DNA from: Candidatus Omnitrophota bacterium
GTDB taxonomy: Bacteria; Omnitrophota; Gorgyraeia; Gygaellales; Profunditerraquicolaceae
DNA: 46,041 nucleotides
Assembly (NCBI GenBank): GCA_023819035.1
Contig: JAMWCL010000006.1
Coordinates: forward strand, 1 to 46,041
Reading direction: 5' to 3'
Below are positions 1-46,041 of this stretch, piece by piece (the stretch's first letter is position 1; every line of letters begins with the position of its first letter). The notes below the pieces were generated by a model. That model saw only the letters and a list, made by a program, of their open reading frames with translations, did not search any database and was not told the origin of the DNA. A program made the position numbers and the translations under genes.

Positions 1-19
1 TTTTTATCCTTACATACAT
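1..19 (-). CDS. Start of an unidentified leftward gene (partial)
   Basis: On the minus strand an ATG at 19..17 follows a strong Shine-Dalgarno (AAAGGAGG) with ideal spacing. The visible codons read M-Y-V-R-I-K before the window ends. A consensus promoter lies just upstream, so this is very likely a real gene start. Too little is visible to say what it encodes. Confidence 0.65.
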
Positions 20-35
20 TATTTCCTCCTTTTCG

Positions 36-101
36 TTGCACAATAAAATTATAATAAATTTATATTTATTTGTCAAGATATTTCTTTTAAATATTGCACA
101 A
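36..101. repeat. Two TTGCACAA direct repeats flanking a promoter (candidate operators)
   Basis: The 8-mer TTGCACAA occurs at 36-43 and 94-101 in the same orientation, 58 bp apart. One copy covers the expected transcription start of the left-edge promoter and the other lies just upstream of its -35 box. This placement suits repressor operators, possibly with the DNA looping between them. The regulator is unknown and the function is inferred from position only. Confidence 0.45.
48..76 (-). promoter_or_regulatory. Consensus sigma70-type promoter of the left-edge gene
   Basis: Read on the minus strand this is TTGACA (76..71), a 17-nt spacer, then TATAAT (53..48): a perfect match to the housekeeping consensus with ideal spacing. 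It points at the Shine-Dalgarno and ATG at 17-19. A promoter this strong is normally held in check, and two identical 8-mers flank it (see next entry). Confidence 0.8.
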
Positions 102-114
102 CAAATTAGACAAA

Positions 115-138
115 AAATAATCCTCTCCCGACGAGAGG
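115..138 (-). terminator. Probable rho-independent terminator after rsmI
   Basis: On the minus strand a 6-bp stem CCTCTC/GAGAGG with a 5-nt loop is followed by ATTATTTTTT. It lies about 110 bp downstream of the rsmI stop and just ahead of the next leftward promoter, where the end of the leftward cluster would be expected. The stem is short, so the call is moderate. Confidence 0.5.
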
Positions 139-251
139 GTATATCAAAATCCTATTTTTCTGTCAAAGTTCCGTTAAGAAAGGTGTTCCTGAGGAAAAAC
201 TAGATAGGCTCTGTTATTGACTGGCTTTTAAAAGAACGTGGATACCATTCT

Positions 252-905
252 TTATATCAGCACTACAAACTCTCCGCGGGGTCTTTTTTCTTTAAAAACC
301 TCTAAAAGCTGATCAGCATTACCACGCATAATCTCTTCGAATCTTTTGGTAAGTTCCCGACAACAGACAAGCTCTTTATCCTTAAAGATCTCATTAATAT
401 CCTTTAAGGTAGCAACTATCCGGTGAGAAGACTCATAAAAGACAATCGTCATATCTAAATCCGCCAACCTTTTAAGCTGGTTCCTGCGCGCCTGGGAATG
501 CCGGGGAAGAAAGCCTAAGAAGATAAATCTATGTGTAGGTTTTCCTGATAAAACCAAGGCATTAATCAAGGCGCAGGGTCCAGGAATAACCGTAATCTGG
601 ATATTATTTTTTATTGCTAGATTTATGAGATTATAACCCGGATCAAGTATGCCAGGGGTTCCCGCATCAGAGACCAAAGCAATATCCTTTCCTTCCTTTA
701 AAAGGCTAATTATATAACCTGCCTTTACAAATCGATTTTGTTGATAAAAGCTGGTGGTAGGGGTTTTAATTCCATAGTGGTCTAATAAAATCTTGGTATG
801 CCGGGTATCCTCACAGGCGATTAAATCTACATCCTTTAACACCTCGATTGCCCTTAAGGAGATATCCTTTAAATTACCGATGGGGGTAGCAACAATATAA
901 AGCAT
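252..905 (-). CDS. rsmI: 16S rRNA 2'-O-methyltransferase RsmI
   Basis: RsmI methylates the ribose of C1402 in 16S rRNA using S-adenosylmethionine. The 217-residue product starts with the family N-terminus VATPIGNLKDIS and carries CEDTRHT, the SAM-site stretch LVSDAGTPGI and VIPGPCALINAL. It is shorter than typical RsmI (about 280 residues) because it ends at the catalytic domain and lacks the usual C-terminal extension. Its ATG overlaps the glmS stop by one base (TAATG), so it is translationally coupled to glmS. A terminator-like hairpin lies downstream. Confidence 0.9.
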   Translation of the reverse strand: MLYIVATPIGNLKDISLRAIEVLKDVDLIACEDTRHTKILLDHYGIKTPTTSFYQQNRFVKAGYIISLLKEGKDIALVSDAGTPGILDPGYNLINLAIKNNIQITVIPGPCALINALVLSGKPTHRFIFLGFLPRHSQARRNQLKRLADLDMTIVFYESSHRIVATLKDINEIFKDKELVCCRELTKRFEEIMRGNADQLLEVFKEKRPRGEFVVLI

Positions 906-2737
906 TATTCTACCGTTACAGACTTAGCTAAATTGCGGGGTTGGTCTACATCACAACCTCTTTTTACTGCAATATAATAAGCAAGCAGTTGTAATGGTAA
1001 AGCCACTAAAAGGGGTGAAAATAACTCCCAGCATCGCGGAATATAAATAACCTCAGAGACCTGTTCTTTAATTATCTGATCTGCCTCACTGGCAATAACA
1101 ATTATCTTACCTTTTCTTGCCTTGATCTCCTGAAGATTAGAAAGCATCTTATCGTATACCTTAGACTCTACTATAATACAGATAACCGTGCGGTACTCAT
1201 CAATTAAAGCAATTGGCCCGTGCTTCATCTCTCCGGCAGGATAACCTTCTGCCGGAATATAAGAGATCTCCTTTAATTTTAAGGCTCCCTCTAAGGCAGA
1301 GGCAAAATTTATATTTCTGGCTAAGTATAGAAAGGAACCAAAATGGGCATGTTTTCTCGCCAAAACCGCGATTTTTTCTTTATGTCTTAAGATTGATTCT
1401 TGTTTGTCAGGAATCTTCCTTAATTCCTCAAGATGCTCTTGGATCCTTTTTTCGGATAATCTTTCTCTTAATCCCGCAAGATAAAGACTGAATAGATAAA
1501 GGACCAAAAGCTGAGCGGTATAGGCCTTTGTAGAGGCAACACTAATTTCAGGACCCGCATGGGTATAGATTAATCCATCGGACTGCCGGGTTAAGGTTGA
1601 GCCTAGAACATTACAGATAGAAAGCACCGTTGCTTCCTCCTGCTTTGCCTGCCTTACACTGGCTAAGGTGTCCGCGGTCTCACCAGATTGACTTATCGCA
1701 ATCACTAAGGTATCCTTATTAATTATTGGGTTGCGATATCTAAATTCACTAGAGACCTCCACCTGGACCGGTATCCCGGATAAAGACTCTAAGGCATATT
1801 TACCTACCAACCCCGCGTGATAAGCGGTCCCGCAAGCCACAATATAAATATCTTTTATTCTTAAAAGTTGTGCGTCGGATATCCTTAATTCCTCAAAAAA
1901 TATCTTATTGTTGGCTATTCTTTGGTTTAAAATCCCCCTTAAAACCGTGGGTTGCTCACTAATTTCCTTTAACATAAAATGGGGGTAGCCCTGTTTCTGT
2001 GCCTCTTCAGTAGTCCAATCCACCTGGACAGGCTTTCTTTCGATAATCCTGCCGTCGAAATCCATAATCTTTATTCTTTCTTTTTCTAAAATAGCGATCT
2101 CTTTTTCCTCTAAAAGGATGATGTTTTTTGTATAATCTAAGATTGCCGGGATATCCGAGGCCAAGAAATTCTCCTGTTTACCTAACCCAATTACCAAAGG
2201 ACTCTGGAATCTTACACCAATTAGCTTATCCGGTTCTTTCTTTGAGATGACCCCAATAGCAAATGAACCCCTTAACAGCTTTACTGCCTTGCGTATCGCT
2301 TCTTCCAAGGATAATCTCTGATAAAAATCCTCAATCAGATGCACGATTACCTCAGAATCCGTTTCGCTGCAAAAGCGATGGCCTTCTTTAAGAAGCTTAT
2401 TTTTTAACTCTAGATAGTTCTCGATTATCCCATTATGCACAATAGCAATCTCATTATTACAATCTAGGTGGGGATGGGCATTTACCTGATTTGGTTGACC
2501 ATGGGTTGCCCAGCGATTATGAAAGATCCCAAGATTACCTACCAGGGGTCTTTTTTTTAATAAGGCCTCTAAATCCTTTACCTTACCTTTGAGTTTCCTC
2601 ACCGAAAGATCCCTTCTCCTCTCGGAATATATACATCCCCCACAAGAATCGTATCCCCGGTATTCAAGGCGTCTTAACCCATTTAAAAGAATAGGTTGCG
2701 CTTGTTTCTCGCCGATATAGCCAATAATCCCGCACAT
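905..2737 (-). CDS. glmS: Glutamine--fructose-6-phosphate aminotransferase (isomerizing)
   Basis: GlmS makes glucosamine-6-phosphate from fructose-6-phosphate and glutamine, the first step towards UDP-GlcNAc for peptidoglycan and LPS. The start is moved from the track's 2785 to 2737. The mature enzyme needs the Cys directly after Met (MCGIIGYIG) as the glutaminase nucleophile, and the extra 16 residues of the track ORF are read-through of tRNA-Glu. The 610-residue product has the N-terminal Ntn domain (NRWATHG, HNGIIENY, SETDSE) followed by two SIS domains (ACGTAYHAG, SQSGETADT, EGALKLKEISY) and ends in the usual DQPRNLAKSVTVE. No Shine-Dalgarno is visible. The ATG lies 18 nt beyond the tRNA-Glu 3' end, too close for a glmS ribozyme. 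Confidence 0.95.
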   Translation of the reverse strand: MCGIIGYIGEKQAQPILLNGLRRLEYRGYDSCGGCIYSERRRDLSVRKLKGKVKDLEALLKKRPLVGNLGIFHNRWATHGQPNQVNAHPHLDCNNEIAIVHNGIIENYLELKNKLLKEGHRFCSETDSEVIVHLIEDFYQRLSLEEAIRKAVKLLRGSFAIGVISKKEPDKLIGVRFQSPLVIGLGKQENFLASDIPAILDYTKNIILLEEKEIAILEKERIKIMDFDGRIIERKPVQVDWTTEEAQKQGYPHFMLKEISEQPTVLRGILNQRIANNKIFFEELRISDAQLLRIKDIYIVACGTAYHAGLVGKYALESLSGIPVQVEVSSEFRYRNPIINKDTLVIAISQSGETADTLASVRQAKQEEATVLSICNVLGSTLTRQSDGLIYTHAGPEISVASTKAYTAQLLVLYLFSLYLAGLRERLSEKRIQEHLEELRKIPDKQESILRHKEKIAVLARKHAHFGSFLYLARNINFASALEGALKLKEISYIPAEGYPAGEMKHGPIALIDEYRTVICIIVESKVYDKMLSNLQEIKARKGKIIVIASEADQIIKEQVSEVIYIPRCWELFSPLLVALPLQLLAYYIAVKRGCDVDQPRNLAKSVTVE

Positions 2738-2755
2738 ATATAGTATAAAAATAAA

Positions 2756-2830
2756 TGACCCTGACGGGATTTGAACCCGTGTCAAGGGCTCGAAAGGCCC
2801 TTGTCCTAGACCAGGCTAGACGACAGGGTC
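2756..2830 (-). tRNA. tRNA-Glu (TTC anticodon)
   Basis: The minus strand folds into a full cloverleaf. The acceptor stem is GACCCTG/CAGGGTC, the D arm is GTC...GAC, the anticodon stem is AGGGC/GCCCT around loop CTTTCGA (anticodon TTC, Glu), and the T arm contains GGTTCAAATCC. The discriminator is A and CCA is not encoded. It sits 9 bp after gyrA and 18 bp before glmS in one leftward unit, so it is probably cut out of a longer transcript. Confidence 0.9.
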
Positions 2831-2839
2831 AAAGCTTTT

Positions 2840-5269
2840 TTATTCTTCTTTAACCACCAAAGCTACAGAAGCCACCCGGTCCTTAGGCTGCAATTTAATT
2901 AATCTTACCCCCTGGCTGACTCTTCCAGTTAGACGAATATCCTTTACTGCACAGCGGAGAAACATACCATTCTGGGTAATCGCCATCAATTCATCGCTAT
3001 CAGTAACCGCTTTTAAATTCACCGCAGGACCGTTTTTCTCCGTAACCTTTATGTTAATAATCCCCTTACCTCCGCGACTGGTTAAGCGATACTGCTTTAT
3101 GGGTGTGCGTTTGGCAAACCCTCGTTCAGTCACGGTTAATATCGTAGAATCCTTCTGGGCTACAACCATATCGATTACCTCATCATTCTTTTTTAAGGTA
3201 ATTGCCCGCACTCCGGCTGCAGTTCTTCCCATATCTCTCACTACCGTCTCTGAGAATCTTATCGCCTTACCCAGACGCGTACCAATAATCAACTCCTGCT
3301 TTCCATCGGTAAGCTCCGCACTAATCAGTTCGTCATCTTTGTCCAGAGTTATCCCGATGATCCCCGCTTTGCGCGGATTACTATAAGCATCTAACCTTGT
3401 CTTTTTAATCCTTCCTTTGCGGGTAACCATTACTAAATATCTATCCGCAGAGAATTCCTTTATAGGAATAGTAGAGCTTATCTTCGCTCCCGGCTCTATC
3501 TGAATAAGATTAATGATCGGCTTCCCCTTAGCAGAACGAGCTGCCTGGGGGATCTCATAGACCTTCAGCCAATGGACCTTACCTTTATCAGTAAAGATCA
3601 ATAAATAATCCTTAGTAGAGGCAACAAAGAGGTGTTCAATAAAATCCTCCTCCTTAAGCTCTGCTCCGGTTACCCCTACCCCACCGCGTTTTTGCTTTCG
3701 ATAAGCACTTACGGGTAAGCGTTTAATATAACCATTGTGACTAATCGTTACCACTACATCCTCTTCGGCAATCAGATCCTCGATCTCTAACTCCTCTACC
3801 TCCGCCACAATCTCAGTTCTGCGTTCATCCCCATATTTTTTCTTTAGATTCTGAAGCTCTTCCTTAATGATTGCCTCGATCCTCTTCTCCGAGGCAAGGA
3901 TGGCTTTGCATGACTCAATCTTTTTTAACAGCTCTAAATACTCCGCATCGATCTTATCCCGTTCTAAAGCAGTCAGGCGCTGAAGCTGCATCTCTAAGAT
4001 CGCCTGTGCTTGCACCTGAGTCAACTCGAATTCCTTCATTAGATTGTCTTTGGCACTTTCTGTATTCTTGGAGGTCTTTATTATCTTAATAATTCGATCG
4101 ATATGTTTTAAGGCGATCTTTAATCCCTCTAAGATATGGGCGCGCTTTAAGGCTTTATCTAATTCAAACTGCGTTCTCCTCCTAATGATCGTCTTGCGAT
4201 GCTGGATATAACTTTCTAAGATCTGGCGGAGATTTAAAATCCTTGGTCGATTGTCTACCAGAGCAAGCATAATTACCCCAAAGGTTGTTTCCAGTTGTGT
4301 ATGTTTAAAAAGCTGATTTAAAACAATCTGGGGTTCGATATCCCGTTTTAACTCAATCGCAATGCGCATTCCTTCTTTATCCGATTCATCGCGGATATCA
4401 GAGATCCCTTCTATCTTTTTATCATTTACTAATGAGGCGATCGATTCAATCAGGTTTGATTTCTGGGCCTGATAGGGGATCTCGGTAATCACAATCATGT
4501 CCCTTCCGCTTTTTAGATGCTCGATATTTGCCCGTGCCCTTACTGTAAGCTTCCCTTTCCCAGTAAGATAAGCCTCTTTTATCCCTTCCTTACCACAGAT
4601 GATTCCTCCGGTAGGAAAATCCGGTCCTTTTAAATAACGCATAAGATCCTTAACCTCTGCTTTGGGGTTATCTAAAAAATAGATAATTGCATCCGCTACC
4701 TCATTTAAATTATGTGGAGGGATATTAGTAGCCATGCCCACCGCAATTCCACTTGAGCCATTGAGTAAAAGGTTAGGTAGGACCGCGGGTAAGATTAAGG
4801 GTTCTTTTAAAGAGGCATCGAAGTTAGAAACAAAATTTACAGTATCCTTATCAATATCTAAGAGCATCTCTCCCGCAATACGGGATAAACGACATTCGGT
4901 ATATCGCATGGCCGCAGGAGCATCACCGTCCACTGAACCAAAGTTTCCCTGTCCATCAATTAAGGGATAACGTAGGGAAAAATCCTGGGCTAACCTCACT
5001 AAGGCATCATAGACCGCGACATCTCCATGGGGATGATATTTACCCAGCACCTCACCCGTAACCCGGGCACATTTCTTATAAGGCTTATCATGCTCAAGAT
5101 TCAGCTCCTTCATTGCATACAAGATCCTTCTCTGCACAGGCTTTAGCCCATCCCTTACATCCGGAAGCGCCCTGCCTACAATTACACTCATCGCATAAGT
5201 AAGATAAGAATCCTTTACCTCTTCTTCAATATAAACCGGAATTATCTTTTCGTTACGGGTATACATCAT
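2840..5269 (-). CDS. gyrA: DNA gyrase subunit A
   Basis: GyrA is the DNA-cleaving subunit of gyrase, which introduces negative supercoils together with GyrB. The 809-residue product opens with a family-typical N-terminus ([20 protein letters not shown]). It has the catalytic tyrosine in [11 protein letters not shown], the [10 protein letters not shown] loop, and a C-terminal beta-pinwheel with repeated blades. SRGGKG near residue 730 resembles the GyrA box (QRRGGKG), so gyrase rather than topoisomerase IV is favoured, also by the adjacent gyrB and origin. The start is at one of two adjacent ATGs (5269 or 5266), 10 bp after gyrB, with no obvious Shine-Dalgarno. Confidence 0.95.
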
Positions 5270-5279
5270 TTTGCATTAA

Positions 5280-8037
<2,758 letters not shown>

Positions 8038-8042
8038 AGGTT

Positions 8043-9134
8043 CTAACCTAAACGCATGGGTAAAACAATATAGAGATAATTCTTAAGCCTTATTACGCCA
8101 GGTTTCTCTGGATCGGTTAATTCAAATTCTATCTGTTCGTCGGAAAGATTTTTTAAGACATCGATTAAATAATTCGGATTAAAACCAATCAGCAATTCCT
8201 TCCCAGAATATTCCACCACTAATTCTTCGCGCGATTCCCCGATATCAGGGGTAGATTTAGAAACCACCAGTTTATTCTTAAATAATTCCAACCTTACCGC
8301 CTGATAATCCGGGGTAGCCAGTAACGCCGCTCTTCTAATTGCTAAAAGAAATGCCTCTCGATTAACCTTCATCCTTAATTCCGAAACCGGCGGGATTACC
8401 TGTTGATAATCAGGAAATTCTCCTTCAATAAGTCGGGAGATAATACTTATCCCATCTAAATCAAAAAGCACTTGATTGGTTCCTAAAACTAAGGATAATT
8501 GCCCTTCTTCTTTTAAATTGCGATTCAACTCATGGATAGTTTTAATAGGTACAATAATATTAATCTCCTTTTCTATATATTCTTTTAAGGGGTTTTCTAT
8601 AATTGCCAAGCGCTTACCATCAGTGGCCACCAAGGTTAATTTATTCCCCAAAATCCTAAAAAGAATTCCATTAAGAATATACCGTGTCTCATCATAGGAA
8701 ACCGCAAAAGAAGTAAGCGCAAACATTTGTTTAAGTAAACCCTGTTCTAAGATAATTGTTTGTTTATCTTGAAATTGTGGTAAATGCGGGAATTCCTCTT
8801 TGTTTAACCCAATTAATTTAAACTGGCAAAGTCCACTTTCAATATTTATTAGATTATTTTTTTTAATATTTATCTGGATCTGTTCTTCGGGTAGATCTTT
8901 TATAATATCCCCAAATCTTTTTGCCGGAACAGTGATTGCCCCTTGTTCCTGAATATCCACATCCATTTCACAAGTAATTCCAATATCCAAATCAGTAGTG
9001 GTTAGTCTAAGTTTATCATGATGAGTTTCTAATAAAATATGCGAGAGTATAGGTAAGGTGCTTCTTAAACTGATAATATTTTGGACTACCTGGATTGCCT
9101 TTATTAAATCTTGTTTATTAGTTTTAAACTTCAT
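8043..9134 (-). CDS. dnaN: DNA polymerase III beta subunit (sliding clamp)
   Basis: DnaN is the ring-shaped processivity clamp of the replicative polymerase. The 363-residue length and three-domain layout fit: the N-terminus is MKFKTNKQDLIKAIQVVQN, the first domain has TLPILSHILLET, the middle ATDGKRLAI, and the C-terminus ends in VLPMRLG, next to the peptide-binding pocket. An AGGAGG Shine-Dalgarno precedes the ATG. It follows dnaA after 125 bp of AT-rich DNA and is followed 5 bp later by the DciA-like gene. The usual recF is missing at this position. Confidence 0.95.
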   Translation of the reverse strand: MKFKTNKQDLIKAIQVVQNIISLRSTLPILSHILLETHHDKLRLTTTDLDIGITCEMDVDIQEQGAITVPAKRFGDIIKDLPEEQIQINIKKNNLINIESGLCQFKLIGLNKEEFPHLPQFQDKQTIILEQGLLKQMFALTSFAVSYDETRYILNGILFRILGNKLTLVATDGKRLAIIENPLKEYIEKEINIIVPIKTIHELNRNLKEEGQLSLVLGTNQVLFDLDGISIISRLIEGEFPDYQQVIPPVSELRMKVNREAFLLAIRRAALLATPDYQAVRLELFKNKLVVSKSTPDIGESREELVVEYSGKELLIGFNPNYLIDVLKNLSDEQIEFELTDPEKPGVIRLKNYLYIVLPMRLG

Positions 9135-9259
9135 TAGACCTCCTATTATTTTTTAATTATTAATTTAATATTTAATAGAAATAATAAGTTTTGTGTATAT
9201 TTAAAAATATTATCTAACTTTTAAATTTTAAAGTAGTTAATAAAATATAAAACAATGAA
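9135..9259. other. Very AT-rich dnaA-dnaN spacer
   Basis: This 125-bp spacer is almost entirely A and T and contains no ORF. One near match to a DnaA box lies at 9192-9200 (TGTGTATAT, reverse ATATACACA, one mismatch to TTATNCACA). It could serve as an unwinding region complementing the box cluster upstream of dnaA. I see no convincing separate dnaN promoter, only GATAAT-like -10 matches without a good -35. Confidence 0.4.
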
Positions 9260-10612
9260 TTATTGTTTAATAAGTTGTGTAATTTTGTCTATTTTTTCTT
9301 TTAAATCCAAGTTATTTAAAACCACTTTTTTTATTTTATTATAAGAATGTATTATGGTTGTATGGTCTTTGCCTCCAAAAAATTTACTTATCTCAGGAAA
9401 AGATAAATTAGTTAACTCCCTGATTAAATACATTGCTATCTGTCTGGGTAAAACAATATTTTTGTTGCGTTTTTTGGTTTTTAAATCTTGTAAGGATAAA
9501 CCAAACTCCTCTGCAACACAACGTTGAATAAACTCCACCCCTACTACTTTTTTAGATTCCTTTAGTAAATCCTTTAAAACCTCCTTGGCTAAATCCAAGG
9601 TAATAGGTTTTTCTTCTAATAATGAATAAGCAATTACACGGATTAAAGCTCCCTCTAACTCCCGAATATTTGTTTTAATTAACTGGGCGATAAAAAATAT
9701 TACCTCATCAGGAACGTTTACGGGTTCTCTTTCAATCTTTTTCTTTAAGATGGCTATACGGGTCTCTAAATCTGGAGGTTGAATATCGCAGGTTAAACCC
9801 CAGCTAAAACGCGAAACGAGCCTTTCTTGAAGATTGGCGATCTCTTTGGGTGAACGATCTGAAGAGATAATTATTTGTTTATGTGCATCGTATAAAACAT
9901 TAAAGGTATGAAAGAATTCCTCTTGGGTAGACTCTTTACCGGCAATGAAATGGATATCGTCGATTACCAATACATCAACATTTCTGTATTTTTGTCGGAA
10001 TCCGGCGGTACAACGATGTTGAATAGCCTCAATGAGTTCATTAGTAAATCTTTCCGATGGGATATAACAGATCTTAAATTCAGAGGGGTGTTTATTTCTA
10101 ATATAATGACAGATGGCCTGCATTAAATGGGTTTTTCCTAAACCTACCCCTCCATAGATAAATAAGGGATTATATTGCCTTGCTGGAGATTCTGCTACTG
10201 CTAAAGAATAAGCATAGGCGTGGCGATTAGAAGGTCCCACTACGAAGTTTTCAAAGGTATAACGGGGGTTTAGGGTTGAACCCATTAAAAGAAAGGAGCT
10301 CTTGCTTTTGTTTAAATCTATAGAAACTCCGGCCTGGGAATCTAAATCCACCTGAGCCTTGCTTTTTAAGGAAAGATTTATGGGTTCTGAAGAGTATTGC
10401 TTTAGGGCCTCATTAAAGAGCCCTTTGTAATGGGTGTTTATCCATTCACAGAAGAATTTATCCGGCGCTTCCAGGATAAGCAAATCCTCTCCTTCTTGTT
10501 TGGGAGATAATGGAAGAACCCAGGTTTGGTAAGCCATCTCTCCCAATCTTTGTCTTAGATAATCTTGAATCCTTTCCCAGGCTTTAAGAAGGTCATGTGT
10601 CATTTTATTCAC
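9260..10612 (-). CDS. dnaA: Chromosomal replication initiator DnaA
   Basis: DnaA binds DnaA boxes at oriC and melts the DNA. The 450-residue product has all four domains: an N-terminal self-assembly domain (WERIQDYLRQRLGEMAYQTW), a variable linker, the AAA+ domain (TFENFVVGPSNRHAYA, Walker A GGVGLGKTHLMQ, Walker B VLVIDDIHFIAG) and the C-terminal DNA-binding domain with its signature GGKDHTTIIHSYNKI. The track start is a GTG at 10612; an in-frame ATG at 10603 is equally possible. Neither has a clear Shine-Dalgarno. Two DnaA boxes overlap or touch the start region, which suggests autoregulation. Confidence 0.96.
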   Translation of the reverse strand: MNKMTHDLLKAWERIQDYLRQRLGEMAYQTWVLPLSPKQEGEDLLILEAPDKFFCEWINTHYKGLFNEALKQYSSEPINLSLKSKAQVDLDSQAGVSIDLNKSKSSFLLMGSTLNPRYTFENFVVGPSNRHAYAYSLAVAESPARQYNPLFIYGGVGLGKTHLMQAICHYIRNKHPSEFKICYIPSERFTNELIEAIQHRCTAGFRQKYRNVDVLVIDDIHFIAGKESTQEEFFHTFNVLYDAHKQIIISSDRSPKEIANLQERLVSRFSWGLTCDIQPPDLETRIAILKKKIEREPVNVPDEVIFFIAQLIKTNIRELEGALIRVIAYSLLEEKPITLDLAKEVLKDLLKESKKVVGVEFIQRCVAEEFGLSLQDLKTKKRNKNIVLPRQIAMYLIRELTNLSFPEISKFFGGKDHTTIIHSYNKIKKVVLNNLDLKEKIDKITQLIKQ

Positions 10613-10646
10613 AGTTTATTCACAAAGGGGATAAATCTGTGGAAAT
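10605..10646. other. DnaA-box cluster, candidate oriC
   Basis: Two exact matches to TTATNCACA lie at 10605-10613 and 10616-10624 (both TTATTCACA). A weaker reverse match lies at 10638-10646 (TGTGGAAAT, read as ATTTCCACA), and TTATCCCC is between them on the minus strand. The cluster lies at the dnaA start, where all leftward genes meet all rightward genes, as expected at a bidirectional origin. It also lies downstream of the dnaA promoter, so it may repress dnaA as well. Confidence 0.65.
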
Positions 10647-10655
10647 CTCGAGTGT

Positions 10656-10684
10656 ATTATACCAGGATTAAATACCTGTTGCAA
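10656..10684 (-). promoter_or_regulatory. dnaA promoter
   Basis: On the minus strand TTGCAA (10684..10679) and TATAAT (10661..10656) are separated by 17 nt. Transcription would start near 10650 and run through the DnaA-box-like sites into dnaA, fitting the classic autoregulated arrangement. Confidence 0.65.
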
Positions 10685-10742
10685 GTGCAAAATAGTATAA
10701 CATAATTTCTGGTCTGGTCAATAAAAAATAATACAAAAAGGT

Positions 10743-10770
10743 TTGACGTAAATTTTTTTTATGATATAAT
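10743..10770 (+). promoter_or_regulatory. rpmH-yidD-yidC promoter
   Basis: TTGACG (10743-10748), a 16-nt spacer and TATAAT (10765-10770) lie 27 bp before the rpmH ATG. It is divergent from the dnaA promoter across the origin spacer. Confidence 0.7.
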
Positions 10771-10796
10771 AAAAAATTCAATTATGAAGAGAAAAG

Positions 10797-10934
10797 ATGA
10801 AAAAGGGATTTAAGACGCCAACCAATATAATCGCTAAGCGTAGACACGGATTCCGATGGAGAATGAGAACAAAAGCAGGAAGGGATTGCCTCCGCCGCAG
10901 ACGGAGAAAAAAAAGATACAAGCTTTCAATCTGA
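10797..10934 (+). CDS. rpmH: 50S ribosomal protein L34
   Basis: This 45-residue ORF is not in the track but is clearly L34. It begins M-K-K-G-F-K-T-P-T-N and contains the family core KRRHGFRWRMRTKAGR followed by a run of arginines and lysines (RRRRRKKRYKLSI). The start ATG has a purine-rich upstream AGAGAAAAG. Its stop TGA overlaps the yidD start (TGATG), so the two are coupled. It occupies the expected place beside oriC. The track's 10856 ORF start lies inside this gene in another frame. Confidence 0.93.
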   Translation: MKKGFKTPTNIIAKRRHGFRWRMRTKAGRDCLRRRRRKKRYKLSI

Positions 10935-11149
10935 TGTTGAAGGGTTTAGTCATCTTTCTGCTTACGCTATATCAGGTATCTATTAGTAAAATAATGCCTG
11001 GGGTCTGTCGATTTTATCCCAGTTGCTCTGAATATAGCAAGCAGGCAATCTTAAGATATGGATGTCTAAGAGGAATCTTTTTGGGGTTAAAAAGATTACT
11101 TAATTGCCAGCCTTTTTCAAAAAAGTTCGGATACGATCCTTTGTCTTAA
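10934..11149 (+). CDS. yidD: Membrane protein insertion efficiency factor YidD
   Basis: YidD is a small amphipathic protein that assists YidC-mediated membrane insertion. The start is moved from 10856 to the ATG at 10934, which overlaps the rpmH stop. This gives 71 residues, the usual size, starting MLKGLVIFLLTLYQVSISK. The family signature is clear: CRFYPSCSEYSKQAI, GLKRLLNCQPF and a terminal GYDP. It lies 5 bp before yidC. The rnpA gene normally between rpmH and yidD is absent. Confidence 0.9.
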   Translation: MLKGLVIFLLTLYQVSISKIMPGVCRFYPSCSEYSKQAILRYGCLRGIFLGLKRLLNCQPFSKKFGYDPLS

Positions 11150-11154
11150 TCTTT

Positions 11155-12663
11155 ATGGAAAGAAGACTTTTGTTGGCTTTGGGGTTATCTTTACTGGTAA
11201 TCTCTCTTTGGTCGGTACTGCTTCAGAAGCTCTCTCCTGTACCCTCTGCTCCCCAAGGAGTAATTCAACCTAACTCTTTAGATTTCAAAGACTTAGAGAA
11301 AGAATCCCCTCCCTCCTCCGCTTATATTTATACCACTGAGGACTATCAGATCCATTTTTTTGAAGAGCAAGGGGCAATCAAGGAGATAATCTTTAATAAA
11401 TATAAGAATTATCGCTTCTTTTTAAACGAGGCCTTTTCTTTAGCGATGAAGGAGCTTCTTTTTAAATTGGATTCCTCTGTCTCAGAGAAGACCCCTACCT
11501 TTCTTTACCAGGATGAAGAAAAAAGGATTACTAAGAGATTTATCCCGGGTTATCCGGATTATCTTCTGGGATTAGAGTTAGGAGTAAGGAATCTTTCTGG
11601 GCAGACCCTGGTTTTAGATTTACCCTTGGTTTTGGGAGTTTTTAATCTTAATCTACCTGTACAAAAGCGGGGTTTTCAAGAGATATATTTGCAGGGAAAA
11701 CAGAGGGATATTCGTATCAGCTTTCCCCGCAAGGAGATCTATTTACCCCAGGTAAGCTTTGTAGGATGGCGCGATAGATATTTTTGTCTCATTGTTAGCT
11801 TAGAAAATCCTCCTGAGGAGTATGCGGGATTTATTAAAAAAAGCCCAGCTAAAGAATTTAAGATGGGGATGGAAATAAAGAGGATTATGCTTAAACCCCA
11901 GCAAGAAATCCTGTTTAAATTTCGTATCTATTTGGGACCACAAGATTTAAAGATTTTAGAAAAAATAGAACCCGCCTGGTCGGTGCTTGTACATTATGGC
12001 TTCTTTGATCCTTTAACCAAGATATTATTAAAGGTATTAGGATTTTTCTATAGGATAGTAAAAAACTGGGGTATAGCCATCGTTCTCCTCAGCCTTCTGA
12101 TCTATTTAGTCCTTTTCCCATTAAGTTTAAAACAGATGCGCGCAATAAAAGAAATGACGGTCTTACAGCCAAAAATAGAAGAGTTAAGATTACTTTATAA
12201 AGATAATCCGCAAAGATTACACAAGGAAATGATGGAATTGTATCGGAAATATAAGATTAATCCTTTAGGAGGTTGCCTTCCCCTTATTTTACAGATGCCG
12301 GTTTTTCTGGCTCTTTATCAGGGTTTAACCCGCTCCATTGCTTTAAAAGAGGGTTCGTTTTTGTGGATAAAGGATCTCTCTGAGCCGGATAGATTATTTA
12401 TTTTACATACTGGCTTACCTATTATCGGAAAAGAGATTAATCTCTTGCCCATTTTATTTATCATCACCATCTTTATTCAACAGAAGCTCTCCATCCTCTC
12501 TACCGGAGTAGGACCAAAAGAAGAACAAAGATTGATGAGCATTTTCTTTACCATTTTCTTAGGAATAGTCTTTTATCATCTTCCTTCCGGATTAGTTTTA
12601 TACTGGTTCATTAATAACCTCTTAATGTTAATCTTTCATTTGCGCTTTAGAGGTTTAAGATGA
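11155..12663 (+). CDS. yidC: Membrane protein insertase YidC
   Basis: YidC inserts and folds inner-membrane proteins, alone or with Sec. The start is set to the ATG at 11155, whose product begins MERRLLLALGLSLLVISLW, a clean first membrane segment; the track's upstream part overlaps yidD. At 502 residues it is the Gram-negative form: TM1, a periplasmic beta domain of about 270 residues, then the conserved core from WGIAIVLLSLLIYLVLFPL on, with QPKIEELRLLYKDNPQRLHK, NPLGGCLPLILQMPVF and the C-terminal membrane helices. The periplasmic domain implies a diderm envelope. It overlaps the jag remnant by ATGA. Confidence 0.93.
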   Translation: MERRLLLALGLSLLVISLWSVLLQKLSPVPSAPQGVIQPNSLDFKDLEKESPPSSAYIYTTEDYQIHFFEEQGAIKEIIFNKYKNYRFFLNEAFSLAMKELLFKLDSSVSEKTPTFLYQDEEKRITKRFIPGYPDYLLGLELGVRNLSGQTLVLDLPLVLGVFNLNLPVQKRGFQEIYLQGKQRDIRISFPRKEIYLPQVSFVGWRDRYFCLIVSLENPPEEYAGFIKKSPAKEFKMGMEIKRIMLKPQQEILFKFRIYLGPQDLKILEKIEPAWSVLVHYGFFDPLTKILLKVLGFFYRIVKNWGIAIVLLSLLIYLVLFPLSLKQMRAIKEMTVLQPKIEELRLLYKDNPQRLHKEMMELYRKYKINPLGGCLPLILQMPVFLALYQGLTRSIALKEGSFLWIKDLSEPDRLFILHTGLPIIGKEINLLPILFIITIFIQQKLSILSTGVGPKEEQRLMSIFFTIFLGIVFYHLPSGLVLYWFINNLLMLIFHLRFRGLR

Positions 12664-12862
12664 GATCTGAGGAGAATTTTGGAGAGAGTGTAGAAATAGA
12701 AGGGAAGAGCGTTAAGGAAGCAATGAAAAAAGCATTAAAACTGTTTAAGATACCTCTGAATATTTAAAAATCCAGATTCTTAAGGAAGAAGAAAAAGGGG
12801 TTTTTGGTATACCAGGAGGCAAACCCGCAAAGATAAAACTAAGAATAATAAAAAAAGGATAA
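12660..12862 (+). pseudogene. Frameshifted Jag N-terminal-domain gene
   Basis: Directly after yidC (ATGA overlap) an ORF reads M-R-S-E-E-N..SVEIEGKSVKEAMKKALKLF and then hits TAA at 12765-12767. In the +1 frame the homology continues as LKIQILKEEEKGVFGIPGG and KPAKIKLRIIKKG to a stop at 12860-12862. Joined, these make one Jag_N domain of about 67 residues. The full Jag/KhpB protein also has KH and R3H RNA-binding domains, and these are absent here. So the gene is both frameshifted, by one missing base near 12760, and lacks two thirds of the normal protein. A sequencing error could explain the frameshift but not the missing domains. Confidence 0.75.
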
Positions 12863-12870
12863 AAAAATAC

Positions 12871-12898
12871 TTGACAATAAATGAGGTTTTTAGATAAT
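12871..12898 (+). promoter_or_regulatory. Promoter of the parA-parB unit
   Basis: TTGACA (12871-12876), 16 nt, GATAAT (12893-12898). It lies 57 bp before the parA ATG. The leader contains an imperfect hairpin (GCAAGGTTC...GAACTTGC) of unknown role. Confidence 0.6.
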
Positions 12899-12954
12899 AA
12901 TTTTAGGGAAAAGCAAGGTTCCTTAAAGAACTTGCTAAGATTTTTAAGAATATA

Positions 12955-13749
12955 ATGGGTAAGACTATCGCTTTATGTAACCAAAAAGGAGGTACAGGTA
13001 AGACTACCACTGCCATTAATCTGGCTACCTATTTAGCCATTTTTCCTAAGCGGGTTTTGTTAGTGGATCTGGATCCTCAAGCAAATGCTACCAGTGGCTT
13101 AGGAATAAATAAACACGATATTAAAAAAAGTACTTATCATGTGCTTTTAGAGGAGCTTGAGATAAAGGAGATCCTTCAATCTACTCCGATAGAGAACCTT
13201 ATCCTTGCTCCTTCTAATTTAGATTTAACCGGAGCAGAGGTAGAATTGGTAGGGGTTTTAGGAAGGGAGAATCGTTTAAAAAAAGGGTTAAGCTCGGTAA
13301 AGGAGGAGTTTGATTTTATCTTTATTGATTCGCCTCCTTCTTTAGGTTTATTGACCATTAATACCTTGTGCGCCGCTGATTCTGTGCTTATACCTGTCCA
13401 ATGTGAATATTATGCCTTAGAAGGATTAACACAACTTCTTAATACTATTAAACTTGTGAAAAATAACCTTAATCCTAATCTCGAGATCGAAGGGGTTCTT
13501 TTAACCATGGCAGATTTTCGCACCAATCTTACTAAAGAGATAATCCAAGAGGTAAGGGATTATTTTAAGGAAAAGGTTTATCAAACAGTAATTCCTCGTA
13601 ACGTTCGTTTAAGCGAGGCTCCGGGTTTTGGAAAACCTGTATTTTTATATGACCGAGAGTCCTTGGGAGCAAAGAAATATGAGGAATTAAGCAAAGAAAT
13701 CTTAGGCGTTCCTTTAACCCCTCAACCAATCCTTGAAGGAGAGCAATAA
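12955..13749 (+). CDS. parA: Chromosome partitioning ATPase ParA/Soj
   Basis: ParA-type ATPases bind DNA non-specifically and, with ParB-parS, segregate chromosome origins. The 264-residue product has the deviant Walker A motif QKGGTGKTTTAINLA, the A' motif LLVDLDPQANATSGLG, the B motif DFIFIDSPPSLGLLTIN and the C-terminal VIPRNVRLSEAPGFGKP typical of chromosomal Soj proteins. Its own promoter lies upstream. The stop overlaps the parB start by one base (TAATG). Confidence 0.94.
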   Translation: MGKTIALCNQKGGTGKTTTAINLATYLAIFPKRVLLVDLDPQANATSGLGINKHDIKKSTYHVLLEELEIKEILQSTPIENLILAPSNLDLTGAEVELVGVLGRENRLKKGLSSVKEEFDFIFIDSPPSLGLLTINTLCAADSVLIPVQCEYYALEGLTQLLNTIKLVKNNLNPNLEIEGVLLTMADFRTNLTKEIIQEVRDYFKEKVYQTVIPRNVRLSEAPGFGKPVFLYDRESLGAKKYEELSKEILGVPLTPQPILEGEQ

Positions 13750-14648
13750 TGTCAAGAAAAGCCTTAGGAAAAGGAATTGGTGCTTTAATCCCGGAAAAAG
13801 AAGGTCAAAAAGAAACCCAAGAAAAACAGGATAAGATTATTTATGTCCAGACTGGACAAATTAAACCTAGTCCTTATCAACCCAGAGAGGATTTTGATCT
13901 CCAAAGTTTAGAAGAATTGACCCAATCTATAAAGGAAAAAGGATTGATTCAACCTTTAATTGTGCGGAGAAAAGGGGATTATTATGAATTAATTGCCGGA
14001 GAACGTCGACTTCGTGCTGCTAACTTATTGAATATAAAAGAGATACCTGTAATCATTAAAGATGTAGATGACCGCGATTCCTTAGAGATCTCTTTGATTG
14101 AAAATGTCCAACGTCAGGCCCTTAACCCGATTGAAGAAGCGCGTGCCTATCAGTATCTTATTGATAAATTTATGGTTACACAAGAAAAGATCAGTCAGGT
14201 CTTGGGAAAGGCAAGGACAACCATTACTAATACATTGCGTTTATTGAAATTACCCCAGGAGATTCAGCAGGAGATCCGTAAGGGAAGGATCTCTTTTGCC
14301 CATGGCAAGGTTCTTTTAGAGATTGAGGATCCTAATCAACAGCGAAGACTTGCCCAGGAGATAATTCTCAAGAACCTTTCGGTAAAGGAGCTGGAGAATC
14401 TTGTTCGGCGCTATAAGCCCGTAAGAAAACAACCGGACATAAAATTGAAGGACCGCGATCCTCACCTTATGCTTTTGGAAGATAAGCTTCAGCAATGCTT
14501 AGGTACGAAGGTAAGGATTAATAAGAAGAAAAAGCATGGACATATCCGTATTGAATTTTATTCATCTCAGGATTTAGAAAGGATTATTCAGATAATCTTA
14601 GAAAAAAAGGATAATGAATCAGGCAACCCTGATCCTTATCAAACCTGA
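13749..14648 (+). CDS. parB: Chromosome partitioning protein ParB
   Basis: ParB is the parS-binding CTPase that slides along DNA around the origin. The 299-residue product has the basic N-terminal ParA-interaction tail (RKALGKGIGALIPE), the CTPase and sulfiredoxin-like domain (IKPSPYQPRE, GERRLRAANLL, IENVQRQALNPIEEA), a helix-turn-helix region (VTQEKISQVLGKARTTITN) and a C-terminal dimerisation part. It overlaps ndk by 35 bp. No parS-like TGTTTCACGTGAAACA was noticed in the window by eye. Confidence 0.93.
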   Translation: MSRKALGKGIGALIPEKEGQKETQEKQDKIIYVQTGQIKPSPYQPREDFDLQSLEELTQSIKEKGLIQPLIVRRKGDYYELIAGERRLRAANLLNIKEIPVIIKDVDDRDSLEISLIENVQRQALNPIEEARAYQYLIDKFMVTQEKISQVLGKARTTITNTLRLLKLPQEIQQEIRKGRISFAHGKVLLEIEDPNQQRRLAQEIILKNLSVKELENLVRRYKPVRKQPDIKLKDRDPHLMLLEDKLQQCLGTKVRINKKKKHGHIRIEFYSSQDLERIIQIILEKKDNESGNPDPYQT

Positions 14649-15117
14649 TGGACTTAAGAAGTCATTGACCGGAAATATCTTAACCCGTTTATCTGAGACT
14701 AAATTAGAGATTGTCGCCGCCAAGATAGTCCGCGTCTCTGATGAATTAGCCCGTAAGCACTATTATCATCTTAAGGATAAGCCATTTTTTGAAGATTTAA
14801 TTAAATATATTAAAGGTGAGTTTCACGGTCGCAGAAAGGTAATGGCTTTAGTTTATTGGGGAGAATCTGCGATTGAAAAATGCCGTGCCTTGGCGGGAGC
14901 AACTAATCCCGAGGAAGCAGAGGCTACTACCATAAGGGGTGCCTACGGAAGAATCACTACCTCAGGGGTCTATGAGAATGTCATTCATGTTTCCGCAAAT
15001 GAGGCAGAGGCGGAAAGAGAGATTAAGCTTTGGTTTCAACCCGATGAGATTATCGTTGACCTTTATCCCACAAAGGAGATTATTGAGAAGGAAAAAAAGG
15101 TGCGGGTTTGGGCTTAG
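14614..15117 (+). CDS. ndk: Nucleoside diphosphate kinase
   Basis: Ndk transfers the gamma-phosphate between nucleoside triphosphates and diphosphates through a phosphohistidine. The product starts ATLILIKPDG like other family members, has GRRKVMALVYWGESAIEK, TIRGAYG and the catalytic histidine in YENVIHVSANEAEAEREI, where NxxHxS matches the family. It is 167 residues, about 20 to 30 longer than the common form because of a charged C-terminal tail ending KKVRVWA. The ATG lies within the end of parB, so expression is tied to the parAB unit. Confidence 0.92.
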   Translation: MNQATLILIKPDGLKKSLTGNILTRLSETKLEIVAAKIVRVSDELARKHYYHLKDKPFFEDLIKYIKGEFHGRRKVMALVYWGESAIEKCRALAGATNPEEAEATTIRGAYGRITTSGVYENVIHVSANEAEAEREIKLWFQPDEIIVDLYPTKEIIEKEKKVRVWA

Positions 15118-15128
15118 CGGGGGTTAAG

Positions 15129-15962
15129 ATGATAAAGAGCATGACCGGTTTTGGGGCAGGTCAGAAAGAAATCAGAGGTTATGGAAGGATCTCTTTAGAA
15201 CTGCGCAGTACCAACCACCGTTTTTTAGATATCGTCTGTCATTTACCGGAGGGGTTTTTAGGCTTGCAGGAGCAGATAAAAAAGGAGATCGCCGCAAAGA
15301 TTCGGCGGGGAAGGCTAACCTGTGTGCTTACCCCGCTTGCCTTAGAACCAAAGAGGGTGTTTATAGATAAGAATCTGCTTAAGGAATATCTTAGCGAATT
15401 AAAGATGGTAAAGAAAGAGATTAACCTAAATGATACCTTAAACATAGAAACCCTTATTCATCTTCCCGGGGTTTTATCTATAAAAGAGCCTGGATTATCC
15501 GATGATAAAAAAAGATTCTGGAGCTTGCTTAAGGAATTACTTAATCAAGTGTTAGAAGATTTAATCAAGATGCGCCAGAAAGAAGGAAAGGCTTTGTATG
15601 TTTATCTTAATAAAAGGATACAAAATATCCAGTTAATCTTAAAGAAGCTCGAGCGGATTTTTAACGAAAAGATCAAGCTTAAACTTCTTAAATTTAGGAC
15701 CGATGAGGAACGCGTTAATTTTTTAAAACAGGTAGATATCTCAGAAGAGTTAGACAGACTTTCTTTTCATGCAAGAAATTTTAAAAAGTCTCTTTTAAAG
15801 AATGGTTCGGTAGGAAAAGAATTAGATTTTATTGCTCAGGAGATGCAGCGTGAAGCTAATACCTTAGCAGCTAAATCCTTTGATGGAGAGATCTCTCGGA
15901 GGATAATAAAAATAAAGACGCAGATTGAAAAGATCCGCGAGCAGGTACAGAATATAGAGTGA
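15129..15962 (+). CDS. yicC: YicC family endoribonuclease
   Basis: YicC-family proteins are endoribonucleases involved in RNA turnover. The 277-residue product starts MIKSMTGFGAGQ (family N-terminus IxSMTGFG), continues with LRSTNHRFLDI, and has the C-terminal DUF1732 part with FDGEISRRIIKIKTQIEKIREQVQN. The ATG at 15129 is chosen over the track's TTG at 15108, because the family begins with these residues and a GGGG Shine-Dalgarno precedes it. The stop overlaps the gmk GTG. The yicC-gmk-rpoZ-coaBC order is widespread. Confidence 0.9.
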   Translation: MIKSMTGFGAGQKEIRGYGRISLELRSTNHRFLDIVCHLPEGFLGLQEQIKKEIAAKIRRGRLTCVLTPLALEPKRVFIDKNLLKEYLSELKMVKKEINLNDTLNIETLIHLPGVLSIKEPGLSDDKKRFWSLLKELLNQVLEDLIKMRQKEGKALYVYLNKRIQNIQLILKKLERIFNEKIKLKLLKFRTDEERVNFLKQVDISEELDRLSFHARNFKKSLLKNGSVGKELDFIAQEMQREANTLAAKSFDGEISRRIIKIKTQIEKIREQVQNIE

Positions 15963-16549
15963 AGAAGGGTTTTCTCTTTGTAATCTCAGGTCCCTCGGGT
16001 GTAGGTAAAACGACGCTCCTAAGGGAGATTCTTAAGGACCGGCTACTTAAGGATAAACTGGTGAAATCCATATCCTTTACTACTCGGCCAAAAAGAGTAA
16101 ACGAGAAGGATAAAAAGGATTATTTTTTTATCAGTAAAGAGGAATTTAAAAATAAACTTAAGGATAAAAAAATACTTGAATGGACAAGATATTTAGGTTA
16201 TGATTACGCAACGCCTAAGGATTTTGTGGAAGAACAGCTTAGACAAGGAAGATCGGTAATTTTATGTTTGGATTTTAAGGGTGCCTCTAGGATAAAAAGT
16301 CTTTATCCTCAAGATTCTGTAACTATATTTTTAAAACCACCTTCTTTAAAGGTTTTAGAACAGCGGATCCTTAAGCGTTCAAGAGGGATCTCGGGTGAAG
16401 AGCTTAGCCGGCGGTTGAAGATAGCCAAAGAGGAATTATCTCATTATAAAAAATACGATTACTGGATATTAAATAAGAATCTGAAGCAGGCAATCGAGCA
16501 ATTAAAAAGGATTATTCTGGCTAAAGTAAGCCTTCTTAAGGAGGTTTAA
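15959..16549 (+). CDS. gmk: Guanylate kinase
   Basis: Gmk phosphorylates GMP to GDP with ATP. The 196-residue product has the P-loop SGPSGVGKTTLLRE, the GMP-binding SFTTRPKRVNEKDKKDYFF and the lid region ILKRSRGISGEELSRRL. The start is a GTG at 15959 that overlaps the yicC stop (GTGA), giving MKKGFLFVISGPSG. The second half (KKYDYWILNKNL) is also typical. Confidence 0.93.
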   Translation: MKKGFLFVISGPSGVGKTTLLREILKDRLLKDKLVKSISFTTRPKRVNEKDKKDYFFISKEEFKNKLKDKKILEWTRYLGYDYATPKDFVEEQLRQGRSVILCLDFKGASRIKSLYPQDSVTIFLKPPSLKVLEQRILKRSRGISGEELSRRLKIAKEELSHYKKYDYWILNKNLKQAIEQLKRIILAKVSLLKEV

Positions 16550-16550
16550 G

Positions 16551-16769
16551 GTGATGAGCTATGTGCCGTTAGAAAAACTTATCGATAAATCACAGGATTC
16601 TGTTTACAAGCTAGTGATCCTTGCTTCCAAAAGGGCATTGGAGATTGCCGAGGGGCAACCCAGATTGGTAAATGTAGACTCGGCGATAAAGCCTTCTACG
16701 GTAGCCTTGTATGAGATTGCCGAAGGAAAGGTGCGCGCACAAAAACCCAGATCTAAAGAAAATAAATGA
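16551..16769 (+). CDS. rpoZ: RNA polymerase omega subunit
   Basis: Omega helps assemble RNA polymerase by holding beta prime. The 72-residue product has the family core YKLVILASKRALEIAEG split from VALYEIAEGKV, and sits between gmk and coaC as in many bacteria. An AGGAGG Shine-Dalgarno at 16539-16544 serves either GTG 16551 or ATG 16554, and either start is plausible. The stop overlaps the coaC ATG (ATGA). Confidence 0.88.
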   Translation: MMSYVPLEKLIDKSQDSVYKLVILASKRALEIAEGQPRLVNVDSAIKPSTVALYEIAEGKVRAQKPRSKENK

Positions 16770-17335
16770 AAAACAAAAAAAAGGAGATTATCCTAGGGGT
16801 AACCGCCAGCATTGCGATCTATAAAGCCTGCCAGCTTATCCGTCAGCTTAAAGAAGAGGGGTTTTCGGTAACGGTAGTAATGAGCAAGGAGGCAGGGAAG
16901 TTTATCCGGCCGTTGGTCTTCCAGAGTCTTTCCGGAAATAAGGTTTATCAGGGGCTTTTTGCACCTGTGCAGACCTGGGAGATTGAGCATGTCGCTTTAG
17001 CTGATAAGGCGAATCTGGTCTTAGTTGCGCCTGCGACTGCCAATATAATTGGTAAACTTGCCAGTGGTATATATGATGATTTATTAACCTGTATTATTTC
17101 TGCCACTAGGGCTCCGGTTTTGATCTGTCCAGCAATGAATGAGAATATGTATAAGAATAAGGTAGTTCAGGATAACATCAAGCGTTTAAAGCTCTATGGT
17201 TATAGATTTGTAGAGCCAAAGATAGGTAGACTTGCTTGCGGAAGGAAGGGATGGGGTCGACTTGCTGAGCCTGATGAGATTATTAAGGAGGTAAAAAGGA
17301 TTCTTAAGAATAAATCTGGCGCGGTAGCCAAGTAG
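16766..17335 (+). CDS. coaC: Phosphopantothenoylcysteine decarboxylase (CoaC half only)
   Basis: The product is an FMN-dependent decarboxylase making 4'-phosphopantetheine for coenzyme A. Its 189 residues match the flavoprotein half of CoaBC: ILGVTASIAIYKACQLIRQL, the catalytic histidine region EIEHVALADKA, APATANIIGKLASGI, the substrate clamp PAMNENMY and the Cys-containing RLACGRKGWGRLAEP. The CoaB synthetase half (another 200 or so residues) is missing. The reading frame ends with a TAG lying inside the tRNA-Cys gene that starts at 17318, so the last codons are the tRNA acceptor and D arm. CoaB must be encoded elsewhere. Confidence 0.88.
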   Translation: MKNKKKEIILGVTASIAIYKACQLIRQLKEEGFSVTVVMSKEAGKFIRPLVFQSLSGNKVYQGLFAPVQTWEIEHVALADKANLVLVAPATANIIGKLASGIYDDLLTCIISATRAPVLICPAMNENMYKNKVVQDNIKRLKLYGYRFVEPKIGRLACGRKGWGRLAEPDEIIKEVKRILKNKSGAVAK

Positions 17336-17389
17336 AAAGGCAGTGGTCTGCAAAACCATTATACGTGGGTGCAAATCCCACCCGCGCCT
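17318..17389 (+). tRNA. tRNA-Cys (GCA anticodon)
   Basis: The cloverleaf is complete: acceptor GGCGCGG/CCGCGCC with discriminator T, anticodon stem GTGGT/ACCAT with loop CTGCAAA (anticodon GCA), and T arm GTGGG-TGCAAAT-CCCAC. CCA is not encoded. The first 18 nt are also the 3' end of coaC, so tRNA processing would cut the coaC message. Confidence 0.92.
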
Positions 17390-17392
17390 TTT

Positions 17393-17475
17393 GGGCAAGT
17401 GGCGGAATGGCATACGCACAGGACTTAAAATCCTGGGTCCGAAAGGACGTGAGGGTTCGACTCCCTCCTTGCCCA
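17393..17475 (+). tRNA. tRNA-Leu (TAA anticodon)
   Basis: The acceptor is GGGCAAG/CTTGCCC with discriminator A. The anticodon loop CTTAAAA gives TAA, which reads UUA. The long variable arm (GGTCCGAAAGGAC) marks a class II tRNA. It lies 3 bp after tRNA-Cys and 12 bp before tRNA-Val. CCA is not encoded. UUA/TTA leucine codons are used heavily in this window. Confidence 0.92.
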
Positions 17476-17487
17476 TCTTAGGTTTGT

Positions 17488-17564
17488 GGGCGGTTGGCGC
17501 AGTTGGTTAGCGCGTTAGTTTGACATACTAAAGGTCACAGGTTCGAGTCCTGTACCGCCCACCA
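17488..17564 (+). tRNA. tRNA-Val (GAC anticodon)
   Basis: The acceptor is GGGCGGT/ACCGCCC, the D arm contains GCGCAGTTGGTTAGCGC, the anticodon loop is TTGACAT (anticodon GAC) and the T arm has GGTTCGAGTCC. Unlike its neighbours it encodes the terminal CCA. Confidence 0.93.
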
Positions 17565-17651
17565 GCGATGCAAGGGTTACCCTGATCTTTTCGTAAATTT
17601 TAGCAGGTGGATTTGCTTTTTAAGAGGTAGTGTAGTTTAGAAAGGATTAAC

Positions 17652-19373
17652 ATGGATTTAAATATCTTAAGGCATTCCTGCGCGCATATTATGGCCCAGG
17701 CGGTAAAGGAGCTTTGGCCTGCAACAAAATTAGGGATTGGTCCAGCCATTGAGGATGGTTTCTATTACGACTTTGATAAAAAAGACCCCTTTGATGAACA
17801 AGACCTAAGAAAGATAGAGGAAAAAATGCAGGAGATTATTCAGAAGGATTTACCTTTTAACCGCCGGGAGATCCCCAAAGAAGAGGCAAAGAGGATCTTT
17901 AAGGCCTTAAATGAGGACTATAAACTTATTCTGTTAGAGGAGATCCCTGAGGATAAGGTTTGCATATATAAAACCGGTGAGGGATTTGTGGATCTGTGTA
18001 GAGGGCCTCATGTAGAATCTACGGGCAAGGTTAGATTCTTTAAGTTATTATCCGTAGCCGGAGCTTATTGGCATGGGATTGAAACCAATCCTATGCTCCA
18101 GAGGATCTATGGTACATGCTTTAACACCGCTGAGGAATTAAATACCTATCTTAAAGATTTAGAGGAGGCAAGGCTACGGGATCATCGCAGGTTAGGTCCT
18201 CAGTTAGAATTCTTTGATATCTATTATCAGGAGGCAGGTGCAGGATTGGTTTTTTATCATCCTAAGGGAGCACTTTTAAGGATGATTATCGAGGATTACG
18301 AAAGAAGCCAGCATCTTAAGCGAGGGTATCAACTGGTAGTCACCCCGCATATTATGCAGACAGAGCTTTGGCAGACCTCAGGACACTATGATTACTATAA
18401 AGAGAATATGTATACCTTTAAGATTGAAGATAAGGAATATGTGGTTAAGCCCATGAATTGCCCGGGGCATATCTTAATTTATAAATCTAAGCTGCGCAGT
18501 TATAAGGAACTGCCTATTCGTTATTTTGAATTAGGCACAGTTTATCGACGGGAGAAAGCAGGGGTATTACATGGATTGTTAAGGGTGCGGGGCTTTACCC
18601 AGGATGATGCCCATATCTTTTGTTTGCCTGCACAGCTTAAAGATGAGATAAGCTCGATTATTGATTTTGTCTTTGAGACAATGAAGGTCTTTGGTTTTGA
18701 TGATGTAGGGATTGAGTTAAGCACGCGGCCGGAAAAATATATTGGGACAGAACAGGATTGGCAAGAAGCCACCCTGGCCTTAGAGGAGGTCTTAAAAGAA
18801 AGAAGGCTACCTTACCAGATAAATATAGGAGAAGGTGCCTTTTATGGTCCAAAGATAGATATAAAACTAAAGGACGCCTTAAAGCGAAGGTGGCAGTGTG
18901 CTACTATTCAATGTGATTTTGCTTTACCGAAGAGATTTAAGCTTACCTATATAGATAAGGATGGCAAAGAAAAGCAGCCCGTAATGTTACACCGGGTTTT
19001 ATTGGGAAGCCTGGAGCGATTTGTGGGAGCTTTATTGGAGCATTATAAAGGTGCCTTACCTTTATGGCTTTCTCCCATCCAGATAAGGATTATTCCTTTA
19101 AGGGATGAATTTAATGACTATGCTCAACAGATCAAACGGATTCTCCAAGATAATAATCTGCGTATAGATATAGATGAGGCAGATGAAACACTCGATAAAA
19201 GGATCCGCAATGCTGAATTAGAAAGGATTCCTTACATCTTAATCCTGGGTAAGCGTGAATATGAGACCAGCCAGATCTCGGTAAGAAAAAGAGGGATGCA
19301 GGATTTAGGAAGGATGAAGCTGGAGGAGCTGGTAAAAAGGATAAAACAGGAGCTTCAGAAAGAGATTTATTAA
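17652..19373 (+). CDS. thrS: Threonine--tRNA ligase lacking the TGS domain
   Basis: ThrRS charges tRNA-Thr and removes mischarged serine. The 573-residue product starts directly in the editing domain (LRHSCAHIMAQAVKEL, with the H-x-x-x-H pair, and CRGPHVESTGKV), so the N-terminal TGS domain of about 60 residues is absent. The catalytic core follows with its zinc ligands in VKPMNCPGH, DDAHIF and MLHRVLLGSLERF, motif 2 in YRREKAGVLHGLLRVRGFTQ, and a C-terminal anticodon-binding domain (IQIRIIPLRDEFNDYA). The ATG follows an AAAGGA-like site. No T-box or threonine-tRNA mimic is evident in the 87-bp leader. Confidence 0.93.
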   Translation: MDLNILRHSCAHIMAQAVKELWPATKLGIGPAIEDGFYYDFDKKDPFDEQDLRKIEEKMQEIIQKDLPFNRREIPKEEAKRIFKALNEDYKLILLEEIPEDKVCIYKTGEGFVDLCRGPHVESTGKVRFFKLLSVAGAYWHGIETNPMLQRIYGTCFNTAEELNTYLKDLEEARLRDHRRLGPQLEFFDIYYQEAGAGLVFYHPKGALLRMIIEDYERSQHLKRGYQLVVTPHIMQTELWQTSGHYDYYKENMYTFKIEDKEYVVKPMNCPGHILIYKSKLRSYKELPIRYFELGTVYRREKAGVLHGLLRVRGFTQDDAHIFCLPAQLKDEISSIIDFVFETMKVFGFDDVGIELSTRPEKYIGTEQDWQEATLALEEVLKERRLPYQINIGEGAFYGPKIDIKLKDALKRRWQCATIQCDFALPKRFKLTYIDKDGKEKQPVMLHRVLLGSLERFVGALLEHYKGALPLWLSPIQIRIIPLRDEFNDYAQQIKRILQDNNLRIDIDEADETLDKRIRNAELERIPYILILGKREYETSQISVRKRGMQDLGRMKLEELVKRIKQELQKEIY

Positions 19374-19380
19374 AGGACAA

Positions 19381-19398
19381 AAGGAGGTGGTCCATATT
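19381..19398 (+). promoter_or_regulatory. infC ribosome-binding site with AUU start codon
   Basis: A full Shine-Dalgarno AAGGAGG (19381-19387) is followed after 8 nt by ATT at 19396. The only in-frame canonical-type start in the track, GTG at 19387, overlaps the Shine-Dalgarno itself and cannot be used with it. AUU start codons are known for infC in other bacteria, where IF3 discriminates against them and thereby limits its own synthesis. Confidence 0.75.
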
Positions 19399-19902
19399 AG
19401 AAGGTTTATTCGCATTAATGAAAGAATAAATGCTGCCGAGGTTCGCCTTATTGATCCAGACGGAAAGCAGTTAGGGGTAGTGCCTTTACAGAAAGCACTG
19501 GAGATAGCCAATCAGTATGATCTGGATTTAATCGAGGTTGCTCCCCAGGCATCTCCCCCTGTCTGCAAGATCGCCGATTTTAGTAAGTTTAAATATAACC
19601 AGGAAAAAAAAGAACGTCTGGTAAAGAAACATCATAAACAGGGTCGACTCAAAGAGATTCGCCTAAAGCCCAATATTAACGAACACGATTATCAAACAAA
19701 GTTAAAGCAAGCAATGAATTTTTTAAAAAAGAAAGATAAGGTTAAGATAAATATGTTCTTTCGCGGAAGGCAGATGGAACACCTGGAATTAGGAAAGCAG
19801 ATCTTAGATAAACTTATTCAAGACACCCAACAGATTGCCCAAATAGAAAAGGAACCCCATTTAGAAGGCAGGGTGATGAGTTTGGTATTTGCGCCGAGAT
19901 AA
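19396..19902 (+). CDS. infC: Translation initiation factor IF-3
   Basis: IF-3 binds the 30S subunit and checks start-codon pairing. With the AUU start the product has 168 residues and begins (M)RRFIRINERINAAEVRLIDPDG, followed by the N-domain (LEIANQYDLDLIEVAPQASP, PVCKIADFSKFKYNQEKKE), the lysine-rich linker and the C-domain (EIRLKPNINEHDYQTKL, FFRGRQMEHLELG). It lies between thrS and rpmI-rplT, the standard order. The atypical start codon suggests feedback regulation. Confidence 0.93.
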   Translation: MRRFIRINERINAAEVRLIDPDGKQLGVVPLQKALEIANQYDLDLIEVAPQASPPVCKIADFSKFKYNQEKKERLVKKHHKQGRLKEIRLKPNINEHDYQTKLKQAMNFLKKKDKVKINMFFRGRQMEHLELGKQILDKLIQDTQQIAQIEKEPHLEGRVMSLVFAPR

Positions 19903-19927
19903 TCTTATTAAGAAAAGGAGGAGGGTT

Positions 19928-20125
19928 TTGAGTCTGAAGACGAAAAAATCTGTGGCCAAAAGATTTTCTTTGACAAAGAAAGGAAGATTGAAACATCCTT
20001 TTGCAGGAAAAAGTCATCTTTTGACAAAAAAGAAGGCAAAGAGAATCCGCAAGTTAAGAAGGAAGCAGGTGCTCCGGAATAAAAAATATATAAGGTATCT
20101 TAAAAAGATGTTGCCTTACCGATAA
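19928..20125 (+). CDS. rpmI: 50S ribosomal protein L35
   Basis: L35 is a small basic large-subunit protein. The start is placed at TTG 19928, 6 nt after the Shine-Dalgarno AGGAGG (19916-19921), giving 65 residues beginning (M)SLKTKKSVAKRFSLTKKGR; the track's longer frame begins inside infC. The family core (KTKKxxAKRF, GRLKHPFAGKSHLLTKK, KKMLPY) is present. Confidence 0.9.
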   Translation: MSLKTKKSVAKRFSLTKKGRLKHPFAGKSHLLTKKKAKRIRKLRRKQVLRNKKYIRYLKKMLPYR

Positions 20126-20141
20126 AACAAGGAGCAGGACT

Positions 20142-20492
20142 ATGACCAAGGTAAAACATAGTGTGACAACTCATAAAAGAAAAAAGAGGGTATTAAAAAA
20201 AGCCAAGGGTTTCTGGGGCGATCGTGCAAAGCAATTTCAACAGGCACGCCGGACTTTAATGCGCGCCATGGTTTTTGCCTACCGAGATAGGCGGAGAAAG
20301 AAACGCCTGTTTAGAAGGCTTTGGATTACCCGGCTTAATGCCGCCTGTCGACAACAAGGGATTACTTATAGTGGATTTATCCATGCACTTAAGGAGGCTA
20401 ATATAAAAATAGATAGAAAGCTTCTGGCAGATTTAGCCATAAGGGATGAGAAGGCATTTGAAAGAATAGTTGAGATAGCCAGGGATAAATAA
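20142..20492 (+). CDS. rplT: 50S ribosomal protein L20
   Basis: L20 is needed for early 50S assembly and in several bacteria represses its own operon. The 116-residue product is typical: KHSVTTHKRKKRVLKKAKGF, AMVFAYRDRRRKKRLFRRL, WITRLNAACRQQGITYSGFI and IDRKLLADLAIRD. An AAGGAGCAGG Shine-Dalgarno precedes the ATG, 16 bp after rpmI. Confidence 0.95.
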   Translation: MTKVKHSVTTHKRKKRVLKKAKGFWGDRAKQFQQARRTLMRAMVFAYRDRRRKKRLFRRLWITRLNAACRQQGITYSGFIHALKEANIKIDRKLLADLAIRDEKAFERIVEIARDK

Positions 20493-20493
20493 T

Positions 20494-21138
20494 ATGTATG
20501 TAATAATCGTGGGTTGTGGAAGGGTGGGTTCCGAATTAGCCAAGCTTTTATCTAACGAAGGTCATGATGTAGTCATCATCGATAAGAACCCCTCTAGCTT
20601 TCAACGCTTAGGAGACAGTTTTAATGGTTTAACCTTACTAGGCAATGGTTATGACTTAAGCCTTTTAAGGCAGGCAGGGATTGAGAAGGCAGATGCCTTT
20701 TGTGCGCTTACCAATGGTGATAATACTAATCTTACCTCTGCTCAGATAGCCAAGAGGATATTTAAGGTCCCTAAGGTGATTGCCCGTGTCTACGATCCTC
20801 AGCGCGCCCATATCTATGCAAGTTTAGGGCTGGAGGTAATCAGCGGGACAATCCTTTTTGCTGCCATGATTAGGGATAAGATTATTGAGAGTCGTTTTTC
20901 TAGTTATCTAATTGAGACTAAGGAATTAGGGGTTATTGAGATTGAGGTAAAGGACAATTTAGCAGGTAAGGCTATTCAGGATATAAATATACCTGGTGAA
21001 TTATTGGTGGTAGCAATAAGGAGATTGCAAGGAGTGATTCTACCTGAACCCTCCTTAATGCTTAAACCCAAAGATATCTTAATGGCAGTAGTTAAGGTTA
21101 CCAGTCTTAAGAAGATAAAAGAGAGATTTAACTTATAA
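20494..21138 (+). CDS. TrkA/KtrA-type RCK potassium-uptake regulator, copy 1
   Basis: RCK proteins bind NAD(H) or adenine nucleotides in the cytoplasm and gate Trk/Ktr potassium channels. The 214-residue product has an RCK_N Rossmann domain (VIIVGCGRVGSELAKLL, acidic VVIIDK at the end of the second strand) and an RCK_C domain (LGVIEIEVKDNLAGKAIQD...KPKDILMAV). It is about half the size of enterobacterial TrkA, so a two-gene or dimeric arrangement with the following copy is likely. It follows rplT after only one base. Confidence 0.88.
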   Translation: MYVIIVGCGRVGSELAKLLSNEGHDVVIIDKNPSSFQRLGDSFNGLTLLGNGYDLSLLRQAGIEKADAFCALTNGDNTNLTSAQIAKRIFKVPKVIARVYDPQRAHIYASLGLEVISGTILFAAMIRDKIIESRFSSYLIETKELGVIEIEVKDNLAGKAIQDINIPGELLVVAIRRLQGVILPEPSLMLKPKDILMAVVKVTSLKKIKERFNL

Positions 21139-21148
21139 GGAAGGGATT

Positions 21149-21811
21149 ATGTATATTGTAATTGTGGGCGCAGGAAAGATTGGCTATTTTTTAGCTAAGC
21201 GACTTACTGAGGCAAAGTATACTGTAAGTATTGTGGAAAAGGACAGGGCCCTTTGTGAAAGCATTGCCCGCGAGTTAGATGTTTTGGTAATTAATGGCGA
21301 TGGTTGTGACCCGCGGATATTAGAAGAGGCCGGGATCGAGCGAGCGGATGTAGTCGCTGCGGTTACCGGAGATGATGAAGATAATCTAATTATTTGCCAA
21401 TTGGCTAAACAGTGCTTCAATGTACGTCGGACTGTGGGTAGGGTAAATAATCCCGACAACGAACATACCTTTGCTGAATTAGAGGTAGATGTTCCTATAG
21501 ATTCCACCAAGATTATTGCCAAGATTATTGAGGAGGAGGTTTCCTTTTCTGACTTTGTTTCTCTGTTAAGTTTCAAACGGGGAAAACTTGCGATTGTGCG
21601 TTTAGATTTACCTTCCGATTCACCGGTGATTAATAAGCCCCTCTCGGAGATTAAGTTACCTGAGGAGTCGGTCTTGGTGTCCATTGTAAGAGGAGAGCAG
21701 GTAATTGTGCCTAAGGGCAATACAATTCTAAAAGCAGGTGATGATATTATTGCCTTAACCCTGGTGGGTAACGAGCATAAGCTCTTGGAATTATTGGTAG
21801 GAAGGGTATGA
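21149..21811 (+). CDS. TrkA/KtrA-type RCK potassium-uptake regulator, copy 2
   Basis: This second RCK protein of 220 residues has the nucleotide-binding IVIVGAGKIGYFLAKRLTEA, VSIVEKD, the conserved NGDGCDPRILEEAGIERADVVAAVTGDDEDN and a C-terminal RCK_C (GDDIIALTLVGNEHKLLELL). It is closer to the TrkA consensus than copy 1. The two proteins together amount to one full-length TrkA and probably form a mixed ring below TrkH. Its stop overlaps a tiny membrane ORF (ATGA). Confidence 0.9.
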   Translation: MYIVIVGAGKIGYFLAKRLTEAKYTVSIVEKDRALCESIARELDVLVINGDGCDPRILEEAGIERADVVAAVTGDDEDNLIICQLAKQCFNVRRTVGRVNNPDNEHTFAELEVDVPIDSTKIIAKIIEEEVSFSDFVSLLSFKRGKLAIVRLDLPSDSPVINKPLSEIKLPEESVLVSIVRGEQVIVPKGNTILKAGDDIIALTLVGNEHKLLELLVGRV

Positions 21812-21945
21812 AGCTTAAGCCTCTCTTTAATATTATCTTAGGTATCCTGACGGAGATTTCTTATGCCTGCGGGATTATCCTGATAATATTTTTATTCTGC
21901 CTGATAGCATTCTTTATACACCCCTTAAATACATATGCTCCTTAA
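21808..21945 (+). CDS. Small single-span membrane protein between trkA and trkH
   Basis: This 45-codon ORF is not in the track. Its ATG overlaps the upstream RCK stop (ATGA) and its end overlaps the trkH start by 11 bp, so it is placed as a coupled gene. The product begins M-K-L-K-P-L-F-N and has one long hydrophobic stretch at about residues 19-38 (CGIILIIFLFCLIAFFI). I do not recognise the family. By analogy with small subunits such as KdpF it could be an accessory subunit of the TrkH channel; that is inference only. Confidence 0.6.
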   Translation: MKLKPLFNIILGILTEISYACGIILIIFLFCLIAFFIHPLNTYAP

Positions 21946-23440
21946 ACCACGCTTAGCTGATTTTAAGATTATTGGTTACTATTTAGGAAAGGTCATCTTG
22001 GGTCTGGGTTTAATGATGACCTTTCCTATTCTTTTAGGATTATTTTTAAAAGAGATAAATCCGCTTTTGGATTTTCTGATTACTTTGGAATTAAGTGTAA
22101 TTATAGGTTTAATCCTAACCAAGCTATGTTTTACGGAAAAAGAATTAAACTGGATGCAGGCGATGGTGGTAGTCTCTTTGACCTGGATCTCAGCCATGTT
22201 TTTAGGAGCCCTACCCTTATATCTTAGTGGACACTGGCGATCATACTTAGATGCCTGTTTTGAGACTATGTCTGGATTTGCTACCACCGGGCTTACCCTG
22301 GTTTGTGATCTGGATCACCTTTCTTATACCCATAATCTCTGGCGACACTTAATGATGTTTATGGGCGGTCAAGGTATTATCATTGTTGCCTTAGCATTTT
22401 TCTTTCGCGGATTTTCAGGAGCACTAAGAATATATGTAGGGGAGGCAAGGGAAGAGAGGATTTTTCCCAATGTAATTCATACCGCGCGTTTTATCTGGTT
22501 AGTGAGTATAGTGTATTTAGTCTTGGGTACAGTGGGTTTAGGTTTAGCAGGGATATTGAATGGAATGAGGCCTTTGCGGGCTTTCTTTCACGGGCTCTGT
22601 ATATTTATGACTGCTTTCGATACAGGAGGTTTTACTCCCCAGTCTCAAAACATTCTTTACTATCACAGTGGGCTTTTTGAGCTTTTAACCATGGTAATCA
22701 TGATCCTGGGGGCAATAAATTTTCAACTCCATTATCATATCTGGACAGGAAGACGAAAGGAGATTTTAAGGGATATAGAGACACAAACATTTTTTATGAG
22801 TGTAGTTATTTGTTTTCTTATTGTGATGATAGGATTGATTAGATGGGAAGGTTATCCTCCTACCTTAATGTTATTTCGTAAAGGAGCCTATCAGCTTCTT
22901 TCTGCACATACCGGTACCGGTTATCAAACCATATATCCCTGGCAGTGGAAGAAAGATTGGAATCATCTGGCTTTAAGCGGAATACTTATTGCCATGGCCT
23001 TAGGGGGCGCGATCTGTTCTACCGCGGGAGCAATCAAGATGGTACGCATTGGCAGTATATTTAAGATCTTGTTAGAGGAGATCAAAAGGATAATCCTGCC
23101 GGAACGGGCGGTATTTTTTGAGCGATTTCATCATATAAAAGAGATCTTTATTGAGGATAAATTTGCCAAAGCAACCTTATTTATAACCCTGCTTTATATA
23201 GGATTCTATGGTTTAGGAGCAATAATAGGAATGTCTTTGGGATACCCTTTCTTAGATTCCCTGTTTGAGTCTATATCTGCTACTGCCAATGTAGGTCTAT
23301 CCTGCGGGATCACCCATATAAATATGCCTGATCTTTTAAAGATTACCTATATCCTTCAGATGTGGGCAGGCCGTCTGGAGTTTATCTCAGTATTTACCCT
23401 GGCAGGATTCCTTATTGCAGTAATAAAAGGAAAGAGATGA
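21935..23440 (+). CDS. trkH: Potassium uptake channel subunit TrkH
   Basis: TrkH is the pore-forming membrane subunit for K+ uptake, gated by RCK proteins. The 501-residue product is strongly hydrophobic. It shows four pore-loop repeats with glycine selectivity-filter positions: SGFATTGLT, TAFDTGGFT, SAHTGTGYQT and SATANVGLSCG. The two preceding RCK genes and the small membrane ORF form one overlapping unit with it. Its stop overlaps the next gene's ATG (ATGA). Confidence 0.93.
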   Translation: MLLKPRLADFKIIGYYLGKVILGLGLMMTFPILLGLFLKEINPLLDFLITLELSVIIGLILTKLCFTEKELNWMQAMVVVSLTWISAMFLGALPLYLSGHWRSYLDACFETMSGFATTGLTLVCDLDHLSYTHNLWRHLMMFMGGQGIIIVALAFFFRGFSGALRIYVGEAREERIFPNVIHTARFIWLVSIVYLVLGTVGLGLAGILNGMRPLRAFFHGLCIFMTAFDTGGFTPQSQNILYYHSGLFELLTMVIMILGAINFQLHYHIWTGRRKEILRDIETQTFFMSVVICFLIVMIGLIRWEGYPPTLMLFRKGAYQLLSAHTGTGYQTIYPWQWKKDWNHLALSGILIAMALGGAICSTAGAIKMVRIGSIFKILLEEIKRIILPERAVFFERFHHIKEIFIEDKFAKATLFITLLYIGFYGLGAIIGMSLGYPFLDSLFESISATANVGLSCGITHINMPDLLKITYILQMWAGRLEFISVFTLAGFLIAVIKGKR

Positions 23441-23925
23441 TTACCACCCTTATCCATATAATATTAATGATTGTGCTTTTTAGCTTCTCTGGCTTTGCTC
23501 AATCGGTCTCAAGTGAGCAGTTAATTAAGGAGGCTCAGCAATACGATAAGAAAACCATCCTTTATCAAGGAGAGGTTATCGGTGATATTATGCTCCGAAA
23601 AGACCATGCCTGGATTAATCTTCACGATGGAGGTTTTGCTATCGGGGTGTGGGTGGATAGAGATTTAATTACCCAGATAAATTATACGGGAGGTTATAAA
23701 TATAAAGGCGATTGGATTGAGGTAAAAGGGATATTTAACCGCGCCTGTTTAGAGCATGGAGGAGATATGGATATCCATGCCCAACAGTTGAAAAAGATAA
23801 AATCCGGAGAATTAGTTAAGGAGAAGACCGATGTCTATAAAGAAGAACTTGCTTTAATGGGAGCGGGATTACTATGTCTGATTTTGATTTTGACCAGATC
23901 CAAAAGACAGTTGAGGCAGAGTTAG
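23437..23925 (+). CDS. Exported OB-fold-like protein with C-terminal membrane anchor
   Basis: The start is moved to ATG 23437, which overlaps the trkH stop and gives a clean signal peptide (HIILMIVLFSFSGFAQS). The 162-residue product then has a beta-rich segment (ILYQGEVIGDIMLRKDHAWI, GVWVDRDL, WIEVKGIF) resembling an OB-fold, a short linker, and a C-terminal hydrophobic helix (ALMGAGLLCLILIL) with a basic tail. It probably faces the periplasm, anchored in the inner membrane. I cannot assign a function. Its end overlaps pheS by 52 bp. Confidence 0.65.
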   Translation: MITTLIHIILMIVLFSFSGFAQSVSSEQLIKEAQQYDKKTILYQGEVIGDIMLRKDHAWINLHDGGFAIGVWVDRDLITQINYTGGYKYKGDWIEVKGIFNRACLEHGGDMDIHAQQLKKIKSGELVKEKTDVYKEELALMGAGLLCLILILTRSKRQLRQS

Positions 23926-24926
23926 AAAGGATAACCTCCTTTCAGCAACTCCAGGTATTTCAACATAAGTACCTGGGAAGGAAAGGAGTAATTCCCTCTC
24001 TTACTCGTCAACTTTCTAAGTTGGAGCCTGTGCAACGTCGTCAGCTTGGTCAGAGGATTAATGCCTTGAAACAGAGGCTTATTAATTATATTGCGGAGAA
24101 AGAACCTTTGTTTAAAACCCAGGCTTCCTCCCAAAGTTTTAGTTTAAGTGAACTTAGTCTTCCCGGGATCGCCCAAGAGTTAGGACATCTTCATCCGATT
24201 ACCCGGGTTATTGAAGAGATCTGTGGGGTATTTATGCGCATGGGTTTTAGTGTGGTGGAGGGACCGGAGATTGAAACAGAATACAATAATTTTACTGGCT
24301 TAAATATTCCTTTAGAACATCCTGCGCGGGATGTCTTTGATACCTTCTATTTAGAGCCCAGGGCTTGGATTAGGGATAGGAAAGAGCTTAAAGAGAGGTT
24401 ATTACTGCGCAGTCATACCTCTCCTGTGCAGATCAGGGTAATGAGAGCGCGTAAGCCTCCCTTAGCAGTGGTGGTTCCTGGTAGGGTTTATCGGCCTGAT
24501 GCGGTAGATGCCAGTCATTCCTTTATGTTTCATCAGATAGAAGGGTTTATGGTAGATGAGGATATAAGGTTTTCCGATCTAAAAGGAGTCTTAGAGGTTT
24601 TTCTAAAGGCGATCTTTGGTCAGGAGATTAGCATGCGTTTTCGACCGCACTTCTTTCCTTTTACTGAACCCTCTGCAGAGGTAGATATCGGTTGTATTAT
24701 CTGTAAAGGCGAAGGTTGCTCGGTCTGTAGCAGGAAGGGTTGGCTGGAGATTTTAGGCGCAGGGATGATTCACCCTAATGTATTTAAAAATGTGGGTTAT
24801 GACCCAAACAAATACACGGGTTTTGCTTTTGGTTTAGGTGTAGAAAGGATCGCCATGTTAAAATATTCCATTAATGATATCCGTTTATTCTTCGAGAATG
24901 ACCTAAGATTTTTGAAACAATTTTAA
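23874..24926 (+). CDS. pheS: Phenylalanine--tRNA ligase alpha subunit
   Basis: PheS carries the catalytic class II core of PheRS. The 350-residue product has an N-terminal helical arm (LERITSFQQLQVFQHKYLGRKG), motif 1 around HLHPITRVIEEICGVFMRMGF, motif 2 (LLLRSHTSPVQIRVM, VVPGRVYRPDAVDASHSFMF) and motif 3 (GFAFGLGVERIAMLKY). The Cys-rich CIICKGEGCSVC segment is seen in some PheS proteins. The ATG lies inside the end of the preceding gene. pheT starts one base after the stop. Confidence 0.95.
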   Translation: MSDFDFDQIQKTVEAELERITSFQQLQVFQHKYLGRKGVIPSLTRQLSKLEPVQRRQLGQRINALKQRLINYIAEKEPLFKTQASSQSFSLSELSLPGIAQELGHLHPITRVIEEICGVFMRMGFSVVEGPEIETEYNNFTGLNIPLEHPARDVFDTFYLEPRAWIRDRKELKERLLLRSHTSPVQIRVMRARKPPLAVVVPGRVYRPDAVDASHSFMFHQIEGFMVDEDIRFSDLKGVLEVFLKAIFGQEISMRFRPHFFPFTEPSAEVDIGCIICKGEGCSVCSRKGWLEILGAGMIHPNVFKNVGYDPNKYTGFAFGLGVERIAMLKYSINDIRLFFENDLRFLKQF

Positions 24927-24927
24927 G

Positions 24928-26928
24928 ATGAGATTTACTTATAATTGGTTAAATGAGTTTGTTGAGATTAAGCTGAAGCCCCAGGCACTTGCGCAGGTGC
25001 TTACGATGGCAGGGCTTGAGGTAGTTTTTTTAGAAGAAAAAGAAGGTGATTTTGTTTTTGAGATAGAGATAACCTCTAATCGACCTGACCTCCTAAGTAT
25101 TATAGGAATTGCTCGTGAGGTAGCTGCACTTACGGGAAAGAAGCTGAAATTAGGCTCCTTCTCTTTAAAGAGCTACAGAGGTTTTAATTCGAATTTTAAG
25201 ATCGAGATTGAAGATAGAAATGACTGTCTTTTATATAATGCTAAGATTATAAAAAATATAAAGGTTGGATCTTCTCCGGATTGGCTTAAACAAAGATTAG
25301 AACTTGTTGGTTGTCGAAGTATAAATAATATTGTGGATATTACCAATTATGTTATGTTTGTCTGGGGTCAACCTTTGCATGCCTTTGATTTAGATAAATT
25401 GGATGACTGCTGTATAATCGTGCGACGGGCAAAGGATAAGGAGGAGCTGATTACCTTGGATGGCCAGAAAAGGATTCTTGATCCACAAACCTTAATAATT
25501 GCGGATAAAAAGAAGGCATTGGCTTTAGCCGGGATTATAGGGGGAGAGAATAGCCAGATAAGTCAGAATACCCAGCATATCCTTCTTGAGGCAGCTATCT
25601 TTAACCCTTTGATTATCCGACGCACAAGACAGAGATTAGGGATTCAGACAGAATCTGCTTATAGATTTGAGCGTGGGTTAGAGCCTCAGATTCTAAAAAG
25701 TGCTTCGTGGGAGGCGGTGGATTTGATGCGGAGAATCTGCGGTGGAATGCTTATCTTAGATAAAACCCAGGGCAGGCCTAAGAAAAAAGATAAAATCATC
25801 TATTTTAATTCTCAACAGGTAAAGAGGAGTTTGGGGATAGAGATCGATCAGAAGAAGATAATCACCATCTTAGTTTCCTTAGGATTTAAGGTAAAAAAGC
25901 AAAAGAAGGCTTTAAAGATAGGTATTCCCTCCTACCGTAAGGATATCAGTTTAGAGATGGATATAGTGGAGGAGATTGCCAGGATATATGGTTATGAGAA
26001 TATCCCTACCAGTTTACCTAAGGTTTTGACAAAGATAGAGCCGGATTTAAAAAGGACTTATATTTTAAAGATAAAAGATATCCTTATAGGATTGGGTTTA
26101 GATGAGGTTTTAACCTACAGTCTTACTGATAAAGAAACCCTAAAGGATTTTGGTCTGGAATCTAAAGAGGCGGTCTCTATCCTTAATCCTTTAAGTAAGG
26201 AACAGGAGGTCTTAAGGACCTCACTTCTTCCCAGCCTCTTAAACATTATAATCCACAATCTTAATCAAAAACAGAATTATGTAAGGATATTTGAGATAGC
26301 CCATATCTTTAGTTTTTTAAATGATAGACCCCAGGAAGAGCTTAGCTTGGGTTTAGGGATAGCGGGTGTAAAACCAACCTTAACCTGCCAGGGTTTAATT
26401 AAGGAGGAGATGGGATTCTTACATTTAAAAGGAATAATTCAGATGCTTTTGGATAGATTGGGGATTGATAATTATAGCTTTAAACTTAATGAAAAGGAGG
26501 GGATAGATCTTTATCTTGGTAAGGAAAGAATAGGTTTTATTCTGATGCGATCTATCTTAAAGAACAAAAAGGCATATCTGGCTGAGATTTCTTTAACGAG
26601 GCTTTTTGGTTTTATAAGATTAGAAAAGAGGTTTACTCCCTTTCCGGTCTATCCGGCAATTATCCGGGATATAAGTTTTATCCTTAAAGAGGGAACCTTT
26701 ATTGAGGAACTTATAGAGGAGATTCGTAGGCAAGGTCAACCGTTTCTGAAAGAGGCAAGGGTAATTGATTTTTATAAAGGAAAACAGGTTCCCCCAGGAT
26801 TTCAAGGTTTAACCATCTCCTGTCTTTATCGCTCAGATGAACGCACCCTTACCGAAGAAGAGGTTAATCCTTTGCATGACGGGGTTGTTAAGATGGTAGT
26901 GGAGAAGTTTAACGCAAGAATAAGATAA
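24928..26928 (+). CDS. pheT: Phenylalanine--tRNA ligase beta subunit, short form
   Basis: PheT is the structural, tRNA-binding and editing subunit of PheRS. The product has 666 residues against about 790 usually. The N-terminus (MRFTYNWLNEFVEIKL, TMAGLEV) jumps within about 15 residues to EIEITSNRPDLLSIIGIARE, so the EMAP-II-like tRNA-binding OB domain of about 115 residues is missing. The B3/B4 editing part (NNIVDITNYVMFVWGQPLHAF), B5 (IPSYRKDISLEMDIVEEIAR) and the C-terminal FDX-ACB anticodon-binding domain (FPVYPAIIRDISFIL, YRSDERTLTEEEVN) are intact. Confidence 0.93.
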   Translation: MRFTYNWLNEFVEIKLKPQALAQVLTMAGLEVVFLEEKEGDFVFEIEITSNRPDLLSIIGIAREVAALTGKKLKLGSFSLKSYRGFNSNFKIEIEDRNDCLLYNAKIIKNIKVGSSPDWLKQRLELVGCRSINNIVDITNYVMFVWGQPLHAFDLDKLDDCCIIVRRAKDKEELITLDGQKRILDPQTLIIADKKKALALAGIIGGENSQISQNTQHILLEAAIFNPLIIRRTRQRLGIQTESAYRFERGLEPQILKSASWEAVDLMRRICGGMLILDKTQGRPKKKDKIIYFNSQQVKRSLGIEIDQKKIITILVSLGFKVKKQKKALKIGIPSYRKDISLEMDIVEEIARIYGYENIPTSLPKVLTKIEPDLKRTYILKIKDILIGLGLDEVLTYSLTDKETLKDFGLESKEAVSILNPLSKEQEVLRTSLLPSLLNIIIHNLNQKQNYVRIFEIAHIFSFLNDRPQEELSLGLGIAGVKPTLTCQGLIKEEMGFLHLKGIIQMLLDRLGIDNYSFKLNEKEGIDLYLGKERIGFILMRSILKNKKAYLAEISLTRLFGFIRLEKRFTPFPVYPAIIRDISFILKEGTFIEELIEEIRRQGQPFLKEARVIDFYKGKQVPPGFQGLTISCLYRSDERTLTEEEVNPLHDGVVKMVVEKFNARIR

Positions 26929-26931
26929 TAT

Positions 26932-26960
26932 TTGACATTTATCTTCAGATGTGTTATACT
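26932..26960 (+). promoter_or_regulatory. Promoter of the 6S RNA
   Basis: TTGACA (26932-26937), 17 nt, TATACT (26955-26960). It begins just after the pheT stop and predicts a transcript start near 26968. Confidence 0.75.
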
Positions 26961-26967
26961 TGTTTTT

Positions 26968-27153
26968 GCTTAAAGGAGAATTCTTTGAAATATCCCTGCA
27001 GTGCCCGTTAGGAGGAAAAAGAAGCGGTGAACCAACACCTTTTTGAAGGGAGCTTAACTTCCTTGGCACCGTGGTGTTAAGGAGAGAGCACCCACTTTAA
27101 AAAAGACGGTTCATATCCTATCGCCTCCAACGGCACGCGCGGGGATTTTTTTT
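26968..27153 (+). ncRNA. ssrS: 6S RNA
   Basis: 6S RNA mimics an open promoter and sequesters housekeeping RNA polymerase. This 186-nt region lacks an ORF and has a long, bulged closing stem: ATCCCTGC, GTGCC, GTT and GGAGG near 26992-27015 pair in order with CCTCC, AAC, GGCAC and GCGGGGAT near 27124-27146. Inside it TGAACC/GGTTCA and AACACC/GGTGTT form inner stems around a purine-rich bubble. A T-tract (TTTTTTTT) follows directly. Length, closing stem with small bulges, own promoter, and position (pheT upstream, rarA directly downstream, fthC and rny nearby) fit known 6S loci. Confidence 0.78.
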
Positions 27154-27162
27154 AAGATAATA

Positions 27163-28488
27163 ATGAAAGAAGTTTTTTATGCTGATCTATTTAACCAAGA
27201 CAGATCCCGCTCGTTTAAAGATCTCCCCTTAGCCATAAGGCTCCGTCCTACCTCTCTTGAGGAGTTTGTTGGTCAAGAGCATATCTTAGGCAGAGGGAAG
27301 CTTTTACGTCGGGCAATTGAGGCAGATCGCTTAAACTCCTTGATCCTTTATGGTCCTGCGGGTACAGGAAAAACCTCTTTAGCCTGGTGTATTGCCCATA
27401 AGACAAAGGCATATTATGTCTCGGTAAATGCTACCACCTCCAATGTAGAAGAACTGCGTAAGATTATCCTTCAAGCAAAACAGAGAAAGATACAAACAGG
27501 AAGAAAAACCATCCTTTTTATTGATGAGATCCATCGCTTTAATAAGGCCCAGCAGGATGTATTGATGCCAGATATTGAGGAGGGAAATCCTGTTTTAATT
27601 GGTGCTACGGTGCATAACCCCTTTTTCTCCTTAACCTCCACCTTGCTTTCCCGTTCCTTGGTCTTTGAGTTTAAGCCTTTAAAGGAAGAGGAGATCATAA
27701 GGATTCTTAATCTTGCCTTAAAGGATAAAGAACGGGGATTGGGGAATTTAAAGATAAAGATAAGTAAAAAGGCCTTAAGTTTTTTAGCCAGGGCCTGTGA
27801 AGGAGATGCGCGCCGGGCTTTAAATGCTTTAGAATTGGGGGTCTTAACCACCCCTAAATCTAAAGATGGTTTTATTAACTTTGATTTAAAGGTAGTCTCA
27901 GAATCGATCCAGAAAAAACCTGTTTTGTATGATAAGGATGAGGACGCCCATTATGATACTGCCTCTGCCTTTATTAAATCCCTACGGGGTTCGGATCCTG
28001 ATGCGGCTTTATATTGGATGGCTAAGATGCTTTATGCTGGAGAGGATCCGCGTTTTATTGCCCGCAGGCTCTGTATCTGTGCTGCGGAAGATGTAGGTAA
28101 TGCTGATCCCTTAGCCTTAGTCTTAGCCAATGCTGCTTATCAGATCTCAGAGTTTGTGGGTATGCCTGAGGCACGGATTGTTTTGGCTCAGGCGGTTATC
28201 TATATTGCCTGCGCACCTAAATCTAATACTGCTTATTTAGCCATCGAGAAAGCCTACCAGGATATTCAAAAGCATAAACTGCAAGCGGTTCCTGAGCATC
28301 TTAAGGATGCCCACTTAGATAAAGAGCGATTAGGCCATGGTAGGGGTTATAAGTACCCCCATGATTATCCTGACCATTATGTAAAACAGATCTATCTTTC
28401 TAAAAAGGTTAAATACTATGAGCCCACTAATATAGGTTATGAAGCAAGGATAAAACAACGTCTGGAAAAAATACGGGGTAGCTCTTAA
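27163..28488 (+). CDS. rarA: Replication-associated recombination protein RarA (MgsA)
   Basis: RarA is an AAA+ ATPase related to clamp loaders that acts at stalled replication forks and ssDNA gaps. The 441-residue product has LAIRLRPTSLEEFVGQEHIL, Walker A LYGPAGTGKTSLAW, Walker B ILFIDEIHRFNKAQQDVLMP, sensor 1 GATVHNPFFSLTSTLLSRS, sensor 2 CEGDARRALNALEL and the family C-terminus AAEDVGNADPLAL, HLKDAHLDKERLGHGRGY, YKYPHDYPDHYV. It starts 10 bp after the 6S T-tract and may be expressed by read-through. Confidence 0.93.
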   Translation: MKEVFYADLFNQDRSRSFKDLPLAIRLRPTSLEEFVGQEHILGRGKLLRRAIEADRLNSLILYGPAGTGKTSLAWCIAHKTKAYYVSVNATTSNVEELRKIILQAKQRKIQTGRKTILFIDEIHRFNKAQQDVLMPDIEEGNPVLIGATVHNPFFSLTSTLLSRSLVFEFKPLKEEEIIRILNLALKDKERGLGNLKIKISKKALSFLARACEGDARRALNALELGVLTTPKSKDGFINFDLKVVSESIQKKPVLYDKDEDAHYDTASAFIKSLRGSDPDAALYWMAKMLYAGEDPRFIARRLCICAAEDVGNADPLALVLANAAYQISEFVGMPEARIVLAQAVIYIACAPKSNTAYLAIEKAYQDIQKHKLQAVPEHLKDAHLDKERLGHGRGYKYPHDYPDHYVKQIYLSKKVKYYEPTNIGYEARIKQRLEKIRGSS

Positions 28489-28608
28489 TCTAAAGGAGAA
28501 CCTTTTCTTAAGAATAATCCAGACGGATCGTATCTATTCTTTTAAGCCTTCGATCTATTTAAGTAAAAAAGAGGGATTTAAGTTTTTTAAGATTTGATTT
28601 TTTTTCAA

Positions 28609-28614
28609 TATAAT
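28609..28614 (+). promoter_or_regulatory. -10 element of a probable promoter upstream of the RNase HII-like gene
   Basis: A perfect TATAAT lies 31 bp before the ATG at 28645 in a 156-bp gap that otherwise holds no gene. The -35 is weak (TTTAAG or TTGATT at non-ideal spacing). A GGGAAAG stretch serves as Shine-Dalgarno. Confidence 0.4.
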
Positions 28615-28644
28615 GTAAAATAGTTATAAAAGGGAAAGATTAAG

Positions 28645-29514
28645 ATGCTTGTAGTAGGGATAGATGAGAATGGATTAGGACCCATCTTAGGTCCTTTGGT
28701 CGTTACGGCAAGTTTGGTAGAAGCCAAAGACCCCGAGAGACTTTCAAAAGGAAGTTTAAAAGAAAGTAAAAAGATCTGTGGTTTTGGAAGAATGAAGGAA
28801 TGTGAGAGAATTGTTCTTTCTTTTTATAAATTACTTTATAATTCTATACCTTCTAATACCCTGGAATTCTTATCCAATATTCTTATCCAGAAGGATAGAT
28901 GTTCCCTCCCTTTTTTACATTGCATCTGTGACCTTCAGATTCCATCTTGGATGAACTCAGGGATTAATAACCAAATCGCTCAGAATTATTTGCAGGAGAT
29001 AGATGCGAGCATAAAGGAGATAAAAAGTATAGCGATCTGTCCTGGTAAATTTAATCAGAGATTAAAATATGTCTCGGGCAAATTGCATTTAAATTATTTA
29101 CTTTTTGAAGATCTTTTTTCATACTTTAAAGAAAATTATAAAGATGAGATCTTATTTCTCTGTGGAAGAAATGGAAGAACGAAAAATTATCAAAAATTTT
29201 TTAATCTCTTTTCACCTATTTTCAATTATGAAACGAAAGATGAGATCGGTTATTATTTTTGTGATGGTCAAAAGGTAAGATTTATTACAGATGGGGATGC
29301 GAGGTATTTTCCTATAACAATTTCTTCAATATTTGGTAAATATATAAGAGAACTTTTTATAAGGAGAATGAACGAATTTTTTAAATCTAAAATCCCTGCC
29401 CTTCTTTATTGTAGTGGATATCGAGATAAGAAAACAAGACAATTTATAAAAGAGACAGCGGATTTAAGAAATGAACTTAATATTCCGGAAGAATGTTTTT
29501 TGAGAGAAAGATAA
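28645..29514 (+). CDS. Divergent RNase HII-like protein
   Basis: The 289-residue product shares two RNase HII hallmarks. One is the N-terminal GIDENGLGPILGPLVV (family GIDExGrGPlaGPvv; D7, E8) with ESKK downstream. The other is GDARYFPITISSIFGKYIRE near residues 217-235 (family GDxxxPxIxAASIxAKvxR). Between them, where the second catalytic aspartate normally sits in a DG motif, this protein has FLCGRNGR, so that acidic residue seems lost. It is also about 80 residues longer than RNase HII. It may be an RNase H-fold protein with altered activity or another metal ligand. It is 10 bp before metV, perhaps co-transcribed. Confidence 0.6.
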   Translation: MLVVGIDENGLGPILGPLVVTASLVEAKDPERLSKGSLKESKKICGFGRMKECERIVLSFYKLLYNSIPSNTLEFLSNILIQKDRCSLPFLHCICDLQIPSWMNSGINNQIAQNYLQEIDASIKEIKSIAICPGKFNQRLKYVSGKLHLNYLLFEDLFSYFKENYKDEILFLCGRNGRTKNYQKFFNLFSPIFNYETKDEIGYYFCDGQKVRFITDGDARYFPITISSIFGKYIRELFIRRMNEFFKSKIPALLYCSGYRDKKTRQFIKETADLRNELNIPEECFLRER

Positions 29515-29524
29515 AAAAGAAAAG

Positions 29525-30187
29525 ATGATTATTACTGAACAGAAACCCTTGGAAGAGATCTTAGAGGATTTAAAGCAGTACAAAAGGATATTTTTGGTAG
29601 GATGCGGTGAGTGTGCTACTCTCTGTAAGAGCGGAGGGGAACCAGAGCTTAAAAAGATAAAAGAAGAATTAGAAAAGGAAGGCAAGATCATTGTGGGTAG
29701 CTGCTTACCCAATGCCCCTTGCATTTCCAGTCAGATCAAGACTGAGCTTGCCAGAAATATCCCGGCGTTAAAGAAAGCCGAGGTGATTTTGGTTTTAGCT
29801 TGTGGTTTAGGGGTTCAATCGGTAAAGGAGAATAATAGATTAGCCCTTACAGTTTTGCCGGCATTAAATACATTATTCGCCGGGGTTTTGGATAAAGAGG
29901 GAAACCTTCTTGAGAAATGCTCCTTATGCGGAGAATGTATCTTGGCGCTTACCGCAGGGATCTGTCCTGTTACCCTTTGTGCTAAGGGTCTTTTAAATGG
30001 TCCATGCGGAGGAATGGATAAAGGCAAGTGCGAGGTAGATAAGGAAAAAGATTGTGTCTGGGTTTTAATCTATAACGAACTTCAAAAAACAAAAAAACTC
30101 GACAATCTAAGAAAGACACAAGCACCCAAGGATTTTAAGAGATTAATTAAACCCCGCAAATTAATCCTAATAGGGAATTGCTCTTAA
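29525..30187 (+). CDS. metV: Methylene-THF reductase C-terminal-domain protein (MetV-like)
   Basis: MetV-type proteins are cysteine-rich partners of MetF in the methyl branch of C1 metabolism of acetogens and relatives. The 220-residue product has FLVGCGECATLCKSGGEPEL, GSCLPNAPC, a second cysteine set CSLCGECILALTAGICPVTLC and the family end GPCGGMDKGKCEVDKEKDCVW. The cysteines probably bind Fe-S clusters or zinc. No metF lies in this window, so the partner must be elsewhere. The 5-formyl-THF cyclo-ligase gene follows, consistent with a folate C1 role. Confidence 0.8.
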   Translation: MIITEQKPLEEILEDLKQYKRIFLVGCGECATLCKSGGEPELKKIKEELEKEGKIIVGSCLPNAPCISSQIKTELARNIPALKKAEVILVLACGLGVQSVKENNRLALTVLPALNTLFAGVLDKEGNLLEKCSLCGECILALTAGICPVTLCAKGLLNGPCGGMDKGKCEVDKEKDCVWVLIYNELQKTKKLDNLRKTQAPKDFKRLIKPRKLILIGNCS

Positions 30188-30236
30188 GCATTTTTTAAAG
30201 GACGGTTGGCATTAGGGACTAAAGATCTTCTTGGTA

Positions 30237-30776
30237 ATGTTGACAAAGGAGAAAATCCGCAGTATAATGCTTTTAAGATTAAAAAAACAGAAGGAGGAGA
30301 TCCGAAAACAGAGAAGCAGACTGATTAAAAGAAAGCTTTTTAGAACAAAGGAGTTCATTAAAGCAAAGACGATAATGTTTTATATTTCATTTGGTGGCGA
30401 GGTGGAGACAGCGGAGATGATTAAACAAGCCTTTAGGCTAGGTAAGACGGTAGTCGTGCCTGTTTGCGAAAAAAGAACAATCAGGCCATGTATATTAGAG
30501 AAAAACTCAAGTTTTAAAAAAGGCCGTTATGGAATATATGAACCCGTAAAGAAAGAATTTATTGAGCCAGAAAAAATAGAGCTTGTTTTGGTTCCGGGTT
30601 TGGCCTTTGATAAGCATGGTAATCGTTTAGGTCGGGGTAAAGGCTACTACGACCGTTTCTTAAAAAAACTTTCCGCAAATACCGTCTCCATTGGCCTGGC
30701 CTATAATTTTCAGATCTTAAACCGCCTTCCTGCCACCCCTTTAGATGTAAAGGTGCAGAAGATTATTTTCGCTTAA
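30237..30776 (+). CDS. fthC: 5-formyltetrahydrofolate cyclo-ligase
   Basis: The enzyme converts 5-formyl-THF to 5,10-methenyl-THF with ATP. The 179-residue product has the N-terminal helix of the family (KEKIRSIMLLRLKKQKEEIR), IMFYISFGGEVET, VLVPGLAFDKHGNRLGRGKG and YYDRFL, the nucleotide-binding loop. The ATG 30237 is preferred to the track's TTG 30231; neither has a good Shine-Dalgarno. The gene family (ygfA in E. coli) is often next to 6S RNA; here the 6S RNA is about 3 kb upstream. Confidence 0.92.
   Translation: MLTKEKIRSIMLLRLKKQKEEIRKQRSRLIKRKLFRTKEFIKAKTIMFYISFGGEVETAEMIKQAFRLGKTVVVPVCEKRTIRPCILEKNSSFKKGRYGIYEPVKKEFIEPEKIELVLVPGLAFDKHGNRLGRGKGYYDRFLKKLSANTVSIGLAYNFQILNRLPATPLDVKVQKIIFA
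30240..30268 (+). promoter_or_regulatory. Consensus promoter sequence inside the 5' end of fthC
   Basis: TTGACA (30240-30245), 17 nt and TATAAT (30263-30268) form a perfect consensus promoter lying within the first ten codons of fthC. A transcript from it would start near 30275, after the fthC start, and could serve rny and ymdB downstream. It may also be coincidence in AT-rich coding DNA. Confidence 0.45.
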
Positions 30777-30826
30777 CTAAAAATATCTTTATAGCTTTAC
30801 AATGATAAAAGGAGGTCGAGTAATCT

Positions 30827-32380
30827 ATGTTTAATATAATTATCCTTATACTCTTAAGTTTGGTCTCTCTGACTATAGGGTATTTTTTAAGAAGGCATGT
30901 TGCTGAAAAAAAGATTCAAGATGCAGAAACCAAAGCCAGATTAATCCTAGAGCAAGCCAAGAAGGAAGCCCAGGATAGACAGAGGGAGGTAGAGTTAGAG
31001 GCCAAGGACCTTCTTTATAAACTGCGTCAGGAGTTTGAACATGAGACTAAGGATAGAAGAGTGGAATTATCCAATTTAGAGAGGCGTCTTGCGCAGAAGG
31101 AAGAGAGTATTGACCGTCGGCTTGAGCTTTTAGAGAAAAAGGAAAAGGAATTTGAATTAAGGCAAGAAGGATTAAAAAAACAAGAGGAACTCCTTAAGGC
31201 AAAAGAGAATCAACTCCATTTACTTATCGCTGAAGAAAAGGATAGACTTCAGAAGATCTCCTCTTTAACCATAGAGGAGGCAAAACAGATTCTTTTAAAT
31301 CGCCTAAATGAGGAATTAAATAATGAAAAGGCAATCCTCATTAAGAAGCAAGAGGAGGAATTACGGGGTATTGCTGAGAAGAAAGCAAAAGAGATTATTA
31401 GTCTGGCTATTCAACGCTGTGCGGTTGAACATACCGTGGAGTCAACTATAAGTGTAGTCAGCCTTCCTAATGATGAGATGAAAGGGAGGGTTATTGGAAG
31501 GGAGGGGAGAAATATCCGTGCTTTAGAAATGGCTACGGGTGTAGATGTAATTATCGATGACACTCCGGGAGCAGTAACCTTATCTAGTTTTGATACGATT
31601 CGCAGAGAGATCGCCCGGATAAGCTTAGAAAGGCTTATTGCTGATGGCAGGATTCATCCGGGCAGGATCGAGGAGGTGGTAGAAAAGACCAAGAAGCAAA
31701 TGGAAGAATGGATTCGCGAGGAAGGAGAGCGCGCTGCCTTTGAGACAGGGGTTAATAGTTTACATCCGGAGTTAATAAAACTCTTAGGTCGCCTAAAATA
31801 TCGCACCAGTTATGGTCAAAATGTCTTACAGCATTCTAAGGAAGTGGCCTTTCTTTTAGGAGCGATGGCTTCTGAGTTAGGTTTAGATTTTAGATTAGCA
31901 CGGCGAATCGGGCTTTTACATGATATTGGTAAGGCCTTAGATTATCAGATGGAAGGCACGCACGCGAAGTTAGGTGCAGACTTAGCCAGAAAATATGGCG
32001 AATCTACCGAGGTAGTAAATGCCCTAGAAGCACATCATGAAGAGAGTACCCCTCAGAGTATATATGCAGTTTTAGCCATGGCAGCAGATGCGATCAGCGC
32101 TACTCGACCGGGAGCAAGACGCGAAACCTTAGAGACTTACATCAAAAGATTAGAGAAACTTGAGGCGATCGCTAATCTTTTTAAAGGGGTGGAAAAGGCC
32201 TTTGCTATTCAGGCAGGAAGGGAGATAAGGGTGATTGTTCAGCCGGAGAAGATCTCAGATAGCGATGCGGTTAATCTTGCGCGGGATATCCGCAAGAAGA
32301 TCGAAGAGGATATGGAGTATCCCGGTCAGATAAAGGTTACGGTGATCCGGGAAACCAGGGTAATTGAATACGCCAAATAA
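30827..32380 (+). CDS. rny: Ribonuclease Y
   Basis: RNase Y is a membrane-anchored endoribonuclease initiating mRNA decay. The 517-residue product has an N-terminal membrane helix (FNIIILILLSLVSLTIGYFL), a long charged coiled coil to about residue 200, a KH domain (GRVIGREGRNIRALEMATGV), and an HD domain (HSKEVAFLLGAMA, RIGLLHDIGKA, EAHHEE), ending in RDIRKKIEEDMEYPGQIKVTV. A strong Shine-Dalgarno AAAGGAGG precedes the ATG. ymdB follows 8 bp later, the usual partner order. Confidence 0.95.
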   Translation: MFNIIILILLSLVSLTIGYFLRRHVAEKKIQDAETKARLILEQAKKEAQDRQREVELEAKDLLYKLRQEFEHETKDRRVELSNLERRLAQKEESIDRRLELLEKKEKEFELRQEGLKKQEELLKAKENQLHLLIAEEKDRLQKISSLTIEEAKQILLNRLNEELNNEKAILIKKQEEELRGIAEKKAKEIISLAIQRCAVEHTVESTISVVSLPNDEMKGRVIGREGRNIRALEMATGVDVIIDDTPGAVTLSSFDTIRREIARISLERLIADGRIHPGRIEEVVEKTKKQMEEWIREEGERAAFETGVNSLHPELIKLLGRLKYRTSYGQNVLQHSKEVAFLLGAMASELGLDFRLARRIGLLHDIGKALDYQMEGTHAKLGADLARKYGESTEVVNALEAHHEESTPQSIYAVLAMAADAISATRPGARRETLETYIKRLEKLEAIANLFKGVEKAFAIQAGREIRVIVQPEKISDSDAVNLARDIRKKIEEDMEYPGQIKVTVIRETRVIEYAK

Positions 32381-32388
32381 TTAAAAAG

Positions 32389-33171
32389 ATGAAGGTACTT
32401 TTTATAGGAGATATAGTGGGTAGCCCAGGTAGGGAAGCAGTGAAGATAATCCTTCCGGATTTAAAAAAGGAATTTAATTTAGATTTTGTAATTGCTAATG
32501 CGGAGAATTCTGCCGGTGGCTCAGGGATTACCCCGCAGGTGGCTGAGGAATTATTTAGTATGGGGATAGCGGTCTTAACCTCGGGAGATCATATCTGGAA
32601 GAAAAAAGAGATCTTTCAGATAATTAATCAGGAAGAGCGGATCTTAAGACCATTGAATCTTTCTCCCCATGTTCCCGGAAGGGGCCTGGGGATATTTAAG
32701 ACTGAAGAGGGCAAGAAGATAGGTGTGATTAATCTTCAGGGAAGGGTTTTTATGGAGCCGATAGATTGCCCCTTTAGAGCGGTGCGTCAGGCTCAGGAGA
32801 TACTGGGTTCAGAGACAAGGATTATTATTGTGGATATCCATGCGGAGGCAACCTCAGAAAAGGTTGCTCTGGGTTGGTATCTGGACGGAAAGGTCAGTGC
32901 TGTCTTAGGTACCCACACCCATATTCAGACCGCGGATGAGAGGATCTTACCCCAGGGGACCGCCTATATTACAGATGTAGGGATGACCGGAGCGTTGAAC
33001 TCCGTAATTGGCAGAAGGATCGAGGATGTTTTGGAGAGATTCCTCAGTGGGCTTCCTGTGCGTTTTGAGGTGGCTAAAGAAGATCTTCAACTTCAAGGGG
33101 TAATCTTAAATATTGATAACCACACAGGTAAAGCAATCTCTATCTCTCGGATCCAAAGAAAGATAAGATGA
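32389..33171 (+). CDS. ymdB: YmdB-type metallophosphoesterase
   Basis: The 260-residue product belongs to the TIGR00282/YmdB family, di-metal phosphodiesterases acting on 2',3'-cyclic nucleotides. Metal-ligand motifs are visible: FIGDIVGSPGR, IANAENSAGGSGIT, LTSGDHIWKKKEI, VDIHAEATSEKVA and GTHTHIQTADERILP. It lies directly after rny, as in Firmicutes and many other phyla, which suggests joint roles in RNA turnover. Its stop overlaps the next ATG (ATGA). Confidence 0.92.
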   Translation: MKVLFIGDIVGSPGREAVKIILPDLKKEFNLDFVIANAENSAGGSGITPQVAEELFSMGIAVLTSGDHIWKKKEIFQIINQEERILRPLNLSPHVPGRGLGIFKTEEGKKIGVINLQGRVFMEPIDCPFRAVRQAQEILGSETRIIIVDIHAEATSEKVALGWYLDGKVSAVLGTHTHIQTADERILPQGTAYITDVGMTGALNSVIGRRIEDVLERFLSGLPVRFEVAKEDLQLQGVILNIDNHTGKAISISRIQRKIR

Positions 33172-34970
33172 GAAGGTTGTTTCTCTTTTATCTTTTTTTT
33201 AGTTTAGTTACTTTACGTTCAGGATTAGCCAAGGAATTAGAATTTAACCTGGATATAAACTCAAGCACTATTGTCTTACCTAAAATCTTCAGACCTAATT
33301 TAGACTTAAGTGGAGGCGGTTATCATTCCCAGGCCTGGTGGCCTCAGAATTTAGCTTCCCCGCAGGTTCTAGAAATCTGGGAGAAAGAGATTGGCTTTTC
33401 GGGTATCTATCGAATCCAGTTTAATCTTTGGCAGATAAATCAATTGGCTAAAGATAAAGAACTGCAAGACAGATTATTGGGTAGTTACGAGGCAATATTA
33501 AAAAAGATAACTGATTCCGGAGGGGTTGTCATCCTTAATTTATTTGGCACACCCGCCGGCTTAGGAAGGGTTTTGGATAAAAGGAGTGTAACCTGGGATT
33601 TAAAGGCATTTAAGGAATTTGTAAAATATTTTATGCGTATTTTTAGTTGTGAAAAAAAATACAATGTGTGGTATGAGGTTTGGACTGCACCTGACCTGGA
33701 GGAGTTTTTTTTAGGCAGGACTCAGGATTATCTTAATCTTTATCGGATGATTGCTGAGGCAGCAAAGGAATTAGAACAGGAAACAAAGATAAATATTCCT
33801 GTAGGTGGGCCTTCGGTAAGTTGGTGGTTTCAAAATCTGGAAGGTAACAACATCCTTAATCCAGAAAGAAGTCTTATTTATGAGCTTATTCAATTTTGTT
33901 ATCGCCATCAGCTTCCTTTAGATTTTATAAGCTGGCACGCCTATACTACTGATCCGCAGGCGGAAAAGGAATTAACTATATATGATAAAAACGTAGCGAG
34001 TCTAATAAAAGACTGGTTAACTTATTTTAATTTTGATAAAAATACCTGCCTCATCATAGATGAATGGAATTATGACCGCGATGCCAATTTATTACCTGAG
34101 CGTGCTGAATATGCAAATATTACCGCAAGCTATATTCCTGCGAGAATAAGAAATATGTATGAAGCAGGGCTAGATTATCAGCTTTATTTTTCTTTAGAGG
34201 ATTTTGATAAAAATCCCGAAGGGGTGGTAAGAAACACAGGGCTCTTCCGATTTGAACCAGAAGGTACCTCCGATAAACCAGCTCCTAAGTCCACATATAA
34301 TATCTTTAAGATCTTAGCCAGCTTAGGCAATGATTTATTTGTATCTTCCTTAAAATTTAATGATGACTTCTTAGGTATAATCGCTGTCAGGTCTGCTGAC
34401 CAGATTAATCTTCTTATTTATAACTATATTGACCCAGATATCCTGATAAATTATATCTCAAGAAACCTCCCCCTCTTAAACAATGCGGAGAAAAGATCAG
34501 TGATTAATCTTATAAAGAATAAAGACCTTGCTTTGCTTAAAGAAAATAAGCTTAACCTGGAGAATCTTCACCTAACTACGAAGGTAAAAAACCTTTTAAA
34601 GAAGGCCTTAGATTTAGATAATAAGGCAAAGCGCTTTAGTAAGGAGAGTCGTATTTTAAAGATAAATATTAAAAACCTTAAGGAAGATTATCTTTATCAG
34701 AGATATGTGATTGAGGATAAAGGAACTAACCTTTTACCCGTAGAGGAAAAAAGATTGGAGAAACTTGACTTATTCTCACAGAGCCTCGAGATTAAGCCCT
34801 ATTCGGTGCAGTTTCTCCTCATAAAGAAAAAACCCGCGGAGCCCGAGGTTACCTTAGAAGAATCTACTGAGGAAATAAAGTCAGAGAAAGATGAGATTAA
34901 AGAATCCTTACCTCAAAAGACTTCACCAGAGTTATCCGTAAAACCGGAAATAGAACCTGAACCTAAATAG
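33168..34970 (+). CDS. Exported GH39-like protein with altered catalytic site
   Basis: The 600-residue product has a signal peptide (LFLFYLFFSLVTLRSG) and a TIM-barrel-like body resembling GH39 glycosidases: an early GGYHSQAWWPQ, IYRIQFNLWQI, the strand KYNVWYEVWTAPDLEEFF, ISWHAYTTDP and LIIDEWNYDRD. In GH39 the acid/base Glu sits in an N-E-P motif; here residues 173-175 read T-A-P, while the nucleophile Glu is kept (IDEWN, E299). A charged, proline- and glutamate-rich tail (EPEVTLEESTEEIK...EPEPK) ends the protein. It may bind rather than cleave glycans, or use another acid. It is coupled to ymdB by ATGA; a functional link is unclear. Confidence 0.65.
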   Translation: MRRLFLFYLFFSLVTLRSGLAKELEFNLDINSSTIVLPKIFRPNLDLSGGGYHSQAWWPQNLASPQVLEIWEKEIGFSGIYRIQFNLWQINQLAKDKELQDRLLGSYEAILKKITDSGGVVILNLFGTPAGLGRVLDKRSVTWDLKAFKEFVKYFMRIFSCEKKYNVWYEVWTAPDLEEFFLGRTQDYLNLYRMIAEAAKELEQETKINIPVGGPSVSWWFQNLEGNNILNPERSLIYELIQFCYRHQLPLDFISWHAYTTDPQAEKELTIYDKNVASLIKDWLTYFNFDKNTCLIIDEWNYDRDANLLPERAEYANITASYIPARIRNMYEAGLDYQLYFSLEDFDKNPEGVVRNTGLFRFEPEGTSDKPAPKSTYNIFKILASLGNDLFVSSLKFNDDFLGIIAVRSADQINLLIYNYIDPDILINYISRNLPLLNNAEKRSVINLIKNKDLALLKENKLNLENLHLTTKVKNLLKKALDLDNKAKRFSKESRILKINIKNLKEDYLYQRYVIEDKGTNLLPVEEKRLEKLDLFSQSLEIKPYSVQFLLIKKKPAEPEVTLEESTEEIKSEKDEIKESLPQKTSPELSVKPEIEPEPK

Positions 34971-34986
34971 GAGCCTTTGCTAAAAA

Positions 34987-36360
34987 ATGGTTTCCGCTCG
35001 GCCAGTTTTTTCTAAAGAGGGTTTAGAATTATTAAGACAGGAAGAGGGATTTAATAAGCCCTTGCATATCTGGACTGTCTCTGAACTTACCCGTAATATC
35101 CGCTTAATCTTAGAGACAAGTTTTTCTGAGGTCTGGGTAGAAGGGGAGATCTCTGGATTAAAAAGGATTCCTACCGGAACCATCTTTTTTAATCTCAAGG
35201 ATGATTTAAGTCTTCTTAAATGTGTGGTATTTGCCTCTATCACAGAAAGCATGCGGTTTAACTTAGAGGATGGCTTAAAGGTTATCTGTTTAGGTTATGT
35301 CAGTGTCTACGATAAAAGGGGAGAATATCAATTATATGTTCAGAGGATAGAGCCTAAGGGTATAGGAAGCTTGCAATTAGCCCTTGAGCAGTTAAAAAAG
35401 AAATTAGAAAAAGAGGGTTTATTTAGAATAGAGCGAAAAAGACCGATCCCTTATCTTCCTTCCTGTATCGGAATAGTTACCTCCCTTTCGGGAGCAGCGA
35501 TAAAGGATATTTTGAAGGTTTTAGAGGAGAGATACAAAGATGTTCATATCATTATTAATCCGGTCCGGGTGCAAGGAGAGATGGCAAAAGAAGAGATCGC
35601 CTCTGCGATAAATGATTTCAATCTTTTTAATCATCAACTTCCCCTGAATGAGCGGATTGAGGTTTTAATTGTAGGTAGGGGTGGTGGAAGTATCGAGGAT
35701 CTTTGGGCTTTTAATGAAGAGGTGGTAGCCAGGGCAATCTATAATTCCCGGATACCAGTAATCTCTGCGGTAGGCCATGAAAGGGATATTACGATTGCCG
35801 ATTTAGTAGCAGATCTGCGTGCTCCTACTCCTTCAGTAGCCGCGGAGATGGTGATTCCTAAAAAGGAGGAGTTAAGAAAAAAAATAAAAGATATCTCTGA
35901 AGATTTAAGACAGTCGTTTTTAGATTTGATTTTAAGAGACCAACAGGTGCTTGACGATCTTATCTATCGCTTAGGTCTTATTATTCAACATAATCTGGAA
36001 TTAAATCTAAGTCAGCTGCAGGCAGCAAAAAAGAAGCTTATCTTTCTTAATCCTTTATCCACCATCCAACAATATAAAGAAAGGATAGAGGATTTAAAAA
36101 GACAACTCTTTCTAAGAATAGATTTTTCTCTTAAGCTAAAACAATCTGAATTTAATAGTCAGCTTAAGAAGCTTTCCAGTCTCAGCCCTTTAAACGTCCT
36201 TTCCAGAGGTTACAGCATTACCTTTAAAATCCCGCAAGAGACGATAGTTAAAGAAAGCAGGGATTTAAAGAAGAATGATTTAATTAAGACCAAGCTCTTT
36301 AAAGGTCAGCTGATCAGTAAGGTGGTGGAGGTAAGAGAAGATGAATCAGATAAGATTTGA
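34987..36360 (+). CDS. xseA: Exodeoxyribonuclease VII large subunit
   Basis: XseA is the catalytic subunit of exonuclease VII, which degrades single-stranded DNA. The 457-residue product has the N-terminal OB domain (WTVSELTRNIRLILETSF, VWVEGEISGLKR), the catalytic part (GIVTSLSGAAIKDILKVLEERY, VLIVGRGGGSIEDLWAFNEE, VISAVGHERDITIADLVADL, RAPTPSVAAEM) and a C-terminal coiled coil ending LSRGYSITFK. It overlaps xseB by 20 bp, matching the obligate-partner arrangement. Confidence 0.95.
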   Translation: MVSARPVFSKEGLELLRQEEGFNKPLHIWTVSELTRNIRLILETSFSEVWVEGEISGLKRIPTGTIFFNLKDDLSLLKCVVFASITESMRFNLEDGLKVICLGYVSVYDKRGEYQLYVQRIEPKGIGSLQLALEQLKKKLEKEGLFRIERKRPIPYLPSCIGIVTSLSGAAIKDILKVLEERYKDVHIIINPVRVQGEMAKEEIASAINDFNLFNHQLPLNERIEVLIVGRGGGSIEDLWAFNEEVVARAIYNSRIPVISAVGHERDITIADLVADLRAPTPSVAAEMVIPKKEELRKKIKDISEDLRQSFLDLILRDQQVLDDLIYRLGLIIQHNLELNLSQLQAAKKKLIFLNPLSTIQQYKERIEDLKRQLFLRIDFSLKLKQSEFNSQLKKLSSLSPLNVLSRGYSITFKIPQETIVKESRDLKKNDLIKTKLFKGQLISKVVEVREDESDKI

Positions 36361-36571
36361 AGAAGCACTTAAGAAATTAGAAAAGATAGTTAATGATTTA
36401 GAAAAGGGGGATCTTAGCTTAGATGAAGCATTGAAGAAATATGAAGAGGGTCTACAGCTGGCTCGGATTTGTTCTCAAAGATTAGAGAGCGCCAAGAAAA
36501 AAATCGATATTTTAGTGAAGAACAAAAAAGGTGAATTTGAATTAAAGCCATTTTCCGAAGAAGATAAATAA
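36341..36571 (+). CDS. xseB: Exodeoxyribonuclease VII small subunit
   Basis: XseB forms long helical hairpins that assemble with XseA. The 76-residue product is typical: FEEALKKLEKIVNDLEKGDL, SLDEALKKYEEGLQLARIC, RLESAKKKIDILV. It overlaps the end of xseA and lies 3 bp before dxs. Confidence 0.93.
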   Translation: MNQIRFEEALKKLEKIVNDLEKGDLSLDEALKKYEEGLQLARICSQRLESAKKKIDILVKNKKGEFELKPFSEEDK

Positions 36572-36574
36572 GCT

Positions 36575-38419
36575 ATGCTTCTTGAAAGGATAAACTCCCC
36601 AGCGGATTTAAAAAAACTGAGGTTAGAAGAGCTTAATCAACTGGCCTCAGAGATTAGGGCAAGGATAATTGAGGTGGTCTCTTCTTGTGGAGGCCATCTT
36701 GCCTCAAGCTTAGGTGCGGTGGAATTAGCGATCGCGTTACATTACTGTTTAGATACCCCTAAAGATAAGATTATCTGGGATGTGGGGCATCAGGCCTATG
36801 CCCACAAGATCCTTACGGGAAGAAATAAGGTATTTGCTACCCTGCGTCAATATCAAGGTTTAAGCGGTTTTCCTTCCAAAGAAGAATCCCCTTACGATCC
36901 CTTTACTACCGGACATAGTTCTACCGCGGTCTCTTTGGCCTTAGGGCTTGCCTGTGCCCAGGAATACCTTCCTTTCGAAAAAAGGTATAAGGTTGTGGCG
37001 GTGATTGGGGATGGAAGTTTATCCGGTGGACTTTGTTTTGAGGGATTAAATAATACCGGACATCTTAAAAAGGATATCTTGGTAATTTTAAACACCAATG
37101 AATTAAGTATTGCTCCCAATGTGGGTGCGTTAAGTACTTATCTTAATAAATTAATCTCCTTACCCATCTATAATCGCTTTCGCCAAGCCTTGGAGAATTT
37201 TGTGAGGACACGCGTTCCTAAAGGGAGTCGCCTTTTAAGACTGGCTAATAAATTTGAGGAAGGGCTAAAAGGGCTATTTATCCCTGGGATATTTTTTGAG
37301 GAGTTAGGATTTCGTTATTTTGGTCCTTTAGATGGGCATAACCTTGCCATACTTATTCCTACTATAAATAATATTCTTAATTTAACTGGTCCAAATCTCC
37401 TCCATGTGATTACCAAGAAAGGAAAGGGATATCCTCCTGCTGAGGCTGATCCGGTAAGATTTCACAGTGCAGTTCCTTTTGAGATTAAAACCGGCAAATC
37501 CCTTGCTTCTTCAAGATTGACCTATACCCAGGTATTTAGCCAGAAGTTAGTAGATTTAGCTAAGGTGAATAAAAGGATTATTGCGATTACCGCTGCCATG
37601 CCTGAAGGAACAGGTTTAGATAGATTTCGAAATACATATCCTGATAGATTCTTTGATGTAGGGATTGCCGAGGAACATGCAGTTTGTTTTGCCAGTGGCT
37701 TGGCAGAGGCAGGGCTTAAACCGGTGGTAGCGATATATTCTACATTCTTACAAAGGGCTTATGACCAGCTTATTGAGGAGATTGCTTTACAGGATTTAGG
37801 CGTAGTTTTGGCTGTTGACCGGGCAGGGATTGTAGGTGAGGATGGGCCTACGCATCAAGGAATCTTTGATTTATCTTTTTTAAGGCACATCCCTAATTTG
37901 GTGATCATGGCACCTCAGGATGCCAGGGAATTAGAGATGATGTTAGAATTTGCCATTAATTTAGATAAGCCGGTGGTCATCAGATATCCTAAGGCATTTG
38001 TTCCGGATTCTTCTTTGCCTTCCCCTCCTTTAAGATTAGCCGAACCGGTGATCTTAAAAGAAGGAAAGGATATCCTGGTGATTGCTTTAGGAAGTATGGT
38101 TATCCCTTCCTTTCAGGCGAGTAATTTATTAGAGAAGGAGGGAATTAAGATAACCCTGGTTAATCCGCGTTTCGTAAAACCTTTAAATGTAAAACTTCTT
38201 AAAGAGATTTCTCAGCAGGTAAGATTTATCTTTACCGTAGAAGAGGCTGTCTTGGAGGGTGGTTTTGGTAGCGCCATCAGCGAGGTTTTAGAGACCGCGA
38301 CGATAAAGATAGGTTTGCCTTCTGAATTTATCTGTGCAGGAAAAAGAGATCTGCTTTTAGAAAAATACGGTTTGACTGGCCATGGAATAGCCAGTAAAAT
38401 AAAAGCTAATTTAAAATAA
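36575..38419 (+). CDS. dxs: 1-deoxy-D-xylulose-5-phosphate synthase
   Basis: Dxs condenses pyruvate and glyceraldehyde-3-phosphate using thiamine diphosphate, starting the MEP isoprenoid pathway. The 614-residue product has GGHLASSLGAVELAIALHY, IIWDVGHQAYAHKILTGR with the catalytic His, the TPP/Mg motif VIGDGSLSGGLCFEGLNNTG...LNTNELSI, the FDVGIAEEHAVCFASGLA glutamate site and DRAGIVGEDGPTHQGIFD. LNTNELSI replaces the usual LNDNEMSI, a mild change next to the metal ligand. The xseA-xseB-dxs order is common. Confidence 0.95.
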   Translation: MLLERINSPADLKKLRLEELNQLASEIRARIIEVVSSCGGHLASSLGAVELAIALHYCLDTPKDKIIWDVGHQAYAHKILTGRNKVFATLRQYQGLSGFPSKEESPYDPFTTGHSSTAVSLALGLACAQEYLPFEKRYKVVAVIGDGSLSGGLCFEGLNNTGHLKKDILVILNTNELSIAPNVGALSTYLNKLISLPIYNRFRQALENFVRTRVPKGSRLLRLANKFEEGLKGLFIPGIFFEELGFRYFGPLDGHNLAILIPTINNILNLTGPNLLHVITKKGKGYPPAEADPVRFHSAVPFEIKTGKSLASSRLTYTQVFSQKLVDLAKVNKRIIAITAAMPEGTGLDRFRNTYPDRFFDVGIAEEHAVCFASGLAEAGLKPVVAIYSTFLQRAYDQLIEEIALQDLGVVLAVDRAGIVGEDGPTHQGIFDLSFLRHIPNLVIMAPQDARELEMMLEFAINLDKPVVIRYPKAFVPDSSLPSPPLRLAEPVILKEGKDILVIALGSMVIPSFQASNLLEKEGIKITLVNPRFVKPLNVKLLKEISQQVRFIFTVEEAVLEGGFGSAISEVLETATIKIGLPSEFICAGKRDLLLEKYGLTGHGIASKIKANLK

Positions 38420-38432
38420 GGTTAAATTAAAG

Positions 38433-38633
38433 ATGCCAAGGATTGTGATTGAGCAGGATAAATGCAAGGGTTGTCTTTTATGTGCAAGTTTTTGCCCTAA
38501 GGGGTTAATTAAAAAAGCTGATAAATTAAATAAATTGGGGCTAAATCCTGTAGAGTTTGATGCAAAAGGATGTTTGGGTTGTATGCAGTGTGCGGTAATC
38601 TGCCCGGATTGTTGTATCCGGATATATAAATAA
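38433..38633 (+). CDS. korD: 2-oxoacid:ferredoxin oxidoreductase delta (ferredoxin-like) subunit
   Basis: The 66-residue product is a two-cluster ferredoxin with two C-x2-C-x2-C-x3-C-P motifs (CKGCLLCASFCPKG and CLGCMQCAVICPDC), binding two 4Fe-4S clusters. It is the first gene of a four-gene unit with the alpha, beta and gamma subunits, spaced 1 bp before korA. It passes electrons from the TPP centre to ferredoxin. Confidence 0.88.
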   Translation: MPRIVIEQDKCKGCLLCASFCPKGLIKKADKLNKLGLNPVEFDAKGCLGCMQCAVICPDCCIRIYK

Positions 38634-38634
38634 A

Positions 38635-39705
38635 ATGAAAAAAAGGATACTCTTAAGTGGAAATGAAGCGATTGCTGAGGGAGCTCTTCAGGCGGGTTGT
38701 TGTTTCTATGCGGGTTATCCTATAACCCCGCAAAATGAATTAACCGCCTATATGGCAAAGAGGATGCCGGAGGTAGGGGGGGTATTTATTCAGGCAGAAT
38801 CAGAACTCTCGGCAATAAATATGGTTTTCGGTGCCTCATCTACTGGAGCAAGAGCCATGACCTCTTCTTCAAGCCCAGGAATAAGTCTTAAGCAAGAAGG
38901 TATCTCTTATATTGCCGGGGCGGAATTGCCCGCAGTAATAGTTAATATCATGCGCGGAGGTCCGGGTTTAGGAAATATTGCACCCTCTCAGTCCGACTAC
39001 TTTCAAGCTACTAAAGGTGGTGGTCACGGAGACTATCATTGTATTGTTTTAGCCCCTTCTACTGTGCAGGAGGCCTTTGATTTTATGGGGGTTGCCTTTG
39101 ATTTAGCGGATAGGTATCGTAATCCAGTAATTATCTTAGGGGATGGGATGTTAGGTCAGATGCTGGAGTCTTGCTCTATCGCCGCTTATGGGTTATCTAA
39201 TAGCAGTAAGAAAAGAAGAAAAGATATAAAAAAATGGGCCTTGACCGGCTGTAAGCAAAGGAGCCCCAATGTTATAAAATCCTTTTATTTAAAGGAAGGT
39301 GATTTAGAAAGGTTCAATCTTAAATTACAGAAAAAATATAAAACTATTCAGGAAACCGAGACGCGTTACGAAGGTTTGTATCTTGAAGATGCGCGGTTAA
39401 TCTTGGTCTCTTATGGAACGATGGCAAGAGTAGCAAAGGCGGTAGTGAGTGAATTAAGAAAAAAGAATAAAAAGGTTGGCCTAGTCAGACCGATCACCTT
39501 ATGGCCATTTCCCAGAAGAATCCTTCAAGATTTAACCGCTACACATAAACGGATAAGCTTCTTGGTGGTGGAGATGTCTTATGGTCAGATGCTTGAGGAT
39601 GTGAGATTGGCTTTGGAAGGAAAAGCTAAGGTAGATTTTTTAGGTCGGGCAGGGGGCGGGATTCCTACTGAAAAAGAGATTATTAGGTTTATAAAAAACT
39701 TATAA
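38635..39705 (+). CDS. korA: 2-oxoacid:ferredoxin oxidoreductase alpha subunit
   Basis: The 356-residue product matches the POR/KOR N-terminal and domain II region: CCFYAGYPITPQNELTAYM, FIQAESELSAINMVFGASST, RAMTSSSSPGISLKQEGISY, NIMRGGPGLGNIAPSQSDYF and DLADRYRNPVIILGDGML. It is separate from the gamma subunit, so this is the four-subunit type. The substrate (2-oxoglutarate, branched-chain 2-oxoacids or pyruvate) cannot be decided from sequence by eye. Confidence 0.9.
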   Translation: MKKRILLSGNEAIAEGALQAGCCFYAGYPITPQNELTAYMAKRMPEVGGVFIQAESELSAINMVFGASSTGARAMTSSSSPGISLKQEGISYIAGAELPAVIVNIMRGGPGLGNIAPSQSDYFQATKGGGHGDYHCIVLAPSTVQEAFDFMGVAFDLADRYRNPVIILGDGMLGQMLESCSIAAYGLSNSSKKRRKDIKKWALTGCKQRSPNVIKSFYLKEGDLERFNLKLQKKYKTIQETETRYEGLYLEDARLILVSYGTMARVAKAVVSELRKKNKKVGLVRPITLWPFPRRILQDLTATHKRISFLVVEMSYGQMLEDVRLALEGKAKVDFLGRAGGGIPTEKEIIRFIKNL

Positions 39706-39706
39706 G

Positions 39707-40435
39707 ATGAAGCTTTTATTTAAAAGACCGCGCAGTCTCAGGGAGATACCTACCCATTATTGTCCAGGTTGTGGCCATGGGATTGTGCAACGTTTGGTGG
39801 CAGAGGTCGTCGATGAATTAGATATTCGGGAGAGGGTTATCGGAGTTGCTCCGGTGGGTTGCGCAGTAATTGCCTACGATTACTGGGATTTTGATTGTTC
39901 AGAAGCAGCCCATGGCAGGGCATTGGCAGTGGCAACCGGGATAAAAAGGATGCGGCCAGAAAATATTGTATTTACCTATCAAGGAGACGGAGATTTAGCA
40001 GCCATTGGCACTGCGGAAACTATCCATGCAGCCAACCGGGGAGAGAATCTTACCGTTATATTTATTAATAATGCGGTCTATGGGATGACCGGTGGCCAGA
40101 TGGCTCCTACCACGCTTTTAAATCAAAAAACCACCACCACCCCATACGGAAGAAGGGCAGATCGGGAAGGTTATCCTTTGAAGATCTCCGAGTTGATCGC
40201 TCAGTTACCTGCGGTTAGATATGTAGAGAGGGTAGCATTATATAGCCCTCAGGCGGTGTTTATTGCAAAAAAGACAATAAAACAGGCATTCCAGAATCAG
40301 ATAGAAAACCGCGGGTTTTCTTTAGTAGAGGTTTTATCGCCCTGTCCTACTTATTGGGGGATGTCTCCTAAAGAGGCGATGGATTGGATAAGGGATGTAA
40401 TGATAAAGGAATTTCCCTTGGGAAGGATAAGATGA
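39707..40435 (+). CDS. korB: 2-oxoacid:ferredoxin oxidoreductase beta subunit
   Basis: The 242-residue product carries the thiamine-diphosphate site: THYCPGCGHGIVQRLVAEV at the start, YQGDGDLAAIGTAETIHAAN and FINNAVYGMTGGQMAPTT. These match Kor/Vor beta subunits. It starts 1 bp after korA and overlaps korC by ATGA. Confidence 0.92.
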   Translation: MKLLFKRPRSLREIPTHYCPGCGHGIVQRLVAEVVDELDIRERVIGVAPVGCAVIAYDYWDFDCSEAAHGRALAVATGIKRMRPENIVFTYQGDGDLAAIGTAETIHAANRGENLTVIFINNAVYGMTGGQMAPTTLLNQKTTTTPYGRRADREGYPLKISELIAQLPAVRYVERVALYSPQAVFIAKKTIKQAFQNQIENRGFSLVEVLSPCPTYWGMSPKEAMDWIRDVMIKEFPLGRIR

Positions 40436-40965
40436 CAGAAAAAATTATTATTGCGGGAGCAGGTGGTCAAGGGGTGATCCTTTTAGGGAAGCTGATCGCA
40501 GAGATTGCCATGCGTCAGGATAGATTTGTAGCCTTAATTCCTTCCTATGGCCCAGAGGTGCGAGGAGGAAGTGCTTACTGCATGGTAAGTATTTCTGATG
40601 AAGAGATAAGCTCTCCTTATATTAATGAAGCGGACACCTTAATTATCATGAATAATCCCTCTTTAAATAGATTTGAAGAAAAGATAAAAAGAAACGGGCT
40701 TTTAATCTTAAATAGTTCATTAGTTACAGATAAGATAGCCAGAAACGATCTGAAGGTTATAAGATACCCCTTTACGGATATCGCAGTAAGATTGGGTAAT
40801 CCGCGGGTAGCCAATATGGTTGTCTTGGGTTGTTTTATTAAATATAAGAGATTTTCTGACCCAAAAATAATTACCCCGGTGTTATATAAGTTTGCCGGTA
40901 AAGAAAAAAAGGATTTAGTTAAGATCAATCTTAAGGCATTCAAGGAGGGATTAAGATTAAGATGA
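40432..40965 (+). CDS. korC: 2-oxoacid:ferredoxin oxidoreductase gamma subunit
   Basis: The start is moved to ATG 40432, which overlaps the korB stop and gives the family N-terminus MTEKIIIAGAGGQGVILLGK; the track's extra residues lie in korB. The 177-residue product continues with IPSYGPEVRGGSAYCMVSIS and NMVVLGCFIKY, typical of gamma subunits that help bind CoA. It overlaps gltX by ATGA. Confidence 0.9.
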   Translation: MTEKIIIAGAGGQGVILLGKLIAEIAMRQDRFVALIPSYGPEVRGGSAYCMVSISDEEISSPYINEADTLIIMNNPSLNRFEEKIKRNGLLILNSSLVTDKIARNDLKVIRYPFTDIAVRLGNPRVANMVVLGCFIKYKRFSDPKIITPVLYKFAGKEKKDLVKINLKAFKEGLRLR

Positions 40966-42257
40966 TCCGGGTAAGATTTGCGCCTTCTCCTACAGGTTAC
41001 TTACATATTGGAGGAGCACGCACTGCCCTGTTTAACTGGCTTTATGCCAGAAGCAAACAAGGAAGGTTTATTTTAAGGATAGAAGATACGGATATAAAGC
41101 GCTCTAATAAAAGATATCTCGATGAGATCTTATCCAGTCTTAAATGGCTGGGTTTAGAATGGGATGAGCTTTATTATCAAAGTCAAAGACTTAAGCTTTA
41201 CCATCAATATGCGGAAAGACTGGTGAAGGAAGGGAAAGCCTATTATGCCGGGGTGGATAAAGGAGCAATTATCTTTAAGGTTATTCCGCAGAAGATAAAG
41301 ATCAACGATCTTATTCATGGAGAGATTGAATTTGATACCCGGACGATAAAGGATCAGGTTTTAATAAAATCCGACGGAACCCCTACCTATAACTTTGCCT
41401 GTGTAGTTGATGATGCTACCTTAAATATCACCTATGTTATTCGCGGTGATGACCATATCTCTAATACCCCTAAACAGGTAATGCTTTATCAGGCCTTGGG
41501 TTTTTCCTTACCGGAGTTTGCGCATCTACCTTTAATCTTAAGTAAAGAAGGTGGCAGGCTCTCTAAGAGAAAAGGAGCCACCGCCATTGGTGATTATCGC
41601 AGGATGGGCTATTTAGCCTGCGCAGTGGTAAACTATCTTTTACTTTTAGGTTGGTCACCGGGTAAGAACCGAGAACTCATCTCTTTAGAAGAAGCAATCA
41701 GGTTATTTGATATAAAGGATGTAAATAAAACTGCCTCTACCTTTGATATTGATAAATTAAACTGGATAAATAGCCAGTATATAAAAAGCGAATCTGCGCA
41801 GAGGCTTGCTGAGGCAGTTATCCCCCTGTTAATTAAGAAAAGATATATCTTAAAAGATAATTTTGATAGAAATTATATTGTTTCTTTAGTAAAATTATTC
41901 CAGAATAGAATCAACAAACTCAGTGATTTTATTGAGTGGGCAGATTATTTTTTCCTTAAAAGGATTAAGATTGATCCCTTAGCAAGGAAGAAATTCTTAA
42001 GCAAGGATTTATCTAAGGAGTTTAAGCTCTTTATGGAAAGACTTGAGGCATTAGAGGATTTCAGTATTCCTAATATTGAGACGGCCTTCAGACAATTGGT
42101 AAAAGAATTAAATATAGAGGCAAAAGCCTTGGTCCATCCTATCCGGGTTGCCTTGACCGGAAAAACGATCGGCCCAGGATTATTTGAGGTGATATATTAT
42201 TTAGGTAAAGAAAAAACCAGAGAAAGACTAAAGAGGTTTATTAAAAAGGAGGTGTGA
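40962..42257 (+). CDS. gltX: Glutamate--tRNA ligase, trimmed form
   Basis: GluRS charges tRNA-Glu (and in many bacteria tRNA-Gln, later amidated). The 431-residue product has the class I motifs RFAPSPTGYLHIGGARTALF (HIGH region) and LSKRKGATAIGDYR (KMSKS region), plus GTPTYNFACVVDDATLNITYV. Against E. coli GluRS a stretch of about 45 residues is missing after GKAYYAGVDK, removing the zinc-binding Cys-rich insertion. The anticodon-binding C-terminus (ALVHPIRVALTGKTIGPGLF) is kept. Its stop overlaps the lipoprotein start (TGATG). Confidence 0.93.
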   Translation: MIRVRFAPSPTGYLHIGGARTALFNWLYARSKQGRFILRIEDTDIKRSNKRYLDEILSSLKWLGLEWDELYYQSQRLKLYHQYAERLVKEGKAYYAGVDKGAIIFKVIPQKIKINDLIHGEIEFDTRTIKDQVLIKSDGTPTYNFACVVDDATLNITYVIRGDDHISNTPKQVMLYQALGFSLPEFAHLPLILSKEGGRLSKRKGATAIGDYRRMGYLACAVVNYLLLLGWSPGKNRELISLEEAIRLFDIKDVNKTASTFDIDKLNWINSQYIKSESAQRLAEAVIPLLIKKRYILKDNFDRNYIVSLVKLFQNRINKLSDFIEWADYFFLKRIKIDPLARKKFLSKDLSKEFKLFMERLEALEDFSIPNIETAFRQLVKELNIEAKALVHPIRVALTGKTIGPGLFEVIYYLGKEKTRERLKRFIKKEV

Positions 42258-42427
42258 TGTTTAAGAGATTAAATCTCATGGTGAGCCTGATTCTGTTTTT
42301 CTGTTTACTTACATTAATTGGTTGTCAGACCACCAAGGGTATAATTGAAGGAATCCCCAAAGATATCCGGGATACCTATAAGGCGCTTTCTAAGATAGAC
42401 AACTGGCTTAGAGAGAACCTCTGGTAA
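42257..42427 (+). CDS. Small predicted lipoprotein
   Basis: This 56-codon ORF is missing from the track. Its ATG overlaps the gltX stop (TGATG) and has a full Shine-Dalgarno AAAGGAGG. The product has a basic start, a hydrophobic stretch and a lipobox LIGC with Cys at residue 23, then a short mature part of about 34 residues with helical charge pattern (IPKDIRDTYKALSKIDNWLR). It is probably lipid-anchored in the envelope. The function is not recognised; small entericidin-like lipoproteins have similar layouts. Confidence 0.75.
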   Translation: MFKRLNLMVSLILFFCLLTLIGCQTTKGIIEGIPKDIRDTYKALSKIDNWLRENLW

Positions 42428-42436
42428 GATAGATTT

Positions 42437-42507
42437 TGCCCTGTCGTCTAATGGTAGGACGCCTGGCTCTGGACCAGGTAGTCGTGGTTCGAATCCACGC
42501 GGGGCAG
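42437..42507 (+). tRNA. tRNA-Gln (CTG anticodon)
   Basis: The acceptor is TGCCCTG/CGGGGCA (one G-T pair) with discriminator G. The D arm contains GTCTAATGGTAGGAC, the anticodon stem CCTGG/CCAGG encloses CTCTGGA (anticodon CTG), and the T arm is CGTGG-TTCGAAT-CCACG. CCA is not encoded. It marks the boundary between housekeeping genes and the accessory block to its right. Confidence 0.92.
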
Positions 42508-42615
42508 AATTCCTCTTATAAAAATCATCAACGAAAGATATTTAATTGAAAAAGGAGGCGATAAATATATTGAATTCTGTTGAATTTTTAAAGAAGTTAT
42601 AAGAGGAAATTATTA

Positions 42616-43365
42616 ATGCGAATTGAAATAACTTTAAATAGTCAAGAGAAAATCGCCCTTCCTAAATCCTATAATCATATCTTACAAGGCCTTATCTATA
42701 AACTTTTAGATCCGACTTTAAGGAAATTTCTTCATAATTGTGGTTATCAATATGAAAAAAGAAAATTTAAACTCTTTACCTTTTCTCGGCTCATCGGTAA
42801 ATTTAAGGATCTCAATACTGGTTTTCAGTTTACCTGTCCTATAAAATTCTTTATCTCTTCTCCAAAAGATGAAATCCTGCAAAGTTTAACTGAAGGATTT
42901 TTAAGAAAGGAAAAACTCTTCTTAGCTGATAATGAAGTATTTATTGAATCTATCAGTGTGATGCCAAAGCCATCTTTTTCTAAAGAAGTTATAATAAAAA
43001 TGCTTTCTCCCATAACTATCTATAGTACACTTAAGAAATCCGATGGCAGTAAAAAGACATATTATTACTCTCCATTTGAAGATGAGTTTAATAAATTGAT
43101 AAGAGAAAATTTAAAGAAAAAATATCAGGTAAGTTTTTATGAAGAAATTGATGGATTTGATTTTAATATTGAACCCTATAAGGTTAGACCTCAAGATGAG
43201 AAGGTGATTTTATATAAAAAACCAAACTCAAATTCTACCGTGATAAAGGCATGGATGGGTTTATATAAATTAAAAGGCAACCCAAGACTTATAGAATTCT
43301 CCTACGATACCGGTTTAGGTTCAAAGAATTCTTTGGGCTTTGGTTGTTGGGAGGTAAAGACCTAA
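42616..43365 (+). CDS. cas6: CRISPR-associated endoribonuclease Cas6 (solitary)
   Basis: Cas6 cuts CRISPR precursor RNA within repeats. The 249-residue product has the family layout: an N-terminal ferredoxin-like fold (MRIEITLNSQ), LPKSYNHILQGLIYKLL with H21 as the likely catalytic histidine, and FTFSRLIGKF. Near the C-terminus it has IKAWMGLYKLKGNP and the glycine-rich loop GLGSKNSLGFGCWEV. No CRISPR repeats, other cas genes or leader are visible within the window. The 108 bp between tRNA-Gln and its ATG hold no gene; AAGAGGAAA at about -12 is the Shine-Dalgarno. It may work on an array elsewhere or be a remnant. Confidence 0.82.
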   Translation: MRIEITLNSQEKIALPKSYNHILQGLIYKLLDPTLRKFLHNCGYQYEKRKFKLFTFSRLIGKFKDLNTGFQFTCPIKFFISSPKDEILQSLTEGFLRKEKLFLADNEVFIESISVMPKPSFSKEVIIKMLSPITIYSTLKKSDGSKKTYYYSPFEDEFNKLIRENLKKKYQVSFYEEIDGFDFNIEPYKVRPQDEKVILYKKPNSNSTVIKAWMGLYKLKGNPRLIEFSYDTGLGSKNSLGFGCWEVKT

Positions 43366-43390
43366 ACTAATATGATGATTTGATGAAGAG

Positions 43391-43419
43391 TTGACAGGAT
43401 GAAGAAAATATTATAAAAT
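43391..43419 (+). promoter_or_regulatory. Promoter of the first DUF4143-type ATPase
   Basis: TTGACA (43391-43396), 17 nt, TAAAAT (43414-43419). It lies 43 bp before the ATG at 43462, in a 96-bp AT-rich gap after cas6. Confidence 0.65.
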
Positions 43420-43461
43420 ATTGAAAATAGATTTCTAATAAATTATAATAATTTTGGAAAT

Positions 43462-44703
43462 ATGATTAATTTATTAAAGTACAATCCACATTGGGAGAAG
43501 GGTTTTAGATACCCATTTGAGAAAAAAAGGGAAGTTTTTAACTTTCTTTTAAAATCTCTATCCAAGCGCCAAATTGTAGAAATAGTAGGTTTAAGAAGAA
43601 CAGGAAAAACTACCCTCCTTTTTCAAGTTATCAATCATCTTTTAGAGAATAAAATAGAGCCATTTAAAATATGGTATTTTACCTTTGATGAAGAGAAAGT
43701 CTCCTTAGATGAATTATTTAAAGAATTCTCTCTTCAGACACAGATAGACTTTAGAAAGGAAAAACTCTATATCTTTTTGGACGAGATCCAGAAATTGCCA
43801 GATTTCCAAGCCCAACTTAAGGTCTATTATGATTTATATCCTAATTTAAAATTTTATCTTTCCGGGTCTACCTCTTTATTTATTAAAAAGAAGATTCAGG
43901 ATAGTCTGGCAGGAAGGATTATGGAGGCATATCTTTTGCCTTTAAATTTTAAGGAGTATCTTTATTTTAAAGGAAAATCAGAACTCATTGAAAAACCCCA
44001 TGTCTTTGCCTATGAGATAGAGAAGGAATTTGAGATATTTTTAGAGAGCCAATTTATTGAGAGTATCTTTATTACAGAAAGAAAAGACCGAAAGGAATAC
44101 TTTTACACAATAATGAAAAAAATCGTCTTTGAGGATATCCCCCAGATTTTTTCTCTGGATAATCCTGAGATTCTTTGGCGGTTATTAAAGATTATTGCTC
44201 AACAGCCGGGAATCCTTTTAGATTATCAGAGTTTATCTAAAGAGATCGGAATATCCAATAAGACTTTAAGTTTATATCTCTTTTATTTAGAGGAGGCATT
44301 TTTACTGCATAAGGTATTTAACTTTTCTCGAAATTTAATTACCTCGGAAAGAAAACTGAAAAAATTCTATCTATCTTCTCCATCTTTTAGTTGGGCACTT
44401 ACCGATTTTTGTGATAAAGGTAAACTCGTAGAAAATTTTATCATTTCTTGCAAAAATTATAAATTCTTCTGGCGCGATTCCTATAAACATGAGATAGATT
44501 TTGTAGAAGTAAGAGATAATCAGATAATCCCGGTGGAGATAAAATATAAAGATGAGGTTCAGGATAAAGAGTTAAAAAATCTATGGATATTTTCTAAAAA
44601 ATTTAATTGTTCAGAGGCAATCTTTTTAAAGAAGACATTGGAAGAAAAAAGAAGAATATTTAAAGATTTAACCATTAAGGAATTACCCGTATATCTTGCT
44701 TAA
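43462..44703 (+). CDS. AAA+ ATPase, AAA_14/DUF4143 type, copy 1
   Basis: The 413-residue product has Walker A EIVGLRRTGKTTLLFQV, Walker B KLYIFLDEIQKLPDFQ and sensor-like FYLSGSTSLFIKKK. These are followed by the family's DSLAGRIMEAYLLPLNFKEYL, a central helix-turn-helix-like part (QSLSKEIGISNKTLSLYLFYL) and a C-terminal nuclease-like fold (KHEIDFVEVRDNQIIPVEIKYK, with D-x-n-E-x-K). Such proteins are common, often mobile or in multiple copies, and their function is mostly unknown. The neighbour at 44800 is a diverged paralogue. Confidence 0.82.
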   Translation: MINLLKYNPHWEKGFRYPFEKKREVFNFLLKSLSKRQIVEIVGLRRTGKTTLLFQVINHLLENKIEPFKIWYFTFDEEKVSLDELFKEFSLQTQIDFRKEKLYIFLDEIQKLPDFQAQLKVYYDLYPNLKFYLSGSTSLFIKKKIQDSLAGRIMEAYLLPLNFKEYLYFKGKSELIEKPHVFAYEIEKEFEIFLESQFIESIFITERKDRKEYFYTIMKKIVFEDIPQIFSLDNPEILWRLLKIIAQQPGILLDYQSLSKEIGISNKTLSLYLFYLEEAFLLHKVFNFSRNLITSERKLKKFYLSSPSFSWALTDFCDKGKLVENFIISCKNYKFFWRDSYKHEIDFVEVRDNQIIPVEIKYKDEVQDKELKNLWIFSKKFNCSEAIFLKKTLEEKRRIFKDLTIKELPVYLA

Positions 44704-44755
44704 AGGATCTTTAAGGGTTTTGGCTATTGTAAATAGCAGAAATTCTAAGTAACAC

Positions 44756-44785
44756 TTGACAAAATATTTATATTTTTTGTAAAAT
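44756..44785 (+). promoter_or_regulatory. Promoter of the second DUF4143-type ATPase
   Basis: TTGACA (44756-44761), 18 nt, TAAAAT (44780-44785). It lies 14 bp before the ATG, implying a leaderless or very short-leader transcript. It has the same -35 and -10 hexamers as the promoter of copy 1. Confidence 0.6.
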
Positions 44786-44799
44786 ATGGTTAGAAAATT

Positions 44800-46032
44800 A
44801 TGAAAATATATCCACGAAAGATACTTCAAAAGATAAAAAAATTTCTAAACACCCCTGAAATTATAGTGATTCACGGCGCCCGCCAGGTAGGAAAGACCAC
44901 CCTTTTACATATGTTAATGCAAGAAATCCAAAGAAGCAGTCCACCTTCAAATATCGTCTTTTTTGATTTAGAGGATTTTGAATTAACTGAACTTTGCAAC
45001 CGAGGAGTAAAAGCAGTGGTAGAACATCTTAAAGCCAAAGGATGCAATTTTAATCAGAAGATATGGCTTTTTATTGATGAAATCCAGTATTTAGAAAACC
45101 CCTCATCTTTTCTTAAATATTTTTTTGACCACTACAAAGACAAAATTAAGTTAATTGTTTCTGGTTCTTCATCTTTTGCTCTTAAGTCAAAATTTAAAGA
45201 GAGTCTTGTAGGTAGAACCTTTAATTTTGAACTATTTGGTTTAGATTTTGAGGAATTCTTAGTCTTTAAAAATTTAAATTACGATTTATCTACTACCGAT
45301 AAAATAGTTACTGAAGAACTAAAAAAATTATTTCTGGAATACTTATTTTATAGTAGTTATCCCAGAGTTATTTTAGAAGACTCCTTAGAGATAAAAAAAT
45401 CTATATTAAAACAAATCATCAATACCTATATAAAAAAAGACATTAAAGACTTAGCTAAGATTGCCAACATAGATAAATTTAATAAGTTATTACGCATAAT
45501 TGCTTCTCAGTCGGCTAATTTAATAAATATCTTAGAATTGGCTAATACCTGTGGAATTTCTCGACAAACTTTGGAGAACTATCTAATGATTTTGGAAAAT
45601 ACCTATATTATTAGACGGATCAGTCCTTTTTATTGTAATCTTCGTTCAGAATTAACTAAGATGTCAAAGGTTTATTTTGAGGATTTGGGGATAAAGCATA
45701 TTTTAGAGAAAGGAGATTTTCCTAATCTCTTAGAAGGACCTACCTTAGAAACAGGGATATTTTCAATCTTAAGAAAAAATATTGAGACAGAAAATATTCA
45801 TTTCTGGCGAACTACCCGAAAGCAGGAGATTGATTTTATTCTGGATTTACCACAGGGACTTTTTGCCTTTGAGACAAAAATTAATTTAAGAAACAAAGAT
45901 GGTCAAATCCTTTCTGCATTTAAAAAAAAATATCCCGGGGCTCAAACTTATTTGGTAGGTTTAAATTTTGTGGATAAGAAACAAAAGATAAAATTTCTTT
46001 ATCCTTGGCAGATATTAAAAATTTTAGGATAA
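44800..46032 (+). CDS. AAA+ ATPase, AAA_14/DUF4143 type, copy 2
   Basis: The 410-residue product has Walker A IHGARQVGKTTLLHMLM, Walker B KIWLFIDEIQYLENPSSF, LIVSGSSSFALKSKF and ESLVGRTFNFELFGLDFEEFL. It has a helix-turn-helix-like NTCGISRQTLENYLMILE and a C-terminal DUF4143 part with FWRTTRKQEIDFILDLPQG and FAFETKINLRNKDGQ, a nuclease-like D-x-E-x-K pattern. It is closer to the common family consensus than copy 1. No Shine-Dalgarno is visible before its ATG. The gene is complete and ends 9 bp before the window does. Confidence 0.84.
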   Translation: MKIYPRKILQKIKKFLNTPEIIVIHGARQVGKTTLLHMLMQEIQRSSPPSNIVFFDLEDFELTELCNRGVKAVVEHLKAKGCNFNQKIWLFIDEIQYLENPSSFLKYFFDHYKDKIKLIVSGSSSFALKSKFKESLVGRTFNFELFGLDFEEFLVFKNLNYDLSTTDKIVTEELKKLFLEYLFYSSYPRVILEDSLEIKKSILKQIINTYIKKDIKDLAKIANIDKFNKLLRIIASQSANLINILELANTCGISRQTLENYLMILENTYIIRRISPFYCNLRSELTKMSKVYFEDLGIKHILEKGDFPNLLEGPTLETGIFSILRKNIETENIHFWRTTRKQEIDFILDLPQGLFAFETKINLRNKDGQILSAFKKKYPGAQTYLVGLNFVDKKQKIKFLYPWQILKILG

Positions 46033-46041
46033 ATTTTTAGG

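Follow-up and report, generated by a model that had tools for sequence, protein, structure and literature searches.

A cas6 gene without visible CRISPR-Cas partners on an exchanged island beside tRNA-Gln in Candidatus Omnitrophota

The window analysed here, a stretch of 46,041 nucleotides that makes up one whole contig of an Omnitrophota MAG (G000; 1.25 Mb, 57 contigs, 92.6% complete), carries near its right end a gene for a full-length Cas6 protein, for which no CRISPR array or other cas gene was found on the visible side or in the assembled genome as far as it was searched. The best reading, to which a probability of roughly 55% is given, is that the gene encodes a seemingly intact Cas6, descended from type I-B, which has become detached from its operon, has spread horizontally on a small AT-rich island and processes pre-crRNA from arrays located elsewhere.

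Organization of the locus

The features of the locus are as follows.

42436..42508, + strand, tRNA-Gln (CTG), identified with ARAGORN and Rfam; in three genomes the exchanged block has its left edge here
42509..42615, + strand, spacer of 107 bp between the tRNA and cas6; conserved with the island in related loci L004 and L005, absent in L003
42616..43365, + strand, cas6 of the PF01881 type; putative catalytic residues Y28, H40 and K52, Gly-rich loop GLGSKNSLGFG at residues 233-243
43391..43419, + strand, promoter-like site (11/12) just 5′ of ATPase1; consensus match only
43462..44703, + strand, ATPase1 (413 aa) with AAA_14 and DUF4143 domains (Pfam); its start follows orphan cas6 in other genomes
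44756..44785, + strand, promoter-like site (11/12) 5′ of ATPase2; consensus match only
44800..46032, + strand, ATPase2 (410 aa) with AAA_14 and DUF4143 domains (Pfam); 9 bp from the contig end

Position 42508, from which the first-pass annotation had started the gene, is the final base of the tRNA-Gln gene, and the cas6 ORF itself has 249 codons. The arrangement described there, with cas6 lying between a tRNA and two AAA+ ATPases, is borne out by the domain and tRNA assignments. The spacer has inverted ends (TTCCTCTTATAA / TTATAAGAGGAA) and resembles a degraded coding tail. Apart from the tRNA, no known RNA families were identified near the cas6 locus.

The two ATPases are 29% identical to each other. 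No match to ATPase1 was obtained among PDB sequences, and its predicted structure (pLDDT 40) is unusable. No further copies of the AAA_14-DUF4143 ATPase were present in the 844 kb of G000 scanned, so the family is not visibly expanded. Given the promoter-like site in front of it, ATPase1 may be transcribed separately from cas6, although no excess of such matches is seen in the region as a whole. The contig ends at 46041, and the 2.7 kb to the right of cas6 contain no other cas gene. Overlap of this right end with other G000 contig ends examined was not found, and the continuation is therefore seemingly not in the bin.

Elsewhere in the window there is a 6S RNA gene at 26990-27149 (RF00013, 76.7 bits). 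At the left end (1-150), the bases from approximately position 50 recur at the ends of contigs C31, C44, C12, and C52 of the same genome, indicating that the contig starts in repeated sequence.

The Cas6 protein

The product of 42616-43365 (249 aa) is assigned to Cas6 of the PF01881/Pyrococcus type, and as an enzyme it is ordinary. It matches PF01881 (E-value 1.9e-39, 135.8 bits against a curated cut-off of 23) and TIGR01877 of NCBIfam (E-value 1.3e-49, 169.4 bits against 58.65) over its full length, and it also matches PF21350 above the curated cut-off (E-value 3.3e-12). A search of PDB sequences returned solely Cas6 or Cas6-related proteins. The AlphaFold model (pLDDT 86.6) possesses the double RRM fold, Foldseek giving TM scores of 0.74-0.84 against 5yi6, 3qjj, 3ufc, 3i4h, and 3pkm. 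In the Cas6 alignment Y28 and K52 are invariant and H40 nearly so, with the Gly-rich loop at 233-243 intact. The plausible catalytic histidine and Gly-rich loop noted earlier can thus be placed at H40 and 233-243 in a protein with both family and structural matches.

In the alignment to the PDB matches, Y28, H40, and K52 pair with the catalytic Y/H/K residues of Pyrococcus Cas6, Y31, H46, and K52. The Pyrococcus furiosus enzyme (3i4h, 3pkm) is alike in fold (TM 0.74-0.83) and in these aligned residues. However, Pyrococcus Cas6 works for several arrays of its own genome, whereas none was found in the sequence scanned of the window genome.

Search for CRISPR-Cas partners

As searches for Cas7, Cas3, and Cas1 were negative, the locus is not assigned to a type I-B system. 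Neither Cas1 nor the I-B Cas7 (PF05107) was identified in G000, a MAG of 92.6% completeness, and searches of the same genome with cas3_core and for other RAMPs gave nothing above cut-off. The window Cas6 is the one match to PF01881 in G000, and there is none to PF10040. Matches to cas3_core with E-values down to 5e-11 were rejected as general helicases, the strongest of them corresponding to RecG, Mfd, and Hel308-like proteins; a weak RAMP match at C11 was also discarded, its ORF reading as an LptD-like outer-membrane protein.

No CRISPR array with ATTGAAA-type repeats was found in the whole G000 genome. A scan for arrays irrespective of their repeat, covering 844 kb of its 1.25 Mb (approximately 68%, comprising contig ends and interiors, with N in a few stretches), likewise found none. 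The array finder recovered both positive controls, namely the arrays of L009 and L098. The first-pass view of a cas6 standing without array or cas genes is therefore upheld by the Cas1, Cas7, cas3_core, RAMP, and array searches alike, with the solitude of the gene supported as far as is visible and limited by the contig ends. A literature search on orphan or solitary Cas6 proteins gave nothing relevant.

Orphan cas6 genes in other Omnitrophota

The window gene belongs to a separate lineage of orphan Cas6 found in seven Omnitrophota genomes (the window's included), with no cas neighbor in view. Copies in G234, G277, and G401 are 94-98% identical to that of the window, those in G106 and G181 are 65-66% identical, and G230 has a fragment at a contig end. 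The gene is rare, being present in five of the 128 genomes of the order. Near-identical Cas6 genes occur in Candidatus Omnitrophota records from Tibet; kinship with these genomes places that of the window among related Omnitrophota, and their record names suggest a hot-spring origin.

The ORF is intact in all six genomes where the gene is visible over its whole length. By reading, no other cas genes were found on the orphan-cas6 contigs; across these genomes no I-B Cas7 was detected, and no Cas1 with the exception of a III-A Cas1 in G181. Every orphan cas6 contig ends near cas6. The start of ATPase1 follows cas6 at five loci (the window, L004, L005, L019, and L020), so that the co-occurrence check suggested in the first-pass annotation does find linkage with the first ATPase; given the promoter match of ATPase1 and its separate exchange history, described below, a functional tie would not follow from this.

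In L019 (G106, 4550-4855), cas6 has lost its stop codon and runs on into a fused tail, and approximately 930 bp are missing from within the ATPase1 that follows, near the contig end; this may be a genuine deletion or a join made in assembly. In two genomes of one genus (L020, L021), the orphan cas6 is preceded on its 5′ side, in the same order, by genes for a papain-type peptidase, for a small protein and for a PIF1-like helicase that has a WYL domain.

G181 also possesses a type III-A locus (L098, 11306-19780, and L148, 308-1727) apart from its orphan cas6, with Cas10, Csm2-5, a CARF-HEPN protein, Cas1, Cas2, a 3-repeat array and a Cas6 of the PF10040 type. Its Cas10 is split into two ORFs and its Csm5 is shortened, which may reflect frameshifts or decay, and the locus shares its contig with gltX and dxs. 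Since this locus has its own PF10040 Cas6, it was rejected as a trans partner; the orphan Cas6 is a second one in G181 and is not needed there for processing. The III-A repeat does not occur in any of the six further orphan-cas6 genomes.

Relatives outside the phylum

Cas6 relatives outside Omnitrophota (37-46% identity) head type I-B operons in Gelria, in an Aquificaceae and on a Deferribacter plasmid. In Gelria the gene order is cas6-cas8-cas7-cas5-cas3, and Aquificaceae contig L009 shares this order and continues with cas4, cas1, cas2, and an array of 14 repeats (genes identified by reading), while the Deferribacter megaplasmid has an annotated I-B set with its Cas6 relative. These proteins share with the window Cas6 the family over its full length, the putative catalytic residues and the Gly-rich loop. 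However, theirs is the first gene of cas6-cas8-cas7-cas5-cas3, whereas the window cas6 is followed by ATPase genes with no cas gene visible. Plasmid records yielded four distant Cas6 proteins, the best being that of Deferribacter at 38%, and no relatives were found among viral contigs or phage records.

Evidence for horizontal exchange

The stretch from the end of tRNA-Gln onward is, judged by sequence comparison, an island recently exchanged between related Omnitrophota genera, with at least two insertion contexts. Relative to L005, the window shows 98.3% nucleotide identity from tRNA-Gln through ATPase1, while the genes upstream are at approximately 72%; relative to L004 it shows 94.2% with the same tRNA-Gln border and flanks at approximately 72%. 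At tRNA-Gln, identity to both jumps from approximately 30-55% to over 90%. In G234 (L003), another gene precedes cas6, and the identity sets in at the start codon of cas6. Between the window and L004, dS is approximately 2 for gltX and approximately 0.25 for cas6. The GC content of the island is 0.293 against a mean of 0.395 for the rest of the contig, lower than in all 84 1.5-kb windows there. Both the jump in identity and the GC content place the start of the foreign block at the 3′ end of tRNA-Gln. It is the high identity of the island against diverged flanks, the contrast in dS and the low GC that argue for recent horizontal exchange, and the earlier suggestion of a mobile island is well accommodated by these features together with the second insertion context. 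Neither an integrase nor a direct repeat of the tRNA end was found in the visible 3.5 kb, the far border of the island being located past the contig end.

ATPase1 has a separate exchange history, as its identities are unlike those of cas6: for the window and L005 its nucleotide identity is 99.7%, compared with 96.0% for cas6, and the ATPase1 of G106 is 96-99% identical though its cas6 reaches only 66% at the protein level.

Selection and possible role

The dN/dS of cas6 is 0.09-0.13 for most pairs, at identities from 98% to 65% (values for distant pairs being rough as dS is saturated), with weaker constraint for the window-L005 pair (0.27-0.38). As most values are close to 0.1, the gene is under purifying selection and can be taken to be functional. 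By analogy with characterised Cas6 proteins, its likeliest role would be the cutting of pre-crRNA within repeats. According to a review, type III Cas6 resembles that of types I-A and I-B and has the same pattern of action (PMC8616872). The DUF4143 ATPases were most likely carried along as additional cargo, each under a promoter of its own, and not as partners of Cas6.

In the proposed course of events, a Cas6 of type I-B ancestry would have separated from its operon and been carried between Omnitrophota genera by a small AT-rich island, entering partly via integration or recombination at tRNA-Gln. The detached enzyme would still cut CRISPR repeat RNA, its substrate arrays presumably being located in genome parts missing from the assembly or on mobile elements of the same host; the array served may be past the contig end, within the third of the genome outside the scan, or on such an element. 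Processing of arrays in trans, one of the roles first suggested for the gene, is thus plausible, although a partner array was sought and none found.

The main rival is an operon out of sight: cas6 may be the edge of a complete I-B (or other class 1) locus past the contig end, with the ATPases inserted and the remainder unbinned. This is a real, if clearly lesser, possibility, as cas6 heads the I-B operon in its relatives, the window's right end overlaps no examined G000 contig end, and all orphan contigs break close to cas6, so that assembly may account for the lack of partners. It is countered by the 2.7 kb rightward without a cas gene and by the start of ATPase1 following cas6 at five loci in different genera where I-B loci have cas8; the other orphan genomes also lack Cas1 and the I-B Cas7, bar the III-A Cas1 of G181. 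A join made during assembly or binning, with a foreign fragment attached at the tRNA-Gln end, would account for the GC jump, and the MAGs of the relatives are fragmentary and of low coverage (1-5), but the tRNA-Gln junction is common to three genomes whose alleles differ (94-98% identity rather than 100%). This is the least probable of the explanations.

Alternatively, cas6 could be a remnant in decay, left over from a CRISPR-Cas locus since lost and a passive passenger of the island; the missing partner genes and array speak for this, as does the internal deletion in the neighboring ATPase1 of G106. A dN/dS of approximately 0.1 across 65% identity, the six intact ORFs and the retained putative catalytic residues nevertheless render decay very unlikely. 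Re-use on an RNA unrelated to CRISPR, such as a transcript of the host or of a mobile element, possibly with the AAA_14-DUF4143 ATPase, is given an equally small chance. An orphan lineage kept under selection without an array and the cas6-ATPase1 adjacency at five loci speak in its favor; set against these are unaltered catalytic and Gly-rich-loop motifs, the promoter match in front of ATPase1, the fact that ATPase1 was exchanged on a course of its own (99.7% as against 96.0% for cas6), and the tRNA as sole known RNA family near the locus. The new RNA target put forward in the first-pass annotation gained no supporting evidence. A broader form, improbable though somewhat less so, is that a free-standing, spreading Cas6 lineage is coupled to the AAA_14-DUF4143 ATPase and acts with no CRISPR locus of its own, cutting crRNA precursors of invading mobile elements or a different RNA.

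With the detached, horizontally spread Cas6 as the preferred reading, a parallel is solo-Cas4, which one report (PMC5704561) describes as a single cas gene outside CRISPR-cas loci on mobile elements, Cas4 being unlike most other Cas proteins in this respect. Both are lone cas genes outside a locus with carriage on mobile elements; Cas4, unlike Cas6, is a nuclease of the adaptation module. Apart from Cas4, Cas proteins are not commonly described as free-standing. Should the operon simply lie past the contig end, the locus would be an ordinary one. If a Cas6 has indeed been exchanged between genera and selected without its operon, it would be a naturally occurring case in which to study crRNA processing in trans or, alternatively, the re-use of a CRISPR ribonuclease.
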